Source: an uncultured Oscillospiraceae bacterium (lineage in GTDB: Bacteria > Bacillota > Clostridia > Oscillospirales > Oscillospiraceae). From it: DNA of 48,583 nucleotides. Shown here one piece after another: positions 1 through 48,583 of this stretch. Under the pieces are notes generated by a model. The model had not been told where the DNA came from, did no database searches, and saw only the letters and a program-made list of their open reading frames with translations. Numbering within the stretch: position 1 is the first letter of the stretch; the number at the start of each line of letters is the position of its first letter. Position numbers and translations under genes: made by a program. The stretch covers positions 1 to 48,583 of the forward strand of contig CALXCW010000003.1 in NCBI GenBank assembly GCA_944386905.1, given 5' to 3'.

Positions 1-101
1 CATTCCCGCCCCAACCGCTCCGCCTCCTCCATACTCTCGGCAAACACCGGCGCATGGATATTCAAGCCGCTGTGGATTGTCACGTGATGTTCTACTTTCA
101 T
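1..101 (-). CDS. Start of an unrecognised small protein, cut by window edge
   Basis: Only the first 33 codons are visible. The protein begins MKVEHHVTIHSGLNIH and goes on with an acidic stretch (ESMEEAERLGRE). An AAAGGA-type ribosome binding site lies about 8-12 nt before the ATG at 101. I do not recognise a family. A rho-independent terminator (131-158) lies just upstream, so this gene needs its own promoter or read-through. If sigK is interrupted by an element (see 515-1255), this would be an element gene near its boundary. That is inference. Confidence 0.4.
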   Translation of the reverse strand, partial: MKVEHHVTIHSGLNIHAPVFAESMEEAERLGRE

Positions 102-130
102 TTGTCATTCGTCCTTTCATTTTTGGGTAT

Positions 131-158
131 AAAAAAACCGCCGGATTAAATCCGACGG
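131..158 (-). terminator. Rho-independent terminator
   Basis: An 8-bp GC-rich stem (138-145 with 151-158, one G:U pair, loop TTAAA) is followed, on the minus strand, by seven T residues (137-131). It would stop transcripts coming from the sigK side. Confidence 0.75.
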
Positions 159-514
159 AATTTTACGTCTATATGGAATATTTTGAACTCAGGGTGTTAT
201 GCAAGCTCAATTCATAAATATACAGATTTCTGGCTTAAAGGGTCGAAGTATAATTCTGACTTGATGATTGCCATTCATATCAATTTGATGCTTTCATGTA
301 TCAGAGCATCCCTCATAGTAACAACTCATATGAGCGATGAAATGTGAGATGGATCGATGGTTCAGGTATCGAACCAGGGAACCCATGAGAGGTCCCGGCA
401 GCTATGTCAGGTCGTATTTTACCGTGTTTGCAGCCATGCGAAACCTCGTTCAGAATTGAAAATGGGGCCTTCTGGCTGCTATGCTTAAAATATGATAAAT
501 GGCCGCTCGTATGC
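159..514. other. AT-rich intergenic stretch, no gene recognised
   Basis: No convincing gene on either strand. A 40-codon plus-strand frame (337-459) has no ribosome binding site and was not called. The minus strand holds only short frames. This is the sequence that follows the abnormal end of sigK. A short inverted match to the sigK break region (GGTCGTAT at 410-417, compare 629-636 on the other strand) is probably chance. Confidence 0.5.
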
Positions 515-1255
515 CTAAAAGTATGAATTTACAATAAGCGCGGTGCGATCTCCGCTAAGTGTGATGCTCGAAAACCCTGTATTTTCAAGGCTTCCAGGGC
601 CCTCATTACAGTAATGGCAGTGGGATACATACGACCGGCTGATGCCGCACTTGGCTGCAATCTCCCTTTGCGTCAAGGGCTGGCCGCCGCCCAGGCCGTA
701 GCGCAGGGCTACAATGCTCCGCTCTCGATCGCTCAGGCAGGAGTCCAGCGCGCGATGGAGCTTCTCGTACATCTCTCGCGTGCTCAGATCGTCAAACAAA
801 TCCTCATCCGACCGTACCACCTCCATCAGCGAAAGGGCATTGCCGTCCTTGCCTGTTTCGATGTACTCTGACAGCGACACATCCATGGCCGTCTTTTTTT
901 GGCTTCGAAAGTGCATCAGGATTTCATTTTCTACGCACCGGGCGGCATAAGTGGCAAGGCGCGCCCCCTTTGAGGGATCAAAGGAGGAAATGCCTTTGAT
1001 GAGGCCAATGGTGCCGATGGAAATGAGATCCTCTTGATCTGAGGTTTGGGCATAGTATTTTTTCATTATATGGGCAACCAGGCGCAGGTTACGCTCAATG
1101 AGTATATTTCTGGCCTGCAAGTCACCCTTGGATGAAAGTTCTAAGTAATACCGCTCTTCTTCTGCGGTCAAAGGCTTGGGAAAGGAGCTTCCCGTGTCCA
1201 ACCGAAGCGTATAGAGCATACTGCTAAAGATCAGCCACACTGTAGCTGTCAGCAT
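515..1255 (-). CDS. sigK: Pro-sigma-K, 5' part, with non-homologous C-terminus (probable interrupted sigK)
   Basis: Late mother-cell sporulation sigma factor. The order is: hydrophobic pro-sequence (residues 1-20), region 2 with DLISIGTIGLIKGI (76-89) and ATYAARCVENEILM (101-114), linker, and region 4 with DRERSIVALRYGLG and the helix-turn-helix LTQREIAAKCGISRSYVS (194-211). The start ATG at 1255 has a GGAGGTGA site 5 nt upstream. Sigma-K homologues continue after SRSYVS with RIEK and an alanine/leucine-rich end. Here, from base 622 down, the frame reads HCHYCNEGPG and runs 35 residues with no family resemblance, so the recognition helix is cut. The +1 frame contains RALEALK, so a local frameshift plus decay is possible. 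A skin-like insertion in sigK, as known in Bacillus subtilis and Clostridioides difficile but at another codon, explains an otherwise intact gene better. Sigma-K assignment is sure; the cause of the break is inferred. Confidence 0.85.
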   Translation of the reverse strand: MLTATVWLIFSSMLYTLRLDTGSSFPKPLTAEEERYYLELSSKGDLQARNILIERNLRLVAHIMKKYYAQTSDQEDLISIGTIGLIKGISSFDPSKGARLATYAARCVENEILMHFRSQKKTAMDVSLSEYIETGKDGNALSLMEVVRSDEDLFDDLSTREMYEKLHRALDSCLSDRERSIVALRYGLGGGQPLTQREIAAKCGISRSYVSHCHYCNEGPGSLENTGFSSITLSGDRTALIVNSYF

Positions 1256-1368
1256 GAAATCACCTCCGCTGATATTCTATGTTCCTCCATTTTGTCCACT
1301 TCCACCAATTTTCAAAGAAATCGCCCATTCTATTTGCACCAGAAATGTTTTTATGTAAACTTATTGAA

Positions 1369-1397
1369 TTGACGTATTGCACGGCGAATGGTAGAAT
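1369..1397 (+). promoter_or_regulatory. Sigma-A promoter of the flavoprotein gene
   Basis: TTGACG (1369-1374), 17-bp spacer, TAGAAT (1392-1397). The start codon at 1440 follows about 35 nt after the expected transcription start. An AGGAGG ribosome binding site is at 1429-1434. Confidence 0.75.
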
Positions 1398-1439
1398 ATT
1401 TTTGTTCTCACTGGTGTAATCGGACAATAGGAGGCAACT

Positions 1440-2816
1440 ATGAATATTCTCATTATCAATGGAAGCCCAAAGGGAAAAAACAGCACCACTTTGCAGACAG
1501 CCCGTTACCTCGCGGCGCTTCATCCTGAGCACAGCTTTTCCTATCTCCATGCGGGGCAACAGATCAAGCGATTGGAGCAAGACTTTTCCCCGGCACGGCG
1601 CGCATTGGCTGCGGCCGATCTTCTCCTCTTCTGCTATCCGGTTTACACCTTTCTAGCGCCTTATCAGCTCCACCGGTTTATGGAACTCATTCAGGCAGAC
1701 GGCATCAGTCTCAGCGGGAAGATCGCCTCTCAAGTCACGACCTCCAAGCACTTCTACGATGTCACCGCCCACCGGTACGTGGCGGAAAACTGCCTGGATC
1801 TGGGGCTTCATGTGGTGCGCGGCCTCTCTGCCGATATGGAGGATTTGCTCTCCGCCAAGGGACAGGAGGAAGCGCGGATGTATTTTGACCAGCTGATGTT
1901 CTCCTGCGCCAATGGAATCTTCTTAAAACCACATCCAGCTGTCCAGCGGCAGCGAGAAGCACCTTATCAGTGCTGTCTACCCGAAGTGCCCAAGACCGGA
2001 GAAGAAGATGTGGTAATCGTCACCAACTGTGCCCAAGAGGACGAGGCGCTATCCAATATGATTCGGGATTTCCAGGCAGTGCTTCCCAAAAAGAGCCGTG
2101 TGGTCAACATCCGGGAGTTCCCCTTCTCCGGCGGGTGCCTGGGGTGCTTTGGATGTGCAATTACCGGGAAATGCGTCCACAGGGATGGGTTTGATCAGTT
2201 CCTTCGGACAAATATCCAGAAGGCTGACGCCATTGTCTATGCCTTTACCATCTCCGACCACTTCACCCACTCCAGCATGAAGTGCTACGACGATCGACAG
2301 TTCTGTAACGGTCACCGCACCGTCACCCAGGGGACGCCTGTTGCTTATCTCATCCAGGGCGCATACAGCCAAGAGCCCAACCTCCAAATGGTGGTGGAAG
2401 GAAGAAGCGAGGTAGGTGGAAATTATCTCTGCGGCGTGGCCACCAATGAGGGAAACACGGCGGCAGAGCTTACTGCTCTCTCCAAGGAGCTGGTCTTTGC
2501 CATGGAGCACCACCTGAGACGGCCTGCCAATTTTTATGGCGTCGGCGGTATGAAAATCTTCCGGGATCTCATCTATCTCATGCAGGGACTGATGAAGGCC
2601 GATCATAAGTTCTACAAGCAGAATGGTATTTACGACTTTCCCCAGAAGAAGCCTCGCACCATCTGGAAAATGCGCTTTGTGGGCGCGCTGATGTCCATAC
2701 CAGCCATTCAGAAGAAGGCCAAGGGAAAAATGACCGAGGCCATGGTGGCGCCCTATGAGAAAGTGATTGCCCAGGCGGCACAAAGCAAAGGCGAATCACA
2801 GGAAATCGTGTTGTAA
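1440..2816 (+). CDS. Two-domain NAD(P)H-dependent FMN reductase / flavodoxin-fold protein
   Basis: Likely flavin-dependent oxidoreductase made of two flavodoxin-like halves in tandem. The N-terminal half starts MNILIINGSPKGKNSTT, the FMN phosphate-binding loop of the NADPH-dependent FMN reductase family, with CYPVYTF near residue 65. The second half begins near 190 (VVIVTNCAQEDEA) and carries a cysteine cluster C233-x2-C236-x2-C239-x5-C245, resembling iron-sulfur flavoproteins, then DAIVYAFTISDHFTHSSMK. At 458 residues it is about twice the size of single-domain relatives. It stands alone behind its own promoter with an AGGAGG site. The physiological substrate cannot be told from sequence. 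Whether the cysteines bind a cluster is inference. Confidence 0.75.
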   Translation: MNILIINGSPKGKNSTTLQTARYLAALHPEHSFSYLHAGQQIKRLEQDFSPARRALAAADLLLFCYPVYTFLAPYQLHRFMELIQADGISLSGKIASQVTTSKHFYDVTAHRYVAENCLDLGLHVVRGLSADMEDLLSAKGQEEARMYFDQLMFSCANGIFLKPHPAVQRQREAPYQCCLPEVPKTGEEDVVIVTNCAQEDEALSNMIRDFQAVLPKKSRVVNIREFPFSGGCLGCFGCAITGKCVHRDGFDQFLRTNIQKADAIVYAFTISDHFTHSSMKCYDDRQFCNGHRTVTQGTPVAYLIQGAYSQEPNLQMVVEGRSEVGGNYLCGVATNEGNTAAELTALSKELVFAMEHHLRRPANFYGVGGMKIFRDLIYLMQGLMKADHKFYKQNGIYDFPQKKPRTIWKMRFVGALMSIPAIQKKAKGKMTEAMVAPYEKVIAQAAQSKGESQEIVL

Positions 2817-3081
2817 ATCTTTCCTCACCGGCTCCTTGGTGTTTCCCGGTTTAATCTGCATGCAAGGTGCAAACTATCTCTTTACCGCTGCGCATCGGAA
2901 CCTATGGAACGGTATACCAATCACACAGGCGTTTTTACTGGAATATGTAACGCAGGATTTAGTGTGCCGAAAAACCTCCGAAAGCGAGAAATAAGCCTCG
3001 CAGAGTTTCGCCGCCACAGCGGCGAAATAGAATTTTAATCGCGATTGCCGGGGACATGCGCATCGGAAATCGCACTTTACA

Positions 3082-3132
3082 CCCCCCAAAGGTGCGACAG
3101 TTTTTCAAAGAAAACCGAGAACCTTTGGGGGG
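3082..3132. repeat. 12-bp inverted repeat, C6-A3 type stem
   Basis: CCCCCCAAAGGT (3082-3093) and ACCTTTGGGGGG (3121-3132) are perfect reverse complements separated by 27 nt. Part of the hairpin group between the flavoprotein gene and feoB. Confidence 0.8.
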
Positions 3133-3175
3133 ACAATTCCCTTTGTCAAAAAGCAACGTTTTTTTGACAGTCTCG

Positions 3176-3200
3176 ATCCTGCCCACATAGTGGGCAGGAT
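3176..3200 (-). terminator. Hairpin after feoB, possible terminator
   Basis: Perfect 11-bp stem ATCCTGCCCAC (3176-3186) with GTGGGCAGGAT (3190-3200) and a 3-nt loop, starting 4 nt after the feoB stop. No long T-run follows directly on the minus strand, so it may be a processing or stability hairpin. Confidence 0.5.
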
Positions 3201-3203
3201 TTC

Positions 3204-5051
3204 CTATATTCGTGCTACCAGCGCGCAAAGCGCAATCCCGATGGCCGTTGGCACAGCCATGGCCACCAGCGTCCAGCGCCAGGAGCCGGTCTCTTTTCGG
3301 ATGGTAAGACAGGTAGTGGCGCATGGCCAGTGAAAGAGAAGGAAGAGAATGGTACACAGTGCCGTTTTCCATGTCCAGCCGTTGCCTAAAAGCAAAACCG
3401 CCAGGCCGCTGCCCGCTTCTTCTGCCAGCTGCGCCGCACCATTGAGAAGTGTGACTATCATCGGAAGAAGCAGCTCATTGGCCGGAAAAGAAAGGAGAAA
3501 GGCCACCAGAATCACGCCGCTCATGCCCAAAAAGCTGCCCACCGGCTCCAGGGTGGCAGCCACCAAATGCAAAACAGGCTGACCCTGGATCGCAAGATGC
3601 TGCAATAGCCAAATCGCCATCCCAGCCGGTGCTGCCACTAACAGGGCACGGGCTGTGACTTTGGCTGTACGATCTACCAGAGAGCGCAGGAGAATACGCA
3701 CCACATTGGGACGTCGAAAGGGAGGAATTTCCAGTACCATATGGGATGGCTGCCCACGTACAAGCGTCTTGGAAAGAAAGGCGGAGGAAATTCCCGTCAT
3801 CAGCACACTGAGCAGTACGAATCCTGTGAGGATTCCTGCCGCCAAGAGGGCATCGTTGGTAAAAAACAGGCTGATGAGAACCATCATGGCCGGAAATCGT
3901 CCATTGCAGGGCACCAGCGCGTTGGTAACCACGGCGATGATCCGTTCTCTGGGAGACGCAATGATTCTGCACCCAGTCACGCCAGCGGCATTACATCCAA
4001 ATCCCATCGTCATGGTGAGCACCTGCTTCCCGCACCCGCCGCATCTAGAGAAACTGTGATCCATCAGGAATGCAGCTCGCGGCAGATAACCCAGATCCTC
4101 TAAAAGGGAAAAGAGAGGAAAGAATATAGCCATGGGCGGCAGCATCACGGATACCACTTGTGCTGCTGTATTGTAGGCGCCATCCAACAATAAACCTGAG
4201 AGCCACTTGGGAAGCGAAAGTGTCTGCGCACTCCGTGCAAGCAGTGCACCAAGCTTCCCAAAGACAGTCTCCAGCCACTGTGACGGGATGTTGGCGCCGA
4301 ACATGGTAAGCCAAAACACGAGAAGCAGTAGCGCCACCATTAGGATTCTTCCACTCCATCTGCCCAGGGTGAGCCGGTCAAGCCATCCGATTTTCGGCGT
4401 TACATCGCCATGTACCGCAGCTGCCGCAATCACCTCCGCGCGACGCACGAACTGCGCCGCAGTGCGGTCAGACTCACATTCTGCTGGAACAGAGTGAATG
4501 ATTTCCCCTTCTTTCAGTACTCGCAGCGGATGGGATACCAAAAAGCCGTCTGCCATATTGCGGATGACTTCCTTCACATTGTCCAGACCGGCGCCACGAC
4601 TGGCAGCTGTTCCCACTACAGGTATGCCCAAACTGTTTGAAAGCGCACGCAGATCAATCGCAATATGCCGCCGCGCCGCCTCATCGAGCAAATTGACGCA
4701 GAAAACACAATTGTCTGTCATCTGCATCACCTGCAATGCCAATGTGAGATTCCGTGCCAAACACGTGGCGTCCCCCAAAATCAGGGTGCAATCCGCTTTA
4801 CGCGAAAGCAGAAATTCCGTGGCGATGCGCTCCTCCTCCGACTGAGAGAGCAGAGAATACGTTCCCGGAAGATCCACCAGCACGTACTCTCTGCCTTTAT
4901 AGCGATATGTTCCCTGGGCGACCTCCACGGTCTTTCCCGGCCAATTGCCTGTGTGTTGATGAAGCCCGGTGAGTGCATTAAATATGGTACTCTTTCCCAC
5001 ATTTGGATTTCCCACCAGCGCAACCACGATGGGCTCACTCGTCTTTTTCAT
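3204..5051 (-). CDS. feoB: Ferrous iron transport protein B
   Basis: Inner-membrane Fe(II) importer with a cytosolic GTPase domain. From the chosen ATG (5051) the G motifs are G1 GNPNVGKST (14-22), G3 DLPGTYS (60-66) and G4 NLLD (120-123). The membrane part has the FeoB signatures MGFGCNAAGVTG and ALVPCNGRFPA. A longer reading frame upstream to 5111 overlaps feoA and lacks family resemblance, so it was not used. The product is 615 residues, at the short end for FeoB. It overlaps the end of feoA by 17 bp, so the pair is co-translated. Ribosome binding site before 5051 is weak, in keeping with coupling. Confidence 0.95.
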   Translation of the reverse strand: MKKTSEPIVVALVGNPNVGKSTIFNALTGLHQHTGNWPGKTVEVAQGTYRYKGREYVLVDLPGTYSLLSQSEEERIATEFLLSRKADCTLILGDATCLARNLTLALQVMQMTDNCVFCVNLLDEAARRHIAIDLRALSNSLGIPVVGTAASRGAGLDNVKEVIRNMADGFLVSHPLRVLKEGEIIHSVPAECESDRTAAQFVRRAEVIAAAAVHGDVTPKIGWLDRLTLGRWSGRILMVALLLLVFWLTMFGANIPSQWLETVFGKLGALLARSAQTLSLPKWLSGLLLDGAYNTAAQVVSVMLPPMAIFFPLFSLLEDLGYLPRAAFLMDHSFSRCGGCGKQVLTMTMGFGCNAAGVTGCRIIASPRERIIAVVTNALVPCNGRFPAMMVLISLFFTNDALLAAGILTGFVLLSVLMTGISSAFLSKTLVRGQPSHMVLEIPPFRRPNVVRILLRSLVDRTAKVTARALLVAAPAGMAIWLLQHLAIQGQPVLHLVAATLEPVGSFLGMSGVILVAFLLSFPANELLLPMIVTLLNGAAQLAEEAGSGLAVLLLGNGWTWKTALCTILFLLFHWPCATTCLTIRKETGSWRWTLVAMAVPTAIGIALCALVARI

Positions 5052-5295
5052 CCGTACGAGAATGCGACATAAGCACGCCAATGCGCGCACAGTCGCTACG
5101 GCGAAGGGCAATCACACTGCCCCGGATAGCAAATGCCTTGGGAGAGCCTGAAGGCGCGTCGTAGAGTGCAGAAACTGGTGTGCCTGATACAAAGCCAAGA
5201 TCCTGGAGCCGTCGCCGAATTCCACCCTCCAATGAAATGGATGCAATCTTTCCGTTTTCTCCAGGCATTAGCATGGAAAGGGTTATCTCAGCCAA
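5035..5295 (-). CDS. feoA: Ferrous iron transport protein A
   Basis: Small cytosolic SH3-like partner of FeoB, 86 residues. Typical features are LSMLMPGENGKIASI near the N-terminus, RRRLQDLGFVSGTPV in the middle and the final strand with ALRRSDCARI. The start is a TTG at 5295, placed 9 nt behind an AAAGGAG site; no ATG is in frame nearby. It lies directly upstream of and overlaps feoB. A 13-bp palindrome (5333-5345) next to a TATAGT -10-like box may be its operator. Confidence 0.93.
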   Translation of the reverse strand: MAEITLSMLMPGENGKIASISLEGGIRRRLQDLGFVSGTPVSALYDAPSGSPKAFAIRGSVIALRRSDCARIGVLMSHSRTDEKDE

Positions 5296-5325
5296 TATAC
5301 ATCACTCCTTTGAAGTTGCTATTTC

Positions 5326-5345
5326 ACTATATGCACGCACCGTGC
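5326..5345 (-). promoter_or_regulatory. feoAB promoter region with palindrome
   Basis: TATAGT on the minus strand (5331-5326) could be the -10 box of feoA. Immediately upstream, between -10 and the expected -35, is GCACG-CAC-CGTGC (5333-5345), a perfect 5-bp inverted repeat that could bind a repressor. It does not match the known Fur or DtxR operator consensus as I know them. No good -35 is seen. Confidence 0.35.
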
Positions 5346-5375
5346 CTTTGGCGTTACGGCAATCTACAAAACGGA

Positions 5376-5405
5376 TTGACAAAAGGCGCCCAACCTTGCT
5401 AAAAT
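5376..5405 (+). promoter_or_regulatory. Sigma-A promoter of the CofE-like gene
   Basis: TTGACA (5376-5381), 18-bp spacer, TAAAAT (5400-5405), giving a leader of about 75 nt before the ATG at 5490. AGGAGG-type ribosome binding site just upstream of the start. Confidence 0.75.
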
Positions 5406-5489
5406 GAGATATTGAAATGTGGTTATTGCCGCCGATGTTCCCGGGTGTGAGCATCGCCGGACAGGCAATCCGATACAGGAGGTTTCAAC

Positions 5490-6674
5490 ATGGCAGGAAC
5501 AATTGCAAGAGGAATTAAGGCTCCCATCATTCGTCAGGGTGACGATATTGTGAAAATCGTCGCTGAGTCTGTGCTGGCTGCCGCCCAAGAAGACGGCTTC
5601 ACGTTGCATCCGCGGGATGTAGTTGCGGTGACGGAGGCAGTTGTCGCCCGCGCCGATGGCAACTATGCCTCGACCGACGATATCGCTGCGGATATCCGCT
5701 CCAAGTTTGGCGGCGGCACCGTCGGTCTGATTTTTCCCATCCAGAGCCGGAACCGTTTTGCCATTTGTCTCAGAGGCATTGCAAGAGGCGCAAAGAAGAT
5801 TGTTCTGATGATGAGCTATCCCTCCGACGAAGTGGGCAATCATCTCTTTGATGAGGACATGCTGGATGCTTCCGGAATCAATCCCTATACCGATGTTCTC
5901 TCCCTTGCAGCGTACCGTGAGGCCTTTGGCTATGCCAAGCATCCCTTTACCGGCATGGACTATGTGGAGTATTATAAGAATCTCATCGAAGAAGAGGGTG
6001 CAGAGGTTGAAATCATCTTTGCCAACCACGCTGAGGCCATTCTCCCCTACACCAAGAATGTGCTCTGCTGCGATATCCACACCCGGGAGCGCTCCCGTCG
6101 CCGCCTTCTGGCCGCTGGCGCAGATCGAGTCTATACGCTTTGCGATATTCTGCGTGAGCCTGTAAATGGCAGCGGCTACAATGCTGAGTACGGGCTTCTT
6201 GGCTCCAACAAGGCAACTGAGAGCACTGTGAAGCTCTTCCCCAAAAATGCCCAGGCTGTTGCGGAGGGAATTCAGCGGGAGTTTCTTGCGCGTACTGGTA
6301 TTCAAATTGAGGCCATGGTGTATGGCGACGGTGCATTTAAAGATCCTGTTGGGAAGATTTGGGAACTTGCAGATCCTGTCGTGGGCGCAGGATATACGGA
6401 CGGGCTGGTCGGTCTTCCCAATGAGCTGAAGCTCAAATTCCTGGCCGACAATGACTTTGCAGATCTCTCCGGCGAGGCGCTGGAGGCGGCCATTCGCCAG
6501 AGAATCCGGGAAAAGGCGGGCGATCTCAAGGGCAAAATGACCTCTGAGGGCACAACGCCTCGCCGCCTTACCGATTTGATCGGCTCGCTTTGCGATCTCA
6601 CCAGCGGCAGCGGCGACAAAGGTACCCCCATTGTTCTGGTGCAGAATTACTTCAATAACTTTGCCACTGAATAA
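5490..6674 (+). CDS. CofE-like protein (F420-0:gamma-glutamyl ligase family)
   Basis: Resembles the coenzyme F420-0:L-glutamate ligase family. The N-terminal part IIRQGDDIVKIVAES followed by DVVAVTEAVVARADGN matches the GDD and the EG-containing strands that bind GTP and metal in CofE. Later parts include YGDGAFKDPVGKIWE and a C-terminal GTPIVLVQNYF. At 394 residues it is longer than archaeal CofE (about 250). No other F420 gene is in the window, and such homologues are common in Clostridia not known to make F420, so the true substrate is unknown. Monocistronic: own promoter upstream, terminator downstream. Confidence 0.75.
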   Translation: MAGTIARGIKAPIIRQGDDIVKIVAESVLAAAQEDGFTLHPRDVVAVTEAVVARADGNYASTDDIAADIRSKFGGGTVGLIFPIQSRNRFAICLRGIARGAKKIVLMMSYPSDEVGNHLFDEDMLDASGINPYTDVLSLAAYREAFGYAKHPFTGMDYVEYYKNLIEEEGAEVEIIFANHAEAILPYTKNVLCCDIHTRERSRRRLLAAGADRVYTLCDILREPVNGSGYNAEYGLLGSNKATESTVKLFPKNAQAVAEGIQREFLARTGIQIEAMVYGDGAFKDPVGKIWELADPVVGAGYTDGLVGLPNELKLKFLADNDFADLSGEALEAAIRQRIREKAGDLKGKMTSEGTTPRRLTDLIGSLCDLTSGSGDKGTPIVLVQNYFNNFATE

Positions 6675-6688
6675 ATGTCCACAAAAAA

Positions 6689-6720
6689 GAGCTCTGAAGG
6701 AAATCCTTCAGAGCTCTTTT
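6689..6720. terminator. Bidirectional rho-independent terminator
   Basis: Perfect 12-bp stem GAGCTCTGAAGG (6689-6700) with its complement (6705-6716), T-run on the plus strand (6717-6720) and A-run before the stem that gives a T-run on the minus strand. It serves the CofE-like gene and, from the other side, yajC. Confidence 0.92.
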
Positions 6721-6731
6721 ACTCGCCGTGT

Positions 6732-7079
6732 TTATTCTTTCGTTTTCTTTTTCTTTTTGGCTTCAGCACGGGCGGCTACGGCGGCCTCCTTGGCCTTGGC
6801 GGCAGCCTTTTCGGCAGAATTATTGGTAGAGACAGCCCACTTGGTGAACTCGATGCGCACCTTGTCCGCGCTGGTCTCGATGATGATATTGTCATCTTTC
6901 AGGAAAACAATATCACCCACAACACCGCCAATGGTGGTGATATTGTCGCCCACCTTCAGGCTGTTGCGCATATCGGTCATGGCCTTTTTCTTCTTGTTCT
7001 CGGGGCGAATCAGGAAGAAATAAAACACACCGACCATCACGACTAACATGATGATCATGGACATACTATCTGCTGGCAT
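6732..7079 (-). CDS. yajC: Preprotein translocase subunit YajC
   Basis: Small accessory of the SecDF-Sec translocase. One membrane segment (about residues 5-24, MIIMLVVMVGVFYFFLIRP) is followed by the conserved PENKKKKAM, a cytosolic domain with GDNITTIGGVVGDI and DNIIIETSADKVRIEF, and a lysine/alanine-rich tail. Start ATG at 7079 was preferred over 7118 because a GGAGG site lies 8 nt upstream and the membrane segment then comes at the N-terminus. It is the last gene after queA-tgt, the usual neighbourhood of yajC. Confidence 0.95.
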   Translation of the reverse strand: MPADSMSMIIMLVVMVGVFYFFLIRPENKKKKAMTDMRNSLKVGDNITTIGGVVGDIVFLKDDNIIIETSADKVRIEFTKWAVSTNNSAEKAAAKAKEAAVAARAEAKKKKKTKE

Positions 7080-7147
7080 GGGAAATCCTCCGTTTTTCAA
7101 AGTATTGCTATTATACAAAAAACCAGGGAAAAATGCAAGTGAATTTG

Positions 7148-8278
7148 CTAAATTTTCCGTTCCAGACGCTGAGAATAGGCAGCGCGGAAGGCGGAAAAGG
7201 TTCCTTCCTCCAGGGCCTGCCGAATCCGGGTCATCAGGGTATTATAAAAATAGAGGTTGTGCATCACACTCAGGCGCATAGCCAGCATTTCTTCTGCCTT
7301 GAAGAGATGGCGAAGGTAAGCCCGGGTATAGCGGCGACAGACGGGACAGTCACAATTGGGGTCGATCGGTAACTGATCCAGCTCATACTTGGCATTTTTG
7401 AGGTTGATGGCACCGTCCCAGGTAAAGAGCCGGGCATGGCGGGCATTTCTCGCTGGCATCACGCAGTCAAAGAAGTCCACACCACGGGCCACGGCCTCGA
7501 TGATATTGGAAGGTGTGCCTACGCCCATCAGATACCGCGGCTTCTCCTGAGGCATATATGGCTCCACAGCCTCGATGATCTCGTACATCGTCTCGGTACT
7601 CTCCCCTACTGCCAAGCCGCCAATGGCATAGCCAGGCAGGTCGAGTTGGGCAATCTCCTGCATATGGCGAATGCGGAGCTCCGGATAAGTGCCGCCCTGG
7701 TTGATCCCAAAGAGCACTTGACCTGGGTTCACGGTGTCGGGCAGTGTGTTGAGGCGATCTAATTCATGTTTGCAACGAACCAGCCATCGGGCAGTCCGCT
7801 CACAAGAGCGCTTGACGTATTCATAGGGCGCCGGGTTTTCCACGCATTCGTCGAAAGCCATGGCAATATCCGATCCCAGATTGGATTGAATGCGCATGCT
7901 TTCCTCGGGGCCCATAAAGATCTTGCGTCCATCGATGTGAGATGCAAAGTAGACGCCCTCCTCCTTAATACGCCGCAGCGACGCCAGAGAAAATACTTGA
8001 AAGCCGCCGGAGTCTGTGAGAATAGGGCCGTTCCAGGTCATAAACTTGTGAAGACCACCCAGCTTTTTGATAACCTGATCACCGGGTCGCAGATGAAGAT
8101 GGTAGGTGTTGGAGAGTTCCACCTGAGTACCTATTTTCTCCAGATCAGCGGCGCTTAAGGCGCCCTTGATGGCCGCCACGGTGCCCACATTCATAAAGAC
8201 AGGGGTCTGAACCGTGCCGTGGGGGCAGGTAAAGACACCCCGCCGAGCAGCGCCCTCTGTTTTGATGACTTGAAACAT
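7148..8278 (-). CDS. tgt: tRNA-guanine transglycosylase
   Basis: Exchanges guanine-34 for preQ1 in tRNAs with GUN anticodons, the entry step of queuosine on tRNA. Visible: ILTDSGGFQVFSL (first catalytic Asp region), GGLAVGES, DCVMPARNARHA (nucleophilic Asp region), and the zinc site CDCPVC followed by a His about 25 residues on. The ATG at 8278 with a GAGGG site gives 376 residues, the family size; the upstream extension overlaps queA. It starts 7 nt after the queA stop. Confidence 0.97.
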   Translation of the reverse strand: MFQVIKTEGAARRGVFTCPHGTVQTPVFMNVGTVAAIKGALSAADLEKIGTQVELSNTYHLHLRPGDQVIKKLGGLHKFMTWNGPILTDSGGFQVFSLASLRRIKEEGVYFASHIDGRKIFMGPEESMRIQSNLGSDIAMAFDECVENPAPYEYVKRSCERTARWLVRCKHELDRLNTLPDTVNPGQVLFGINQGGTYPELRIRHMQEIAQLDLPGYAIGGLAVGESTETMYEIIEAVEPYMPQEKPRYLMGVGTPSNIIEAVARGVDFFDCVMPARNARHARLFTWDGAINLKNAKYELDQLPIDPNCDCPVCRRYTRAYLRHLFKAEEMLAMRLSVMHNLYFYNTLMTRIRQALEEGTFSAFRAAYSQRLERKI

Positions 8279-8285
8279 ACATCCC

Positions 8286-9332
8286 TCACTTTCCTTCCAG
8301 ACCATCGGCCAGGAACATGGCATCGCCAAATGAGAAGAAACGATAGCGCTCCTTCACTGCCTCTTCATAGGCGTGGAGCACGTGCTCTCGTCCAGCAAAG
8401 GCAGAGACCAACATCACCAGGGTGCTCTCAGGCAGATGGAAATTGGTGATCAAGGCATCCATCGCCTTGAAGCGGTAGCCGGGATAAATGAAAATATCCG
8501 TCCAGGCGGAGGATTCGTGGAATAACCCGTCCTCCCCTGCCAGGGATTCCAATGTGCGGCAGGAGGTGGTGCCCACACAGACCAGGCGGCCGCCGCTGCG
8601 ACGCGTCTCATTGAGAAGCTCTGCCGTTTCCTTGGAGAGCATGCAGAACTCACTGTGCATATGGTGGTCGTTGATCTCTTCTGCCTTCACGGGGCGAAAA
8701 GTGCCGAGGCCCACATGGAGCGTCACGTAGGCGATTTTGACGCCTCGCGCCGCGATTTTCTCCAGCAGCTCCTGTGTAAAGTGCAGTCCCGCCGTGGGCG
8801 CAGCAGCAGAACCGTTGATTTTGGAATAGACAGTCTGATACCGCTCTGGATCCTGAAGTTCCTCCTTGATGTAGGGCGGCAGGGGCATTTTCCCCAGTCG
8901 CCCCAGCACCTCCAGGAAAATCCCATCATAATGAAAGCGAACGAGCTTATTCCCGCTTTCCAGCGCCTCCTCTACCGTGGCGGTGAGGGTGCCATCTCCA
9001 AAAGAGAGCTCTGTCCCCGGCTGGGTCTTGCGGCCCGGCTTCGTCAGGCATTCCCATAGGCCCTCTCCCTTGTCACGCAGCAAAAGTACCTCTACCGCAC
9101 CCATGCTTGGGACGCGATGACCCAAAAGTCGCGCAGGCAGTACCCTGGAATTGTTGAGCACCAGACAGTCGCCTGGGTTCAGAAGATCTGCAATCTCATA
9201 AAAACGATGGTGACCAATGGCACCGGTGGTGCGATCAAGCGTCATCAGCCGGGAGCTGTCGCGGCGCTCCAGGGGAGTCTGAGCAATGAGCTCAGGGGGA
9301 AGATCATAGTAAAAATCGTGTGTTTTCAACAA
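8286..9332 (-). CDS. queA: S-adenosylmethionine:tRNA ribosyltransferase-isomerase
   Basis: Transfers and isomerises the ribosyl group of SAM onto preQ1-tRNA to form epoxyqueuosine. N-terminus [24 protein letters not shown], then ARLLGHR, LPLPPYI-type loop ([11 protein letters not shown]) and [12 protein letters not shown] are family signatures, as is the C-terminal [20 protein letters not shown]. The start is TTG at 9332, 5 nt after GAGG; a second TTG follows at 9329. First gene of queA-tgt-yajC. Confidence 0.97.
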
Positions 9333-9373
9333 TCAGACCTCTTTCGGTTACCGGCAATTTGCATGGTTCAACA

Positions 9374-9402
9374 TTGACAGATGGCCGGGGATGTGATATG
9401 AT
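9374..9402 (+). promoter_or_regulatory. Sigma-A promoter of asd
   Basis: TTGACA (9374-9379), 17-bp spacer, TATGAT (9397-9402). The leader to the start codon at 9548 is about 140 nt and structured. Confidence 0.85.
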
Positions 9403-9405
9403 GAT

Positions 9406-9493
9406 GTGGCGTTCAAAGACATTTGCTTTTCTACCGCGAACACTCCAGCGGTAGAAGCCACCTGGTATCTGCAAGATATTATAGTATATCTTG
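9406..9493 (+). promoter_or_regulatory. Structured 5' leader of asd, unknown class
   Basis: A 9-bp hairpin TTCTACCGC (9429-9437) / GCGGTAGAA (9448-9456) is closed by GTGGC (9406-9410) / GCCAC (9457-9461). A second hairpin CAAGATAT (9472-9479) / ATATCTTG (9486-9493) follows. It does not look like the lysine riboswitch or a T-box. The same DNA carries the minus-strand queA promoter (9478-9506). Confidence 0.45.
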
Positions 9494-9506
9494 GCCTTTG
9501 AAGCAA
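9478..9506 (-). promoter_or_regulatory. Sigma-A promoter of queA-tgt-yajC
   Basis: On the minus strand: TTGCTT (9506-9501), 17-bp spacer, TATAAT (9483-9478). It lies inside the asd leader, so the two divergent transcripts overlap by about 60 nt. Confidence 0.7.
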
Positions 9507-9547
9507 TCAAAACTTCTGAGAACTGAATGGAAATGGAGCGAAGCACA

Positions 9548-10639
9548 ATGAACAAGTATAAAGTTGGTATCATCGGCGCCACCGGCATGGTCGGGCAGCG
9601 GTTTGTCTGCCTCAATGCCGTTCATCCTTGGTTTGAGATCGTGGCTCTGGCCGCCAGCGCCCGCAGCGCGGGCAAGACTTATCGCGACGCCATCGGCGCT
9701 CGTTGGGCCATGGAAGAGCCCATGCCTGCCTCCGTCGCTGAGATGGTTGTGCTGGATGCCGAAGCCGACGCCGAGAAGATTGCCAATATGGTGGACTTTG
9801 TGTTCTGCGCCGTGGATATGAAAAAAGAAGAGATCCGTGCGCTGGAAGAGCGCTACGCCAAGTTGGAGTGCCCCGTTGTCTCCAACAACTCAGCCCATCG
9901 CTGGACGCCTGACGTGCCTATGGTGGTGCCTGAAATCAACGCCGACCATATCAAGATCATCGACGCTCAGAGAAAGCGCCTGGGCACCAAGCGGGGCTTT
10001 GTGGCCGTGAAGTCCAACTGCTCTCTTCAGAGCTATGTGCCTGCCCTGCATCCCCTGAAGAAGTTCGGCTTGGAAGCCGCCCTGGTCTGCACCTACCAGG
10101 CTATCTCCGGTGCCGGCAAGACCTTTGAAAGCTGGCCCGAGATGGTGGACAACGTCATCCCCTACATCGGTGGCGAGGAAGAAAAGTCTGAGCAGGAACC
10201 GCTGAAGCTCTGGGGTCACATCGAAGGCGACAAAATTGTCAATGCCGATGGCCCGGCCATCACTGCCCAGTGTTTCCGGGTGGCCTGCAGCAACGGTCAT
10301 ATGGCCGCCTGCTTCATGCGCTTTGGCGAAAACAAGCCCTCCATGGACGAGATTAAAGCATGCTGGGCGAATTTCTCCGGTCGTGCCCAGGAACTGAACC
10401 TCCCCTCTGCTCCCAAGCAGTTCCTGCACTACTTCGAGGAGGAAAACCGGCCGCAGACCAAATTAGATCGGATGCTGGAGGGAGGCATGGCCGTCTCCAT
10501 CGGTCGTCTGCGCCCCGATACACAGTATGACTATAAGTTTGTCTGCCTGAGCCACAATACCCTTCGTGGCGCTGCCGGTGGCGCGGTACTCTTGGCAGAG
10601 CTTCTTTGCGCCGAGGGCTACATCGACCACAAGGCATAA
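9548..10639 (+). CDS. asd: Aspartate-semialdehyde dehydrogenase
   Basis: Reduces aspartyl phosphate to aspartate semialdehyde with NADPH, the branch to lysine/diaminopimelate, threonine and methionine. NADP-binding GIIGATGMVGQRF (7-19), active-site cysteine C158 in SNCSLQ, GAGKTF and HMAACFMRF. The sequence belongs to the archaeal/fungal-like type of Asd rather than the E. coli type. The ATG at 9548 with GGAG 9 nt upstream is preferred to the frame start at 9527. Single gene, with hairpin downstream. Confidence 0.96.
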   Translation: MNKYKVGIIGATGMVGQRFVCLNAVHPWFEIVALAASARSAGKTYRDAIGARWAMEEPMPASVAEMVVLDAEADAEKIANMVDFVFCAVDMKKEEIRALEERYAKLECPVVSNNSAHRWTPDVPMVVPEINADHIKIIDAQRKRLGTKRGFVAVKSNCSLQSYVPALHPLKKFGLEAALVCTYQAISGAGKTFESWPEMVDNVIPYIGGEEEKSEQEPLKLWGHIEGDKIVNADGPAITAQCFRVACSNGHMAACFMRFGENKPSMDEIKACWANFSGRAQELNLPSAPKQFLHYFEEENRPQTKLDRMLEGGMAVSIGRLRPDTQYDYKFVCLSHNTLRGAAGGAVLLAELLCAEGYIDHKA

Positions 10640-10649
10640 TCGTTCCGAT

Positions 10650-10684
10650 GTAAATGGACGCCGCAGTGAGCGGCGTCCATTTAC
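10650..10684. terminator. Hairpin between convergent asd and tyrS
   Basis: Perfect 15-bp stem (10650-10664 with 10670-10684, loop AGTGA). It has no T-run but its position 10 nt after asd and 15 nt after the tyrS stop suggests shared termination. Confidence 0.7.
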
Positions 10685-10698
10685 TATGCTGTTTGCAA

Positions 10699-11925
10699 TC
10701 AGTTCTGCAGCAGCGCTTTATGAAATACCTTTTTGCCTTTACGGATCTTGAGCCCAACGCGGAGATCGTCAGCGGTGAACTTTACGTCAATGGTGGGTAC
10801 CTTCTCGTCGTTGACAAACACGCCGCCCTGCTGCACCAACCGCCTCGCTTCGGACTTGCTGGGCGCCAGCTTGCAGGCCAAGAGAAGATCGAGAATGGCA
10901 ATGGAGCCGTCGGTGAGCTGTTCCGCAGCAAGCACCGTAGTGGGCATATCGCTGTCATCGCTGCCGCCGCCGAAAAGGGCCTTGGCCGCGGTCTGGGCTT
11001 TGTCGGCCTCCTCCTGACCGTGCACCAGTTTGGTAAGCTCATAGGCAAGGATGGCTTTGGCCTCGTTGAGCTGGCTGCCCTCCCAACCGGCCATGGCATC
11101 GATTTGTTCCAGTGGCAGGAATGTGAGCATACGGATGCACTTCATCACGTCGGCATCGTCCACGTTGCGCCAGTACTGGTAGAAATCAAAGGGTGAGGTC
11201 TTGTTTGGATCCAGCCATACGGCACCCTTGGCGGTCTTGCCCATCTTCTTGCCCTCGGAGTTGAGGAGGAGGGTGATGGTCATGGCGTGGGCATCCTTGC
11301 CCAACTTACGGCGGATGAGCTCTGTGCCGCCAAGCATGTTCGACCACTGGTCGTTGCCACCGAACTGGAGGTTGCAGCCGTAGTGCTGGTAGAGGTAGTA
11401 AAAGTCGTAGGACTGCATGGGCATGTAGTTGAACTCCAGGAAGCTCAGTCCCTTTTCCATGCGCTGCTTAAAGCACTCGGCGCGGAGCATGTTGTTCACA
11501 GAGAAGCAGGCGCCTACATCCCGAATAAAATCGATGTAGTTGAGTTCCAAGAGCCAATCGGCGTTGTTGACCATCATGGCCTTTCCTTCGCCAAACTCAA
11601 TAAACCGTTCCATCTGCTTCTTGAAGCAGTCACAGTTGTGCTGGATAGTCTCCCGTGTCATCATGGAGCGCATGTCGGTACGACCGGAGGGATCGCCAAT
11701 CATGGCAGTGCCGCCACCGATAAGGGCGATGGGACGATTCCCGGCCATCTGGAGGCGCTTCATCAGGCAAAGGGCCATAAAATGGCCCACGTGGAGAGAG
11801 TCGGCGGTTGGATCAAAGCCGATGTAGAAGGTGGCCTTTCCTTCGTTGATCAGGCGGCTGACCTCTTCTTCGTTGGTCACCTGGGCAATGAGGCCGCGGG
11901 CTACCAGTTCTTCATAAAGTGTCAT
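10699..11925 (-). CDS. tyrS: Tyrosyl-tRNA synthetase
   Basis: Charges tRNA-Tyr. Class I synthetase with HVGH (45-48) for HIGH, GGNDQWSNMLGG for tyrosine binding, KMGKT for the KMSKS loop, and a C-terminal S4 RNA-binding domain (about 345-405, PSKSEARRLVQQGGVFVNDEKV). The ATG at 11925 has AAAGGA upstream and overlaps the stop of the M28 peptidase by 4 nt (ATGA). Both genes sit under a tyrosine T-box (12871-13122). Confidence 0.98.
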   Translation of the reverse strand: MTLYEELVARGLIAQVTNEEEVSRLINEGKATFYIGFDPTADSLHVGHFMALCLMKRLQMAGNRPIALIGGGTAMIGDPSGRTDMRSMMTRETIQHNCDCFKKQMERFIEFGEGKAMMVNNADWLLELNYIDFIRDVGACFSVNNMLRAECFKQRMEKGLSFLEFNYMPMQSYDFYYLYQHYGCNLQFGGNDQWSNMLGGTELIRRKLGKDAHAMTITLLLNSEGKKMGKTAKGAVWLDPNKTSPFDFYQYWRNVDDADVMKCIRMLTFLPLEQIDAMAGWEGSQLNEAKAILAYELTKLVHGQEEADKAQTAAKALFGGGSDDSDMPTTVLAAEQLTDGSIAILDLLLACKLAPSKSEARRLVQQGGVFVNDEKVPTIDVKFTADDLRVGLKIRKGKKVFHKALLQN

Positions 11926-12869
11926 CGATCTGTTCCTTTCTTCGCTTCTTGCTGCGATAGAATCTGAAGGCAGAAAGTACGCAGCAGAAGAATATTTTTT
12001 TCTTCTAGTATGGTATCTTTTGCAGTGTGGATGCGACCTAAATAGAAAATTCCACCTCGAGTTTTGCGCAGAGCCGCAATGCCAACACCCAGAGGAAACT
12101 GCATTTGATCAGAGGGATAGAAGTATACCCCCCTGCCAGCCAAGCGGATCTCCTTCGTCCCGTCCTGCACGCAGCCACTTTGCAGCTGTGCAGCCAGCCG
12201 AGGGTTCTTTTTTACGTTCTTTTTGGGAAAGAGCAGAATATGATCCCCGTCGCCCACGCAGTCGAAATTCAGTACCAGCTGCCGACTGGATGCCTTACGG
12301 TGAGTCCTGCGATAGCCCGCCGAGCCGAAAAGGCCAGCTTCCTCCAGATCGAAAAGGACAAAACAGACGTTTTCACGCTGCTCCTGCGGCAGTACGGCCA
12401 TGAGATCCAGCACCGTGAGGACGCCGGAGGAATTGTCATTGGCATTGGTGGGATTGGCGGGGCCAAAGAGCATGAGAAACAGCAGAAGTAAAAACAGCAC
12501 TTCCGCCGTGACACCGGCTACCAGCGGCTCCCGCACCAAAATCCCAACCGCAATGCCAATCACACTGGGTATCAGGATAATGATAGCACACAGAAACAAC
12601 TGATAGAGAAGATAAATCCACACATGGCAAGGCGTGATAAAATTGGGAATGGGCAGCCTGGCACAGGTATCATAATGAGCGGTGATGAGGTAAGTGGCAT
12701 GCTCGGGATTACCAAATATCACATTTTTAGCGCCAAAGGCCCCAGCTTCTACCTTCCCCGCATAGCCCCGTGCTGCTCCAAAAGCCAGCGCAGCATCACG
12801 AAAGGCCGCCTTCTGTTTTTTGGATTTTCTTACGGGATACTGCTCAATAAGTTCCCGACCAAACAGCAC
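11922..12869 (-). CDS. M28-family zinc peptidase with membrane segments, first gene of the tyrS T-box operon
   Basis: Predicted aminopeptidase-type zinc hydrolase. Metal-site motifs of M28: TAHYDT, NDNSSGVLTVLDL, DLEEAGLFGS (Glu pair), NFDCVGDGD and a late His in LGRIHTAKDT. Between the first two motifs is an insertion with two hydrophobic helices (YLLYQLFLCAIIILI and VTAEVLFLLLLFLMLF), so it is membrane-bound with an uncertain active-site side. The start is GTG at 12869: it follows the T-box terminator, whose 3' strand contains the AGGGGG site. A longer frame to 12920 would translate the T-box itself. Co-regulation with tyrS suggests a role in freeing tyrosine from peptides; that is inference. 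Confidence 0.8.
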   Translation of the reverse strand: MLFGRELIEQYPVRKSKKQKAAFRDAALAFGAARGYAGKVEAGAFGAKNVIFGNPEHATYLITAHYDTCARLPIPNFITPCHVWIYLLYQLFLCAIIILIPSVIGIAVGILVREPLVAGVTAEVLFLLLLFLMLFGPANPTNANDNSSGVLTVLDLMAVLPQEQRENVCFVLFDLEEAGLFGSAGYRRTHRKASSRQLVLNFDCVGDGDHILLFPKKNVKKNPRLAAQLQSGCVQDGTKEIRLAGRGVYFYPSDQMQFPLGVGIAALRKTRGGIFYLGRIHTAKDTILEEKNILLLRTFCLQILSQQEAKKGTDR

Positions 12870-12870
12870 A

Positions 12871-13122
12871 AAATCGCCCCCTGTCCTGTATAGACAGAGG
12901 GCGAAATTTCGCGGTACCACCTCATGTTCGCCGCAGCCTCGCAGTTACGGCCTCACGGAGTCGGAGACTCTCAAGCTATAACGGGCATACCCGGCAAACC
13001 CTACTGCAAATTCAGGCCGCAGCTCCAAGGCGTATTCGGGCAGGGTGTCCGCCTCCTTCCACCAACCGGAGGCTCTCTTGAGGGCAATCACTACCGTACT
13101 CTTCCTTTTCCTCGCTTGTAAC
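12871..13122 (-). promoter_or_regulatory. T-box leader, tyrosine specifier
   Basis: tRNA-sensing antiterminator. On the minus strand: AGAGAG followed by a hairpin with GGTTGGTGGAA (stem I distal part, 13076-13050 region), specifier GAATACGCC with UAC for tyrosine (about 13037-13029), then the T-box GAGGTGGTACCGCG (about 12922-12909) and a terminator stem CGCCCTCTGTC / GACAGGGGGCG followed by ATTTTGT. Uncharged tRNA-Tyr should stabilise the antiterminator and allow M28-tyrS expression. The downstream ribosome binding site lies in the terminator stem. Confidence 0.93.
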
Positions 13123-13128
13123 GACACC

Positions 13129-13157
13129 ATCTTACCAGACACCGGCCTATTTGTCAA
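13129..13157 (-). promoter_or_regulatory. Sigma-A promoter of the T-box operon
   Basis: On the minus strand TTGACA (13157-13152), 17-bp spacer, TAAGAT (13134-13129). It overlaps the recN stop codon. Confidence 0.85.
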
Positions 13158-14806
13158 CCGGAAAGCATCTCTTCAGCGCTGCGCAGCGTTGTTTCCGTAA
13201 TCTCGGCACCGCCGATGATCCGCGCAATCTCCCGCGTCCGGCCAACATGATCCAGGGCCGTCACTTGGGTATAGGTTCTCCCCTGCCGCTCAGATTTGGC
13301 GATGAGCAAGTGCACATCTGCTGCTGCGGCAATCTGGGGAAGATGGGTGACACAAAGTACCTGCTTGCTGCGAGAGACGCTGCGGAGCTTCTCGGCCACC
13401 TTCTGTGCGGCACGGCCACTGACGCCGGCGTCTACCTCGTCAAAAATCAGCGTTCCTACCTGATCCTGCTCAGCAAGCACATTTTTGATGGCCAACATAA
13501 TTCGCGCCAACTCACCGCCGGAGGCCACCTTACTCAGCGGTTTGAGCGCCTCGCCCACATTAGCCGTCATCAAAAATCGAAGCTGATCCATACCTGTGGG
13601 TGAAAGGGGGATCTCCTCCAACTCGCAGACAAATTGGGCGCGGGGCATGTCTAATGCGGCGAGCTCCGCAGAGAGCCGTCGTTCCATCTCGCTGGCTGCA
13701 GCCTGCCGCGTCTTGCGCAGGGCAAGGCCGGCCGCCTCAGCGTTAGTCGTCGCCGCCTGGAGCTCCGCATCCAGCATCTCAAGCCGCTCCTCGGAAAAGG
13801 TAATCTCGTCCAGTTCCTTCCTGGCTTTCTCGGCATATTGAAGGATCTCATCCACACTGCCGCCGTACTTTCGCTTCAACCGATGCAGTATATCCAGACG
13901 GATCTCGATTTGCTCCAACTCATCACCGGAGTAAGCCAACTGTTCCAGTCGGTCTCGAAGCTCTTCCGCGATGTCTTGGGCCTCACACTGAAGGGCAGAG
14001 ATGCGCTCTGCAAAAGGCTGGAGGGTTTCATCAAAACGGATTATGCGGGCAAGGCTATGTTCTGCTTCCCCCAGAAGATCCGCAGCACCGGACGTCTCTT
14101 CGCCGCCATAGAGAGCTTCCACGGCCGAGGCCAGGTATTCAGAGAGCTTTTCGGCGTTTTGAAGGCGCTTGCGCCGCTGTTCCAAGTCCTCATCCTCGCC
14201 CACCTGCAACTGGGCACGACCAATCTCCTCCAACTGATACTCCAAAGCCTCCACCCGGCGGAGTTTTTCGCCTTCGTCCATGGAAAGACGCTCCTTCTCC
14301 CCGCGCAGTGCTTGCACTCGTGCAAAAGCCGCGTCGTACGCCGCCCGGGCAGCGTCATTGCGTGCAAAAAGATCCAGATACCCCAAATGCTTTGTCTCGT
14401 CAAAGAGCTGTTGAGAATCGTGCTGACCATGGATATTTACCAGCAGGCTCCCCAGGCGCTTTAAGATCGCCACGGTGACTGGTCTTCCGTTAACGCGGCA
14501 GACATTCTTGCCGTCGGCGTAGATCTCCCGCTGTACTAAGAGCTCTGCCCCATCATAAGGCACTCGATTGTCCGAAAACCACGAAAGCTCAGGCACACCG
14601 GCAAACACGGCGCTTACAAAGGCCCGATCTGCCCCGGTGCGGATCACATCGCGGTAGGTGCGCTCCCCCAGGATGGCAGAAATGGCGTCGATCACAATGG
14701 ATTTGCCGGCGCCGGTTTCGCCGGTGAGAACATTAAAGCCCTTTTCAAAAGGAATCTCTGCCTGCTCAATAACGGCGATGTTCTCGATGTGGAGCAAGCT
14801 AAGCAT
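13154..14806 (-). CDS. recN: DNA repair protein RecN
   Basis: SMC-like ATPase for double-strand break repair. Walker A GETGAGKS (29-36), long coiled-coil arms in the middle (about 150-370), C-terminal ABC signature SGGELARIMLAIK and Walker B TLIFDEVDAGVSG. The length of 550 is normal. ATG at 14806 with GGGAGGG upstream. Last gene of the oapA-dxs-tlyA-nadK-argR-recN series. Confidence 0.97.
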   Translation of the reverse strand: MLSLLHIENIAVIEQAEIPFEKGFNVLTGETGAGKSIVIDAISAILGERTYRDVIRTGADRAFVSAVFAGVPELSWFSDNRVPYDGAELLVQREIYADGKNVCRVNGRPVTVAILKRLGSLLVNIHGQHDSQQLFDETKHLGYLDLFARNDAARAAYDAAFARVQALRGEKERLSMDEGEKLRRVEALEYQLEEIGRAQLQVGEDEDLEQRRKRLQNAEKLSEYLASAVEALYGGEETSGAADLLGEAEHSLARIIRFDETLQPFAERISALQCEAQDIAEELRDRLEQLAYSGDELEQIEIRLDILHRLKRKYGGSVDEILQYAEKARKELDEITFSEERLEMLDAELQAATTNAEAAGLALRKTRQAAASEMERRLSAELAALDMPRAQFVCELEEIPLSPTGMDQLRFLMTANVGEALKPLSKVASGGELARIMLAIKNVLAEQDQVGTLIFDEVDAGVSGRAAQKVAEKLRSVSRSKQVLCVTHLPQIAAAADVHLLIAKSERQGRTYTQVTALDHVGRTREIARIIGGAEITETTLRSAEEMLSG

Positions 14807-14821
14807 CTCCAGCCCTCCCGA

Positions 14822-15274
14822 TCAGCTGATCTGCTTTTTGATATCGGCGCACATTGCCGCAGCGGCAGGGGTGTCCCGCATGAGCAAAAATGCTGTGTCG
14901 TCCCCGGCCAGGGTGCCGACGATCATCTCAATATTCATCGAATCCATGGCAGAGCATGCAGCAGATGCCAGTCCCGGCATGGTTTTCATCACCACAATGT
15001 TTTGCGCATAGTCGCAGGAAACCACACACTGGCGGAAGATACTGTGGAGCTTTGCGGCGGCGTTGCTCTCCAGCTGCTTTGGCACAGTGCTGTAGCGGTA
15101 ACTGCCGTTCTCTCCCAGCTCTTTGATGATGCGTAGCTCCTTGATATCCCGGGAGATGGTAGCCTGGGTCGTGGCAAAGCCACATGCCTCCAACTCCTGT
15201 AGGAGCTGCTCTTGCGTCTCGATATCCTTGCTCTCAATGAGCTCCAAAATCTTGGCCTGTCTGTTGGGTTTCAT
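14822..15274 (-). CDS. argR: Arginine repressor ArgR/AhrC
   Basis: Arginine-responsive regulator of arginine biosynthesis and catabolism. N-terminal winged helix (MKPNRQAKILELIESKDI, then TTQATISRDIKEL) and C-terminal trimerisation and arginine-binding domain with GTLAGDDTAFLLMRD. 150 residues as expected. AAGGAG site 7 nt upstream. Placement next to nadK and recN is the standard Firmicutes order. Confidence 0.97.
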   Translation of the reverse strand: MKPNRQAKILELIESKDIETQEQLLQELEACGFATTQATISRDIKELRIIKELGENGSYRYSTVPKQLESNAAAKLHSIFRQCVVSCDYAQNIVVMKTMPGLASAACSAMDSMNIEMIVGTLAGDDTAFLLMRDTPAAAAMCADIKKQIS

Positions 15275-15285
15275 GGCAACGCTCC

Positions 15286-16146
15286 TTATGGCATGTAGAA
15301 TTTGTTGTTGATGATCTGATAGAAACTGGTATCTTTCAAGCGCACCAGCCGCGTCTCTTGCTCAGCTTTGCGGATGGTGACCACATCGCCCACATTGAGC
15401 CGGAAAGCTCTGCCGCCGTCCACAGAGAGAAATGCGTTGCGCCGTCCAAGCTTACCCAATTTCACAGAAACGGTGCGCCAGGGTGCAGTGACAATGCTCT
15501 TGGCCTGGATCGCGTGGGCACAGATGGGCGTAATAATGATATTCTGCGCGGAAGGCTCCACAATGGGGCCGCCTGCGGACATGGAATAGGCTGTAGAACC
15601 GGTAGGTGTGCTGACGATAACGCCATCGCCAGAGAACGCCGTGGCCTCCACGCCGTCGCACTCCACAGACAGCTGTATCACCCTGGCCACAGCACCCTTG
15701 GTGATGGCTGCATCATTTAAGCCGATTTCATCGAAGAGCACCTTGCCTTCACTCTTCACAGTGACGCGGAGCATCATTCGTTTTTCCACCCGGTAGTCGT
15801 TGGCGGGAAGCCGCGAGAGAAGATTGAGTTCCCCAGCCTCCAGCTCGGCCATAAACCCCATGGTGCCAATGTTTACGCCGAGGATGGGAACATGATGCCG
15901 CGTGGCAATTTTAGATGCGTGCAGGATCGTGCCGTCGCCGCCGAAGCAGATCAGCAAATCCGCAGTCTTGATCTCCCGATGGATGTCGCAGAACTTCACA
16001 CTCTCCGGCAGTTCAAAGCTCTTGTCCACATCAAAGGGCAGGCAGATCTTTGTTTCAGCACCGGCTTTTTGGAGAATGGATACCGCCTGTTCCACATATT
16101 TAAAATTCCGATCCCGATAGGGATTGGGCGTCATAACGATTTTCAT
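15286..16146 (-). CDS. nadK: NAD kinase
   Basis: Phosphorylates NAD to NADP. GGDGT (69-73) is the phosphate-binding catalytic motif; GVNIGTMGFM, LNDAAITKG and the glycine-rich SGDGVIVSTPTGSTAYSMSAGGP are family signatures. 286 residues. GAAAGGG ribosome binding site. Between tlyA and argR. Confidence 0.97.
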   Translation of the reverse strand: MKIVMTPNPYRDRNFKYVEQAVSILQKAGAETKICLPFDVDKSFELPESVKFCDIHREIKTADLLICFGGDGTILHASKIATRHHVPILGVNIGTMGFMAELEAGELNLLSRLPANDYRVEKRMMLRVTVKSEGKVLFDEIGLNDAAITKGAVARVIQLSVECDGVEATAFSGDGVIVSTPTGSTAYSMSAGGPIVEPSAQNIIITPICAHAIQAKSIVTAPWRTVSVKLGKLGRRNAFLSVDGGRAFRLNVGDVVTIRKAEQETRLVRLKDTSFYQIINNKFYMP

Positions 16147-16149
16147 GGG

Positions 16150-16956
16150 TTACCCTTTCAATGCTTCGTGGGCTTGACCGACCAGCGCTGTGAGATCCAC
16201 CTGAACGTCGTCGCCAGGCGTCAGAGTGAGGTGGGCCAGAAACTCAATATTTCCCTCCGGCCCCTTCACCGGGGAATAAGTGAGATTTAAAATGGTAAAG
16301 GAGAGAGATTTGGCTGTGGCCATAAATTCTTCGAGGACGTCGCGGTGTACCGCCGGATCCCGCACCACACCCTTCTTGCCGACGCGCTCCTTCCCAGCTT
16401 CAAACTGAGGCTTTATAAGGCAAAGTACCTGACCGGTTTCGGGCTTGAGCAGGGCGCGAATGGCAGGCAGTACCAGCTTTAAAGAGATAAACGACACGTC
16501 TATCACCGAGAGATCCAGCGGCTCGCCCAACTGCTCCGGCGTCACATAGCGGATATTGGTGCGCTCCATGGTGACTACGCGCGGATCATTACGGATTTTC
16601 CAGGCCAATTGACCGTAACCTACATCGATGGCAAAAACCTTTCTGGCTCCCTGTTGCAAAAGGCAGTCAGTAAAGCCGCCGGTAGAGGCGCCGGAGTCGC
16701 TGCAAACATAGCCGGTGGGATCCACGCCAAAATCCCGAAGCGCCTTTTCCAGCTTGAGGCCGCCACGGCTCACATAGGGGCAGGCATGGCCGCGGACATC
16801 GATTACAGCAGAAGGGTCAAAGCTGGCGCCGGGTTTGTCGACCTTCTGTCCATCTACAAAAACCTCGCCGCTCATAATGATGGCCTGCGCCTTGGCGCGG
16901 CTCTCGGCCAATCCCTGCTCAACCAGAAGGACATCCAGCCGCTCTTTATGCTTCAT
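16150..16956 (-). CDS. tlyA: TlyA-family rRNA 2'-O-methyltransferase / hemolysin-like
   Basis: Predicted rRNA ribose methyltransferase. N-terminal S4 domain (ERLDVLLVEQGLAESRAKAQ) and a SAM-binding Rossmann domain with DSGASTGGFTDCLLQQGA, IDVGYGQLAWK and DVSFISLKLVLP. ATG at 16956 with AAAGGAG upstream gives 268 residues; the longer frame overlaps dxs further. It overlaps the end of dxs by 11 bp. Confidence 0.95.
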   Translation of the reverse strand: MKHKERLDVLLVEQGLAESRAKAQAIIMSGEVFVDGQKVDKPGASFDPSAVIDVRGHACPYVSRGGLKLEKALRDFGVDPTGYVCSDSGASTGGFTDCLLQQGARKVFAIDVGYGQLAWKIRNDPRVVTMERTNIRYVTPEQLGEPLDLSVIDVSFISLKLVLPAIRALLKPETGQVLCLIKPQFEAGKERVGKKGVVRDPAVHRDVLEEFMATAKSLSFTILNLTYSPVKGPEGNIEFLAHLTLTPGDDVQVDLTALVGQAHEALKG

Positions 16957-18793
16957 GGGCCAACAACTCCTTTGCCGCTTGATAAATGCCGTCTGCGTCA
17001 AGCCCAACGCGGTGACGCAGCAGCGCCGTGGCGCCGTGGGGAACCAGGCCAGATTGCAGGTTCAAAAGGCGCATGGCCCGCGGCATTTTACCCGTCTGGG
17101 CCAGCCTGGCGGCCACGGCTTCGCCCAGACTGCCGGCCGCTGCGGCCTCTTCCACTACCAAAATCCGGCCTGTTGCGGCCAGAGAGGCCTCCACCGCATC
17201 CAGCTCTAGGGGAAGAAGCCGGTCGAGTTTGATGACATCTGCGGCGATTGCGTCATTCGAGAGACGGCGCACCGCAGCAAGAACGTCATTGATCGTAATT
17301 CCATAGGTGAGAATAGTAAGTTGAGCACCCTCAATCCGCTGATCAATCCATTGGCTCTGGGAATATTCACCATCGCCACCGCGGGGATAGCGAACTGCCA
17401 CCGGCCCGGTAGACTGCCAAAGTGCCAGGCGAAGCATGCGCCGTAGCTCAGCCTGACTGGCAGGACAGTAGATCTCCATGCCGGGAACCTGGCGCAGATA
17501 GCCAACGTCAAAGACGCCATGGTGGGTCTCGCCATCCTCCCCAACCAGTCCAGCCCGATCCACAGCCAGCACCACATGGAGACCCAAAAGCCCCAAATCC
17601 TGCTGGAGCATATCAAAACTTCGCTGCAAAAAGGTGGAGTAGACCGCGAAAACCGGTAAAAGCCCCTGCTTGGCGAGACCTGCAGCCATGGAAACCGCGT
17701 GGCCTTCGGCAATTCCCACATCAAAGTAACGATCTTTGAAACTGGCGGCAAATTGGCTCAAGCCGGTGCCCTGCTCCATCGCAGCGGTGATCGCGCAGAT
17801 GCGCTTGTCTTCGATGGCTGCCTCGCACAGCGCTTTGCCGAAAGTCTCGGAAAAGCACATGCTGCTCATGCCGTTGCTCAAACCTGTCAACGGGTCAAAT
17901 CGGCCAACGCCGTGGTATTTCGAAGGCTTCACCTCAGCGGGGATGTACCCCTTCCCCTTCTTGGTGATGACATGGAGCAGCACAGGGCCGCCCATGTCTC
18001 GTGCTTCTTTGAGAAGAAAAGTGAGCCTGTCCACATTATGGCCGTCCACCGGCCCTAGATACGTAAAGCCCATCTCTTCAAAAATGGTCACACCGATGAG
18101 GCGGCGGCGCAGCCAGGCTTTGAGATTGTGCGTGCAGCGGTAGAGCGTTTCACCACCAGGGAGCTTTCGTGTCAATTGACGGTAGACCTTTTTTAGTCCG
18201 AAATAGCCAGGCTTGAGGCGCAGAAGTTTCAAATGGCGGGAAATCGCACCGACATTGGAGGTAATAGACATCCCGTTATCATTGAGCACTACCACCAACG
18301 GCTCGCCACTTGCTCCGGCATCGTTAAGACCCTCATAGGCCAGACCACCGGTGAGAGCGCCATCGCCCAGCACTGCTGCTACATGATAATTTTGGCCGGA
18401 AAGGGTTCGTGCCCGAGCCATGCCTAGGGCGACCGACACGGATTCCGAGGCGTGGCCGGCAATAAAGGCGTCATGCTCGCTCTCTCCAGGCTTTGGGAAT
18501 CCTGCCAGTCCGCCGTAAGTGCGCATGGTGGAAAATCGATCCATTCGCCCCGTAAGAATTTTATGGACATAGGACTGATGCCCCACGTCAAAGAGAAGCC
18601 GGTCTTGCGCCGTATCATAGACCTTGTGGAGCGCCACCGTCAGCTCCACAACCCCTAAGTTAGAGGCAAGATGACCACCGGTCTTGGCAACGTGGCGCAC
18701 TAAAAATTCGCGAATCTCGCCACAGAGCTGACGATCCTCCTGGGGCGACAGGCGCAGAAGATCTTCCCGGCTATGAATGTGATTAAGTAGCAT
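16946..18793 (-). CDS. dxs: 1-deoxy-D-xylulose-5-phosphate synthase
   Basis: First enzyme of the MEP isoprenoid pathway; joins pyruvate and glyceraldehyde 3-phosphate. Thiamine diphosphate site GDGALTGGLAYEGLN and later NDNGMSI; FDVGHQSYVHKILTGR; C-terminal transketolase domain with DVGIAEGHAVSMAAGLA and DRAGLVGEDGETHHGVFD. 615 residues. The ATG at 18793 is preferred over 18799 because GGGAG lies 6 nt before it but directly abuts the other. Follows oapA by 12 nt. Confidence 0.97.
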   Translation of the reverse strand: MLLNHIHSREDLLRLSPQEDRQLCGEIREFLVRHVAKTGGHLASNLGVVELTVALHKVYDTAQDRLLFDVGHQSYVHKILTGRMDRFSTMRTYGGLAGFPKPGESEHDAFIAGHASESVSVALGMARARTLSGQNYHVAAVLGDGALTGGLAYEGLNDAGASGEPLVVVLNDNGMSITSNVGAISRHLKLLRLKPGYFGLKKVYRQLTRKLPGGETLYRCTHNLKAWLRRRLIGVTIFEEMGFTYLGPVDGHNVDRLTFLLKEARDMGGPVLLHVITKKGKGYIPAEVKPSKYHGVGRFDPLTGLSNGMSSMCFSETFGKALCEAAIEDKRICAITAAMEQGTGLSQFAASFKDRYFDVGIAEGHAVSMAAGLAKQGLLPVFAVYSTFLQRSFDMLQQDLGLLGLHVVLAVDRAGLVGEDGETHHGVFDVGYLRQVPGMEIYCPASQAELRRMLRLALWQSTGPVAVRYPRGGDGEYSQSQWIDQRIEGAQLTILTYGITINDVLAAVRRLSNDAIAADVIKLDRLLPLELDAVEASLAATGRILVVEEAAAAGSLGEAVAARLAQTGKMPRAMRLLNLQSGLVPHGATALLRHRVGLDADGIYQAAKELLAHEA

Positions 18794-18805
18794 AGACATC
18801 TCCCG

Positions 18806-19402
18806 TCACCCGGCCCGATGGGCGCGGAAGAGCCGCGCGGGCAGGGATTTTACGGCGTAGATCACCTTGGCCGACGCATGGATGATGACCGTGGAGTTGT
18901 TCATAGCGATGGACTTTCCGAAGGCCTTGCCGCCCACAGTAATGGCTGCCACCACCGCCGACATCAGAAGCTGTACCACCCGACCCAACACAGGCTCCAT
19001 GCCGACGATGGCTCGGGCTGCGATGACAGCCGAAGCTGAGCCGGAGATGACCCCGCAAATATCACCCACCACATCGTTGCAAAATGAGGAAACCCGCTCT
19101 GCATTGCGCAGGAGCCGCAGCGCTTCCTTTGCCTCCGGCATTTTTTTCGCGGCCATGGAGTGAAAGGGTTTTTCATCGGCCGCTGTCACCGACACACCGA
19201 TGATATCAAAAACAATACCGATAAGGACGATGACAAAGAGCACAAAGAAGGACAGCGCCAGTGTGCCGCCAGACAAGAGCTCATTGGAAAAGAAGCTCAT
19301 GGAAGCAGAGATTCCGATGGTTGCAGCGAAAATTGAAGTAATCCAATGCCAATCCGGTCGGATTTTTAACGCTTTACGCTTATTTCCATCGCTGCGTTTC
19401 AC
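18806..19402 (-). CDS. oapA: OLE-associated protein OapA (membrane protein)
   Basis: Small membrane protein that binds OLE RNA and forms a membrane-located ribonucleoprotein linked in Bacillus halodurans to tolerance of alcohol and cold and to magnesium homeostasis. Hydrophobic helices lie near residues 21-38 and 48-66, with more beyond 111. The conserved core FDIIGVSVTAADEKPFHSMA then SSFCNDVVGDICGVISGSAS is the DUF21/CorB-like OapA signature as I know it. The GTG at 19402 has AGGAGG 6 nt upstream; the longer frame to 19567 would run into the RNA gene. Immediate position after the OLE RNA and before dxs is diagnostic. Confidence 0.88.
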   Translation of the reverse strand: MKRSDGNKRKALKIRPDWHWITSIFAATIGISASMSFFSNELLSGGTLALSFFVLFVIVLIGIVFDIIGVSVTAADEKPFHSMAAKKMPEAKEALRLLRNAERVSSFCNDVVGDICGVISGSASAVIAARAIVGMEPVLGRVVQLLMSAVVAAITVGGKAFGKSIAMNNSTVIIHASAKVIYAVKSLPARLFRAHRAG

Positions 19403-19424
19403 GGCGCCCCTCCTCTTCTGTTCA

Positions 19425-20062
19425 AAAAAATAATGGCGGCAGGCAAGATTAAACTTACGGCTTAGGTCGGGTAGGATTTCCCCAGGCGCTGCTCCCCGTC
19501 GCCGGCGGAGTGGTTTCCCATCAAAGCTCCCGTCTTTCCGTCGCCAAGAAAGCGACCCGATTGCCACTTAGTCCGTACTGCAATCCCTTACCTGCCCAGT
19601 GTGACAGCCTAGGTGATTTCCACAGCAGCGCCCTCCGACTCTTATCCTCTTTTGCAAGCAGGCTTTCGAGCGGCAATATCATGCGCACCCCTGGCCGGGG
19701 GTTTGCATGCCTGACACCGCTTTCCCGATCTGCTCACGCAAGGCAGGCTACTCTGCACACAGCGTTCCGGCAAGCCTTCACACCGCAATACAGGTTCACA
19801 TCCTGCCTCGTACAGAAGTCGCTGACCACTAAGGGAGTACGCCTCTGCACAATAGCAGGTCTCCGCAGCGGCAGGGTCGGGATCCTCATGCCATTGAGGG
19901 TCGCCCTTCCGCCGCAGGCGTAATTGCTACGCCTTCCTCCAGCACTCACCCCAAACTGGGCGTAAGAAGCAAGCACCAAAGGTTTCACAGTTATGCCCTT
20001 TAAAGGATTTTTAGGCCCTTCCTGGGAGCCGGCGGCGCTGACTAGGATACTGCGCCATTATT
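19425..20062 (-). ncRNA. ole: OLE RNA (ornate, large, extremophilic)
   Basis: A gap of about 650 nt with no credible protein gene, GC-rich against its AT-rich flank and full of hairpins, for example GGCGTA/TACGCC (19917-19922/19928-19933), ACCCC/GGGGT around 19690-19705, and GTCGC/GCGAC near 19545. A promoter with the start expected at about 20062 precedes it, and oapA follows. OLE RNA is about 600 nt, occurs in Firmicutes in the isoprenoid operon between ispA and dxs, and is followed by oapA; size, place and neighbour agree. Ends are approximate. Identification rests mainly on context and structure, since no covariance search was run. Confidence 0.87.
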
Positions 20063-20068
20063 TTTAAC

Positions 20069-20097
20069 AGTATATCACAATATTCATGGATATACAA
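20069..20097 (-). promoter_or_regulatory. Sigma-A promoter of the OLE-oapA-dxs operon
   Basis: On the minus strand TTGTAT (20097-20092), 17-bp spacer, TATACT (20074-20069). The transcript would start near 20062, at the left limit of the structured region. Confidence 0.75.
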
Positions 20098-20297
20098 GAG
20101 CCAGCGCCGGTTTCTGCAAGCCAATGCGTCTGTGTGCAAAGCGCTGGGATACCATTTCTCGTAAGAAAGGAGCGTATTTGCATGTTTCCTTGTGAGAATA
20201 GAATTTTTTTTATAATATGCAGTGTCTTTACAATTGTGACGGCTTCCCAGCATTACCCATTCGCAGTACTCATATCGCAAAAAAAGTCCAATGTTTT

Positions 20298-20435
20298 TCA
20301 CCATTGATCATAGGAAATTCTCGATTTACGCAGAAGCTGGTCATAGTAATAATCAATGACAAAGAGTAGCTGGAGCTGTCAGATGGCGTCCAGTGCCAGA
20401 CGCAGTCCACAGCGGGTGAAGTGTTTGAGATCCTG
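20298..20435 (-). pseudogene. Possible decayed coding remnant
   Basis: On the minus strand one frame reads QDLKHFTRCGLRLALDAI, a stop, then QLQLLFVIDYYYDQLLRKS to a second stop near 20298. It has no start codon and one internal stop, but composition looks protein-like. Family not recognised. Could be chance. Confidence 0.25.
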
Positions 20436-20452
20436 TCATGGAATGTCCTCCA

Positions 20453-20683
20453 TTAGGAGATACTTTTCTGCCACGCAATCGATAGCCGAGACACAATTTT
20501 GAGAAAGGTCAAGTAAATTTCAGGCTCATATTCCTTGGCTTCTTTGAGAGTACGCGTCTTATCAGCCCAGATGATGCGCCAGACACTGTATGGTTCCCCG
20601 TCCTCCTCGTGGCAGAGCTGCTTGACCTCCGCAGGCGCTAGGGAACCCATTGCCTTTATGATTTTAAGGAGTGCCGTCACCAT
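20453..20683 (-). CDS. Small hypothetical protein, doubtful
   Basis: A 76-codon frame after the ispH-S1 terminator, MVTALLKIIKAMG to LSIAWQKSIS. GGAGG lies only 1 nt from the ATG and 4 nt from the following GTG, which is poor spacing. It would be expressed only by read-through, as the terminator ends a few bases upstream. No family recognised; may belong with the remnant at 20298-20435. Confidence 0.25.
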   Translation of the reverse strand: MVTALLKIIKAMGSLAPAEVKQLCHEEDGEPYSVWRIIWADKTRTLKEAKEYEPEIYLTFLKIVSRLSIAWQKSIS

Positions 20684-20689
20684 TCCTCC

Positions 20690-20722
20690 GAAAAAGCGGG
20701 CCGCCTCCTGAGGGAGGCGGCC
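20690..20722 (-). terminator. Rho-independent terminator of the cmk-plsC-ispH operon
   Basis: Perfect 10-bp stem GGCCGCCTCC (20699-20708) / GGAGGCGGCC (20713-20722) with a 4-nt loop; on the minus strand it is followed by CGC and five T residues. It starts 24 nt after the ispH-S1 stop. Confidence 0.92.
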
Positions 20723-20745
20723 TAACATACTATTAGAGATTGGAA

Positions 20746-22701
20746 TTACTCCGCGTCGTCGGATGCGGCATCATCCTCGGCTGCGGTGAGCAGCGCACGG
20801 ATGGACAGACTGATGCGCTTGTTCTCAGCATCAATATCAATAATCTTAGCATCCACTTCCTGACCCTCAGAGAGCACGTCCTCGGGCTTACCAATGCGGC
20901 GGTCGGCAATCTGAGAAATGTGGATCAAGCCGTCCACACCGGGGATAATCTCAGCAAAGGCACCGAAGGTCATCAGCTTAACAATCTTGACCTTGGCCAC
21001 ATCGCCGATCTTGAACTGGTTCATGAAGATCGTCCAGGGGTTGGTTTCGGGAGTCTTGTAACCCAGGGAGATCTTCTTCTTCTCAGGATCATAGGAGATG
21101 ACAAAGACTTCGATCTCATCGCCAACCTTGACAACCTCGGCGGGGTTCTTGATGCGGTTCCAGGACAGCTCGGAGACGTGCACCATGCCGTCCACACCAC
21201 CGATGTCCACAAAAGCGCCGTAAGAGGTGAGGCTCTTGACCACACCGGTGTACTTCTTGCCGACCTCAATCTCGGCCCAGATTTTCTCCTGTGCAGCCTT
21301 GCGCAGCTCGTTGGTCACGGCACGGATGGAACCGACCACACGGCGGCGAGCACGGTTGACTTCGGTAATCTTCATCTGCACCGTGGTCTTGACCAGAGCA
21401 GACAGATCACCACCCTTGGGCACACCGGTCTGAGAGGCGGGGATAAACACGCGGACACCCTTGACATTGGCCACAATGCCGCCCTTGTTCTCCTCGGTGA
21501 TCAAACCTTCAACAACGGCCTTGCTCTCAGCAGCGGCCTCAATCTCTTCCCAAGCCTTGCCGGCCTCCAGGCGCTTCTTGGACAGACGTGCAGTGCCCTC
21601 GGAATCGTTGACATGCACCACCAGCACCTCAATCTCATCGCCGACTTTCAAAACATCTTCCGGCTTCACGGAAGGATCGGAGCTGAAATCATCAACAGGG
21701 ATATAACCTGCGTGCTTTGTACCCAGGTCCACCTGAATCTCGGTGGCGCCAATGGCAGTTACAATGCCTGTGACCTTATCTCCGTTATTTAAAGTCTTGA
21801 TAGACTGCTCGAGAAGCTCGGCAAAGTCCTCCTCCTGGGCAGTTTCAACCTTGATTTCTTCGCTCATTATGTTGTTGACCTCCTTTATTATCCACGCCGG
21901 GGTGGACGCCCCCGCCGTGATACCAACAGAATCCGCATAAGAAAAATGCGATACGTCCAGTTCACGGGCATCTTCCACCAGCACAACATCCTTACAGTGC
22001 TGCCTACAGATCATAGCAAGCCGCTTGGTGTTGGAGCTCATGGAATCGCCTATGACAACCATCGCATCGCAGCTTTGAGATAACTCGTTTGCTTCCTTCT
22101 GCCTATTTTCTGTTGCTTCGCATATTGTATCAAAAATTTCTCCGTTTGTACACTCTTTTTTTATAATTTTCCTGCAACTTTCCCATAATTTCTGTGTGCT
22201 CGTAGTCTGGGCGACCATAGTGATGGGCGCTGAGGCCCATTTGGGGTCGCTCATAAGCCAAGCCTCCAGTTCCTCAGGCGTTTCAAAGACCTGTGGCCTA
22301 CTACACCAACCGGCGATTGCCTGAACTTCCGGATGCGTGGGTGTGCCGATGATGACCGGCGTGCGCCCCTGTTCCTCCGCTCGAATCACCAGCTTATGAA
22401 TACGCTTGACAAAAGGACAGGTGGCGTCCACAATTTCGACACCCTGAGCCTGGAGTCGCTCATAGACATCCCGGGATACGCCGTGGGAGCGGATGACAAC
22501 GGTGCTCCCGGGACGAGCCTCCTCAGGCGCGGAGAGCTCCAAAACGCCCTTGCTGGCAAAATAGTCCATCACATGGCGATTGTGGATGATGGGCCCCAGC
22601 GTGGCAACTTCCTTCCCTGCTGCTGCGGCCTCCTCCACCAACGATACGGCTCGATCCACACCGAAACAAAAGCCGGCGGTTTTTGCCAAAGTCAGTTTCA
22701 C
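20746..22701 (-). CDS. ispH: IspH (HMB-PP reductase) fused to ribosomal protein S1 repeats
   Basis: Two proteins in one chain of 651 residues. Residues 1-280 are IspH, the [4Fe-4S] enzyme that makes IPP and DMAPP at the end of the MEP pathway, with cluster cysteines C12 (AGFCFGVDRA), C95 (VDATCPFV) and C194 (TICEATENRQ). From about 300 follow four S1 RNA-binding repeats; the last two (YTGVVKSLTSYGAFVDIGG and VAKVKIVKLMTFGAFAEI) are the most regular. This fusion is known in Clostridia. The GTG at 22701 overlaps the plsC stop (GTGA). At the junction, M279 is preceded by AAAGGAGG (21886-21879) 11 nt upstream, so a free S1 protein could also be made. Confidence 0.96.
   Translation of the reverse strand: MKLTLAKTAGFCFGVDRAVSLVEEAAAAGKEVATLGPIIHNRHVMDYFASKGVLELSAPEEARPGSTVVIRSHGVSRDVYERLQAQGVEIVDATCPFVKRIHKLVIRAEEQGRTPVIIGTPTHPEVQAIAGWCSRPQVFETPEELEAWLMSDPKWASAPITMVAQTTSTQKLWESCRKIIKKECTNGEIFDTICEATENRQKEANELSQSCDAMVVIGDSMSSNTKRLAMICRQHCKDVVLVEDARELDVSHFSYADSVGITAGASTPAWIIKEVNNIMSEEIKVETAQEEDFAELLEQSIKTLNNGDKVTGIVTAIGATEIQVDLGTKHAGYIPVDDFSSDPSVKPEDVLKVGDEIEVLVVHVNDSEGTARLSKKRLEAGKAWEEIEAAAESKAVVEGLITEENKGGIVANVKGVRVFIPASQTGVPKGGDLSALVKTTVQMKITEVNRARRRVVGSIRAVTNELRKAAQEKIWAEIEVGKKYTGVVKSLTSYGAFVDIGGVDGMVHVSELSWNRIKNPAEVVKVGDEIEVFVISYDPEKKKISLGYKTPETNPWTIFMNQFKIGDVAKVKIVKLMTFGAFAEIIPGVDGLIHISQIADRRIGKPEDVLSEGQEVDAKIIDIDAENKRISLSIRALLTAAEDDAASDDAE
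21879..21886 (-). promoter_or_regulatory. Internal Shine-Dalgarno at the IspH/S1 junction
   Basis: AAAGGAGG on the minus strand, 11 nt before an in-frame ATG (21867) that opens MSEEIKVETAQEED, the usual kind of start for a free S1-like protein. It decides a possible second start within the fusion gene. Confidence 0.6.
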
Positions 22702-23300
22702 TTGCTCTCCCCCATGCGGTAGATTTCATCCAGCAATGTCTCACTGGCCTGCTCCAATTCTGCCTCGGTGGGCCGCTTCCCGGCAAATTCCAGGCGATAC
22801 GGTTTGCCAATGATGCAAGTCAGGGGGCCAAACGGATGACGCCGGCGGGATAAGTACATGGGCAGCACCGGCGTATCTGTACGCGCTGCCAACAGCAGCG
22901 CACCGCGTTTGGGTGCCACACGACGGCCGGGACGCACCCGGGTTCCCTCTGGAAACACCACCAGCTGCTGCTCGTCACGCAGGCACTTAATACCAGTCTT
23001 CATGCCGGAAATATCGACGCCATCGCGATCGATTCCAAAGACGCCGATGGTACGCAGAAACCACCCAAGTACCGGCACCTCCAGGGCCTCTTTTTTCGCC
23101 ATAATCCGAGGCACATGGCCCAGTCCCAGTGCAAAAATGATCCAAATGGGATCTGCCAAACCGCTGTGGTTACAGCAGATTAACAGTCGCCCTTCCTTGG
23201 GCACATTCTCTCTTCCGTAGACGCGAAAGATGGGGTGGTAGATGAACATAGCAGCGCGAACGATGCAGTACAAAAAGCGGTAGATGAACCCCCCAAACAT
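22698..23300 (-). CDS. plsC: 1-acyl-sn-glycerol-3-phosphate acyltransferase (PlsC)
   Basis: Makes phosphatidic acid for membrane lipid. The acyltransferase motif NHSGLADP (HX4D) is near residue 45 and FPEGTR near 115. One N-terminal hydrophobic segment (FIYRFLYCIVRAAMFIY). The ATG at 23300 shares one base with the cmk stop; a GTG at 23303 is the alternative. 200 residues, normal for short PlsC. Confidence 0.95.
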   Translation of the reverse strand: MFGGFIYRFLYCIVRAAMFIYHPIFRVYGRENVPKEGRLLICCNHSGLADPIWIIFALGLGHVPRIMAKKEALEVPVLGWFLRTIGVFGIDRDGVDISGMKTGIKCLRDEQQLVVFPEGTRVRPGRRVAPKRGALLLAARTDTPVLPMYLSRRRHPFGPLTCIIGKPYRLEFAGKRPTEAELEQASETLLDEIYRMGESK

Positions 23301-23983
23301 CACTTACCCAACCTTTCCGCCACAATGGCGCGTATCTTGGCGGCGCTTTCCTCTATGGTCAGCGCTGAAGTGTCCACAACCACAGCGTCCGCTGCACATT
23401 TCAGGGGCGCCACGGCACGGGTACGATCGCGCTCGTCTCGCTGCTCAATGTCGGCAAGCACCTGTGCAAAGGTGGATTTTTTATCACCGCGCTGTTGCAG
23501 TTCCAAAAGCCGCCGTTTGGCGCGTACCTCCGACGCAGCAGTGAGGAAGATCTTTACATTTGCCTTGGGCAGGACAACCGTTCCAATGTCGCGACCATCC
23601 ATTACCACACTGCGCGACGCTGCCAGATCCCGCTGCACATCCAGTAGCACTGCCCGCACTGCCGGATAGGCAGAGATCTTGGACGCATAGTCGCTCATCT
23701 CCGGCGTGCGCAGTTCACCTGTCACATCCTGACCGTTGAGGATCATGTGCTGCACCCCGTCTGCGTCATATTCTACACGGATATTCACCTCGTCGATCAG
23801 ACGGTTGACACCGTCGGCGTCCTTGGGGCTGATACCGCAGAGCTTAATAAAATAACCGATGGTGCGGTAGATGGCGCCGGTATCCACATAGGAAAAGCCC
23901 AGCGCATCGGCCACCATTTTGGCCATGGTGCTCTTTCCGGCTCCTGCAGGGCCGTCAATGGCGATGGAGACATGGGATTGCAT
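23300..23983 (-). CDS. cmk: Cytidylate kinase
   Basis: Phosphorylates CMP/dCMP. P-loop GPAGAGKST near residues 11-19, YVDTGAIYR (34-42 region), VVMDGRDIGTVVLP and the LID RRLLELQQRGD. AAGGAGG site 7 nt before the ATG at 23983. The cmk-plsC-ispH order is common in Clostridia. Confidence 0.97.
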   Translation of the reverse strand: MQSHVSIAIDGPAGAGKSTMAKMVADALGFSYVDTGAIYRTIGYFIKLCGISPKDADGVNRLIDEVNIRVEYDADGVQHMILNGQDVTGELRTPEMSDYASKISAYPAVRAVLLDVQRDLAASRSVVMDGRDIGTVVLPKANVKIFLTAASEVRAKRRLLELQQRGDKKSTFAQVLADIEQRDERDRTRAVAPLKCAADAVVVDTSALTIEESAAKIRAIVAERLGK

Positions 23984-23995
23984 GAATACTCCTCC

Positions 23996-25234
23996 TTATA
24001 TAGCCTGTGCGGCAGCCAACCCGGCGGCACGTCCGGTGGCCCAGGCAATTTGCAAATTAAATCCGCCGGTATAGGCGTCCACATCCAGTATTTCTCCCGC
24101 AAAGTAGAGCCCCGGCACCAACTTGGATTCCATGGTCTTTGGGTTGACTTCACGCACAGAAATTCCACCCGCGGTCACGATGGCTTCTTCCACAGGGCGG
24201 CTGCCGCGAATGGTCACAGGAAACGCCTTGGTGAGTTCCAAAAGCCGTCGCCGCTGCTGACGGGTGACGGAATTGGCTCGCGTGGTTGGATGGATCCCAG
24301 CCAATTCCACCATCACCGGCACCAGAAGCCTGGGATAGAGATCCTGGAGAGCATGGTCAATGGTGCGGTTTTGATATTGGGCAAAGTCCCGGAGAATCCG
24401 GGCGTCCAACTTCTGCTCATCCAGGGCCGGCTTGAGATCGATGCGAATCTCCCGGAGCTCGCCGGGCTTACCATGGGCACTGGCGCTGAGGATCACCGGC
24501 CCGGAGAGGCCAAAATGAGTGAACAGCAGTTCTCCAAAATCAGTATAGAGCGTCTTACCCGCAGCATTTTTCGCCTGTATGGCGCAATTTCGAAGAGATA
24601 GCCCCTGCAATCTCCGGCAGACATCTCCTTCGGCCTCCAGCGGAACCAGAGAGCCACGCAGGGGCGTGACGGTGTGGCCCAGAGCCTTTGCCAAGTCATA
24701 ACCGCTGCCGTCGGAGCCGGTGCGGGGATAGGAACAGCCGCCGGTGGCCAAAATAACACCGTCAGCCTCCACTTGCCCGCGGTTTGTGACCACGCCGCAG
24801 ATCTGTCCTGCCCGGGTCAGAAGGGCCTGCGCCTTTTCCCGGCGGACTTCCACGCCTCCGGCTTGGAGGTATTGTTCCAAGGCTGAAACGACACTAGCCG
24901 CGTGGTCGGAGGCCGGAAAGACGCGCTCCCCCCGTTCCACTTTGAGCGGGCAGCCCTGCGCCTCAAAAAAGTCCATGGCCGCCTGAGGCGGGAAGGCATG
25001 TATGACGCTATAGAGGAATCGCGGGTTACCCGGCACGTTTTTCAAAACTGTCTCGGCATCACAGTGATTGGTAACATTACAGCGGCCTTTGCCGGTGATG
25101 TAGAGCTTTTTCCCCAGGCGGTCGTTGGGTTCCAGCAGGAGCACCTGTGCTCCTGCTTCAGCAGCCGCACCGGCGGCCATCATCCCGGCGGCGCCGCCGC
25201 CGATGACACAGATACTACGCTTCCGCTCGCTCAT
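23996..25234 (-). CDS. NAD(P)/FAD-dependent oxidoreductase, BaiN/HI0933 family
   Basis: Flavoprotein of the YhiN/HI0933/BaiN type. FAD-binding ICVIGGGAAGMMAAGAAAE at the N-terminus, YITGKGRCNVTN, GVILATGGCSYPRTGSDG, VTAGGISVREVNPKTMESK and the C-terminal GEILDVDAYTGGFNLQIAW are family hallmarks. Some members act on bile-acid intermediates, but most have no proven role. The ATG at 25234 gives 412 residues; it overlaps the upstream rpiR-like gene by 20 bp. Confidence 0.93.
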   Translation of the reverse strand: MSERKRSICVIGGGAAGMMAAGAAAEAGAQVLLLEPNDRLGKKLYITGKGRCNVTNHCDAETVLKNVPGNPRFLYSVIHAFPPQAAMDFFEAQGCPLKVERGERVFPASDHAASVVSALEQYLQAGGVEVRREKAQALLTRAGQICGVVTNRGQVEADGVILATGGCSYPRTGSDGSGYDLAKALGHTVTPLRGSLVPLEAEGDVCRRLQGLSLRNCAIQAKNAAGKTLYTDFGELLFTHFGLSGPVILSASAHGKPGELREIRIDLKPALDEQKLDARILRDFAQYQNRTIDHALQDLYPRLLVPVMVELAGIHPTTRANSVTRQQRRRLLELTKAFPVTIRGSRPVEEAIVTAGGISVREVNPKTMESKLVPGLYFAGEILDVDAYTGGFNLQIAWATGRAAGLAAAQAI

Positions 25235-26078
25235 AGACCTCATACTCCTGCCAAATGCCCTCGAGATTTTCAAAAATCCGCGCCATTTCTCCCTTCTTTT
25301 TTTGACCAATGGAGACGATCAGCGCATTGACCAGGCTCATGGGCGCCACCAGGGAATCCACCACAGATACCATGTCGCTTTTGGCCAGGAGGATATGGTC
25401 GGCCCGCTTGGCCGCTGGTGCGTCGAGGGAATCAGTAATGACGATCACTTCGGCGCCGGAATCCCTGGCAAATTCCAGGAGTTTTACAGTCCTGCTGGAG
25501 TAGCGGGGTAAACTGATGCCGATAACCACATCGCCTTTCGAGACGTGGAGCATCTGCTCGATCATTTCACTGGTGGCCGAAGAACTGACCAGATGGACAT
25601 TGTCTAGCATATTGCGGAAATAAAAGCCAATAAATGTGGCGATCACCGCAGAGGAACGAACACCGACAATATAGATATGCCTGGCAGCCAGAATGGCCTC
25701 CACCGCACGGCTGAGGGTCTGGCGATCCAGGGATTCGCTGGTCATGCGGATGCTCTCCAGGTCAGCTTGAAGCACCATGGAGACCACGTCCTGATCTCCC
25801 AGTCTGTCGCTCGTAACCTCAATGCGCTGCACAGAGGTGAGCTTGTTGCGCACCATCTCCTGCAGCGCCTTTTGCATGCTGGGATAGCCGTCAAATCCCA
25901 GTTCCGCGGCAAAGCGCACGACGGTAGACTCGGAGACGTTGACCATTTTTCCTAGCCGGCTGGCAGTCATAAAAGCCGCTTTATCATAAGAAGATGTGAT
26001 ATACTGGGCAATCCGCTTTTGGCCCTTGGAGAATGAGGGCATTTTGTTATGTATTGTCGTTAAGATATCCGCAGCCAT
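25215..26078 (-). CDS. MurR/RpiR-family transcriptional regulator
   Basis: N-terminal helix-turn-helix (residues 1-75, with TASRLGKMVNVSESTVVRFAAE) and C-terminal SIS sugar-phosphate domain (about 125-260, IYIVGVRSSAVIATFIGF, VIGISLPRYSSRTVKLLEF). Such regulators sense phosphosugars. No sugar-metabolism gene lies nearby; it heads the BaiN-cmk-plsC-ispH series. AAGGAG site before the ATG at 26078. Target genes not evident. Confidence 0.93.
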   Translation of the reverse strand: MAADILTTIHNKMPSFSKGQKRIAQYITSSYDKAAFMTASRLGKMVNVSESTVVRFAAELGFDGYPSMQKALQEMVRNKLTSVQRIEVTSDRLGDQDVVSMVLQADLESIRMTSESLDRQTLSRAVEAILAARHIYIVGVRSSAVIATFIGFYFRNMLDNVHLVSSSATSEMIEQMLHVSKGDVVIGISLPRYSSRTVKLLEFARDSGAEVIVITDSLDAPAAKRADHILLAKSDMVSVVDSLVAPMSLVNALIVSIGQKKKGEMARIFENLEGIWQEYEVYERAEA

Positions 26079-26125
26079 ATCTCTGCTCCTTCTTTGTCGG
26101 CGTGCGCTCGGGGTGTCTTACTAAA

Positions 26126-26154
26126 ACTATACAATTCTCCGTAAAATTTTGCAA
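26126..26154 (-). promoter_or_regulatory. Sigma-A promoter of the rpiR-cmk operon
   Basis: On the minus strand TTGCAA (26154-26149), 17-bp spacer, TATAGT (26131-26126), about 50 nt before the rpiR-like start. Confidence 0.7.
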
Positions 26155-26161
26155 GAAGAAA

Positions 26162-26896
26162 TCATGGATCTTGCAGAAACTTCCAGTTGAGCGCCTGCTC
26201 CAGCGCCTGGAGTTCTTTTTCAGACAGCGGCCGCCAGGCACCCCGGGGAAGCGATCCCAGCGAAAGCGGCCCTTCCTGCACACGCACGAGGCGAAGTACC
26301 GTAAGTCCCTCGCGTTCACAGAGTCGGCGGATTTGACGGTTGCGGCCATCAAAGAGAATAAACTCCAGTAAGGCGCCGTCCGCCTGGCTGCGTAAGAGTC
26401 TCACTCGGGCGGGGTGGGTCAGCCTGCCATCGATTTCAATGGGCTTGGCCAGGGCTGCCAGCTCCGGCCCTTGAAAGCCCCGGACTGTAACGAAGTAGCG
26501 CTTTTCAATTCCGCCCCGGGGGTGCATGAGTCGGTTGGCGAGAGCACCGTCGTTGGTCATCAGCAGTAGACCTTCAGAATTGAGATCCAATCTCCCAACG
26601 GGATAGACACGCTGTCCACAATCTGCGACCAGCTGTGCCACGGTTCTTCTTCCCTTCTCGTCGGAAAGCGTCGTCACATATCCTGCCGGCTTGTGGAGCA
26701 TCAGATAGCATTTGGGGCCGCCTGCCGCGATGATCCTGCCATCCAAAGCAATTTCATCGCAGCTGTCGTCAGCCACATCCCCCACCTTTGCGACTTGGCC
26801 GTTCACCGTCACCCGCCCCGAGGCCAGCAGCGCCTCTGCTTGACGCCGGGAGGCAACCCCCCGGCGCGAGAGGATCTTCTGGATACGTTCTGCCAT
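26162..26896 (-). CDS. rluB: 23S rRNA pseudouridine synthase, RluB type
   Basis: Converts a uridine in 23S rRNA to pseudouridine. N-terminal S4 domain (RIQKILSRRGVASRRQAEALL), catalytic Asp in VGRLDLNSEGLLLMTNDG, KRYFVTVRG and RNRQIRRLCE. GGGAGG site 9 nt before the ATG at 26896. Starts 2 nt after the dacF stop. RluB versus RluE/RsuA cannot be fully settled by eye, but length and the lon-scpAB context favour RluB. Confidence 0.93.
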   Translation of the reverse strand: MAERIQKILSRRGVASRRQAEALLASGRVTVNGQVAKVGDVADDSCDEIALDGRIIAAGGPKCYLMLHKPAGYVTTLSDEKGRRTVAQLVADCGQRVYPVGRLDLNSEGLLLMTNDGALANRLMHPRGGIEKRYFVTVRGFQGPELAALAKPIEIDGRLTHPARVRLLRSQADGALLEFILFDGRNRQIRRLCEREGLTVLRLVRVQEGPLSLGSLPRGAWRPLSEKELQALEQALNWKFLQDP

Positions 26897-26898
26897 GG

Positions 26899-27957
26899 CT
26901 ATTGAACCTCCCCTACACTGTTGCGCCAGTAAATCGGCACCGATATGATCTCACTTCCGTTCACCAGTACGCGTACTGAACCGGCGACCTCCCCGGCTTT
27001 TACCGGCGCAAAGACAAACTGTGGCAAGTCTACCGCAAGGGCCACCCGCTCACCCGGTGCCAGGAACAGCGTAATCTTCTCTTTTAGAACAGCCTCGGCC
27101 TGGATTCCATCCGCGTTCATCACGCAGGTAGATCCCATCACCTGCCCTTCCACGGCCATAGTTTGCATAGCAAAGGCGGAAAAGCCAGTATCAAAAAGCA
27201 TTCCGTGGTCGCGCCAGTCGTCAGGATCGTTTAACGTTACAGCCACAAGCCGTCTGCCTCCACGCTCGGCACAGGAGACGAGAATTCGTCCAGCGGATTT
27301 TGTGTAGCCGGTTTTCACGCCAACAGCGCCTTCCACCTGCCAGAGAAGCTTGTTGTGGTTAGTAAAGCTCCTGCCCTCCAGCGTGATGGTTTTGGTGGAT
27401 ACGATCTCCCGAAAGACCGAATTCTCCATAGCTTCCGCAGCCAGCAGGGCCAGATCACGGGCACTGGCACAGTGACCGGGCTCATCAAGGCCATGGGGAT
27501 TACAGAAATGGGTGTGCGTCAGTCCCAGAGCCTCTGCGCGCCGATTCATCAACTGGGCAAAACTCTCTACACTTCCTGAACAGTGGATCGCCAGGGCTAC
27601 GGCGGCGTCGTTGCCGGAGTGAAGCATCAGGCCATAAAGGAGTGTGCGGACTGTAAGGACTTCTCCGGCTTTCAGATAGATGGTTGAGCCCTCCACCCCA
27701 ACAGCCTCCGGCGGAATTTCCACCGTATCCTCCAGATTGCACCGCTCAATAATCAGCAGCGCTGTCATAATCTTTGTAGTGCTGGCAATCGCCGCCGGTT
27801 CATCGGCATTTTTCTCATAGAGCACTCGCCCGGTACCAGCATCCAGCAAAATGGCGTGTCCAGCGCTTGGGCATGGAGTGGCGTGGGTCTGGCAGAGGAA
27901 AAGGACGGCGGCGAACCAGAGGGCCGCCGCACGTCGAAAAATACGTTTCACATTCAT
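26899..27957 (-). CDS. dacF: D-alanyl-D-alanine carboxypeptidase, DacF type
   Basis: Penicillin-binding protein that trims peptidoglycan side chains outside the membrane. A signal peptide (KRIFRRAAALWFAAVLFLC) is followed by the catalytic triad motifs STTK (59-62), SGNDAA and KTGYTKSAGR, and a C-terminal beta domain. The start is uncertain: ATG at 27957 puts the signal peptide first, while ATG 27993 would add 12 residues; neither has a good ribosome binding site. Neighbours ytfJ and DUF2953 suggest the sporulation-linked DacF. Confidence 0.92.
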   Translation of the reverse strand: MNVKRIFRRAAALWFAAVLFLCQTHATPCPSAGHAILLDAGTGRVLYEKNADEPAAIASTTKIMTALLIIERCNLEDTVEIPPEAVGVEGSTIYLKAGEVLTVRTLLYGLMLHSGNDAAVALAIHCSGSVESFAQLMNRRAEALGLTHTHFCNPHGLDEPGHCASARDLALLAAEAMENSVFREIVSTKTITLEGRSFTNHNKLLWQVEGAVGVKTGYTKSAGRILVSCAERGGRRLVAVTLNDPDDWRDHGMLFDTGFSAFAMQTMAVEGQVMGSTCVMNADGIQAEAVLKEKITLFLAPGERVALAVDLPQFVFAPVKAGEVAGSVRVLVNGSEIISVPIYWRNSVGEVQ

Positions 27958-28010
27958 CACCGGGGATAGTATGCCCGCAAAAGGCGAAAACATCACGCGT
28001 TGGTGTCGAT

Positions 28011-28403
28011 CTAAGGCGTCTCGTTGCTCTTTTTCTTTACCAGTGCCGAAATTTGGTTAATAAGCTCAGGAAGCATTTCCACAATTCGTTCTGCTGCGCC
28101 GGACGGCGGCAGCCCCACCGGCAGCAGCCGCACTGACTCGCCCTTGAGAATCAAAAATGCCACCGGCGTCAACGTGACTGCCGCGCCGGTACCGCCGCCG
28201 AAGGTGTTTTCCTTATTGGCGGGATAGGATTTGGTGGCAAAATCGGAGCCGCCGCCAGCAAAGCCGATCTTCACCTGAGAGATGGGCAGAATGGTCACGC
28301 CATCCGGCGTGGAGATAGGGTCGCCGATAACCTGATTGGCGTCCACCAGGGAGCGGATCTTTTCCAGAGTATCGCCGACGAAGTTGGGCAGAGGATGACT
28401 CAT
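28011..28403 (-). CDS. ytfJ: YtfJ/GerW-family sporulation protein
   Basis: Spore protein needed for proper germination in Bacillus. Typical PNFVGDTLEKIRSLVDANQVIGDPI start, VTILPISQVKIGFAGGGSDF, GGGTGAAVTLTPVAFLI and a C-terminal VEMLPELINQI helix. 130 residues. The ATG at 28403 overlaps the stop of the DUF2953 gene by 4 nt. This pair between scpB and dacF is the usual arrangement. Confidence 0.95.
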   Translation of the reverse strand: MSHPLPNFVGDTLEKIRSLVDANQVIGDPISTPDGVTILPISQVKIGFAGGGSDFATKSYPANKENTFGGGTGAAVTLTPVAFLILKGESVRLLPVGLPPSGAAERIVEMLPELINQISALVKKKSNETP

Positions 28404-28987
28404 TTTTGCTGCACCGCCTTTTTCAAAGATTTAGATTGGGATTGGCCGGACGAAACGTGACGTAACAGGGAAAATGCCACGGCAAGTACTTCATAAACAC
28501 GCAATGTGAGCCGGACAGAAGCCTGTAGAGACGAAGCAGAACGTTGGAAGTCGCAGCGGATACTGACTTCCTCTCGTCGCAGCTTCACCTGGCTTAAAAA
28601 TAGAGGCCGCAGAGCGCTCCAAGCTGCCTGGGCCGCGCCGTAGGACATGGCGGCAGCAACCGGATCTCCCCCCGCAACATAGTCCACCTGCAGCAGCTCC
28701 ACGACCGGACGCTTGAGCACTTGGGAAAGGATTTTGAGAATCTCCCGCCAGTGTCGACGGAGCTTTCTCCCCCATCCTTTGTGCTTACTGGCGGGCTTGG
28801 CCGCAGGAGCGGTTTCAGTTGTCGGCTCTGACGCAGGCATTTCATCGGAGAGTTGGATTCTCACCGGGCCGATTCGACCACATATTTCCAGTGTATCCCC
28901 ATCCCAGGAGAACTCCAGTGCCAGCTTGACCAGCAAGAGCATGACCAAAAGAGCCAGAATCCCCAGGATGATCCACAGCGCCGTCAC
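28400..28987 (-). CDS. DUF2953 membrane protein
   Basis: N-terminal membrane helix (LWIILGILALLVMLLLVKLAL), a proline/alanine/threonine-rich linker (about 50-70) and a DUF2953-type domain with DYVAGGDPVAAAMSYGAAQA. Function unknown; genes of this family stand next to ytfJ in spore formers. GTG start at 28987 with GGGGAGG upstream, overlapping the scpB stop by 4 nt. Confidence 0.88.
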   Translation of the reverse strand: MTALWIILGILALLVMLLLVKLALEFSWDGDTLEICGRIGPVRIQLSDEMPASEPTTETAPAAKPASKHKGWGRKLRRHWREILKILSQVLKRPVVELLQVDYVAGGDPVAAAMSYGAAQAAWSALRPLFLSQVKLRREEVSIRCDFQRSASSLQASVRLTLRVYEVLAVAFSLLRHVSSGQSQSKSLKKAVQQK

Positions 28988-29592
28988 AGTTCAACCTCCC
29001 CGGCCGGCATGTCAGGGACTTCGGCTTTCGCCTCTGCTTCCCGTTCTCCCTCCGCCGGCGGCTGTGGTTTGGTCTGAAAGTTAATCTTGTCAATCTGAGG
29101 AAGCTCATCCAAAGATGAAAGGCCAAAGGTACGCAGGAAGTCCGGCGTGGTACGGTAGAGGATGGGACGGCCCGGCACATTAAGTCTGCCGCATTCTTCA
29201 ATGAGCTTTTTGGTAAGCAGGGCGTTGACGGAATAGGAGCTGTCCACCCCGCGGAGCTGTTCCACATAGGCCTTGGTCGCAGGCTGATAGTAGGCGATAA
29301 TCGTCAGCGCCTCCAGCTGAGATGCGCTCAGCTTGGGCGGCTTGCGCGTCTCCAGCGTCTTGGTCACATAAGGCGCCATTTCTCCTGAGGAACACATTTG
29401 ATAGGTGTCCTCCAGGCGAAGGATGCGGATCCCACTGCGGTGATAGGAAAGCTGATCCATCAGCGACTGCGCCTCTTTATGGAGCGCATCTTCATCGATT
29501 TCCAGAGACTGCGCAAGGCGTTTGGCCTCCACCGGCTCTCCGGCTGCAAAAAGCACTGCCATCAGGGCACGCTGGTAGTCATTCTGTTCCAT
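28984..29592 (-). CDS. scpB: Segregation and condensation protein B
   Basis: Winged-helix kleisin-interacting subunit of the SMC-ScpAB condensin. Motifs AVLFAAGEPVEAKRLAQ, PKLSASQLEALTIIAYYQP, RGVDSSYSVNALLTKKLI and RPILYRTTPDFLRTFGL. A charged tail ends the protein. ATG at 29592 with AAGGTGG upstream is preferred to the GTG at 29601. Overlaps scpA by 14 bp. Confidence 0.96.
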   Translation of the reverse strand: MEQNDYQRALMAVLFAAGEPVEAKRLAQSLEIDEDALHKEAQSLMDQLSYHRSGIRILRLEDTYQMCSSGEMAPYVTKTLETRKPPKLSASQLEALTIIAYYQPATKAYVEQLRGVDSSYSVNALLTKKLIEECGRLNVPGRPILYRTTPDFLRTFGLSSLDELPQIDKINFQTKPQPPAEGEREAEAKAEVPDMPAGEVEL

Positions 29593-30385
29593 CGTTACCA
29601 CCTTCTTCCTGCGTTTCTTCAGGCATCTTCAAAAAGCGCACCTGGGTATCGCCTCCCTCGTCCTCGAGAGAAACCGACCGCAGACGACACAGCTCCAGCA
29701 CCGCAAGAAACGTCGCCACGATCTCTGACCGGGAACGGTTGCCGCGGAAGAGTCGGCGAAAGGCTGCCACACCGTGAGAGATCAGACGCCGCAGAACCTC
29801 CGCCGCCTTCTTGGTAACCGGGTAGGGCTCCCGACCCACAATTCCGGTGAAGTTGGTGCTGGGTGGCGGCATGGCTCGCTGACTTCGGTCGGCCAGGATA
29901 GCCATGATACGCACCAAGTCCTCCGGGTCATGGCGATAGCGGTAGGTCTTGTCTCGCTCATAGGGCTCCGGCTCTTTGGTAAAAAGAGCACAGCCGATGT
30001 CGTTGCGCTGGCCGAGAAACGCCACGGATGTGCGTATCTGCGCCATGGCGTCCTGGCGCTGGCGCTCCTCCAAGGATCGAATCAGCAGCTCCATTTCACT
30101 CATGGCCTCCTCCTGCTCTGCGGCGGAGAGAAGCATTTTCGTCTTAATGAGCATCAAGTGAGAGGCCATGGCGATAAATTCGCTAGCTATCTCCATGTCC
30201 ATCCGCTTCATCTCCTCGAGGTAAGCGAGATACTGTTCGAGGATGGAGGCTATGCTGATATCCTGTATTTCTATCTTATTCTTGCTGAGCAGCAGGAGAA
30301 TCACATCCAGAGGGCCGTCAAAATCCTCCAGCGTCTCTGCCTTGGCGTGGATCACATGATCCAGATGGTATTGCGGCTGTTCCAT
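29579..30385 (-). CDS. scpA: Segregation and condensation protein A
   Basis: Kleisin of the SMC condensin complex. N-terminal FDGPLDVILLLLSKNKIEIQDI binds the SMC neck; the middle has ASEFIAMASHLMLIKTKMLL; the C-terminus (SRSEIVATFLAVLELCRL) binds the SMC head. 268 residues. GAGG site before ATG at 30385. Confidence 0.96.
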   Translation of the reverse strand: MEQPQYHLDHVIHAKAETLEDFDGPLDVILLLLSKNKIEIQDISIASILEQYLAYLEEMKRMDMEIASEFIAMASHLMLIKTKMLLSAAEQEEAMSEMELLIRSLEERQRQDAMAQIRTSVAFLGQRNDIGCALFTKEPEPYERDKTYRYRHDPEDLVRIMAILADRSQRAMPPPSTNFTGIVGREPYPVTKKAAEVLRRLISHGVAAFRRLFRGNRSRSEIVATFLAVLELCRLRSVSLEDEGGDTQVRFLKMPEETQEEGGNDGTE

Positions 30386-30392
30386 ATTGACC

Positions 30393-31094
30393 TCACAGCA
30401 ACAGTTTTGTCAGCAGCCGGATGATGGGTACGAGGACAGCGTTGAGCACGTCGATCAGACCGTTGCGCAGAAACAACAGCGGCAGATCAAGGATGTTCAG
30501 CAGGAGCAGCACCACCAAAAGCAGCATGCCGTAGCGCTCATAGCGCATGAGCTTTCCATAAGCGCTGTCGGGAAGCAGCGCAAAGAGCACCTTGGAGCCG
30601 TCCAGGGGAGGAATCGGAAAGAGATTGAAAACCGCGAGGCCGGCGCTGAGAATGGCAGTATACTCAAAGAACATCACAACATAAGCCTTAAAACCGCCAA
30701 GGGTGCCTGAAAGACCCAGCAGGATCATCAGCGCCCGGAGAAACATAGCAAGAAAAGCCAGCAGTACATTGGCAACCGGCCCAGCCAGCGCAGTAAGCGC
30801 CATTCCAGCCTTGGGATTGCGAAAACGTCGCATATCAATGGGCACGGGTTTGGCCCAGCCGAAGCGCACCAGCGCCATGAGTACCAGACCGACAAGGTCT
30901 ACATGGCGCAGGGGATTGAGTGAGAGCCGCCCCATACGTTTGGCAGTGTCGTCTCCCAGCCAGTAAGCCACCAGACCATGGGCAGTCTCATGAAAGGTGA
31001 TGCACACCAGAGCTGCCAAAACGACAATTACCGTGTCCAGAATGCTGTCAAACCGCAGCTGCTGCAGCCATTGGGTAAAATTCAATGAGACCAC
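30393..31094 (-). CDS. Site-2 protease family M50 metalloprotease
   Basis: Intramembrane zinc protease. HETAH (35-39) in the first helix group and FNLFPIPPLDGSK near residue 170 give the metal ligands; six hydrophobic segments. Family members of this size (YwhC/FtsH-like name not implied) are often found before scpA in Firmicutes. Start GTG at 31094, with GGAG about 6 nt before; TTG at 31085 is an alternative. Substrate unknown. Confidence 0.92.
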   Translation of the reverse strand: MVSLNFTQWLQQLRFDSILDTVIVVLAALVCITFHETAHGLVAYWLGDDTAKRMGRLSLNPLRHVDLVGLVLMALVRFGWAKPVPIDMRRFRNPKAGMALTALAGPVANVLLAFLAMFLRALMILLGLSGTLGGFKAYVVMFFEYTAILSAGLAVFNLFPIPPLDGSKVLFALLPDSAYGKLMRYERYGMLLLVVLLLLNILDLPLLFLRNGLIDVLNAVLVPIIRLLTKLLL

Positions 31095-31106
31095 TCCCCT
31101 CTCCAG

Positions 31107-31694
31107 CTATGTTTGAAGGGTTTCGAGAATCCGTTCCAAAAGCCTTTCACGGCCTTCTCCCTTCTCCGCAGAGAAGGGAATGATCTCCACTTCATCACCA
31201 AGAGCCAGGGTGGTGCGGATCTGGGCAAGGCTGGGCTCAATCTGGCTTTTCTTCAGCTTATCAAGCTTATTGGCTACGACCACATAGGGTTGGCCGGTCT
31301 CTTGAAACCATCGAGCCATCGTGACATCGTTTTCTGTGGGTTTATGGCGGGCATCCACAATGAGTACACCCAGTGTGATGAAATCCGGCGCAGAAAAGTA
31401 GCTCTCGATGAGCTTAGCCCAGCGTTCTTTTTCGGCCTTGGGAACCTTGGCATAGCCATAGCCGGGCAGATCCACCAGATAGAGCTGCTCATCAATGCGA
31501 AAGAAATTGATATGGGTGGTTTTTCCCGGCGCCTCTCCGACTCGGGCAAAATTCTTGCGCTGCAAAAGGCGATTGATTACAGAGGACTTGCCCACATTGG
31601 AGCGGCCTGCAAAGGCAATCTGGGGCAAGCCGTCCCGCGGACAGGCCTCCAACGAAGCAGCAGAGCGGATAAATTCCGCATTGTGTAAATTCAT
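31107..31694 (-). CDS. engB: Ribosome biogenesis GTP-binding protein YsxC/EngB
   Basis: GTPase needed for late 50S assembly. G1 GRSNVGKSS (30-38), G3 DLPGYGYA, G4 NKLDK. ATG at 31694 with AGGTG 6 nt upstream; the GTG at 31703 is less likely. Directly after lon, the standard order clpX-lon-ysxC. Confidence 0.96.
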   Translation of the reverse strand: MNLHNAEFIRSAASLEACPRDGLPQIAFAGRSNVGKSSVINRLLQRKNFARVGEAPGKTTHINFFRIDEQLYLVDLPGYGYAKVPKAEKERWAKLIESYFSAPDFITLGVLIVDARHKPTENDVTMARWFQETGQPYVVVANKLDKLKKSQIEPSLAQIRTTLALGDEVEIIPFSAEKGEGRERLLERILETLQT

Positions 31695-31703
31695 AGCCGT
31701 CAC

Positions 31704-34133
31704 CTACTGGCGGATACCGGTTTTACGACTTTTGCTCTGCTCACGGGTAACTGCCAGCTGGGCCTCTTGGGGTACCTGTACCGGTGTAGAGGTCTCCTCC
31801 TGGGTGGGAAAGTCCAGCGCAGCCTCCAGCACGGTATCCACATGAGAGACGGTGAGGAAATTCAGCGCCTTGCGTACCGTCTGGTCGATTTCCTCCAGAT
31901 CCTTGGCGTTGGCCTCTGGGATGATGACCGTCTTGATGCCGTGGCGCAGAGCCGCCATGGTTTTTTCTTTCAGGCCTCCGATGGGCAGTACTCTGCCGCG
32001 AATGGAGATCTCGCCGGTCATGGCAATATCACGCCGTACCCTTGCACCGGTGAGTGCCGAAACCATAGCGGTACAAATTGTAATGCCGGCAGACGGGCCA
32101 TCCTTGGGAATGGCGCCCTCTGGGAAATGGACATGGATATCCTTGGTCTTATAGAAGTCTGGATCAAGATGGAGGGCCTCGGTGCGGGAACGGATATAGC
32201 TCATTGCAGCATAGACCGACTCTTTCATTACGTCGCCCAGGTTGCCAGTGAGCTCCAGCTTACCGCTGCCGTTGACCACATTGACTTCTACTTCCAGGGT
32301 CTCGCCGCCTACCGAAGTCCAGGCAAGGCCTGTGACCAGACCTACGCTGTCCACCGGCGGCAGCGGATCGGGCAAAAATTTTCGCACGCCCAGATATTCT
32401 TCCAGGTTGGCGCCCTGGATGGTCAGCCGCTTGGGAGGCTTGGGGCCGACAAAGCGCATATCACACTTGCGGCACAGCGTCGCCAACTCCCGCTCAAGGT
32501 TGCGCACGCCGGATTCCCGGGTATAGCAGGTAATAATCTCCCGGATAGCGTCGTCACTGAGCCGTACCTGGGCTTTTTTAAGACCATGGCGCTGTAACTG
32601 CTTGGGGAAGAGATGATCCTTGGCGATCATCAGTTTTTCCTCGTCGGTATAGGACGAGAGTTCAATAACCTCCATGCGGTCAAGCAGCGGCGCAGGGATC
32701 GTAGCAGTGGTATTGGCAGTAGTGATAAACATACACTCGCTGAGATCAAAGGGCACTTCCAGATAGTGGTCACGGAAGGTGGCATTTTGCTCGGCGTCCA
32801 ATACCTCTAAGAGAGCTGAGGAGGGATCGCCACGGTAGTCGCTGCCCAGCTTATCGATTTCATCAAGTAGCAGCAGCGCATTTTTAGAACCAGCCTGGGC
32901 TACAGCGGCAATGATCCTTCCCGGCATTGCGCCGATATACGTCTTGCGGTGGCCGCGGATATCGGCTTCATCGTGGACACCGCCCAGGGAGATACGGGCC
33001 ATATTGCGGTTGAGCGCTCTGGCGATGGAGGTGGCCACAGAAGTTTTGCCCACTCCAGGCGGCCCCACCAGGCAAATAATCTGCGCGGGCAGCTCCGGAG
33101 CCATCTTGCGCACAGCAAAAATCTCGAGGATTCGCTCTTTAACCTTTTCCAGCCCAAAGTGATCCTCATCGAGGATCTTTCTGGCGGCGCGAATATCCAC
33201 GCGCTCCTTTGTACGCGTGTTCCAGGGTAGCTCCAGGCAAGTATCAAGATATGTGCGCAGCACTGCCGCCTCTGAAGAGTTGGAGGGCTGCTTGCTCAGA
33301 CGCTTAAGCTCTTTACTGAGCTTATCGGTGACCTCCTGGGGCACTTGGAGCTTGTCAATGGCTTCCTGGTACTGTTGGAGCTCTTCTTCGTCATCCCCCT
33401 CGCCCAACTCGCCCTGAATGACGCGAAGCTGTTCACGGAGATAGTAGTCCCGCTGGCCCTTATTGACGCTCTCTTGCACTTTTTCCTGAATTTCCGACTC
33501 CAGCTGGAGAATATCCAGCTCTCTGCTCAACAGCACCAGCGACAGCTCCAGCCGCTTGAGTGGATGGAGCTGCTCTAAAACCCGCTGCTTATCGGTATAG
33601 TTGATGGTAGAGTTCTGAGTAATAAAGTCGGCGATAAAGCCGGGATCCCGGCTCGTGAGCAACACGGCCATGCCGTCCTGTGCGGGGCGCCCTGTGAGCT
33701 CCAGAAAGTGATCATAGAGCGCCTGCGCCTCACGGATGAGCGCTTCCACCTTAGGCGAGGTCTTGGAATAGGCAGCGTCGCTGACCGTCTCCACCCGGCC
33801 AAAGAAATAGGGCTCCATCTGGATGCACTCGGTGAGGCGGGCTCGGTACTTCCCTTCCACCAGAATACGCAGTGTGTCGCCGGGAAGTTTGAGAATCTGT
33901 TTGACGGTGCTGACCGTACCGATGTTGTAAAGTGCGGCAAGATCAGGGTCGTCGGTTTGAATATCTTTCTGACTCACCAAGAAAAGCTCCTGGTTATGGT
34001 TACGCATGGCCTCCTCAATGGCACGGACAGACTTCTTGCGACCCACGTCAAAATGGACGGTCATGCCCGGAAAGACAGTGATCCCCCGCAGTGCCAAAAC
34101 AGGCAGTCGCTGGGAAATAAGAATTTCGTTCAT
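31704..34133 (-). CDS. lon: ATP-dependent protease Lon
   Basis: Cytosolic AAA+ serine protease, 809 residues. N-terminal substrate domain (LPVLALRGITVFPGMTVHFDVGRKKS), Walker A GPPGVGKTS near 355, Walker B LLLLDEIDK, and the protease domain with catalytic Ser in DGPSAGIT and Lys in GGLKEK. AAGGAGGG site 7 nt before the ATG. A terminator of clpX stands in the 63-nt gap before it. Confidence 0.98.
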   Translation of the reverse strand: MNEILISQRLPVLALRGITVFPGMTVHFDVGRKKSVRAIEEAMRNHNQELFLVSQKDIQTDDPDLAALYNIGTVSTVKQILKLPGDTLRILVEGKYRARLTECIQMEPYFFGRVETVSDAAYSKTSPKVEALIREAQALYDHFLELTGRPAQDGMAVLLTSRDPGFIADFITQNSTINYTDKQRVLEQLHPLKRLELSLVLLSRELDILQLESEIQEKVQESVNKGQRDYYLREQLRVIQGELGEGDDEEELQQYQEAIDKLQVPQEVTDKLSKELKRLSKQPSNSSEAAVLRTYLDTCLELPWNTRTKERVDIRAARKILDEDHFGLEKVKERILEIFAVRKMAPELPAQIICLVGPPGVGKTSVATSIARALNRNMARISLGGVHDEADIRGHRKTYIGAMPGRIIAAVAQAGSKNALLLLDEIDKLGSDYRGDPSSALLEVLDAEQNATFRDHYLEVPFDLSECMFITTANTTATIPAPLLDRMEVIELSSYTDEEKLMIAKDHLFPKQLQRHGLKKAQVRLSDDAIREIITCYTRESGVRNLERELATLCRKCDMRFVGPKPPKRLTIQGANLEEYLGVRKFLPDPLPPVDSVGLVTGLAWTSVGGETLEVEVNVVNGSGKLELTGNLGDVMKESVYAAMSYIRSRTEALHLDPDFYKTKDIHVHFPEGAIPKDGPSAGITICTAMVSALTGARVRRDIAMTGEISIRGRVLPIGGLKEKTMAALRHGIKTVIIPEANAKDLEEIDQTVRKALNFLTVSHVDTVLEAALDFPTQEETSTPVQVPQEAQLAVTREQSKSRKTGIRQ

Positions 34134-34166
34134 CTAAATTCCCTCCTTTTCAGGGAATAAACACAA

Positions 34167-34188
34167 AGAGAGGGCAAAAGCCCCCTCT
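34167..34188 (-). terminator. Hairpin terminator after clpX
   Basis: 9-bp stem AGAGAGGGC (34167-34175) / GCCCCCTCT (34180-34188) with one G:U pair and an AAAA loop; T-rich TTGTGTTT follows on the minus strand. May be partial, letting some read-through into lon. Confidence 0.65.
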
Positions 34189-34196
34189 AAGCGCAA

Positions 34197-35462
34197 TTAC
34201 AGTGTCATGCCGGCGTTTTTTATGGGCTTGCGCGGCTTAGAGCTGTCTCTTGTGACCTGGGGCTTCTCGCCGTCACGCACGCACCCTTCTGTGATTAAAA
34301 CGCTCTGAATGGTGGGATCAGAGGGGATATCGTACATAATACCCGTCATAATCTCTTCCATAATGGCGCGAAGTCCTCTCGCGCCGATTTTTCTCTCAAT
34401 GGCCTTTTCAGCAATGGCCTCCAGAGCACCCTCTTCAAAGCTGAGCTTCACCTGGTCATACTCCAGAAGCTTGCGATACTGCTTGCAAAGGGCGTTTTTC
34501 GGCTCAGTGAGGATCTCCATAAGATCCTCCTTTTTGAGGCTCTGAAGAGAGGTGATTACCGGAAGGCGACCCACCAGCTCAGGGATAATACCGAACTTCA
34601 AAAGATCGTGGGGCTGCACCAAGCGGAAGAGCTGGCCGACATCGCGGCTTTCTTTGCTTCTGAGCTCCGAGCCGAAGCCAATGGCAGAGCTGTCGGTACG
34701 TTTTTCGATGATCTTATCCAAACCGTCGAAAGCGCCGCCGCAGATGAAGAGAATGTTGGTGGTATCGATTTGGATGAACTCCTGCTGGGGGTGCTTCCGA
34801 CCGCCCTGAGGGGGTACATTGGCGATAGTTCCCTCAAGGATTTTCAAAAGGGCCTGCTGCACACCTTCGCCGGAAACATCCCGCGTGATAGAAGTATTCT
34901 CACTCTTGCGGGCAATTTTATCCATCTCATCGATGTAAATAATTCCCCGCTGCGCCAGTTCCACGTCAAAATCTGCAGCCTGTAAAAGGCGAAGGAGAAT
35001 GTTTTCCACATCCTCGCCCACATAGCCGGCCTCCGTAAGCGTGGTGGCATCGGCGATGGCAAAGGGCACATTTAGGATCTTAGCCAGAGTCTGGGCAAAG
35101 AGCGTCTTGCCCGAACCGGTGGGGCCGATGAGCAGAATGTTGCTCTTCTGGAGCTCCACATCGGTGCTGTTTTCAAAGTAGATACGTTTATAATGGTTAT
35201 AGACCGCTACAGACAGGGCGATTTTTGCGTCGTCCTGGCCAATGATGTAGTGATCCATATAGTTCTTGATCTCCTGAGGCGTCGGCAGTGTATCCGGCAG
35301 CTCAAAGGAGGGCGACTGGCTGAGAGTCATATCGTCGCGGAGAATGCCGGCGCACAGTTCCACGCACTCATTGCAGATGGCGACGTTGGGCCCGGCAATG
35401 ATCCGGGTAACCTGCTCCTGTCGCTTGCCGCAGAAGGAGCAGCGGATGGATTCTCTGGCCAA
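34197..35462 (-). CDS. clpX: ATP-dependent Clp protease ATP-binding subunit ClpX
   Basis: AAA+ unfoldase for ClpP. N-terminal zinc-binding C4 domain (CSFCGKRQ ... CNECVELC), Walker A GPTGSGKT near 115, Walker [13 protein letters not shown] loop region IGFGSELRS for ClpP docking and sensor [13 protein letters not shown]. Start is TTG at 35462, about 8 nt behind AAAGGAAG; no ATG fits. 421 residues. Confidence 0.97.
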
Positions 35463-35494
35463 AGGGGTTACTTCCTTTCCTCCGGCCGGGGGGC

Positions 35495-36076
35495 TCAGCG
35501 CCGATAGATGACCTGGTCAATCAGGCCATAGGCGCATGCTTCCTCGGCGGACATGAAATTGTCGCGCTCAGTGTCGCGCTCAATGATCTCAAGGGGCTTG
35601 CCGGTATTCTCCGAGAGAATATGGTTCAGCCGATCCTTGATCTTCAGCATCCGCTCCACATGAATTTTCATGTCGGTGGTCTGGCCCTGGGTGCCGCCCA
35701 GGGGCTGGTGAATCATAATTTCCGCATTGGGCAGCGCCATACGCTTGCCCTTGGCGCCTGCTGAGAGCAAAAACGCGCCCATAGACGCCGCCATACCGAT
35801 GCAGATGGTGGACACGTCACACTTGACATACTGCATGGTGTCATAGATGGCCATGCCGGCGGTGACGGATCCGCCGGGAGAGTTGATGTAAAACTGGATG
35901 TCCTTGTCGGGATCCTGGCCCTCCAGATACAACATCTGTGCTACCACCAAGCTGGCTGTCGTGTCGTTTACCTCCTCAGAGAGGAGAATGATACGGTCGT
36001 TGAGCAGGCGGGAGAAGATATCGTAGCTGCGTTCACCGCGGCTGGTCTGCTCGACCACATAGGGAATAAAGCTCAT
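35495..36076 (-). CDS. clpP: ATP-dependent Clp protease proteolytic subunit ClpP
   Basis: Serine protease of the tetradecameric Clp barrel. Catalytic Ser in [11 protein letters not shown] (near 98), His in MIHQPLGG (near 123) and Asp in [15 protein letters not shown] (near 172). N-terminus [19 protein letters not shown]. 193 residues; AAGGAG site 7 nt upstream. Confidence 0.98.
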
Positions 36077-36163
36077 GGCAAACTCCTTTCACCGGTCGGG
36101 AGGGCGGCACAGCCGTGCCGTCCTTCCCTTGATCTGAGAGATTCTAACCGGGGTAAAGCAGGT

Positions 36164-37474
36164 TTATTCCTCGGTTTTGGCTTCCGTGGCTGCTTCAGGC
36201 ATAGCCGTGGCAACAGCGCTCTCGGCGATGAGCTTGGCAGCCTTTTTGGCAGCCATGTCGGCCTTGAGATCGTCCATGCCCACAGCTGCGCGCACTTTAT
36301 CCTCTTCCATACCGTACTGCTCAGCCAAGCGCTTGATCTCAGCGTCGGCCTCCTCATCACTCACGGTCAAGTTCTCAGCTTCGGCCACGGCGGTGAGCAG
36401 CACGCTGGAGCGCACGCTGGTCTCAGCCATGGGACGCATGGAAGCGCGCAGGGAGGCCATGTCGCCGCCCATCATCTTGGCGTAATCCTCCAGCTTCATA
36501 CCGCTCATCTGCAGCTGATAAGCAAACTGCTCGAGATTTTTGTCCACCTGCTCCTCGATCATGGAGGCGGGGATTTCGCAGGTCATGTTAGCAGCTGCCT
36601 TTTCCACAGCGGCATTCTCAAAGGCGCGCTCCACAGCCTCGCGGCGCTCGTTCTCACGCTTGGCGCGGATATCAGCACGGAGCGCGTCGAGGGTGTCAAA
36701 CTCAGAGACATCTTTGGCAAACTCATCGTCCTTCTCAGGCATGATGGTCTCCTTGACCTCGTGGATCTTGCACTTGAATACCACAGGCTTGCCGGCCAGC
36801 TCAGGGGTATAGTTCTCGGGGAAGGTGATATCCACATCCTTCTCATCGCCGGCAGACAGGCCCACCAGGGCCTCCTCAAAGCCGGGTACGAAGGAGTGGG
36901 AGCCCAGCTTCAAGCTGTGCTTCTCGCCCTTACCGCCCTCAAAGGGTACGCCGTTGTCAAAGCCCTCAAAGTCCAGAACCACCGTGTCGCCTTCCTGGGC
37001 AGGACGCTCCACCGTTTCGATGCGGCTATTGCGCTCGGCCATGCGGTCGATCTCAGCTTCCACCTCTTCGTCGGTGACATTCACCTCCGACTTGGGTACT
37101 TCCAAGCCCTTGTAATCGCCCAGAGTGACTTCGGGGTAGAGATCCGTCTCCATGGTGATCACAACACCGCCGTTCTCTCCGTCGTCCAGCTTGGAGATAT
37201 AAGCCGTACCCACAGCCTTGAGGGCCTGTTCAACAATGGCCTTCTCATAGAGATCGGGATAGATCTCATTGACCGCATCTTCATAGAACACCTTGGCGCC
37301 GTACATGCCCTCAACAACCTTCCGGGGGGCCTTGCCCTTGCGGAAACCGGGGACGTAGATGTCCTTACGGCTCTTGTTGTAGGCCTTGGTCAGGGCGGCG
37401 TCAAACTCCGCCTTTTCCACTTCGATGACAATGGTTGCCTTGCCGGCAGCCTTCTCGGTGTTTTTCACATTCAT
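36164..37474 (-). CDS. tig: Trigger factor
   Basis: Ribosome-bound chaperone with prolyl isomerase activity. Ribosome-binding signature VPGFRKGKAPRKVVE near residue 45, FKBP domain (about 150-230) with GDTVVLDFEGF, then the long helical C-terminal domain. ATG at 37474 has AGGAGG 10 nt upstream; the longer frame to 37537 has no resemblance. 436 residues. Heads tig-clpP-clpX. Confidence 0.97.
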   Translation of the reverse strand: MNVKNTEKAAGKATIVIEVEKAEFDAALTKAYNKSRKDIYVPGFRKGKAPRKVVEGMYGAKVFYEDAVNEIYPDLYEKAIVEQALKAVGTAYISKLDDGENGGVVITMETDLYPEVTLGDYKGLEVPKSEVNVTDEEVEAEIDRMAERNSRIETVERPAQEGDTVVLDFEGFDNGVPFEGGKGEKHSLKLGSHSFVPGFEEALVGLSAGDEKDVDITFPENYTPELAGKPVVFKCKIHEVKETIMPEKDDEFAKDVSEFDTLDALRADIRAKRENERREAVERAFENAAVEKAAANMTCEIPASMIEEQVDKNLEQFAYQLQMSGMKLEDYAKMMGGDMASLRASMRPMAETSVRSSVLLTAVAEAENLTVSDEEADAEIKRLAEQYGMEEDKVRAAVGMDDLKADMAAKKAAKLIAESAVATAMPEAATEAKTEE

Positions 37475-37606
37475 TGGTGTCGTTCCTCCTATGTGGTGGG
37501 CCCGAGGGCCATAGTTTACGAAATTGCCACAACACATGGCAGAGTATAATAGTATCAGAAGATTGTGAATTTTTCCACCCTTTTTTCCTGATTTTCGGAA
37601 AAATTT

Positions 37607-38296
37607 TTATGGAACCAGGCAGACTGGCTGAAAGTTCACGTAGTCGGCAGCCACCAGGCGATAGTCTGTCCCGTCATAGTTCCCCTCCAGAGCCAGCTTG
37701 TGGCTCTCTCCATGGAGGTGACCGTAGCAGCAAAGACACACACCATAGGTTTTGAGAAGTGTCAGAATTTCCGGACAGGTATAGCCGCGGTACCGGGGCG
37801 GGTAGTGGAGAAAACAGATCTTCTCCCTCTCCCCCGCCGCCTTGAGCGACGTCTCCAAACGGATAAGCTCGCGGCGAAAAACCTTCTCGTCGTGTTCACC
37901 GCCTCTGTCCTCCTCGAAAAACCAGCCACGGGTGCCGCACAGGGCGAGATCGCCGTAAAAATAGCAGTTGTTGTGGAGCAGGCAGTTTTCACCCAGCTCC
38001 AAGTCCCGGCAAAAACGCTGAAATTTGGCCGAAGTATTCCACCAGTAGTCATGATTTCCCTTGACAAAGAGTTTTCGCCCAGGGAACTGAGCAAGAAAGC
38101 GGAAATCTGCCTCTGCCTCCGCAAGTCCCAGAGCCCAACAAAAATCCCCTACGATCACCAGCGTATCCTCTGGCTGCAGTACTTGTAGGCTTTGAGCCAG
38201 TTTGTCCATATAACCTTCCCATCGGCCGCCGAATACATCCATGGGCTTATCCGCCCCCAGTGCCAGATGGAGATCGCCCAACGCGTAGAGCGCCAT
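37607..38296 (-). CDS. Metallophosphoesterase
   Basis: Calcineurin-like phosphoesterase fold with the metal motifs GDLHL (7-11), GDFCWAL, GNHDYWW, a conserved His in CFLHYPPRY and GHLHG. 229 residues. The ATG shares one base with the thrC stop, so it is the last gene of the lepB-thrC operon. Substrate unknown. Confidence 0.92.
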   Translation of the reverse strand: MALYALGDLHLALGADKPMDVFGGRWEGYMDKLAQSLQVLQPEDTLVIVGDFCWALGLAEAEADFRFLAQFPGRKLFVKGNHDYWWNTSAKFQRFCRDLELGENCLLHNNCYFYGDLALCGTRGWFFEEDRGGEHDEKVFRRELIRLETSLKAAGEREKICFLHYPPRYRGYTCPEILTLLKTYGVCLCCYGHLHGESHKLALEGNYDGTDYRLVAADYVNFQPVCLVP

Positions 38297-39774
38297 CAGG
38301 AAAGGAGCTGATCAACCACCGCCAGCATCTGCTCTTTCTCCACAGTCTGGTCAAACCGCACAGCCTTGCCGGCCAGCGCCGCCAGAGGCTTGGGGATTGC
38401 CTTGCCTGTGACCTGAGAGAGCTGCTGGAGGATAGTCAGGCCCTGTGCCTGTTCGCCAACACCGAGTGCCGTGAGGACGCTGTCGCAGAACTTGAAGGGA
38501 CTGGCCGTGGAGGCAACCACCGTCACGGTGTCATCAGCTGTGGCAGCCCGATAGTCCTGGAGCACCGTATAGGCCACGGCAGTGTGGGTGTCCATGAGAT
38601 AGCCTGTATTGTGGTAGACCTTTTCAATGGTGTTCAATGTTCTTTGGTCGTCGCAGAAGCCGGATACGAACCGCGCCCGGATCTGCTCCTTCACTGCATC
38701 GGACACCTCATAGCGCCCCGTCTCGGACAGGGCTGCCATATAGCCGCGCACTTCCTCATCCGAGCCCGTAAGATCGAAAAGCAGCCGCTCCAGATTGGAA
38801 GAAATCAGAATATCCATGGACGGAGAGGTGGTGTTGTAGAAGGGACGGTTTCGATCGTAGATGCCGGTCTGCAGGAAATCGGTAAGGACGTTGTTGGCAT
38901 TGGAAGCACAGATGAGCTTCTGAATGGGCAGGCCCATCTTACCAGCATAATAGGCTGCGAGAATATTACCAAAGTTCCCCGTGGGCACACAGACATTGAA
39001 GCCATCGCCCATGGCCAGCTTGCCGGAGCGGACGAGGTCGCAGTAGGCCGAGATGTAGTAGACGATCTGCGGCAACACCCTGCCCCAGTTGATGGAGTTG
39101 GCGGAGGAGAGCACATACCCCCGCTGACGCAGCACCTCTCGGAACGCGCCATCGGAGAAGATAGTCTTGACGCCGGTCTGTGCATCGTCAAAGTTCCCCA
39201 CCACAGCGCACACACCCACATTTTGCCCCTCCTGGGTGAGCATCTGGAGTTGCTGGATATCGGATACGCCGTCCTTGGGGTAAAACACCATGATCTTTGT
39301 GCCGGGCACGTCTTTGAAGCCCTCCAGGGCGGCCTTTCCGGTGTCGCCGGAGGTGGCCACCAGGATGCAGACCGTCTTTTCCTCACCGTTTTTCGCCATG
39401 GATGCTGTCAGCAGGTGGGGCAGCATTTGCAGCGCCATATCCTTGAAAGCACAGGTGGGGCCGTGCCAGAGCTCAAGGATGTGGGTTTTGCAGTGGAGCT
39501 CCCGTACAGGAGCCACCTCAGGGCAGTCAAACTTGCCGCCGCCATAGGCCTTTTGGGCAAAGCCGCGGATTTCATCCTGGGTAAAGCCGTCAAGGAACAG
39601 TTGGAGGATCGATGCTGCACGGGACTCATAGTCCATTTCCAGCAACCCATGAAGGTCAGGCAGCTGGGGGAAGGTCTCAGGCAGGAACAGGCCGCCGTCA
39701 CGACTGAGGCCCTGTTCAATGGCCTGAGCCGCGGTGTAGTGCAGCGTATGATCTCTCGTACTCACATAATACAT
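38296..39774 (-). CDS. thrC: Threonine synthase
   Basis: PLP enzyme that turns O-phosphohomoserine into threonine. N-terminus MYYVSTRDHTLHYTAAQAIEQGL, PLP lysine in GPTCAFKDMALQ, VATSGDTGKAAL and CVPTGNFGNILAAYYA for phosphate binding. The ATG at 39774 with AAAGGG upstream gives 492 residues, the usual size; the frame extension to 39894 covers the end of the dipeptidase. Overlaps that gene by 13 bp. Confidence 0.97.
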   Translation of the reverse strand: MYYVSTRDHTLHYTAAQAIEQGLSRDGGLFLPETFPQLPDLHGLLEMDYESRAASILQLFLDGFTQDEIRGFAQKAYGGGKFDCPEVAPVRELHCKTHILELWHGPTCAFKDMALQMLPHLLTASMAKNGEEKTVCILVATSGDTGKAALEGFKDVPGTKIMVFYPKDGVSDIQQLQMLTQEGQNVGVCAVVGNFDDAQTGVKTIFSDGAFREVLRQRGYVLSSANSINWGRVLPQIVYYISAYCDLVRSGKLAMGDGFNVCVPTGNFGNILAAYYAGKMGLPIQKLICASNANNVLTDFLQTGIYDRNRPFYNTTSPSMDILISSNLERLLFDLTGSDEEVRGYMAALSETGRYEVSDAVKEQIRARFVSGFCDDQRTLNTIEKVYHNTGYLMDTHTAVAYTVLQDYRAATADDTVTVVASTASPFKFCDSVLTALGVGEQAQGLTILQQLSQVTGKAIPKPLAALAGKAVRFDQTVEKEQMLAVVDQLLS

Positions 39775-40706
39775 GTTTTCACAACCCTTTTTATCGTATT
39801 GGCGTAGATATCTTCCACCGTCTCCCTGGAAAAGCCGCAGAGCTCCAAATGAGACGACAATTGGCAATAACTCTCCAGACCGTTGAAGCCGCAAGGCAGG
39901 CTGTTACAGCCGTCCAGATCGCCGCCCAATGCCACATGACCGCCACCGCTCAGTTGCAGAAAATGATCCATGTGGCAGCGCACGGTATCGAGGTCTGCCT
40001 CTCCCTCTTCGGCAAGAAAGGCGGTGTAAAAATTGATCCCGGCGAAGCCGCCTGTTTCACACAGAGCCAAGAACTGCTCATCGGTGAGGTTTCTTGGATG
40101 GCGGCAAAGTTCAAAACTGTTGGAATGGCTTGCCACCACGGGCGCCTGAGCCACATCCATAACATCCCAGAAGGCACGGCGGGAGAGGTGACTCACGTCC
40201 ACTAGGATGCCCAGTCTCTGCGCGCGGCGGACAAATTCACGTCCCTGGTTACTGAGGCCCGGGCCGTCCCAGGCAGCACAACCAGCCAGAATATTGTCAG
40301 CATTCCAGGTGAGATTCACCATGCGAAGGCCCAAGGCACGCGCCTCCTCCAGTCTCCCCGGATCACAGCCGATTCCCTCAGCTCCTTCCAGAGCGAGAAA
40401 GGCAGCCGATTTCCCGGCGGAAAGGGCAGCTTCCAGGGAGGCTGCGTCTCCCACTTGGGTGATCTTGTCGGTATGTCGCCGGAGCTGCTCTTGAAAATAG
40501 GCCATACACTGCTGATAAAATGCCTCACAGGAAAAGCCTGTATTCTGTCCAGGTAGAGGGCAGATGGCGAAGAATTGCCCATAACCGTCCAAGGCATCCG
40601 CATCGGACAAACGCACCGTCGTGGTGCAGCGGTCAAAACTCTCCCGCCGAAGCCACAACTCCGAGGCAGTGTCGCAGTGGGCGTCAATCACTTGATAGCG
40701 GCTCAT
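39762..40706 (-). CDS. Membrane dipeptidase (M19, renal dipeptidase family)
   Basis: Zinc dipeptidase. Metal motifs DAHCDT near residue 8-13, catalytic Glu in FLALEGAEGIG, VDVSHLSRRAFWDV and VVASHSNS, GGDLDG. 314 residues, no signal peptide, so likely cytosolic. GGGAGG site 10 nt upstream; ATG overlaps the yraN stop (ATGA). Confidence 0.95.
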   Translation of the reverse strand: MSRYQVIDAHCDTASELWLRRESFDRCTTTVRLSDADALDGYGQFFAICPLPGQNTGFSCEAFYQQCMAYFQEQLRRHTDKITQVGDAASLEAALSAGKSAAFLALEGAEGIGCDPGRLEEARALGLRMVNLTWNADNILAGCAAWDGPGLSNQGREFVRRAQRLGILVDVSHLSRRAFWDVMDVAQAPVVASHSNSFELCRHPRNLTDEQFLALCETGGFAGINFYTAFLAEEGEADLDTVRCHMDHFLQLSGGGHVALGGDLDGCNSLPCGFNGLESYCQLSSHLELCGFSRETVEDIYANTIKRVVKTCIM

Positions 40707-41068
40707 TGAAAGGCATCCTCCCAGTGAATAATCTCAGGGTTTTTCGTTTCGATGCCTTGGGGCGCATAGACTTCTATGACGTCAAATCGTGGCTGGCGGC
40801 TCTCCTCGTTGGCCTGCAGCCATAGCATAGCCGTGGTTCGCAGACGCTGCTGCTTATCGCGGCCCACGTACTCCCGCGCCTTAGCAAACTGCGCTGACCG
40901 GCGGAGTTTGACTTCCACGAATACAATGTAGCGCCGATTGGCGGCGATCAAGTCAATTTCACCGAAACGGGTGCGGTAGTTACATGCAATAATGGAATAT
41001 CGCTTTTTCCGCAGGTATTCCGCCGCCACAGCCTCGCCCCAGGCACCGGCCACGCTATGCCCTGGCAT
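40703..41068 (-). CDS. yraN: YraN/UPF0102 endonuclease-like protein
   Basis: Small protein with a restriction-endonuclease-like fold: GEAVAAEYLRKKRYSIIACNYRT, EIDLIA, FVEVKLRR matching the E-D-ExK core. Role unsure, often placed next to rnhB. 121 residues; overlaps rnhB by 14 bp. Confidence 0.93.
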   Translation of the reverse strand: MPGHSVAGAWGEAVAAEYLRKKRYSIIACNYRTRFGEIDLIAANRRYIVFVEVKLRRSAQFAKAREYVGRDKQQRLRTTAMLWLQANEESRQPRFDVIEVYAPQGIETKNPEIIHWEDAFQ

Positions 41069-41663
41069 AGAACTTCTTCAAGAAGGAGGGGCGGTGGATC
41101 GGACAGGGGCCATAGGTCGTCAGCGCCTCGTAGTGCCGCCGCGTTCCGTAGCCCTTATGTACGGCGAAGCCATATTGGGGATACTCCCGATCCAACGCCT
41201 CCATGAGCCGATCCCGGGTGACCTTGGCCAAAATCGACGCCGCGGCAATGGAGGCGCTCAATCCGTCACCGCCAATCACGGTGCGCGTGGGCATACCCAG
41301 AGGCGGCTGGCGGTTTCCATCCACCAGCACAATATCCGGTGAAACTCCCATAGCGGCTACTGCGCGCCCCATGGCTCGAAAAGTTGCGTTGAGAATATTC
41401 ACTTCCTCAATTTCTTCCACAGAGGCAAAGGCCACGCCGTAGGCATAGGCCTCGGAGGTAATGCAGTCATAGAGGCTGCGGCGCTTTGCATCGGAGAGCT
41501 TCTTGGAGTCATTGAGGCCCTCGATGGCGGCGTCTCTAGGCAAAATTACTGCCGCAGCACACACCGGCCCGGCCAAAGGCCCGCGCCCCGCTTCGTCTAC
41601 ACCGCATACGAGATCAAAGCCACCCTCCCAGCATTGACGCTCCAACTGCAATAAATCAATCAT
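41055..41663 (-). CDS. rnhB: Ribonuclease HII
   Basis: Cuts RNA in RNA-DNA hybrids and at single ribonucleotides. VCGVDEAGRGPLAGPV near 20-33 supplies the DE pair; further acidic residues in LVDGN and ASILAKVTRDRLM. AGGAGG site before the ATG at 41663, which overlaps the rbgA stop. Confidence 0.97.
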   Translation of the reverse strand: MIDLLQLERQCWEGGFDLVCGVDEAGRGPLAGPVCAAAVILPRDAAIEGLNDSKKLSDAKRRSLYDCITSEAYAYGVAFASVEEIEEVNILNATFRAMGRAVAAMGVSPDIVLVDGNRQPPLGMPTRTVIGGDGLSASIAAASILAKVTRDRLMEALDREYPQYGFAVHKGYGTRRHYEALTTYGPCPIHRPSFLKKFYARA

Positions 41664-42537
41664 TTTCTTCCTCCTGCGGGAGCTCGTCTAAGGTAAAGCG
41701 TCCCAGCTTGCAGCTGCGGTACTCCTCCAGCACCATGCGAGCAGCTCGCTCAGTGTCCACTTCGCCGCCGCTGATCAGAAAGCCGCGCTTACGTCCCACC
41801 TGTTCCAAGAGTTCGTAGCCTGGGGCGTCGGTGGGAAGATCCAGGCGGTAGCGCGATTGAAGTGCCTGGGGATAGCGCCGCCAAAGCAAAGACAAAAGGC
41901 CCGCTGAGAGCGTCTCTAAATCCATAATATCGTCCTTCACCGCACCAGTATAGGCCAAGCGCATCCCCACCTCCCGATCCTCAAACTTCGGCCAGAGGAT
42001 TCCGGGTGTATCCAACAGCAGCAGACCGGCGTCTACCGTGATCCACTGCTTGCCCCTGGTAACGCCGGGGCGGTTTTCCGCCTTGGCGCTCTTGCGCCCG
42101 GCGATCTGATTGATGAAGGTAGACTTTCCCACATTGGGGATACCTGCCACCATGATCTTGAGCGGCCGCCCAGCCTGACCCTTATCCTGATAGCGCTGGA
42201 GCTTATCCGCCAAGAGAGAGCGGACGGCCGGAACGAAGCTGGCCACGCCCTTGCGGCTCTTGCAGTCTGTCTCCACCACGCCCAGCCCCTGCGCGCGGAA
42301 ATAAGCTGCCCAGCGACGCACCATGGCCGGATCTGCCTGATCTATGCGGTTCAACACGATGAGGCGCGGTTTGCTGCCGCAGAGCTCACCCAGGTCGGGA
42401 TTTCGGCTGGAAAAAGGAATCCGAGCGTCCAGAATCTCGCACACTGCATCCACCTGTCGAAGTGTCTCTTCCATCATGCGCCGGGTCTTGGTCATATGGC
42501 CGGGATACCACTGAATTTGCAAGTTTTGTTCGTCCAT
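41656..42537 (-). CDS. rbgA: Ribosome biogenesis GTPase YlqF/RbgA
   Basis: Circularly permuted GTPase for 50S assembly. N-terminal QIQWYPGHMTKTRR, then G4 NRID, G1 GIPNVGKST and G3 DTPG in the permuted order. ATG at 42537 starts one base after the lepB stop; the longer frame lies inside lepB. 293 residues. The rplS-lepB-ylqF-rnhB order is standard in Firmicutes. Confidence 0.97.
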   Translation of the reverse strand: MDEQNLQIQWYPGHMTKTRRMMEETLRQVDAVCEILDARIPFSSRNPDLGELCGSKPRLIVLNRIDQADPAMVRRWAAYFRAQGLGVVETDCKSRKGVASFVPAVRSLLADKLQRYQDKGQAGRPLKIMVAGIPNVGKSTFINQIAGRKSAKAENRPGVTRGKQWITVDAGLLLLDTPGILWPKFEDREVGMRLAYTGAVKDDIMDLETLSAGLLSLLWRRYPQALQSRYRLDLPTDAPGYELLEQVGRKRGFLISGGEVDTERAARMVLEEYRSCKLGRFTLDELPQEEEND

Positions 42538-42538
42538 T

Positions 42539-43273
42539 TTATGATACCATTCCAATTCTGCTCCAGTCTCTGGGATCGGTGACATTCCCTTGCGTATCCT
42601 TTGTCTCACCAGGGATCAACACAGCCCAGACCTTTCCCAGAACGCACCTGGTGTCCACCATTCCCACAGGCGCAAAGCGGCTGTCGGTAGAGTTGTTGCG
42701 ATTGTCACCCAGGACAAAGATGCACCCATCCGGCACCGTAGCCGGATACTCCAGAGCATAGTCTCCATCCCAGTTATTCCAGCTGGCAGTGCCTGTATAG
42801 TCAATTAAATACGACTCATCCAAGGCATCACCATCGACATAGACAATGTGGTTTTCAAAGTCGATATCCACAGTCTGCCCCTCGGTGGCTATGACACGCT
42901 TCACAATAGGTTCCTCTTTATAATACGACACTGTGAGGACAACAATGTCGCCGGTTTCAATGTCGCTGCTGCCGTATAGGAAGTTGCTCTCCAGAAGAAG
43001 ATAATCCCCATGATGCAGTGTTGGAAGCATTGACGTGCCGTCCACACCTACCAGCCGCACCACAAAGACAAACAAAAGTGTGACCACGGCAAAGATGTAA
43101 GTGATATCATGCAGAATGCCGTAGCACTCAAACAGTGGCTCAGGTTTTTTCTTATCCGGATCAGGTTTTTCCTGGGGCTGCGATGGTTTCTCCGGGAAAT
43201 CCTCAGAGAGCAGAGAGCGAATCTCCTTGAGATCCAGCGTATCGTGAATGGAGTGATTTTGTTGTTCCATCAT
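42539..43273 (-). CDS. lepB: Signal peptidase I
   Basis: Membrane serine/lysine protease that removes signal peptides. A proline/lysine-rich cytosolic N-terminus, one membrane helix (57-75), catalytic S81 in GTSMLPTL and K125 in IVKRVIA, then FVLGDNRNNSTDSR. ATG at 43273, 8 nt after GGAGGT; 244 residues. A TATAAT box lies at 43337-43332 on the minus strand, with no good -35. First gene of the operon to the phosphoesterase. Confidence 0.96.
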   Translation of the reverse strand: MMEQQNHSIHDTLDLKEIRSLLSEDFPEKPSQPQEKPDPDKKKPEPLFECYGILHDITYIFAVVTLLFVFVVRLVGVDGTSMLPTLHHGDYLLLESNFLYGSSDIETGDIVVLTVSYYKEEPIVKRVIATEGQTVDIDFENHIVYVDGDALDESYLIDYTGTASWNNWDGDYALEYPATVPDGCIFVLGDNRNNSTDSRFAPVGMVDTRCVLGKVWAVLIPGETKDTQGNVTDPRDWSRIGMVS

Positions 43274-43390
43274 ATATATAAACCTCCGTAGGCGGAGCCA
43301 TTGGCATACAAAGTAATAATGAGCAGTGTATATTATACACAAACAGACGGTGAAAGAAAAGAGCGAGACTAAAAATTCTCACTTTTATAA

Positions 43391-43418
43391 AAAACGCCCC
43401 GCCGTTTGGGCGGAGCGT
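43391..43418 (-). terminator. Rho-independent terminator of rplS
   Basis: 10-bp stem (43394-43403 with 43409-43418, one G:U pair) followed on the minus strand by a run of Ts. It separates rplS from lepB. Confidence 0.9.
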
Positions 43419-43436
43419 TTGGGGACGTATGATGGC

Positions 43437-43778
43437 TTACACCTTTTCCTTGACCTTGGCAGCCTTGCCCATACGGTCGCGCAGGTAGTAGAGCTTGGCT
43501 CTGCGCACTTTACCTTTGCGCACAGTCTCCACCTTCACGATGCTGGGGGAGTGCACCAAAAATACCTTTTCGCAGCCGACGCCATAGGAGATGCGGCGCA
43601 CGGTGAAGGTCTCCTCAAGGCCGCCATGCTTCTTGGCAATGACGGTGCCCTCAAAAACCTGCACTCTCTCACGGGAGCCTTCCTTGATCTTTACATGAAC
43701 GCGAACCGTATCGCCCACATGGACTTCGGGGGCCTCGGCCTTCATGTACTGGCTGGTTAATGCCTTCATCAAATCCAT
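43437..43778 (-). CDS. rplS: 50S ribosomal protein L19
   Basis: Ribosomal protein at the 30S-50S interface. [46 protein letters not shown] and [21 protein letters not shown]. 113 residues. AGGAGG site 9 nt before the ATG. Own promoter and terminator. Confidence 0.98.
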
Positions 43779-43874
43779 TGTCTCGTCCTCCTAACGTATT
43801 TAGACGTTCATTCCCACATGCAATGCCGCTGTACCGCAGTACCGGCTGTGGCAGCGGAACGCCCATTCACAGAC
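43779..43874 (-). promoter_or_regulatory. Structured leader of rplS, L19 leader-like
   Basis: About 95 nt of leader that can form CCGCTG/CAGCGG around a short inner GGTAC-containing hairpin, and ACGT-TTAGAC-type pairing just before the ribosome binding site. Leaders at this place bind L19 for feedback control in other Firmicutes. Assignment is by position and pairing only. Confidence 0.5.
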
Positions 43875-43880
43875 CTAGGT

Positions 43881-43909
43881 ATTCTATCACAGTATACCCC
43901 AAATTGCAA
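43881..43909 (-). promoter_or_regulatory. Sigma-A promoter of rplS
   Basis: On the minus strand TTGCAA (43909-43904), 17-bp spacer, TAGAAT (43886-43881). Confidence 0.75.
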
Positions 43910-43912
43910 GCA

Positions 43913-44890
43913 TTATTTTCCGGGAAAATCGATGGCAAAGAGGCCGCCGGCGCCACCGGAATGGAGGAATATAATAGTCTTGTCATTTTGGAAGGCGCCG
44001 CCCTCCAGCTCCCGCAGAAGCAGGGAGAATGCCTTGCCGGTGTAGACCGGATCAAGGAATACACCCTCCGTCCTGGCCAAGAGTTCCACGGCCTCCCGCT
44101 CGCCCGCGCTGGGAATTCCGTAGCCGGGGCCCACATTATCATAAAGCTCGACATTCTCTCCACCCAGGGGGCGCTCCAGCTCCAAAAGGCCGCCGATCTC
44201 CAGCTTCAGCTGCCGACAGATCTGTGCAAAGGGATCACTGTCCACGGCCACACCGGTGACTGCCACCTCCGGGGCAAAGAGATCTGCTCCGGCACAAAGC
44301 CCTGCGTAGGTGCCGCCAGACCCGACTGCGCAGAGCATCCGATCCGGGTGGATTCCAAGCTGCATACACTGGGCCATTGTCTCCCGGAAGCACTCCACAT
44401 ACCCCAGTGCCCCTAATGCCGTGGAACCACCCACCGGAATCTCATAGGACACTTTCCCTTCCCGTGCGTAACAGGCTGTGCGCCGAGCCATCTCGGCATA
44501 GATATCCTCATAGCGGTCGGTATCCATCCAAACCACTTCTGCGCCCAGGAGCCGGTTGAGATACAGATTACCGAGGGGACGATCAACACCACGGCGCTTT
44601 AAGAGCAGCACCGCCTCCATGCCCAGCTTATTACAGCATGCTGCAGTGAGCATAGCATGGTTGGACTGGGCACCACCGGTTGTCATCACGACTTTTGCGC
44701 CGCGGTTCTTGGACTCTGCCAGCAAAAACTCCAGCTTTCGCACCTTATTGCCGCCCAGTCCCACTCCACTTAGGTCGTCGCGCTTGAGATAAAGTTCTTT
44801 GCCGTAGCGGCGGCTGAGATTGGGAAGATACTGCAGTGGTGTGGGGAAGCAGCCCAGAGAAAGTCGGGGAAAATCAGTCAAATGGCGCAT
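43913..44890 (-). CDS. D-cysteine desulfhydrase / ACC deaminase family PLP enzyme
   Basis: Tryptophan-synthase-beta fold PLP enzyme. K49 in LGGNKVRKLEF is the expected Schiff-base lysine; GGAQSNHAMLTAA and VGSGGTYAGLCAG bind substrate and phosphate. Most bacterial relatives release H2S and pyruvate from D-cysteine; ACC deaminase activity cannot be excluded. 325 residues. GAGGTG site before the ATG. Its stop nearly touches the rplS promoter. Confidence 0.88.
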   Translation of the reverse strand: MRHLTDFPRLSLGCFPTPLQYLPNLSRRYGKELYLKRDDLSGVGLGGNKVRKLEFLLAESKNRGAKVVMTTGGAQSNHAMLTAACCNKLGMEAVLLLKRRGVDRPLGNLYLNRLLGAEVVWMDTDRYEDIYAEMARRTACYAREGKVSYEIPVGGSTALGALGYVECFRETMAQCMQLGIHPDRMLCAVGSGGTYAGLCAGADLFAPEVAVTGVAVDSDPFAQICRQLKLEIGGLLELERPLGGENVELYDNVGPGYGIPSAGEREAVELLARTEGVFLDPVYTGKAFSLLLRELEGGAFQNDKTIIFLHSGGAGGLFAIDFPGK

Positions 44891-44912
44891 GCAAACACCT
44901 CATTTATACACT

Positions 44913-45551
44913 TCAGCGAAATATATTTCCCTGTTCGTCAAATATTTCCAGGCGGCGGAAGGAGGAAAAATCTGCTTTACCCAAATGTTCTTCCACTGCC
45001 TGCGCAAGGAGCATGGGGTTCAGTGAGGGGTTCTGTGCAGCCACCACCGCCTGAATAACAAGGTGCTCTGCATCAGGTCGCATCACCGCAATAGACTTTA
45101 CCATGGGCAAAAGATTCACCTGTGTTGCACCCTTTTTCGACTGCTTTTCCACCACCAAAGTCTCCCGGCTGAAGAGCGCGGACACAGCGTCGGCCTCAGG
45201 CGCACCATGGTCATATTCCATGGTGAGTGACACCAGCAGATGGGTGAGCTCCTTGAGTTTACGACCCCTTTCATAGATCTCCCGCACGCGAACTCCTGCG
45301 GGCAAGTAAGGATTGATCCTCTCCGGCGTTACCGTCCCCTCCCCTTCCAAGTCGAAATCCAGCAATTCGCAGCAGCTGCTCGCACCAAGGGAAAGGGGCA
45401 ATGCGATGGACACAATGGCCCTTGGATTAAAGCCCTGGGAGTGGCGCAGCAGAAGCCCCGCCCGGCGGAAGGCCCGCTGAAAAACCCGCATCAAGTCCAA
45501 GTGGGAGATATAAATACTCTCTCCATCTTTTTCAAAGAGCAGCCTTGGCAT
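44913..45551 (-). CDS. TIGR03936 / DUF2344 protein
   Basis: Partner of the upstream radical SAM protein. Conserved opening LLFEKDGESIYISHLDLMRVFQRAFRRA and SQGFNPRAIVSIALPLSLG. 212 residues. Overlaps the radical SAM gene by 20 bp. In related genomes the pair lies before rng and rplU, and some species carry both as one protein. A role in RNA modification is suspected, not known. Confidence 0.9.
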   Translation of the reverse strand: MPRLLFEKDGESIYISHLDLMRVFQRAFRRAGLLLRHSQGFNPRAIVSIALPLSLGASSCCELLDFDLEGEGTVTPERINPYLPAGVRVREIYERGRKLKELTHLLVSLTMEYDHGAPEADAVSALFSRETLVVEKQSKKGATQVNLLPMVKSIAVMRPDAEHLVIQAVVAAQNPSLNPMLLAQAVEEHLGKADFSSFRRLEIFDEQGNIFR

Positions 45552-47379
45552 CGCAGCGTACCCCTCCTTCTAATCTGTCGGCTCCGCAGCCGCCGCAGGC
45601 TGTGCGGCAGTCCGGTGTAGTTTGGGATTCATAGGCCCGTTCACGTTCACGCCAGAAGAAGGGTTTGGAAATACCCACATCTATGGTGTCCCAGGGTAAA
45701 ACCTCCTCGCGCCCGAACGCCCGCTGTGCGTAGGCCGTGGGATCGACACCGCAGGCTTCAAATGCTGCCTGCCAGATATCGAAGCGGAAATATTCGTCCC
45801 AGCTGTCGAGGCGTGCACCGTGCTCCACAGCATATTGTAACACCCGGCCCAGCCGCCGATCTCCCCGAGCCAGCACCGCCTCAAGGAAGCTCAGCTCCGC
45901 GCCGTGGTAGCGATAGTCCACCGCCCGACTCTTGAGATTCTCCTGTAGAAGGCGCACCCGACGCATATACTCCTGCGGCGTAATTTGTGCCTCCCATTGG
46001 AATGGCGTGAATGGCTTTGGGACAAAGAAGGCAGTGGCCAGGTTAATGGACAAGCCCCGTTTCTTGCTTGTGGCATGCTCCCGCCAGGTGTGAATGATTT
46101 TCCCCACCAAATCGGCAATAGCCAGAACATCCTCATCCGTTTCTGTCGGTAAACCCAGCATAAAGTAAAGTTTTACATTGTTCCAGCCGCCTGAGAAAGC
46201 CGTAGCACAAGTGGTAAGAATCTCATCCTCGGTGACGTTTTTATTGATAGCGTCCCGCAAACGCTGGCTGCCCGCCTCAGGAGCAAACGTAAGGTTGCTC
46301 TTGCGCACACGCTGCACTTTGCGCATCAGTTCCTGGGAAAAGTTGTCAGCTCTGAGAGACGGCAGAGAAAGATTGATGCGCCGCGCCTCGCAATAGTCAA
46401 GAAGTCCGTCAGCCAGCTGAGGTAGCTGCGGATAGTCCGACGTAGATAAGCTCGAAAGGGTAATCTCATGGTTGCCAGAGGCTTCCAAGGACTCTATCGC
46501 CTGGCGGTAGAGCGTTTCGGCGCTGCGATTTCGAACAGGACGATAGCAGAATCCTGCCTGGCAGAACCGGCAGCCCCGAATACAGCCGCGAAAAACTTCC
46601 AAATTTGTCCGGTCGTGGACGATTTCAGTGCTTGGTACCAGGGTTTCAGTGGGATAATAGGCTTTGTCCAGGTCACGGACAACACGCTTTTTCACCTTGG
46701 ATGGCGCACCATCCAAAGGCTCAATGGCAGTCAACTGACCGTCATCACCATAGTTGTGACGGTAAAGCGACGGCACATAGATGCCAGAGAGCTTGGACAC
46801 CTCCCGGAGAAACTGCGCTTTTTCCCATCCTTCTCGCTTGGCCCGGCGGTAGAGTCGCAAGATCTCCGGTGTGATCTCCTCCCCTTCTCCGATGGAAAAA
46901 AAGTCGATGAAGTCCGCCAGGGGTTCCGGGTTCACCGTGCATACGCCTCCGGCAAAAACCAGACCCTGAAGGCCGGGACGATCTTGACTGCGCAGCGGGA
47001 TTCCGGCCAGGCGAAGCATATTGAGCACATTGGTATAGCTCATCTCATAACCGATTGTAAAAGCAACCAAGTCAAAATCTTTCACCGGTTGGCGGCTCTC
47101 CAAAGCGTAGAGAGGAATCTGATGGCGCACCATGGCCTCCTCCATATCGCCCCAGGGAGCAAACACCCGCTCACACCAGACTCCATCCATTTGGTTCATT
47201 ACACCATAAAGAATCCGCATGCCGATGTTGGACATGCCGATCTCGTAGGTGTCTGGGAAACAAAAGGCCACCCGCAGATCCACCGCGGCGGGGTCTTTTA
47301 AAATCTGTCCGTATTCTCCACCCACATACCGAGCCGGCTTTTGCACAGTGGGGAGAATGCGATGTAGTTGATCAGTCAT
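45532..47379 (-). CDS. TIGR03960 family B12-binding-like radical SAM protein
   Basis: Large radical SAM protein of unknown reaction. N-terminal B12-binding-like domain (about 1-180, AFCFPDTYEIGMSNIGMR), then the cluster motif CIRGCRFCQAG near 270 and the TIM barrel to about 500. Near the C-terminus is a further cysteine group (CRTACGGCGADR). The ATG at 47379 lies 9 nt after AAAGGA; the ATG at 47388 abuts that site. 615 residues. Own promoter upstream. Confidence 0.92.
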   Translation of the reverse strand: MTDQLHRILPTVQKPARYVGGEYGQILKDPAAVDLRVAFCFPDTYEIGMSNIGMRILYGVMNQMDGVWCERVFAPWGDMEEAMVRHQIPLYALESRQPVKDFDLVAFTIGYEMSYTNVLNMLRLAGIPLRSQDRPGLQGLVFAGGVCTVNPEPLADFIDFFSIGEGEEITPEILRLYRRAKREGWEKAQFLREVSKLSGIYVPSLYRHNYGDDGQLTAIEPLDGAPSKVKKRVVRDLDKAYYPTETLVPSTEIVHDRTNLEVFRGCIRGCRFCQAGFCYRPVRNRSAETLYRQAIESLEASGNHEITLSSLSTSDYPQLPQLADGLLDYCEARRINLSLPSLRADNFSQELMRKVQRVRKSNLTFAPEAGSQRLRDAINKNVTEDEILTTCATAFSGGWNNVKLYFMLGLPTETDEDVLAIADLVGKIIHTWREHATSKKRGLSINLATAFFVPKPFTPFQWEAQITPQEYMRRVRLLQENLKSRAVDYRYHGAELSFLEAVLARGDRRLGRVLQYAVEHGARLDSWDEYFRFDIWQAAFEACGVDPTAYAQRAFGREEVLPWDTIDVGISKPFFWRERERAYESQTTPDCRTACGGCGADRLEGGVRCDAKAAL

Positions 47380-47409
47380 ATGGTCCATTCCTTTGTGTCG
47401 TTTGGGTCT

Positions 47410-47438
47410 ATTTTACCCGGTGTGGACGTGAAAAGCAA
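47410..47438 (-). promoter_or_regulatory. Sigma-A promoter of the radical SAM pair
   Basis: On the minus strand TTGCTT (47438-47433), 17-bp spacer, TAAAAT (47415-47410), so the pair need not depend on the sporulation genes upstream. Confidence 0.65.
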
Positions 47439-47444
47439 CTGCAA

Positions 47445-47984
47445 TTACAGGCCATCCGCAGCGTTTCCGGCACGGCAGAGGAGCACCAGCGCAACAAAAA
47501 TCGGCCAAAGTCCAGCCTGACAGCTGACCGTCAGCCAGCAAGCCAGGAGCATCAGCGTTGTAAGAGTGACCCAGAGGGCGCCGCGCAGGATTTTCCTGGC
47601 CTTGGTTTCATCAAGATGGCTGTAGAGGACGGCACGTAAGGCTCGCCCGCCGTCCAAAGGGTAGACCGGCAGAAGGTTGACCGCTGCAAGCCCAAAGCTC
47701 ACCAGAGCAAAGAGCGGCCACGGCCGCAGCAGCACGGCACCAGAGAGAATACTGACAGTCGGGCCCGCCAGAGCGCACCATAGCTCCTGCCGAAGAGACA
47801 TGGGCCCCGTCTCAATCTGCGCCCCGGCCATGCCGAGGCGCAGGCGGTACATGGGTATATGATTAAATCGCAGCGCAATGAGATGGGCTGCCTCGTGGAG
47901 TGCGACTGCCAGGAGAAAGCACACACATAGCTGCCAGCTGTACCAGGCGAGGAAGCAAACCTCCGCCACAAACCCAAAACTCAT
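47445..47984 (-). CDS. spoIVFB: SpoIVFB-like M50 intramembrane metalloprotease
   Basis: Intramembrane zinc protease, in spore formers the enzyme that cleaves pro-sigma-K. HEAAH (30-34) in the second hydrophobic segment and NLLPVYPLDGGR near 110 hold the metal. 179 residues, somewhat short for SpoIVFB because it lacks a C-terminal CBS domain. ATG at 47984 with a GGGGA site; the longer frame overlaps the upstream gene. The place before TIGR03960/TIGR03936 is where spoIVFB often sits in Clostridia. SpoIVFB rather than another M50 protease is a context-based call. Confidence 0.8.
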   Translation of the reverse strand: MSFGFVAEVCFLAWYSWQLCVCFLLAVALHEAAHLIALRFNHIPMYRLRLGMAGAQIETGPMSLRQELWCALAGPTVSILSGAVLLRPWPLFALVSFGLAAVNLLPVYPLDGGRALRAVLYSHLDETKARKILRGALWVTLTTLMLLACWLTVSCQAGLWPIFVALVLLCRAGNAADGL

Positions 47985-47985
47985 C

Positions 47986-48246
47986 TCAATCCCCTTCCCC
48001 GAACAGCACCGACACGGAACGGGAAATGGTTTCCCGCACCGGCTGACCTGATTCGAGGCCATCGGAGAAAATGCTGAAAGCCTGCTGTACCTGACCTTGC
48101 TGGAAGCCTCCTATTACCTCTTTTGCCCGCTGAGAAACCTGGGGATAACAGTGTGAGCAGACCCACAGCAGCAAAGCCAAAGCGCCTGCGACATAGGCCA
48201 GTGACAAAAAAGTAGCAAAACCATTGCCTTTTTCCCGTTCCTTCAC
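47986..48246 (-). CDS. Small membrane protein at the SpoIVFA position
   Basis: 86 residues: charged N-terminus (KEREKGNG), one membrane segment (FLSLAYVAGALALLLWVCS) and an outside part GGFQQGQVQQAFSIFSDGLE to SVLFGEGD. Start is GTG at 48246, 5 nt after AGGGGGTG; it ends just before the SpoIVFB-like start. SpoIVFA, the usual upstream partner, has a membrane helix and a C-terminal M23 domain; here only the helix and the following amphipathic region are present. It could be a shortened regulator of the protease. No clear homology by eye. Confidence 0.7.
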   Translation of the reverse strand: MKEREKGNGFATFLSLAYVAGALALLLWVCSHCYPQVSQRAKEVIGGFQQGQVQQAFSIFSDGLESGQPVRETISRSVSVLFGEGD

Positions 48247-48301
48247 GGTACCACCCCCTCAGAGCATGATATGCAAGGAAAGTGGACAGCATGATTTCCA
48301 C

Positions 48302-48330
48302 TTGACAGAGTCAGGAAATATAGCTATAAT
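48302..48330 (+). promoter_or_regulatory. Consensus sigma-A promoter of tRNA-Pro
   Basis: TTGACA (48302-48307), 17-bp spacer, TATAAT (48325-48330): a perfect consensus, as is common for stable RNA genes. Confidence 0.92.
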
Positions 48331-48342
48331 GATTGCTGTTAT

Positions 48343-48419
48343 CCGGGTGTGGCGAAGTTTGGTATCGCGCTTGGTTCGGGTCCAAGAGACCGTGGGTTCG
48401 AATCCCGCCACTCGGACCA
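48343..48419 (+). tRNA. tRNA-Pro (anticodon CGG)
   Basis: 77 nt cloverleaf with encoded CCA. Acceptor CCGGGTG pairs with CACTCGG (one G:U). The anticodon stem CTTGG/CCAAG encloses TTCGGGT, giving CGG, which reads proline CCG. T arm GTGGG-TTCGAAT-CCCGC is regular; D arm GCG/CGC with GGT loop. Confidence 0.96.
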
Positions 48420-48475
48420 TGCGGAGTGTCCTTATAGGATCTGAGTATCCTACAAAGGGCACTCCGCATTTTTTA
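48419..48475 (+). terminator. Rho-independent terminator of tRNA-Pro
   Basis: Long stem: 48419-48431 with 48457-48469 (one mismatch-like G:U/C position), an inner TAGGAT/ATCCTA helix, then six T residues (48470-48475). Confidence 0.9.
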
Positions 48476-48583
48476 TTGTCAAAATTGGGGTAGCGCCGTT
48501 TTCATCGAACAGCAGCCGATCCCGGATGCACAGGAGCTTTACCTTGTGCCGGGTGAGCAGGTCAATGTAGCTTTGGGTCATAC
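48450..48583 (-). CDS. C-terminal part of an unrecognised protein, cut by window edge
   Basis: Open minus-strand frame from the window edge to a TAG at 48450. It reads SYIDLLTRHKVKLLCIRDR then LLFDENGATPILTIKNAECPL. An ATG at 48581 is in frame but no ribosome binding site can be judged. Its 3' end runs through the tRNA-Pro terminator stem. Family not recognised; the frame may be chance. Confidence 0.35.
   Translation of the reverse strand, partial: MTQSYIDLLTRHKVKLLCIRDRLLFDENGATPILTIKNAECPL

Follow-up and report, generated by a model that had tools for sequence, protein, structure and literature searches.

Transcriptional and translational classes of T-box riboswitch have been described (PMC7778990) and contrasted with each other (PMC10907184). 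According to these two papers, the antiterminator of the class II, translational T-boxes at actinobacterial ileS genes competes with a strand that carries the Shine-Dalgarno sequence (SD), which aminoacylated tRNA would hide. Independently of tRNA sensing, bifunctional terminators whose hairpin lies near a start codon and also sequesters the ribosome-binding site (RBS) have been proposed, and the paper concerned states that none had been demonstrated by experiment up to 2010 (PMC2965389). As for the genes controlled, the C. difficile T-box targets given in the accessible main text of PMC11477304 are synthetases, amino-acid metabolism, transporters and an ACT-domain protein, and the word peptidase does not occur there. 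Our literature search, whose reach did not include the main comparative surveys (Vitreschak 2008; Gutierrez-Preciado 2009), found no paper on an M28 or other peptidase under a T-box, nor on a T-box with SD sequestering; no paper was found on a T-box with EamA and tyrS. The M28 peptidase described here joins the genes seen under T-boxes, and is unreported in the papers that the search reached. We propose that the locus is probably a class I (transcription-terminating) Tyr T-box operon carrying a clade-specific passenger gene, with the peptidase in a variable slot.

The window, that is, the whole stretch of 48,583 nucleotides that was analysed, belongs to a genome (G000) of 1.99 Mb in 227 contigs, 81% complete, and all features of the operon lie on its minus strand. 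A recN-like gene (13154..14806), named by reading its ORF, precedes the operon, as it adjoins the T-box-tyrS unit in many relatives. A motif scan placed a sigma-70-like promoter, TTGACA-17-TAAGAT (13129..13157), with its -35 box overlapping the recN stop codon; it has 10 of 12 consensus matches, one such promoter being found against 0.4 expected in shuffles, and TTGACA-17-N6 boxes were seen by eye at the equivalent place in loci L101 and L012. Then follows the T-box leader (13121..12894), from Stem I to the antiterminator, which matches Rfam RF00230 over its full length (model 1-219) with 119.2 bits, above the curated gathering score of 93 (E 6.6e-26). The covariance alignment puts a UAC (Tyr) specifier codon at 13034..13032, in the context GAA-UAC-GCC, so that the full tyrosine T-box claimed in the first-pass annotation is borne out. 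The same genome encodes a tRNA-Tyr with anticodon GUA that ends in discriminator A plus CCA, and the UGGU bulge (12916..12919) of the T-box motif GAGGUGGUACCGCG (12923..12910) complements its ACCA 3' end. With a full-length model match, a Tyr specifier, a UGGN bulge, an antiterminator and a terminator, the leader is like the known T-box riboswitch. It is unlike a plain T-box-tyrS unit, the direct arrangement of 44 of the 84 relatives with a T-box core in the ranked-list survey below, in that an M28 gene stands between leader and tyrS and has its SD inside the terminator.

The intrinsic terminator TCGCCCTCTGTCTATACAGGACAGGGGGCGA (12904..12874), located by folding and by a terminator search, has a 13-bp stem and a 5-nt loop; its segment reaches -27.5 kcal/mol, shuffles of it -10.3 on average (z -7.2), and none of 200 shuffles did as well, which agrees with the stem reported earlier. 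CGCCCUC is a strand of both the terminator and the antiterminator (GAGG..CCUC plus the A2 helix), so the classic switch applies, an intrinsic terminator competing with the antiterminator as in class I; by its presence the terminator sets the leader apart from class II, where there is none. A run of TTTT (12873..12870) follows the stem, and directly 3' of it stands the GTG (12869..12867) that starts the peptidase; the gap, earlier given as 2 nt beyond the terminator, is in fact this four-base run. The U-run is short (UUUU GUG CUGUUU), and termination could therefore be leaky. By homology, T-box transcriptional control of the peptidase and tyrS is very likely: on the known T-box mechanism, uncharged tRNA-Tyr would stabilise the antiterminator, letting RNA polymerase read through into both genes, and with charged tRNA-Tyr the terminator would form.

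The peptidase gene (11922..12869; 315 aa) ends in a TGA (11924..11922) that overlaps the ATG (11925..11923) of tyrS (10699..11925; tyrosyl-tRNA synthetase, TIGR00234, 406.9 bits). The ATGA overlap on which translational coupling had been proposed is therefore present, although tyrS also has its own SD, GAAAGGA, located within the 3' end of the peptidase gene. An overlap of this type occurs in four of nine M28-slot loci (L015, L021, L083 and L100); as the sole route to tyrS translation it was rejected, given the AAAGGA-containing SD before tyrS in all nine. We likewise rejected a longer peptidase ORF from an in-frame GTG at 12920, within the T-box motif, because this start is not conserved: L082 has its equivalent GTG in another frame, 49 nt ahead of the start, and in L100 the frame is broken by a stop codon.

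The SD-like AGGGGG that precedes the peptidase start (12882..12877, 7 nt from the GTG) belongs to the 3' strand of the terminator, as first noticed on reading the sequence. In the unconstrained fold it is sequestered by the terminator stem, each letter having a probability of being unpaired of 0.000-0.001, in line with the earlier proposal that the terminator hides the RBS; in this respect the hairpin does what the class II element does. With the antiterminator forced, the corresponding probabilities are 0.015-0.945 for the SD letters and 0.009-0.921 for the start GTG; a weak hairpin, rich in G-U pairs, then joins the SD to the U-rich start region and leaves four of its six letters mostly paired, and thus the release of the RBS is not clean. 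Folded in isolation, the post-terminator segments reach -7.3 kcal/mol in the window, -5.0 in L082, -3.7 in L101, -2.2 in L012, -2.0 in L085 and -0.7 in L100; those of L100, L012 and L085 are nearly open, the window and L082 less so. We judge the chances that an added translational lock acts on the peptidase to be about even.

The locus is like the class II T-boxes of actinobacterial ileS, as the consulted parts of PMC7778990 and PMC10907184 present them, in that the strand competing with the antiterminator holds the SD. It is unlike them in that its hairpin is also shaped like an intrinsic terminator and followed by a U-run, in a leader that was scored with the general Rfam T-box model. Compared with the RBS-sequestering terminators of PMC2965389, which it resembles in placing a terminator hairpin near a start codon and hiding the RBS in it, it differs in that the hairpin is part of a tRNA-sensing T-box and in that the layout recurs with several different downstream genes.

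This recurrence was followed through the relatives. The layout of a Tyr T-box driving an M28-tyrS operon, with AGGGGG in the terminator 3' strand and the M28 start right after the U-run, is found again in L082 (G097), L101 (G165) and L100 (G259), with homologous starts that are GTG in the window, GTG in L082 and ATG in L101. In L012 a zinc-ribbon ORF (a weak Pfam match, E 1.3e-4, below the cut-off) begins at this position and M28 comes second, with its own SD; the ORFs that begin 6-8 nt past the stem in L085, L086 and L126 belong to EamA. An embedded RBS accordingly recurs in four M28 loci (L021, L082, L100, L101), one zinc-ribbon locus (L012) and three EamA loci. In all 47 loci where tyrS follows directly, 19-113 nt separate its start from the stem and there is no embedded RBS, against 7 of 49 insert loci with one (p 0.012; a post hoc comparison, with starts taken by reading and L101 left out). 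Ambiguous starts (L064, L068, L077, L110, L131, L134, L154) were counted as not embedded. A terminator was found in 96 of 97 loci, and for a few inserts (e.g. L075, L158, L173) the stem picked is intragenic and not the leader terminator. The window genome has 11 T-boxes, and for the other 10, as judged by eye, the downstream start lies past the terminator with an ordinary SD of its own. Among the nine M28-slot loci, five (L014, L015, L016, L019, L083) have the M28 start at a greater distance from the terminator, in most cases with an SD-like stretch of its own; given these, and M28 in second place in L012, the M28 clade as a whole does not keep the embedded RBS.

Between the Tyr T-box and tyrS lies a gene slot whose content changes fast, and the peptidase is one of its occupants. 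We surveyed 110 loci taken off the ranked list of tyrS matches in the same family, which is the fairer count and still favours close relatives: 84 have a T-box core, which in 44 lies within 180 nt of tyrS (direct) and in 40 is separated from it by an insert. A wider count of 127 loci (97 with core, 47 direct and 50 with an insert) includes loci fetched for M28 near tyrS. The remaining 26 of the 110 (two with short upstream sequence) are without a core by motif pattern rather than by covariance search, and divergent T-boxes may have escaped this pattern; Stem I was checked only loosely, by 'AGAGA'. Named from Pfam, with a locus counted once per family, the inserts are EamA (16), zinc-ribbon (13, a type to which the inserts of L079 and L120 belong), C_GCAxxG_C_C (6), M28 (3), MBL (2), NUDIX (2), RibD_C (1) and GNAT (1), and two loci have none of these families; HD-domain inserts occur in L095 and L110, outside the 110-locus list. 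Occupants differ even under one genus label: g87 holds EamA (G212), RibD_C (G086, G157) and HD (G293, G256), and g30 holds EamA (G273, G122), a zinc-ribbon (G184) and GNAT with a zinc-ribbon match (G234). EamA-family transporters are the commonest genes between Tyr T-box and tyrS in this family (L068, L077, L085, L086, L126, L131, L134 and others), and the one in the slot is a candidate tyrosine or aromatic amino-acid transporter.

Long gaps between core and gene are commoner at tyrS than at the other synthetase genes compared. Among loci with a core, the gap from core to gene exceeds 350 nt in 12 of 25 for tyrS, against 2 of 30 for pheS, 0 of 27 for thrS and 1 of 15 for ileS (12/25 versus 3/72 for these three together, Fisher p 2e-6). 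This control used the 30 best loci per gene, setting aside those without a core (tyrS 5, pheS 0, thrS 3, ileS 15), and the 15 of 30 ileS cores were recognised by a looser motif pattern, a stricter first pattern having found 2 of 30. In two pheS loci, L240 (G072) and L243 (G039), 1.1-1.2 kb separate the T-box core from the gene.

M28 relatives (E<=1e-15) occur in 40 of 300 same-family genomes, and tyrS (E<=1e-60) in 270. The order T-box-M28-tyrS was read in L012, L013, L014, L015, L016, L019, G218, G097, G259 and G241, a list in which L012/G218 and L013/G097 are apparently the same records entered twice; in G165 the contig ends within an M28 gene that follows the T-box. In the window's own genus, M28 follows the T-box in five of six genomes (G000, G097, G218, G259, G165), the sixth, G296, being recN-[T-box]-tyrS without M28; G241 belongs to another genus and yet has T-box-M28-tyrS, as do the MAG loci L014, L015, L016 and L019. 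The records of L012, L013 and L020 are Candidatus Avoscillospira species. A tree of 47 M28 proteins puts the nine from the slot on one side of a branch with SH-aLRT 98, next to another group in which 14 of 15 rows are recN-adjacent, non-slot M28s (support 80). The comparative scan that the first-pass annotation had called for therefore gives a divided answer: T-box-M28-tyrS recurs, within one M28 clade, and outside that clade we found the arrangement set beforehand as counter-evidence, a T-box directly before tyrS, with the peptidase absent (G296) or elsewhere (G209, G290).

G209 and G290 have the order recN-M28-[T-box]-tyrS, which leaves M28 outside T-box control, and in G212, G086, G293 and G273 a further gene stands between the T-box and tyrS. 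No T-box core was found by pattern before tyrS in four recN-M28-tyrS loci, L084 (G291), L088 (G253), L089 (G154) and L092 (G080), and none of the RF00230 matches listed falls in them. In the more distant slot loci M28 identity is 44-53%, against 77-83% for tyrS. In the stretch 3159-3560 of L012 (G218) a zinc-ribbon ORF separates the T-box from M28, and the M28 start region of this locus, AGGGGGCGATGATGTGCTG, resembles the terminator arm and start of the window, AGGGGGCGATTTTGTGCTG; the window state could have arisen via loss of a zinc-ribbon gene, or the likeness could be due to chance.

The peptidase itself matches Pfam PF04389 with 63.5 bits against a gathering score of 21.3, and no NCBIfam model matched it. 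Seven residues, H65, D67, D145, E176, E177, D203 and H281, are invariant in the nine aligned M28 sequences, and we take them to be the M28 metal/catalytic set, neighbouring positions included. In an AlphaFold2 model built from nine sequences (mean pLDDT 86.3), two long helices (83-112 and 115-135) form an inserted membrane hairpin. Among the 50 Foldseek matches listed are M28 aminopeptidases and glutaminyl cyclases, mostly with query TM-scores of 0.45-0.58, and leucyl aminopeptidases come first in the sequence-profile search. With aminopeptidases and glutaminyl cyclases about equally good among those Foldseek matches, homology does not give the substrate specificity. The protein is thus like known M28 metallopeptidases, leucyl aminopeptidases and glutaminyl cyclases included, in Pfam score, fold and motif residues, and unlike them in that an insertion of two membrane helices separates its HxD motif from its NDN motif. 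No signal peptide was seen by eye, which together with the two-helix hairpin suggests a cytosol-facing catalytic domain; most likely, as predicted, this is a cytosol-facing aminopeptidase-type M28 enzyme. Comparison of the window peptidase with that of L012 gives dN 0.18 and dS 1.36, hence purifying selection.

How much of this anatomy is functional can be read in several ways. The broadest reading, which we put forward tentatively and hold to be doubtful as a whole, is that the Tyr T-box of tyrS carries in Oscillospiraceae a cargo slot where unrelated genes come and go, several of which recruited the G-rich terminator strand as RBS; such cargo would be locked in both transcription and translation until uncharged tRNA-Tyr appears, and tyrS in transcription only. 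Because the peptidase SD is the terminator 3' strand and the GTG follows the U-run, read-through transcripts that keep the hairpin would yield no peptidase and could still, judging from the anatomy, be translated for tyrS from its own SD. Set against this is a T-box that works by transcription only, the overlap of SD and terminator being a by-product of compact spacing and a G-rich strand with no effect beyond termination, for which we see a chance just short of even. In favour of a by-product, most loci have a GACAG(A/G)GGGC-like terminator 3' strand, with or without a start behind it, M28 starts later in the five slot loci named above, and terminated transcripts hold no gene to translate. 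A by-product explains less well why three gene families, but never a directly placed tyrS, have starts 4-8 nt from the stem, why homologous GTG/GTG/ATG starts follow the U-run in the window, L082 and L101, and why the SD has almost no unpaired probability in the terminator fold. Among the relatives the same terminator strand serves as RBS at some loci and not at others, a natural series by which the idea of an RBS-hiding terminator, proposed and then undemonstrated according to PMC2965389, becomes directly testable.

A tie between peptidase and tyrosine, as first suggested, would have the enzyme free tyrosine from cytosolic peptides or spent proteins at Tyr shortage while TyrRS is raised, with a dual lock at other times. 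The purifying selection and intact M28 motif residues speak for it, as does the retention of T-box-M28-tyrS within one clade despite an M28 that is far less similar than its tyrS, and EamA, a frequent slot gene, is a transporter family compatible with amino-acid supply. Nevertheless, a general link is not supported, as the slot is filled in 40 of the 84 ranked-list loci with a core, mostly by unrelated genes; occupants such as zinc-ribbon, C_GCAxxG_C_C, MBL, NUDIX, RibD_C and GNAT have no evident tyrosine role, M28 relatives in other genera sit after recN or elsewhere, outside T-box control, and homology is silent on the substrate. We consider the tie improbable, and a dedicated tyrosine-supply role, weakened by the several unrelated families in the slot, similarly unlikely. 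The gene turnover between leader and tyrS warns that T-box control alone is a poor guide to function. As to the origin of the arrangement, M28 may have been a recN-side gene around which the T-box moved, from recN-M28-[T-box]-tyrS to recN-[T-box]-M28-tyrS. The first of these orders does exist in G209 and G290, as it does in G212, G293, G273 and G086 if one more gene ahead of tyrS is allowed for, and in the tree the slot clade has the recN-adjacent M28s as its neighbours; but tree support at that point is weak, and recN-[T-box]-tyrS without M28 is the commoner order among the loci read, which makes insertion of M28 into the slot an equally simple course. We hold the move to be somewhat unlikely. 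On the preferred reading, that of a class I operon with a passenger, the M28 enzyme would have become an occupant of the T-box/tyrS slot in Oscillospiraceae relatives and would thereby have come under tyrosine-starvation control.

Elsewhere in the window, a full-length OLE RNA (RF01071, 419.8 bits, 1-616 of 616) lies at 19417-20074 on the minus strand, upstream of a dxs-like ORF, and a tRNA-Pro (CGG) is encoded at 48343-48416 on the plus strand, close to the window end.

Follow-up and report, generated by a model that had tools for sequence, protein, structure and literature searches.

Among structured RNAs of bacteria whose biochemical role is still to be found, OLE, an abundant membrane-associated transcript of about 600 nt, is one of the largest. 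The stretch of DNA analysed here, from an uncultured Oscillospiraceae bacterium (48,583 nt in all, henceforth the window), holds a gene-free region of about 640 nt followed by genes for a small membrane protein and Dxs. This raises the question of whether the region is a complete OLE locus, which partner proteins accompany its RNA, and which of the alternative folds proposed for the OapC-binding region this RNA would adopt.

The OLE RNA and its transcription unit

The gene-free region is a full-length OLE RNA, present in a single copy in the genome. The initial annotation had proposed an OLE–OapA pair at this position and had pointed to the Rfam covariance model as the means of checking it; the RNA matches this model (RF01071, cmscan) end to end, over positions 1–616 of 616, with 419.8 bits (E 5.2e-120) against a gathering cut-off of 50 bits. 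Further, the same 41 of the 150 family genomes carry OLE and OapA, and the covariance-model score together with this co-occurrence excludes a chance match. With oapA lying adjacent to the RNA, the pair is fully confirmed and is an already known system. The locus and its immediate surroundings comprise the following features:

20746–22701: ispH-rpsA fusion gene, upstream of OLE (NF000907)
20699–20722, minus strand: intrinsic terminator behind the ispH-rpsA fusion gene (10-bp stem with 9 GC pairs, U-rich tail)
20069–20097, minus strand: promoter of the ole-oapA-dxs unit (sequence reading, conservation upstream of OLE in relatives)
19417–20074, minus strand: OLE RNA, full length
18806–19402, minus strand: oapA, OLE-associated protein A, 198 aa, GTG start (OLE co-occurrence, CNNM-like fold)
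16946–18799, minus strand: dxs, 1-deoxy-D-xylulose-5-phosphate synthase (TIGR00204, 636 bits)
16150–16959, minus strand: tlyA-type gene with S4 and FtsJ-like methyltransferase domains (PF01728, PF01479)
15286–16146, minus strand: nadK, NAD kinase (NCBIfam NAD kinase models, best 239 bits; all score below their own cut-offs, yet all name one function)
14822–15274, minus strand: argR, arginine repressor (TIGR01529, 136.9 bits)
13154–14806, minus strand: recN (TIGR00634, 542 bits)

Downstream of the RNA the genes follow on the minus strand in the order oapA, dxs, tlyA, nadK, argR and recN. As dxs starts 6 nt past the oapA stop codon and the spacing from oapA through recN amounts to about 15 nt or less, or to small overlaps, a single operon from OLE through recN is plausible. 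On the other side, transcription of ispH-rpsA is closed by the terminator (20722–20699) ahead of the OLE promoter. The extent first given for the locus (18806–20097), its gene order and the core motif of its protein were all borne out on re-reading. The locus shares with OLE loci of the type described for H. halodurans and C. acetobutylicum (RF01071) the full-length model match, the P13/OapB region, the adjacent oapA, the nearby dxs and recN, and an own promoter; indeed, P12.2/P13, the OapB-binding region of OLE, is aligned in the window RNA with just a 1-nt deletion.

The promoter consists of a −35 element TTGTAT (20097–20092), a 17-nt spacer and a −10 element TATACT (20074–20069) on the minus strand, the latter extended by a TGA directly before it. 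The block CTTGTATATNCATGAATA...TGTGNTATACT is found again immediately 5′ of OLE in about 12 relatives, and a 17-nt pattern has no mismatches at this site, its sole mismatch-free occurrence in the window, where 0.18 matches at up to 3 mismatches are expected by chance. A more general scan did not list this site, which falls below the match threshold of that scan, and the case for it hence rests on conservation. This recurrence of the block upstream of OLE in relatives backs the earlier proposal that OLE has its own promoter here, as is also described for the H. halodurans ole gene, there within a larger operon (PMC9723947). Overlapping with this promoter is a conserved dyad-like block, TATNCATGAATA (20081–20097, minus strand). 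In some relatives it is a perfect palindrome, and it is a possible operator, for which an ArgR box was considered; argR belongs to the same putative operon.

Two further observations concern the neighbourhood. A 91-aa ORF without a family match lies between ispH-rpsA and OLE (20453–20728, minus strand); a homolog with 46% identity occupies the same position in Ca. Avoscillospira stercoripullorum (L022), and in another relative (L003) the gap between ispH-rpsA and OLE, the site of this ORF in the window, is just about 135 nt. Beyond recN, a T-box leader (12894–13121, minus strand; 119 bits) is situated upstream of a putative M28-type peptidase ORF (11922–12920) and tyrS (10699–11925); its specifier, read by eye, is UAC (Tyr), and the two genes appear to be under common tyrosine T-box control.

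That the window RNA is a degenerate or pseudogene copy is very improbable. Such decay might be read from the long OLE insertions borne by some relatives (e.g., G105 and G111), but the window RNA is matched over its full length with high posterior throughout, its OapA is intact, its promoter is conserved and the sister species G097 has a 403-bit OLE, a conservation that already contradicts this reading. The unusually long insertions (L172 of G111, L174 of G105 and L173 of G008), which lie partly in J5/6, go with a total of about 760–840 nt, and in G029 (L108, C28:19811–23534) OLE and OapA are not adjacent but about 2.5 kb apart.

OapA and the other protein partners

The product of oapA is a small membrane protein bearing CNDVVGDICGVISGSAS. 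It is found in all 41 OLE-bearing genomes among the 150 family genomes searched, and its nearest relatives, at 71–78% identity, come from Candidatus Avoscillospira and other Oscillospiraceae MAGs, many of animal-gut origin, in line with the initial description of the organism as gut-type. No Pfam or NCBIfam family was matched at E 0.001 and a sequence search of solved structures yielded no relevant match; its identification therefore relies on the place next to OLE, on co-occurrence and on the fold. An AlphaFold model (mean pLDDT 88) matches the CNNM transmembrane domain of MtCorB (7m1t) with Z 13.1 over 132 residues at 2.6 Å and that of CorC with Z 11.8, with non-CNNM chains reaching at most 7.9. 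At the sequence level, the window protein scores 16 bits against Pfam CNNM, below the cut-off of 28.4, and sub-threshold matches occur in 40 of 44 OapA relatives (best 9.2e-7). OapA hence consists of a transmembrane domain of CNNM/DUF21-like type and has neither CBS nor CorC domain, and its first assignment as OapA is upheld by the relatives' profile matches and the model alike.

Binding of OapA to OLE RNA in a 2:1 ratio and localisation of the RNA at the membrane have been published for H. halodurans only. The window protein shares with known OapA its position adjoining OLE, the CNNM-like fold and the conserved FD..G, CNDVVGD and GGKA.GK motifs, and no notable difference was found between them; the relationship of OapA to MpfA set out in PMC11332333 agrees with this fold. 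Elsewhere in the genome there is one full-length, MpfA-like CNNM-CBS transporter (L113, 781–2106, minus strand), and a single CNNM transporter alongside OLE fits the published tendency toward "at most one". In one relative (L097/G076, C21:58429–58941) the OapA frame is broken by a single in-frame TGA.

The initial annotation had also asked whether OapB and OapC partners exist elsewhere, and for OapC they do: the genome encodes it (L111, 719–967) upstream of rpsL, with a match to B. subtilis YbxF (3v7e) of 53 bits (E 2.3e-13). The OapC profile has an invariant G15. A YlxQ-like copy is a distinct gene after nusA and ylxR, and OapC is the ortholog of YbxF and not of YlxQ. OapB was not found in the assembly (2.0 Mb, 227 contigs), which is 81% complete and also lacks infA, the usual OapB neighbour. 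In the closed relative G098, the OapB gene is flanked by map and infA, and its product matches the structure of OLE-associated protein B (PDB 7k9b); across the family it is present in 28 of 29 OLE-bearing genomes of at least 90% completeness. The lineage thus resembles the known systems in having an OapC/YbxF ortholog beside rpsL and, in relatives, OapB/YbzG between map and infA. Some species with OLE are described in PMC11332333 as having no OapB or no OapC.

The J5/6 hairpin and the k-turn strands

Three mutually exclusive folds have been proposed for the OapC/bS21 region of OLE, namely P5/P6, k-turn 1a and k-turn 1b, and the two k-turns, both put forward as OapC sites, have the J4a/5 strand in common (PMC12054373). 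K-turn 1a pairs J4a/5 with J5/6 (PMC9723947), and k-turn 1b, in which J4a/5 meets J6/7, is reported from cryo-EM of protein-free C. acetobutylicum OLE (PMC12286853). The window RNA departs from the canonical form in precisely this region, where it has the following elements:

19985–19991, minus strand: J4a/5 k-turn strand, with nt84 = A (19991), nt85 = C (19990), the bulge and GA (comparison with canonical relatives)
19916–19934, minus strand: P5a, an extra J5/6 hairpin, AGGCGUA(G)/(U)UACGCCU (insert relative to the Rfam model; covariation)
19865–19915, minus strand: P6 with a basal extension, abutting P5a and J6/7 (RNAalifold, pair counts)
19861–19864, minus strand: J6/7 GGAG, the second strand of k-turn 1b

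P5a, with A19934–U19916 as its closing pair, is set between P5 and P6, flush against the latter, in place of the canonical J5/6 linker UUAAGG, which is absent. Further differences from the RF01071 type are the extra basal pairs of P6, the lack, on reading of the sequence, of a CCUCCU anti-Shine-Dalgarno mimic in this stem, and a J4a/5 bulge of UGU (19989–19987), followed by GA (19986–19985), instead of GAU. Of the OLE segments from Oscillospirales and related loci, 160 are distinct, and 63 of these carry a long J5/6 insert. Covariation, counted on a sequence-only alignment of 43 hairpin-type RNAs, supports the stem: all five counted P5a pairs covary, with 95.8% paired, and double-change cells number 49 against a shuffled mean of 11.6 (0 of 500 shuffles as high). 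The covariation value is 0.640 as against 0.243 when shuffled, and the signal is gone when the partner strand is slid. The foot of P6 behaves similarly (94.9% paired; 0.614 against 0.293 shuffled).

The accessible text of the OLE papers makes no mention of a J5/6 hairpin, which their figures or supplements may draw; relative to these texts the subclass adds a new, if modest, variant to a known RNA. It may be compared with OLE variants 1 (TANB77) and 2 (RF39), in which, according to PMC11332333, P7, P8, P9 and the P13 tip are shortened or lost. All are lineage-specific architectures of uncultured gut Bacillota with partner proteins partly lost; the window RNA differs in matching the model throughout and gaining a J5/6 hairpin, and its relatives differ in retaining OapB.

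The consequences for the two k-turns are unequal. The single-stranded J5/6 UUAA-GG that H. halodurans-type k-turn 1a requires opposite J4a/5 UCGAUGAA is not available in the window, whereas both strands required for k-turn 1b, J4a/5 C-NNN-GA and J6/7 GGAG, are present. Indeed, none of the 43 hairpin-type RNAs departs from C85, U and GAA in J4a/5 or from GGAG in J6/7, and the halves of k-turn 1b are kept also in those from genomes without an OapC match. All 90 canonical RNAs in which the bulge is readable carry GAU, apart from a single GGU, as against UGU, UUU or GUU in 32 of 37 readable hairpin RNAs. Additionally, nt84 is naturally an A in the window RNA and in many hairpin RNAs; in H. halodurans, OapC binding is reduced by the U84A change (PMC9723947). 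Inspection by eye of nt84/nt145 (k-turn 1a) in hairpin RNAs revealed no consistent pattern of covariation. GGAAGG still stands at the foot of P5a in the window RNA, and k-turn 1a would on this showing be costlier, not impossible: opening about three basal P5a pairs would free AAG.

On both the OapA tree and the tree of the 3′ half of OLE RNA, the window lineage (the window species and its sister; L001, L109) falls among canonical-junction relatives, and the hairpin may not have arisen only once within the family. A hairpin-type 5′ half amid such relatives hints at repeated gain or loss, or at recombination within the RNA gene.

OapC distribution and the competing readings

The simplest reading of these strands is that the hairpin subclass would rely on k-turn 1b. 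More broadly, we favour, as the probable account, a functional OLE RNP locus with a P5a sub-architecture. Here OapA, as a CNNM-like membrane protein, would anchor the RNA to the membrane as part of a complex that would serve stress and metal homeostasis, as published work suggests. P5a would use up the nucleotides needed for k-turn 1a while both k-turn 1b strands (J4a/5 C...UGA and J6/7 GGAG) stay free; with the former consumed and the latter free and invariant, the RNA would be held in the conformation seen by cryo-EM, to which OapC, where present, would bind, or for which it would be dispensable.

The distribution of OapC bears on the last point. The hits of an OapC profile, made from 20 proteins, split cleanly within the family. 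Of 100 genomes with the canonical junction, 87 have OapC, versus 12 of 40 with the hairpin (Fisher 1e-10, uncorrected for the tree), absences being calls of the profile search, some of which may be false in incomplete MAGs; at completeness of at least 90% the figures are 71 of 79 versus 11 of 28. Thus, unlike in the known systems, most hairpin-type relatives have no OapC match. Fifteen hairpin genomes, the closed genome G098 among them, form a supported clade that is entirely without OapC (in G098, the rpoC-ybxF-rpsL site was not found beside the S10 operon), and among family hairpin genomes at least 90% complete OapB is retained in 18 of 18 and OapC in 8 of 18.

This pattern could be taken to mean that P5a stands in for OapC: with the junction kept in a bound-like form, OapC would then be free to be lost. 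The counts and the uniform 15-genome clade speak for such a replacement, but the independent events are few, the genomes of three canonical-junction RNAs of family f10 are also without OapC, and hairpin and OapC occur together in the window genome, in eight other family members and in all three members of f8. We regard it as a tentative idea at best, and regard as a little less likely still its stronger form, in which the J5/6 hairpin took over the structural role of OapC in several Oscillospirales lineages, locking k-turn 1b and leaving 1a unneeded. A tree-based pair test recovered just two supported independent pairs and the rate test of correlated evolution between hairpin and OapC was not significant (p 0.24 on the OapA tree, p 0.18 on the RNA tree); for these reasons dependence of OapC loss on the hairpin is not claimed, and the relation is an association. 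The same p-values accord with a plainer alternative, with an appreciable but lesser chance of being right than the k-turn 1b account: an ordinary OLE with a neutral P5a insertion, the loss of OapC having other causes, genome reduction for example. OapC is absent from more than half of the OLE-less family genomes too (69 of 150 have it overall), and length variation of OLE at P7, P8 and P9 is known (PMC11332333). However, a neutral insertion accords poorly with the maintenance of P5a across many genera with compensatory changes and zero-length linkers, and with the restriction of J4a/5 bulges other than GAU/GGU to hairpin RNAs.

Returning to the favoured account, in which the hairpin-type RNA would be held in k-turn 1b, these RNAs form a natural subclass with the 1a partner strand sequestered and the 1b strands invariant, and so offer ready-made test molecules for the k-turn question. 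If the hairpin did take over the role of OapC, k-turn 1a would not be needed for OLE function. A minimal-partner system is offered by G098, a closed genome that combines the hairpin with OapA and OapB and gives no OapC match.
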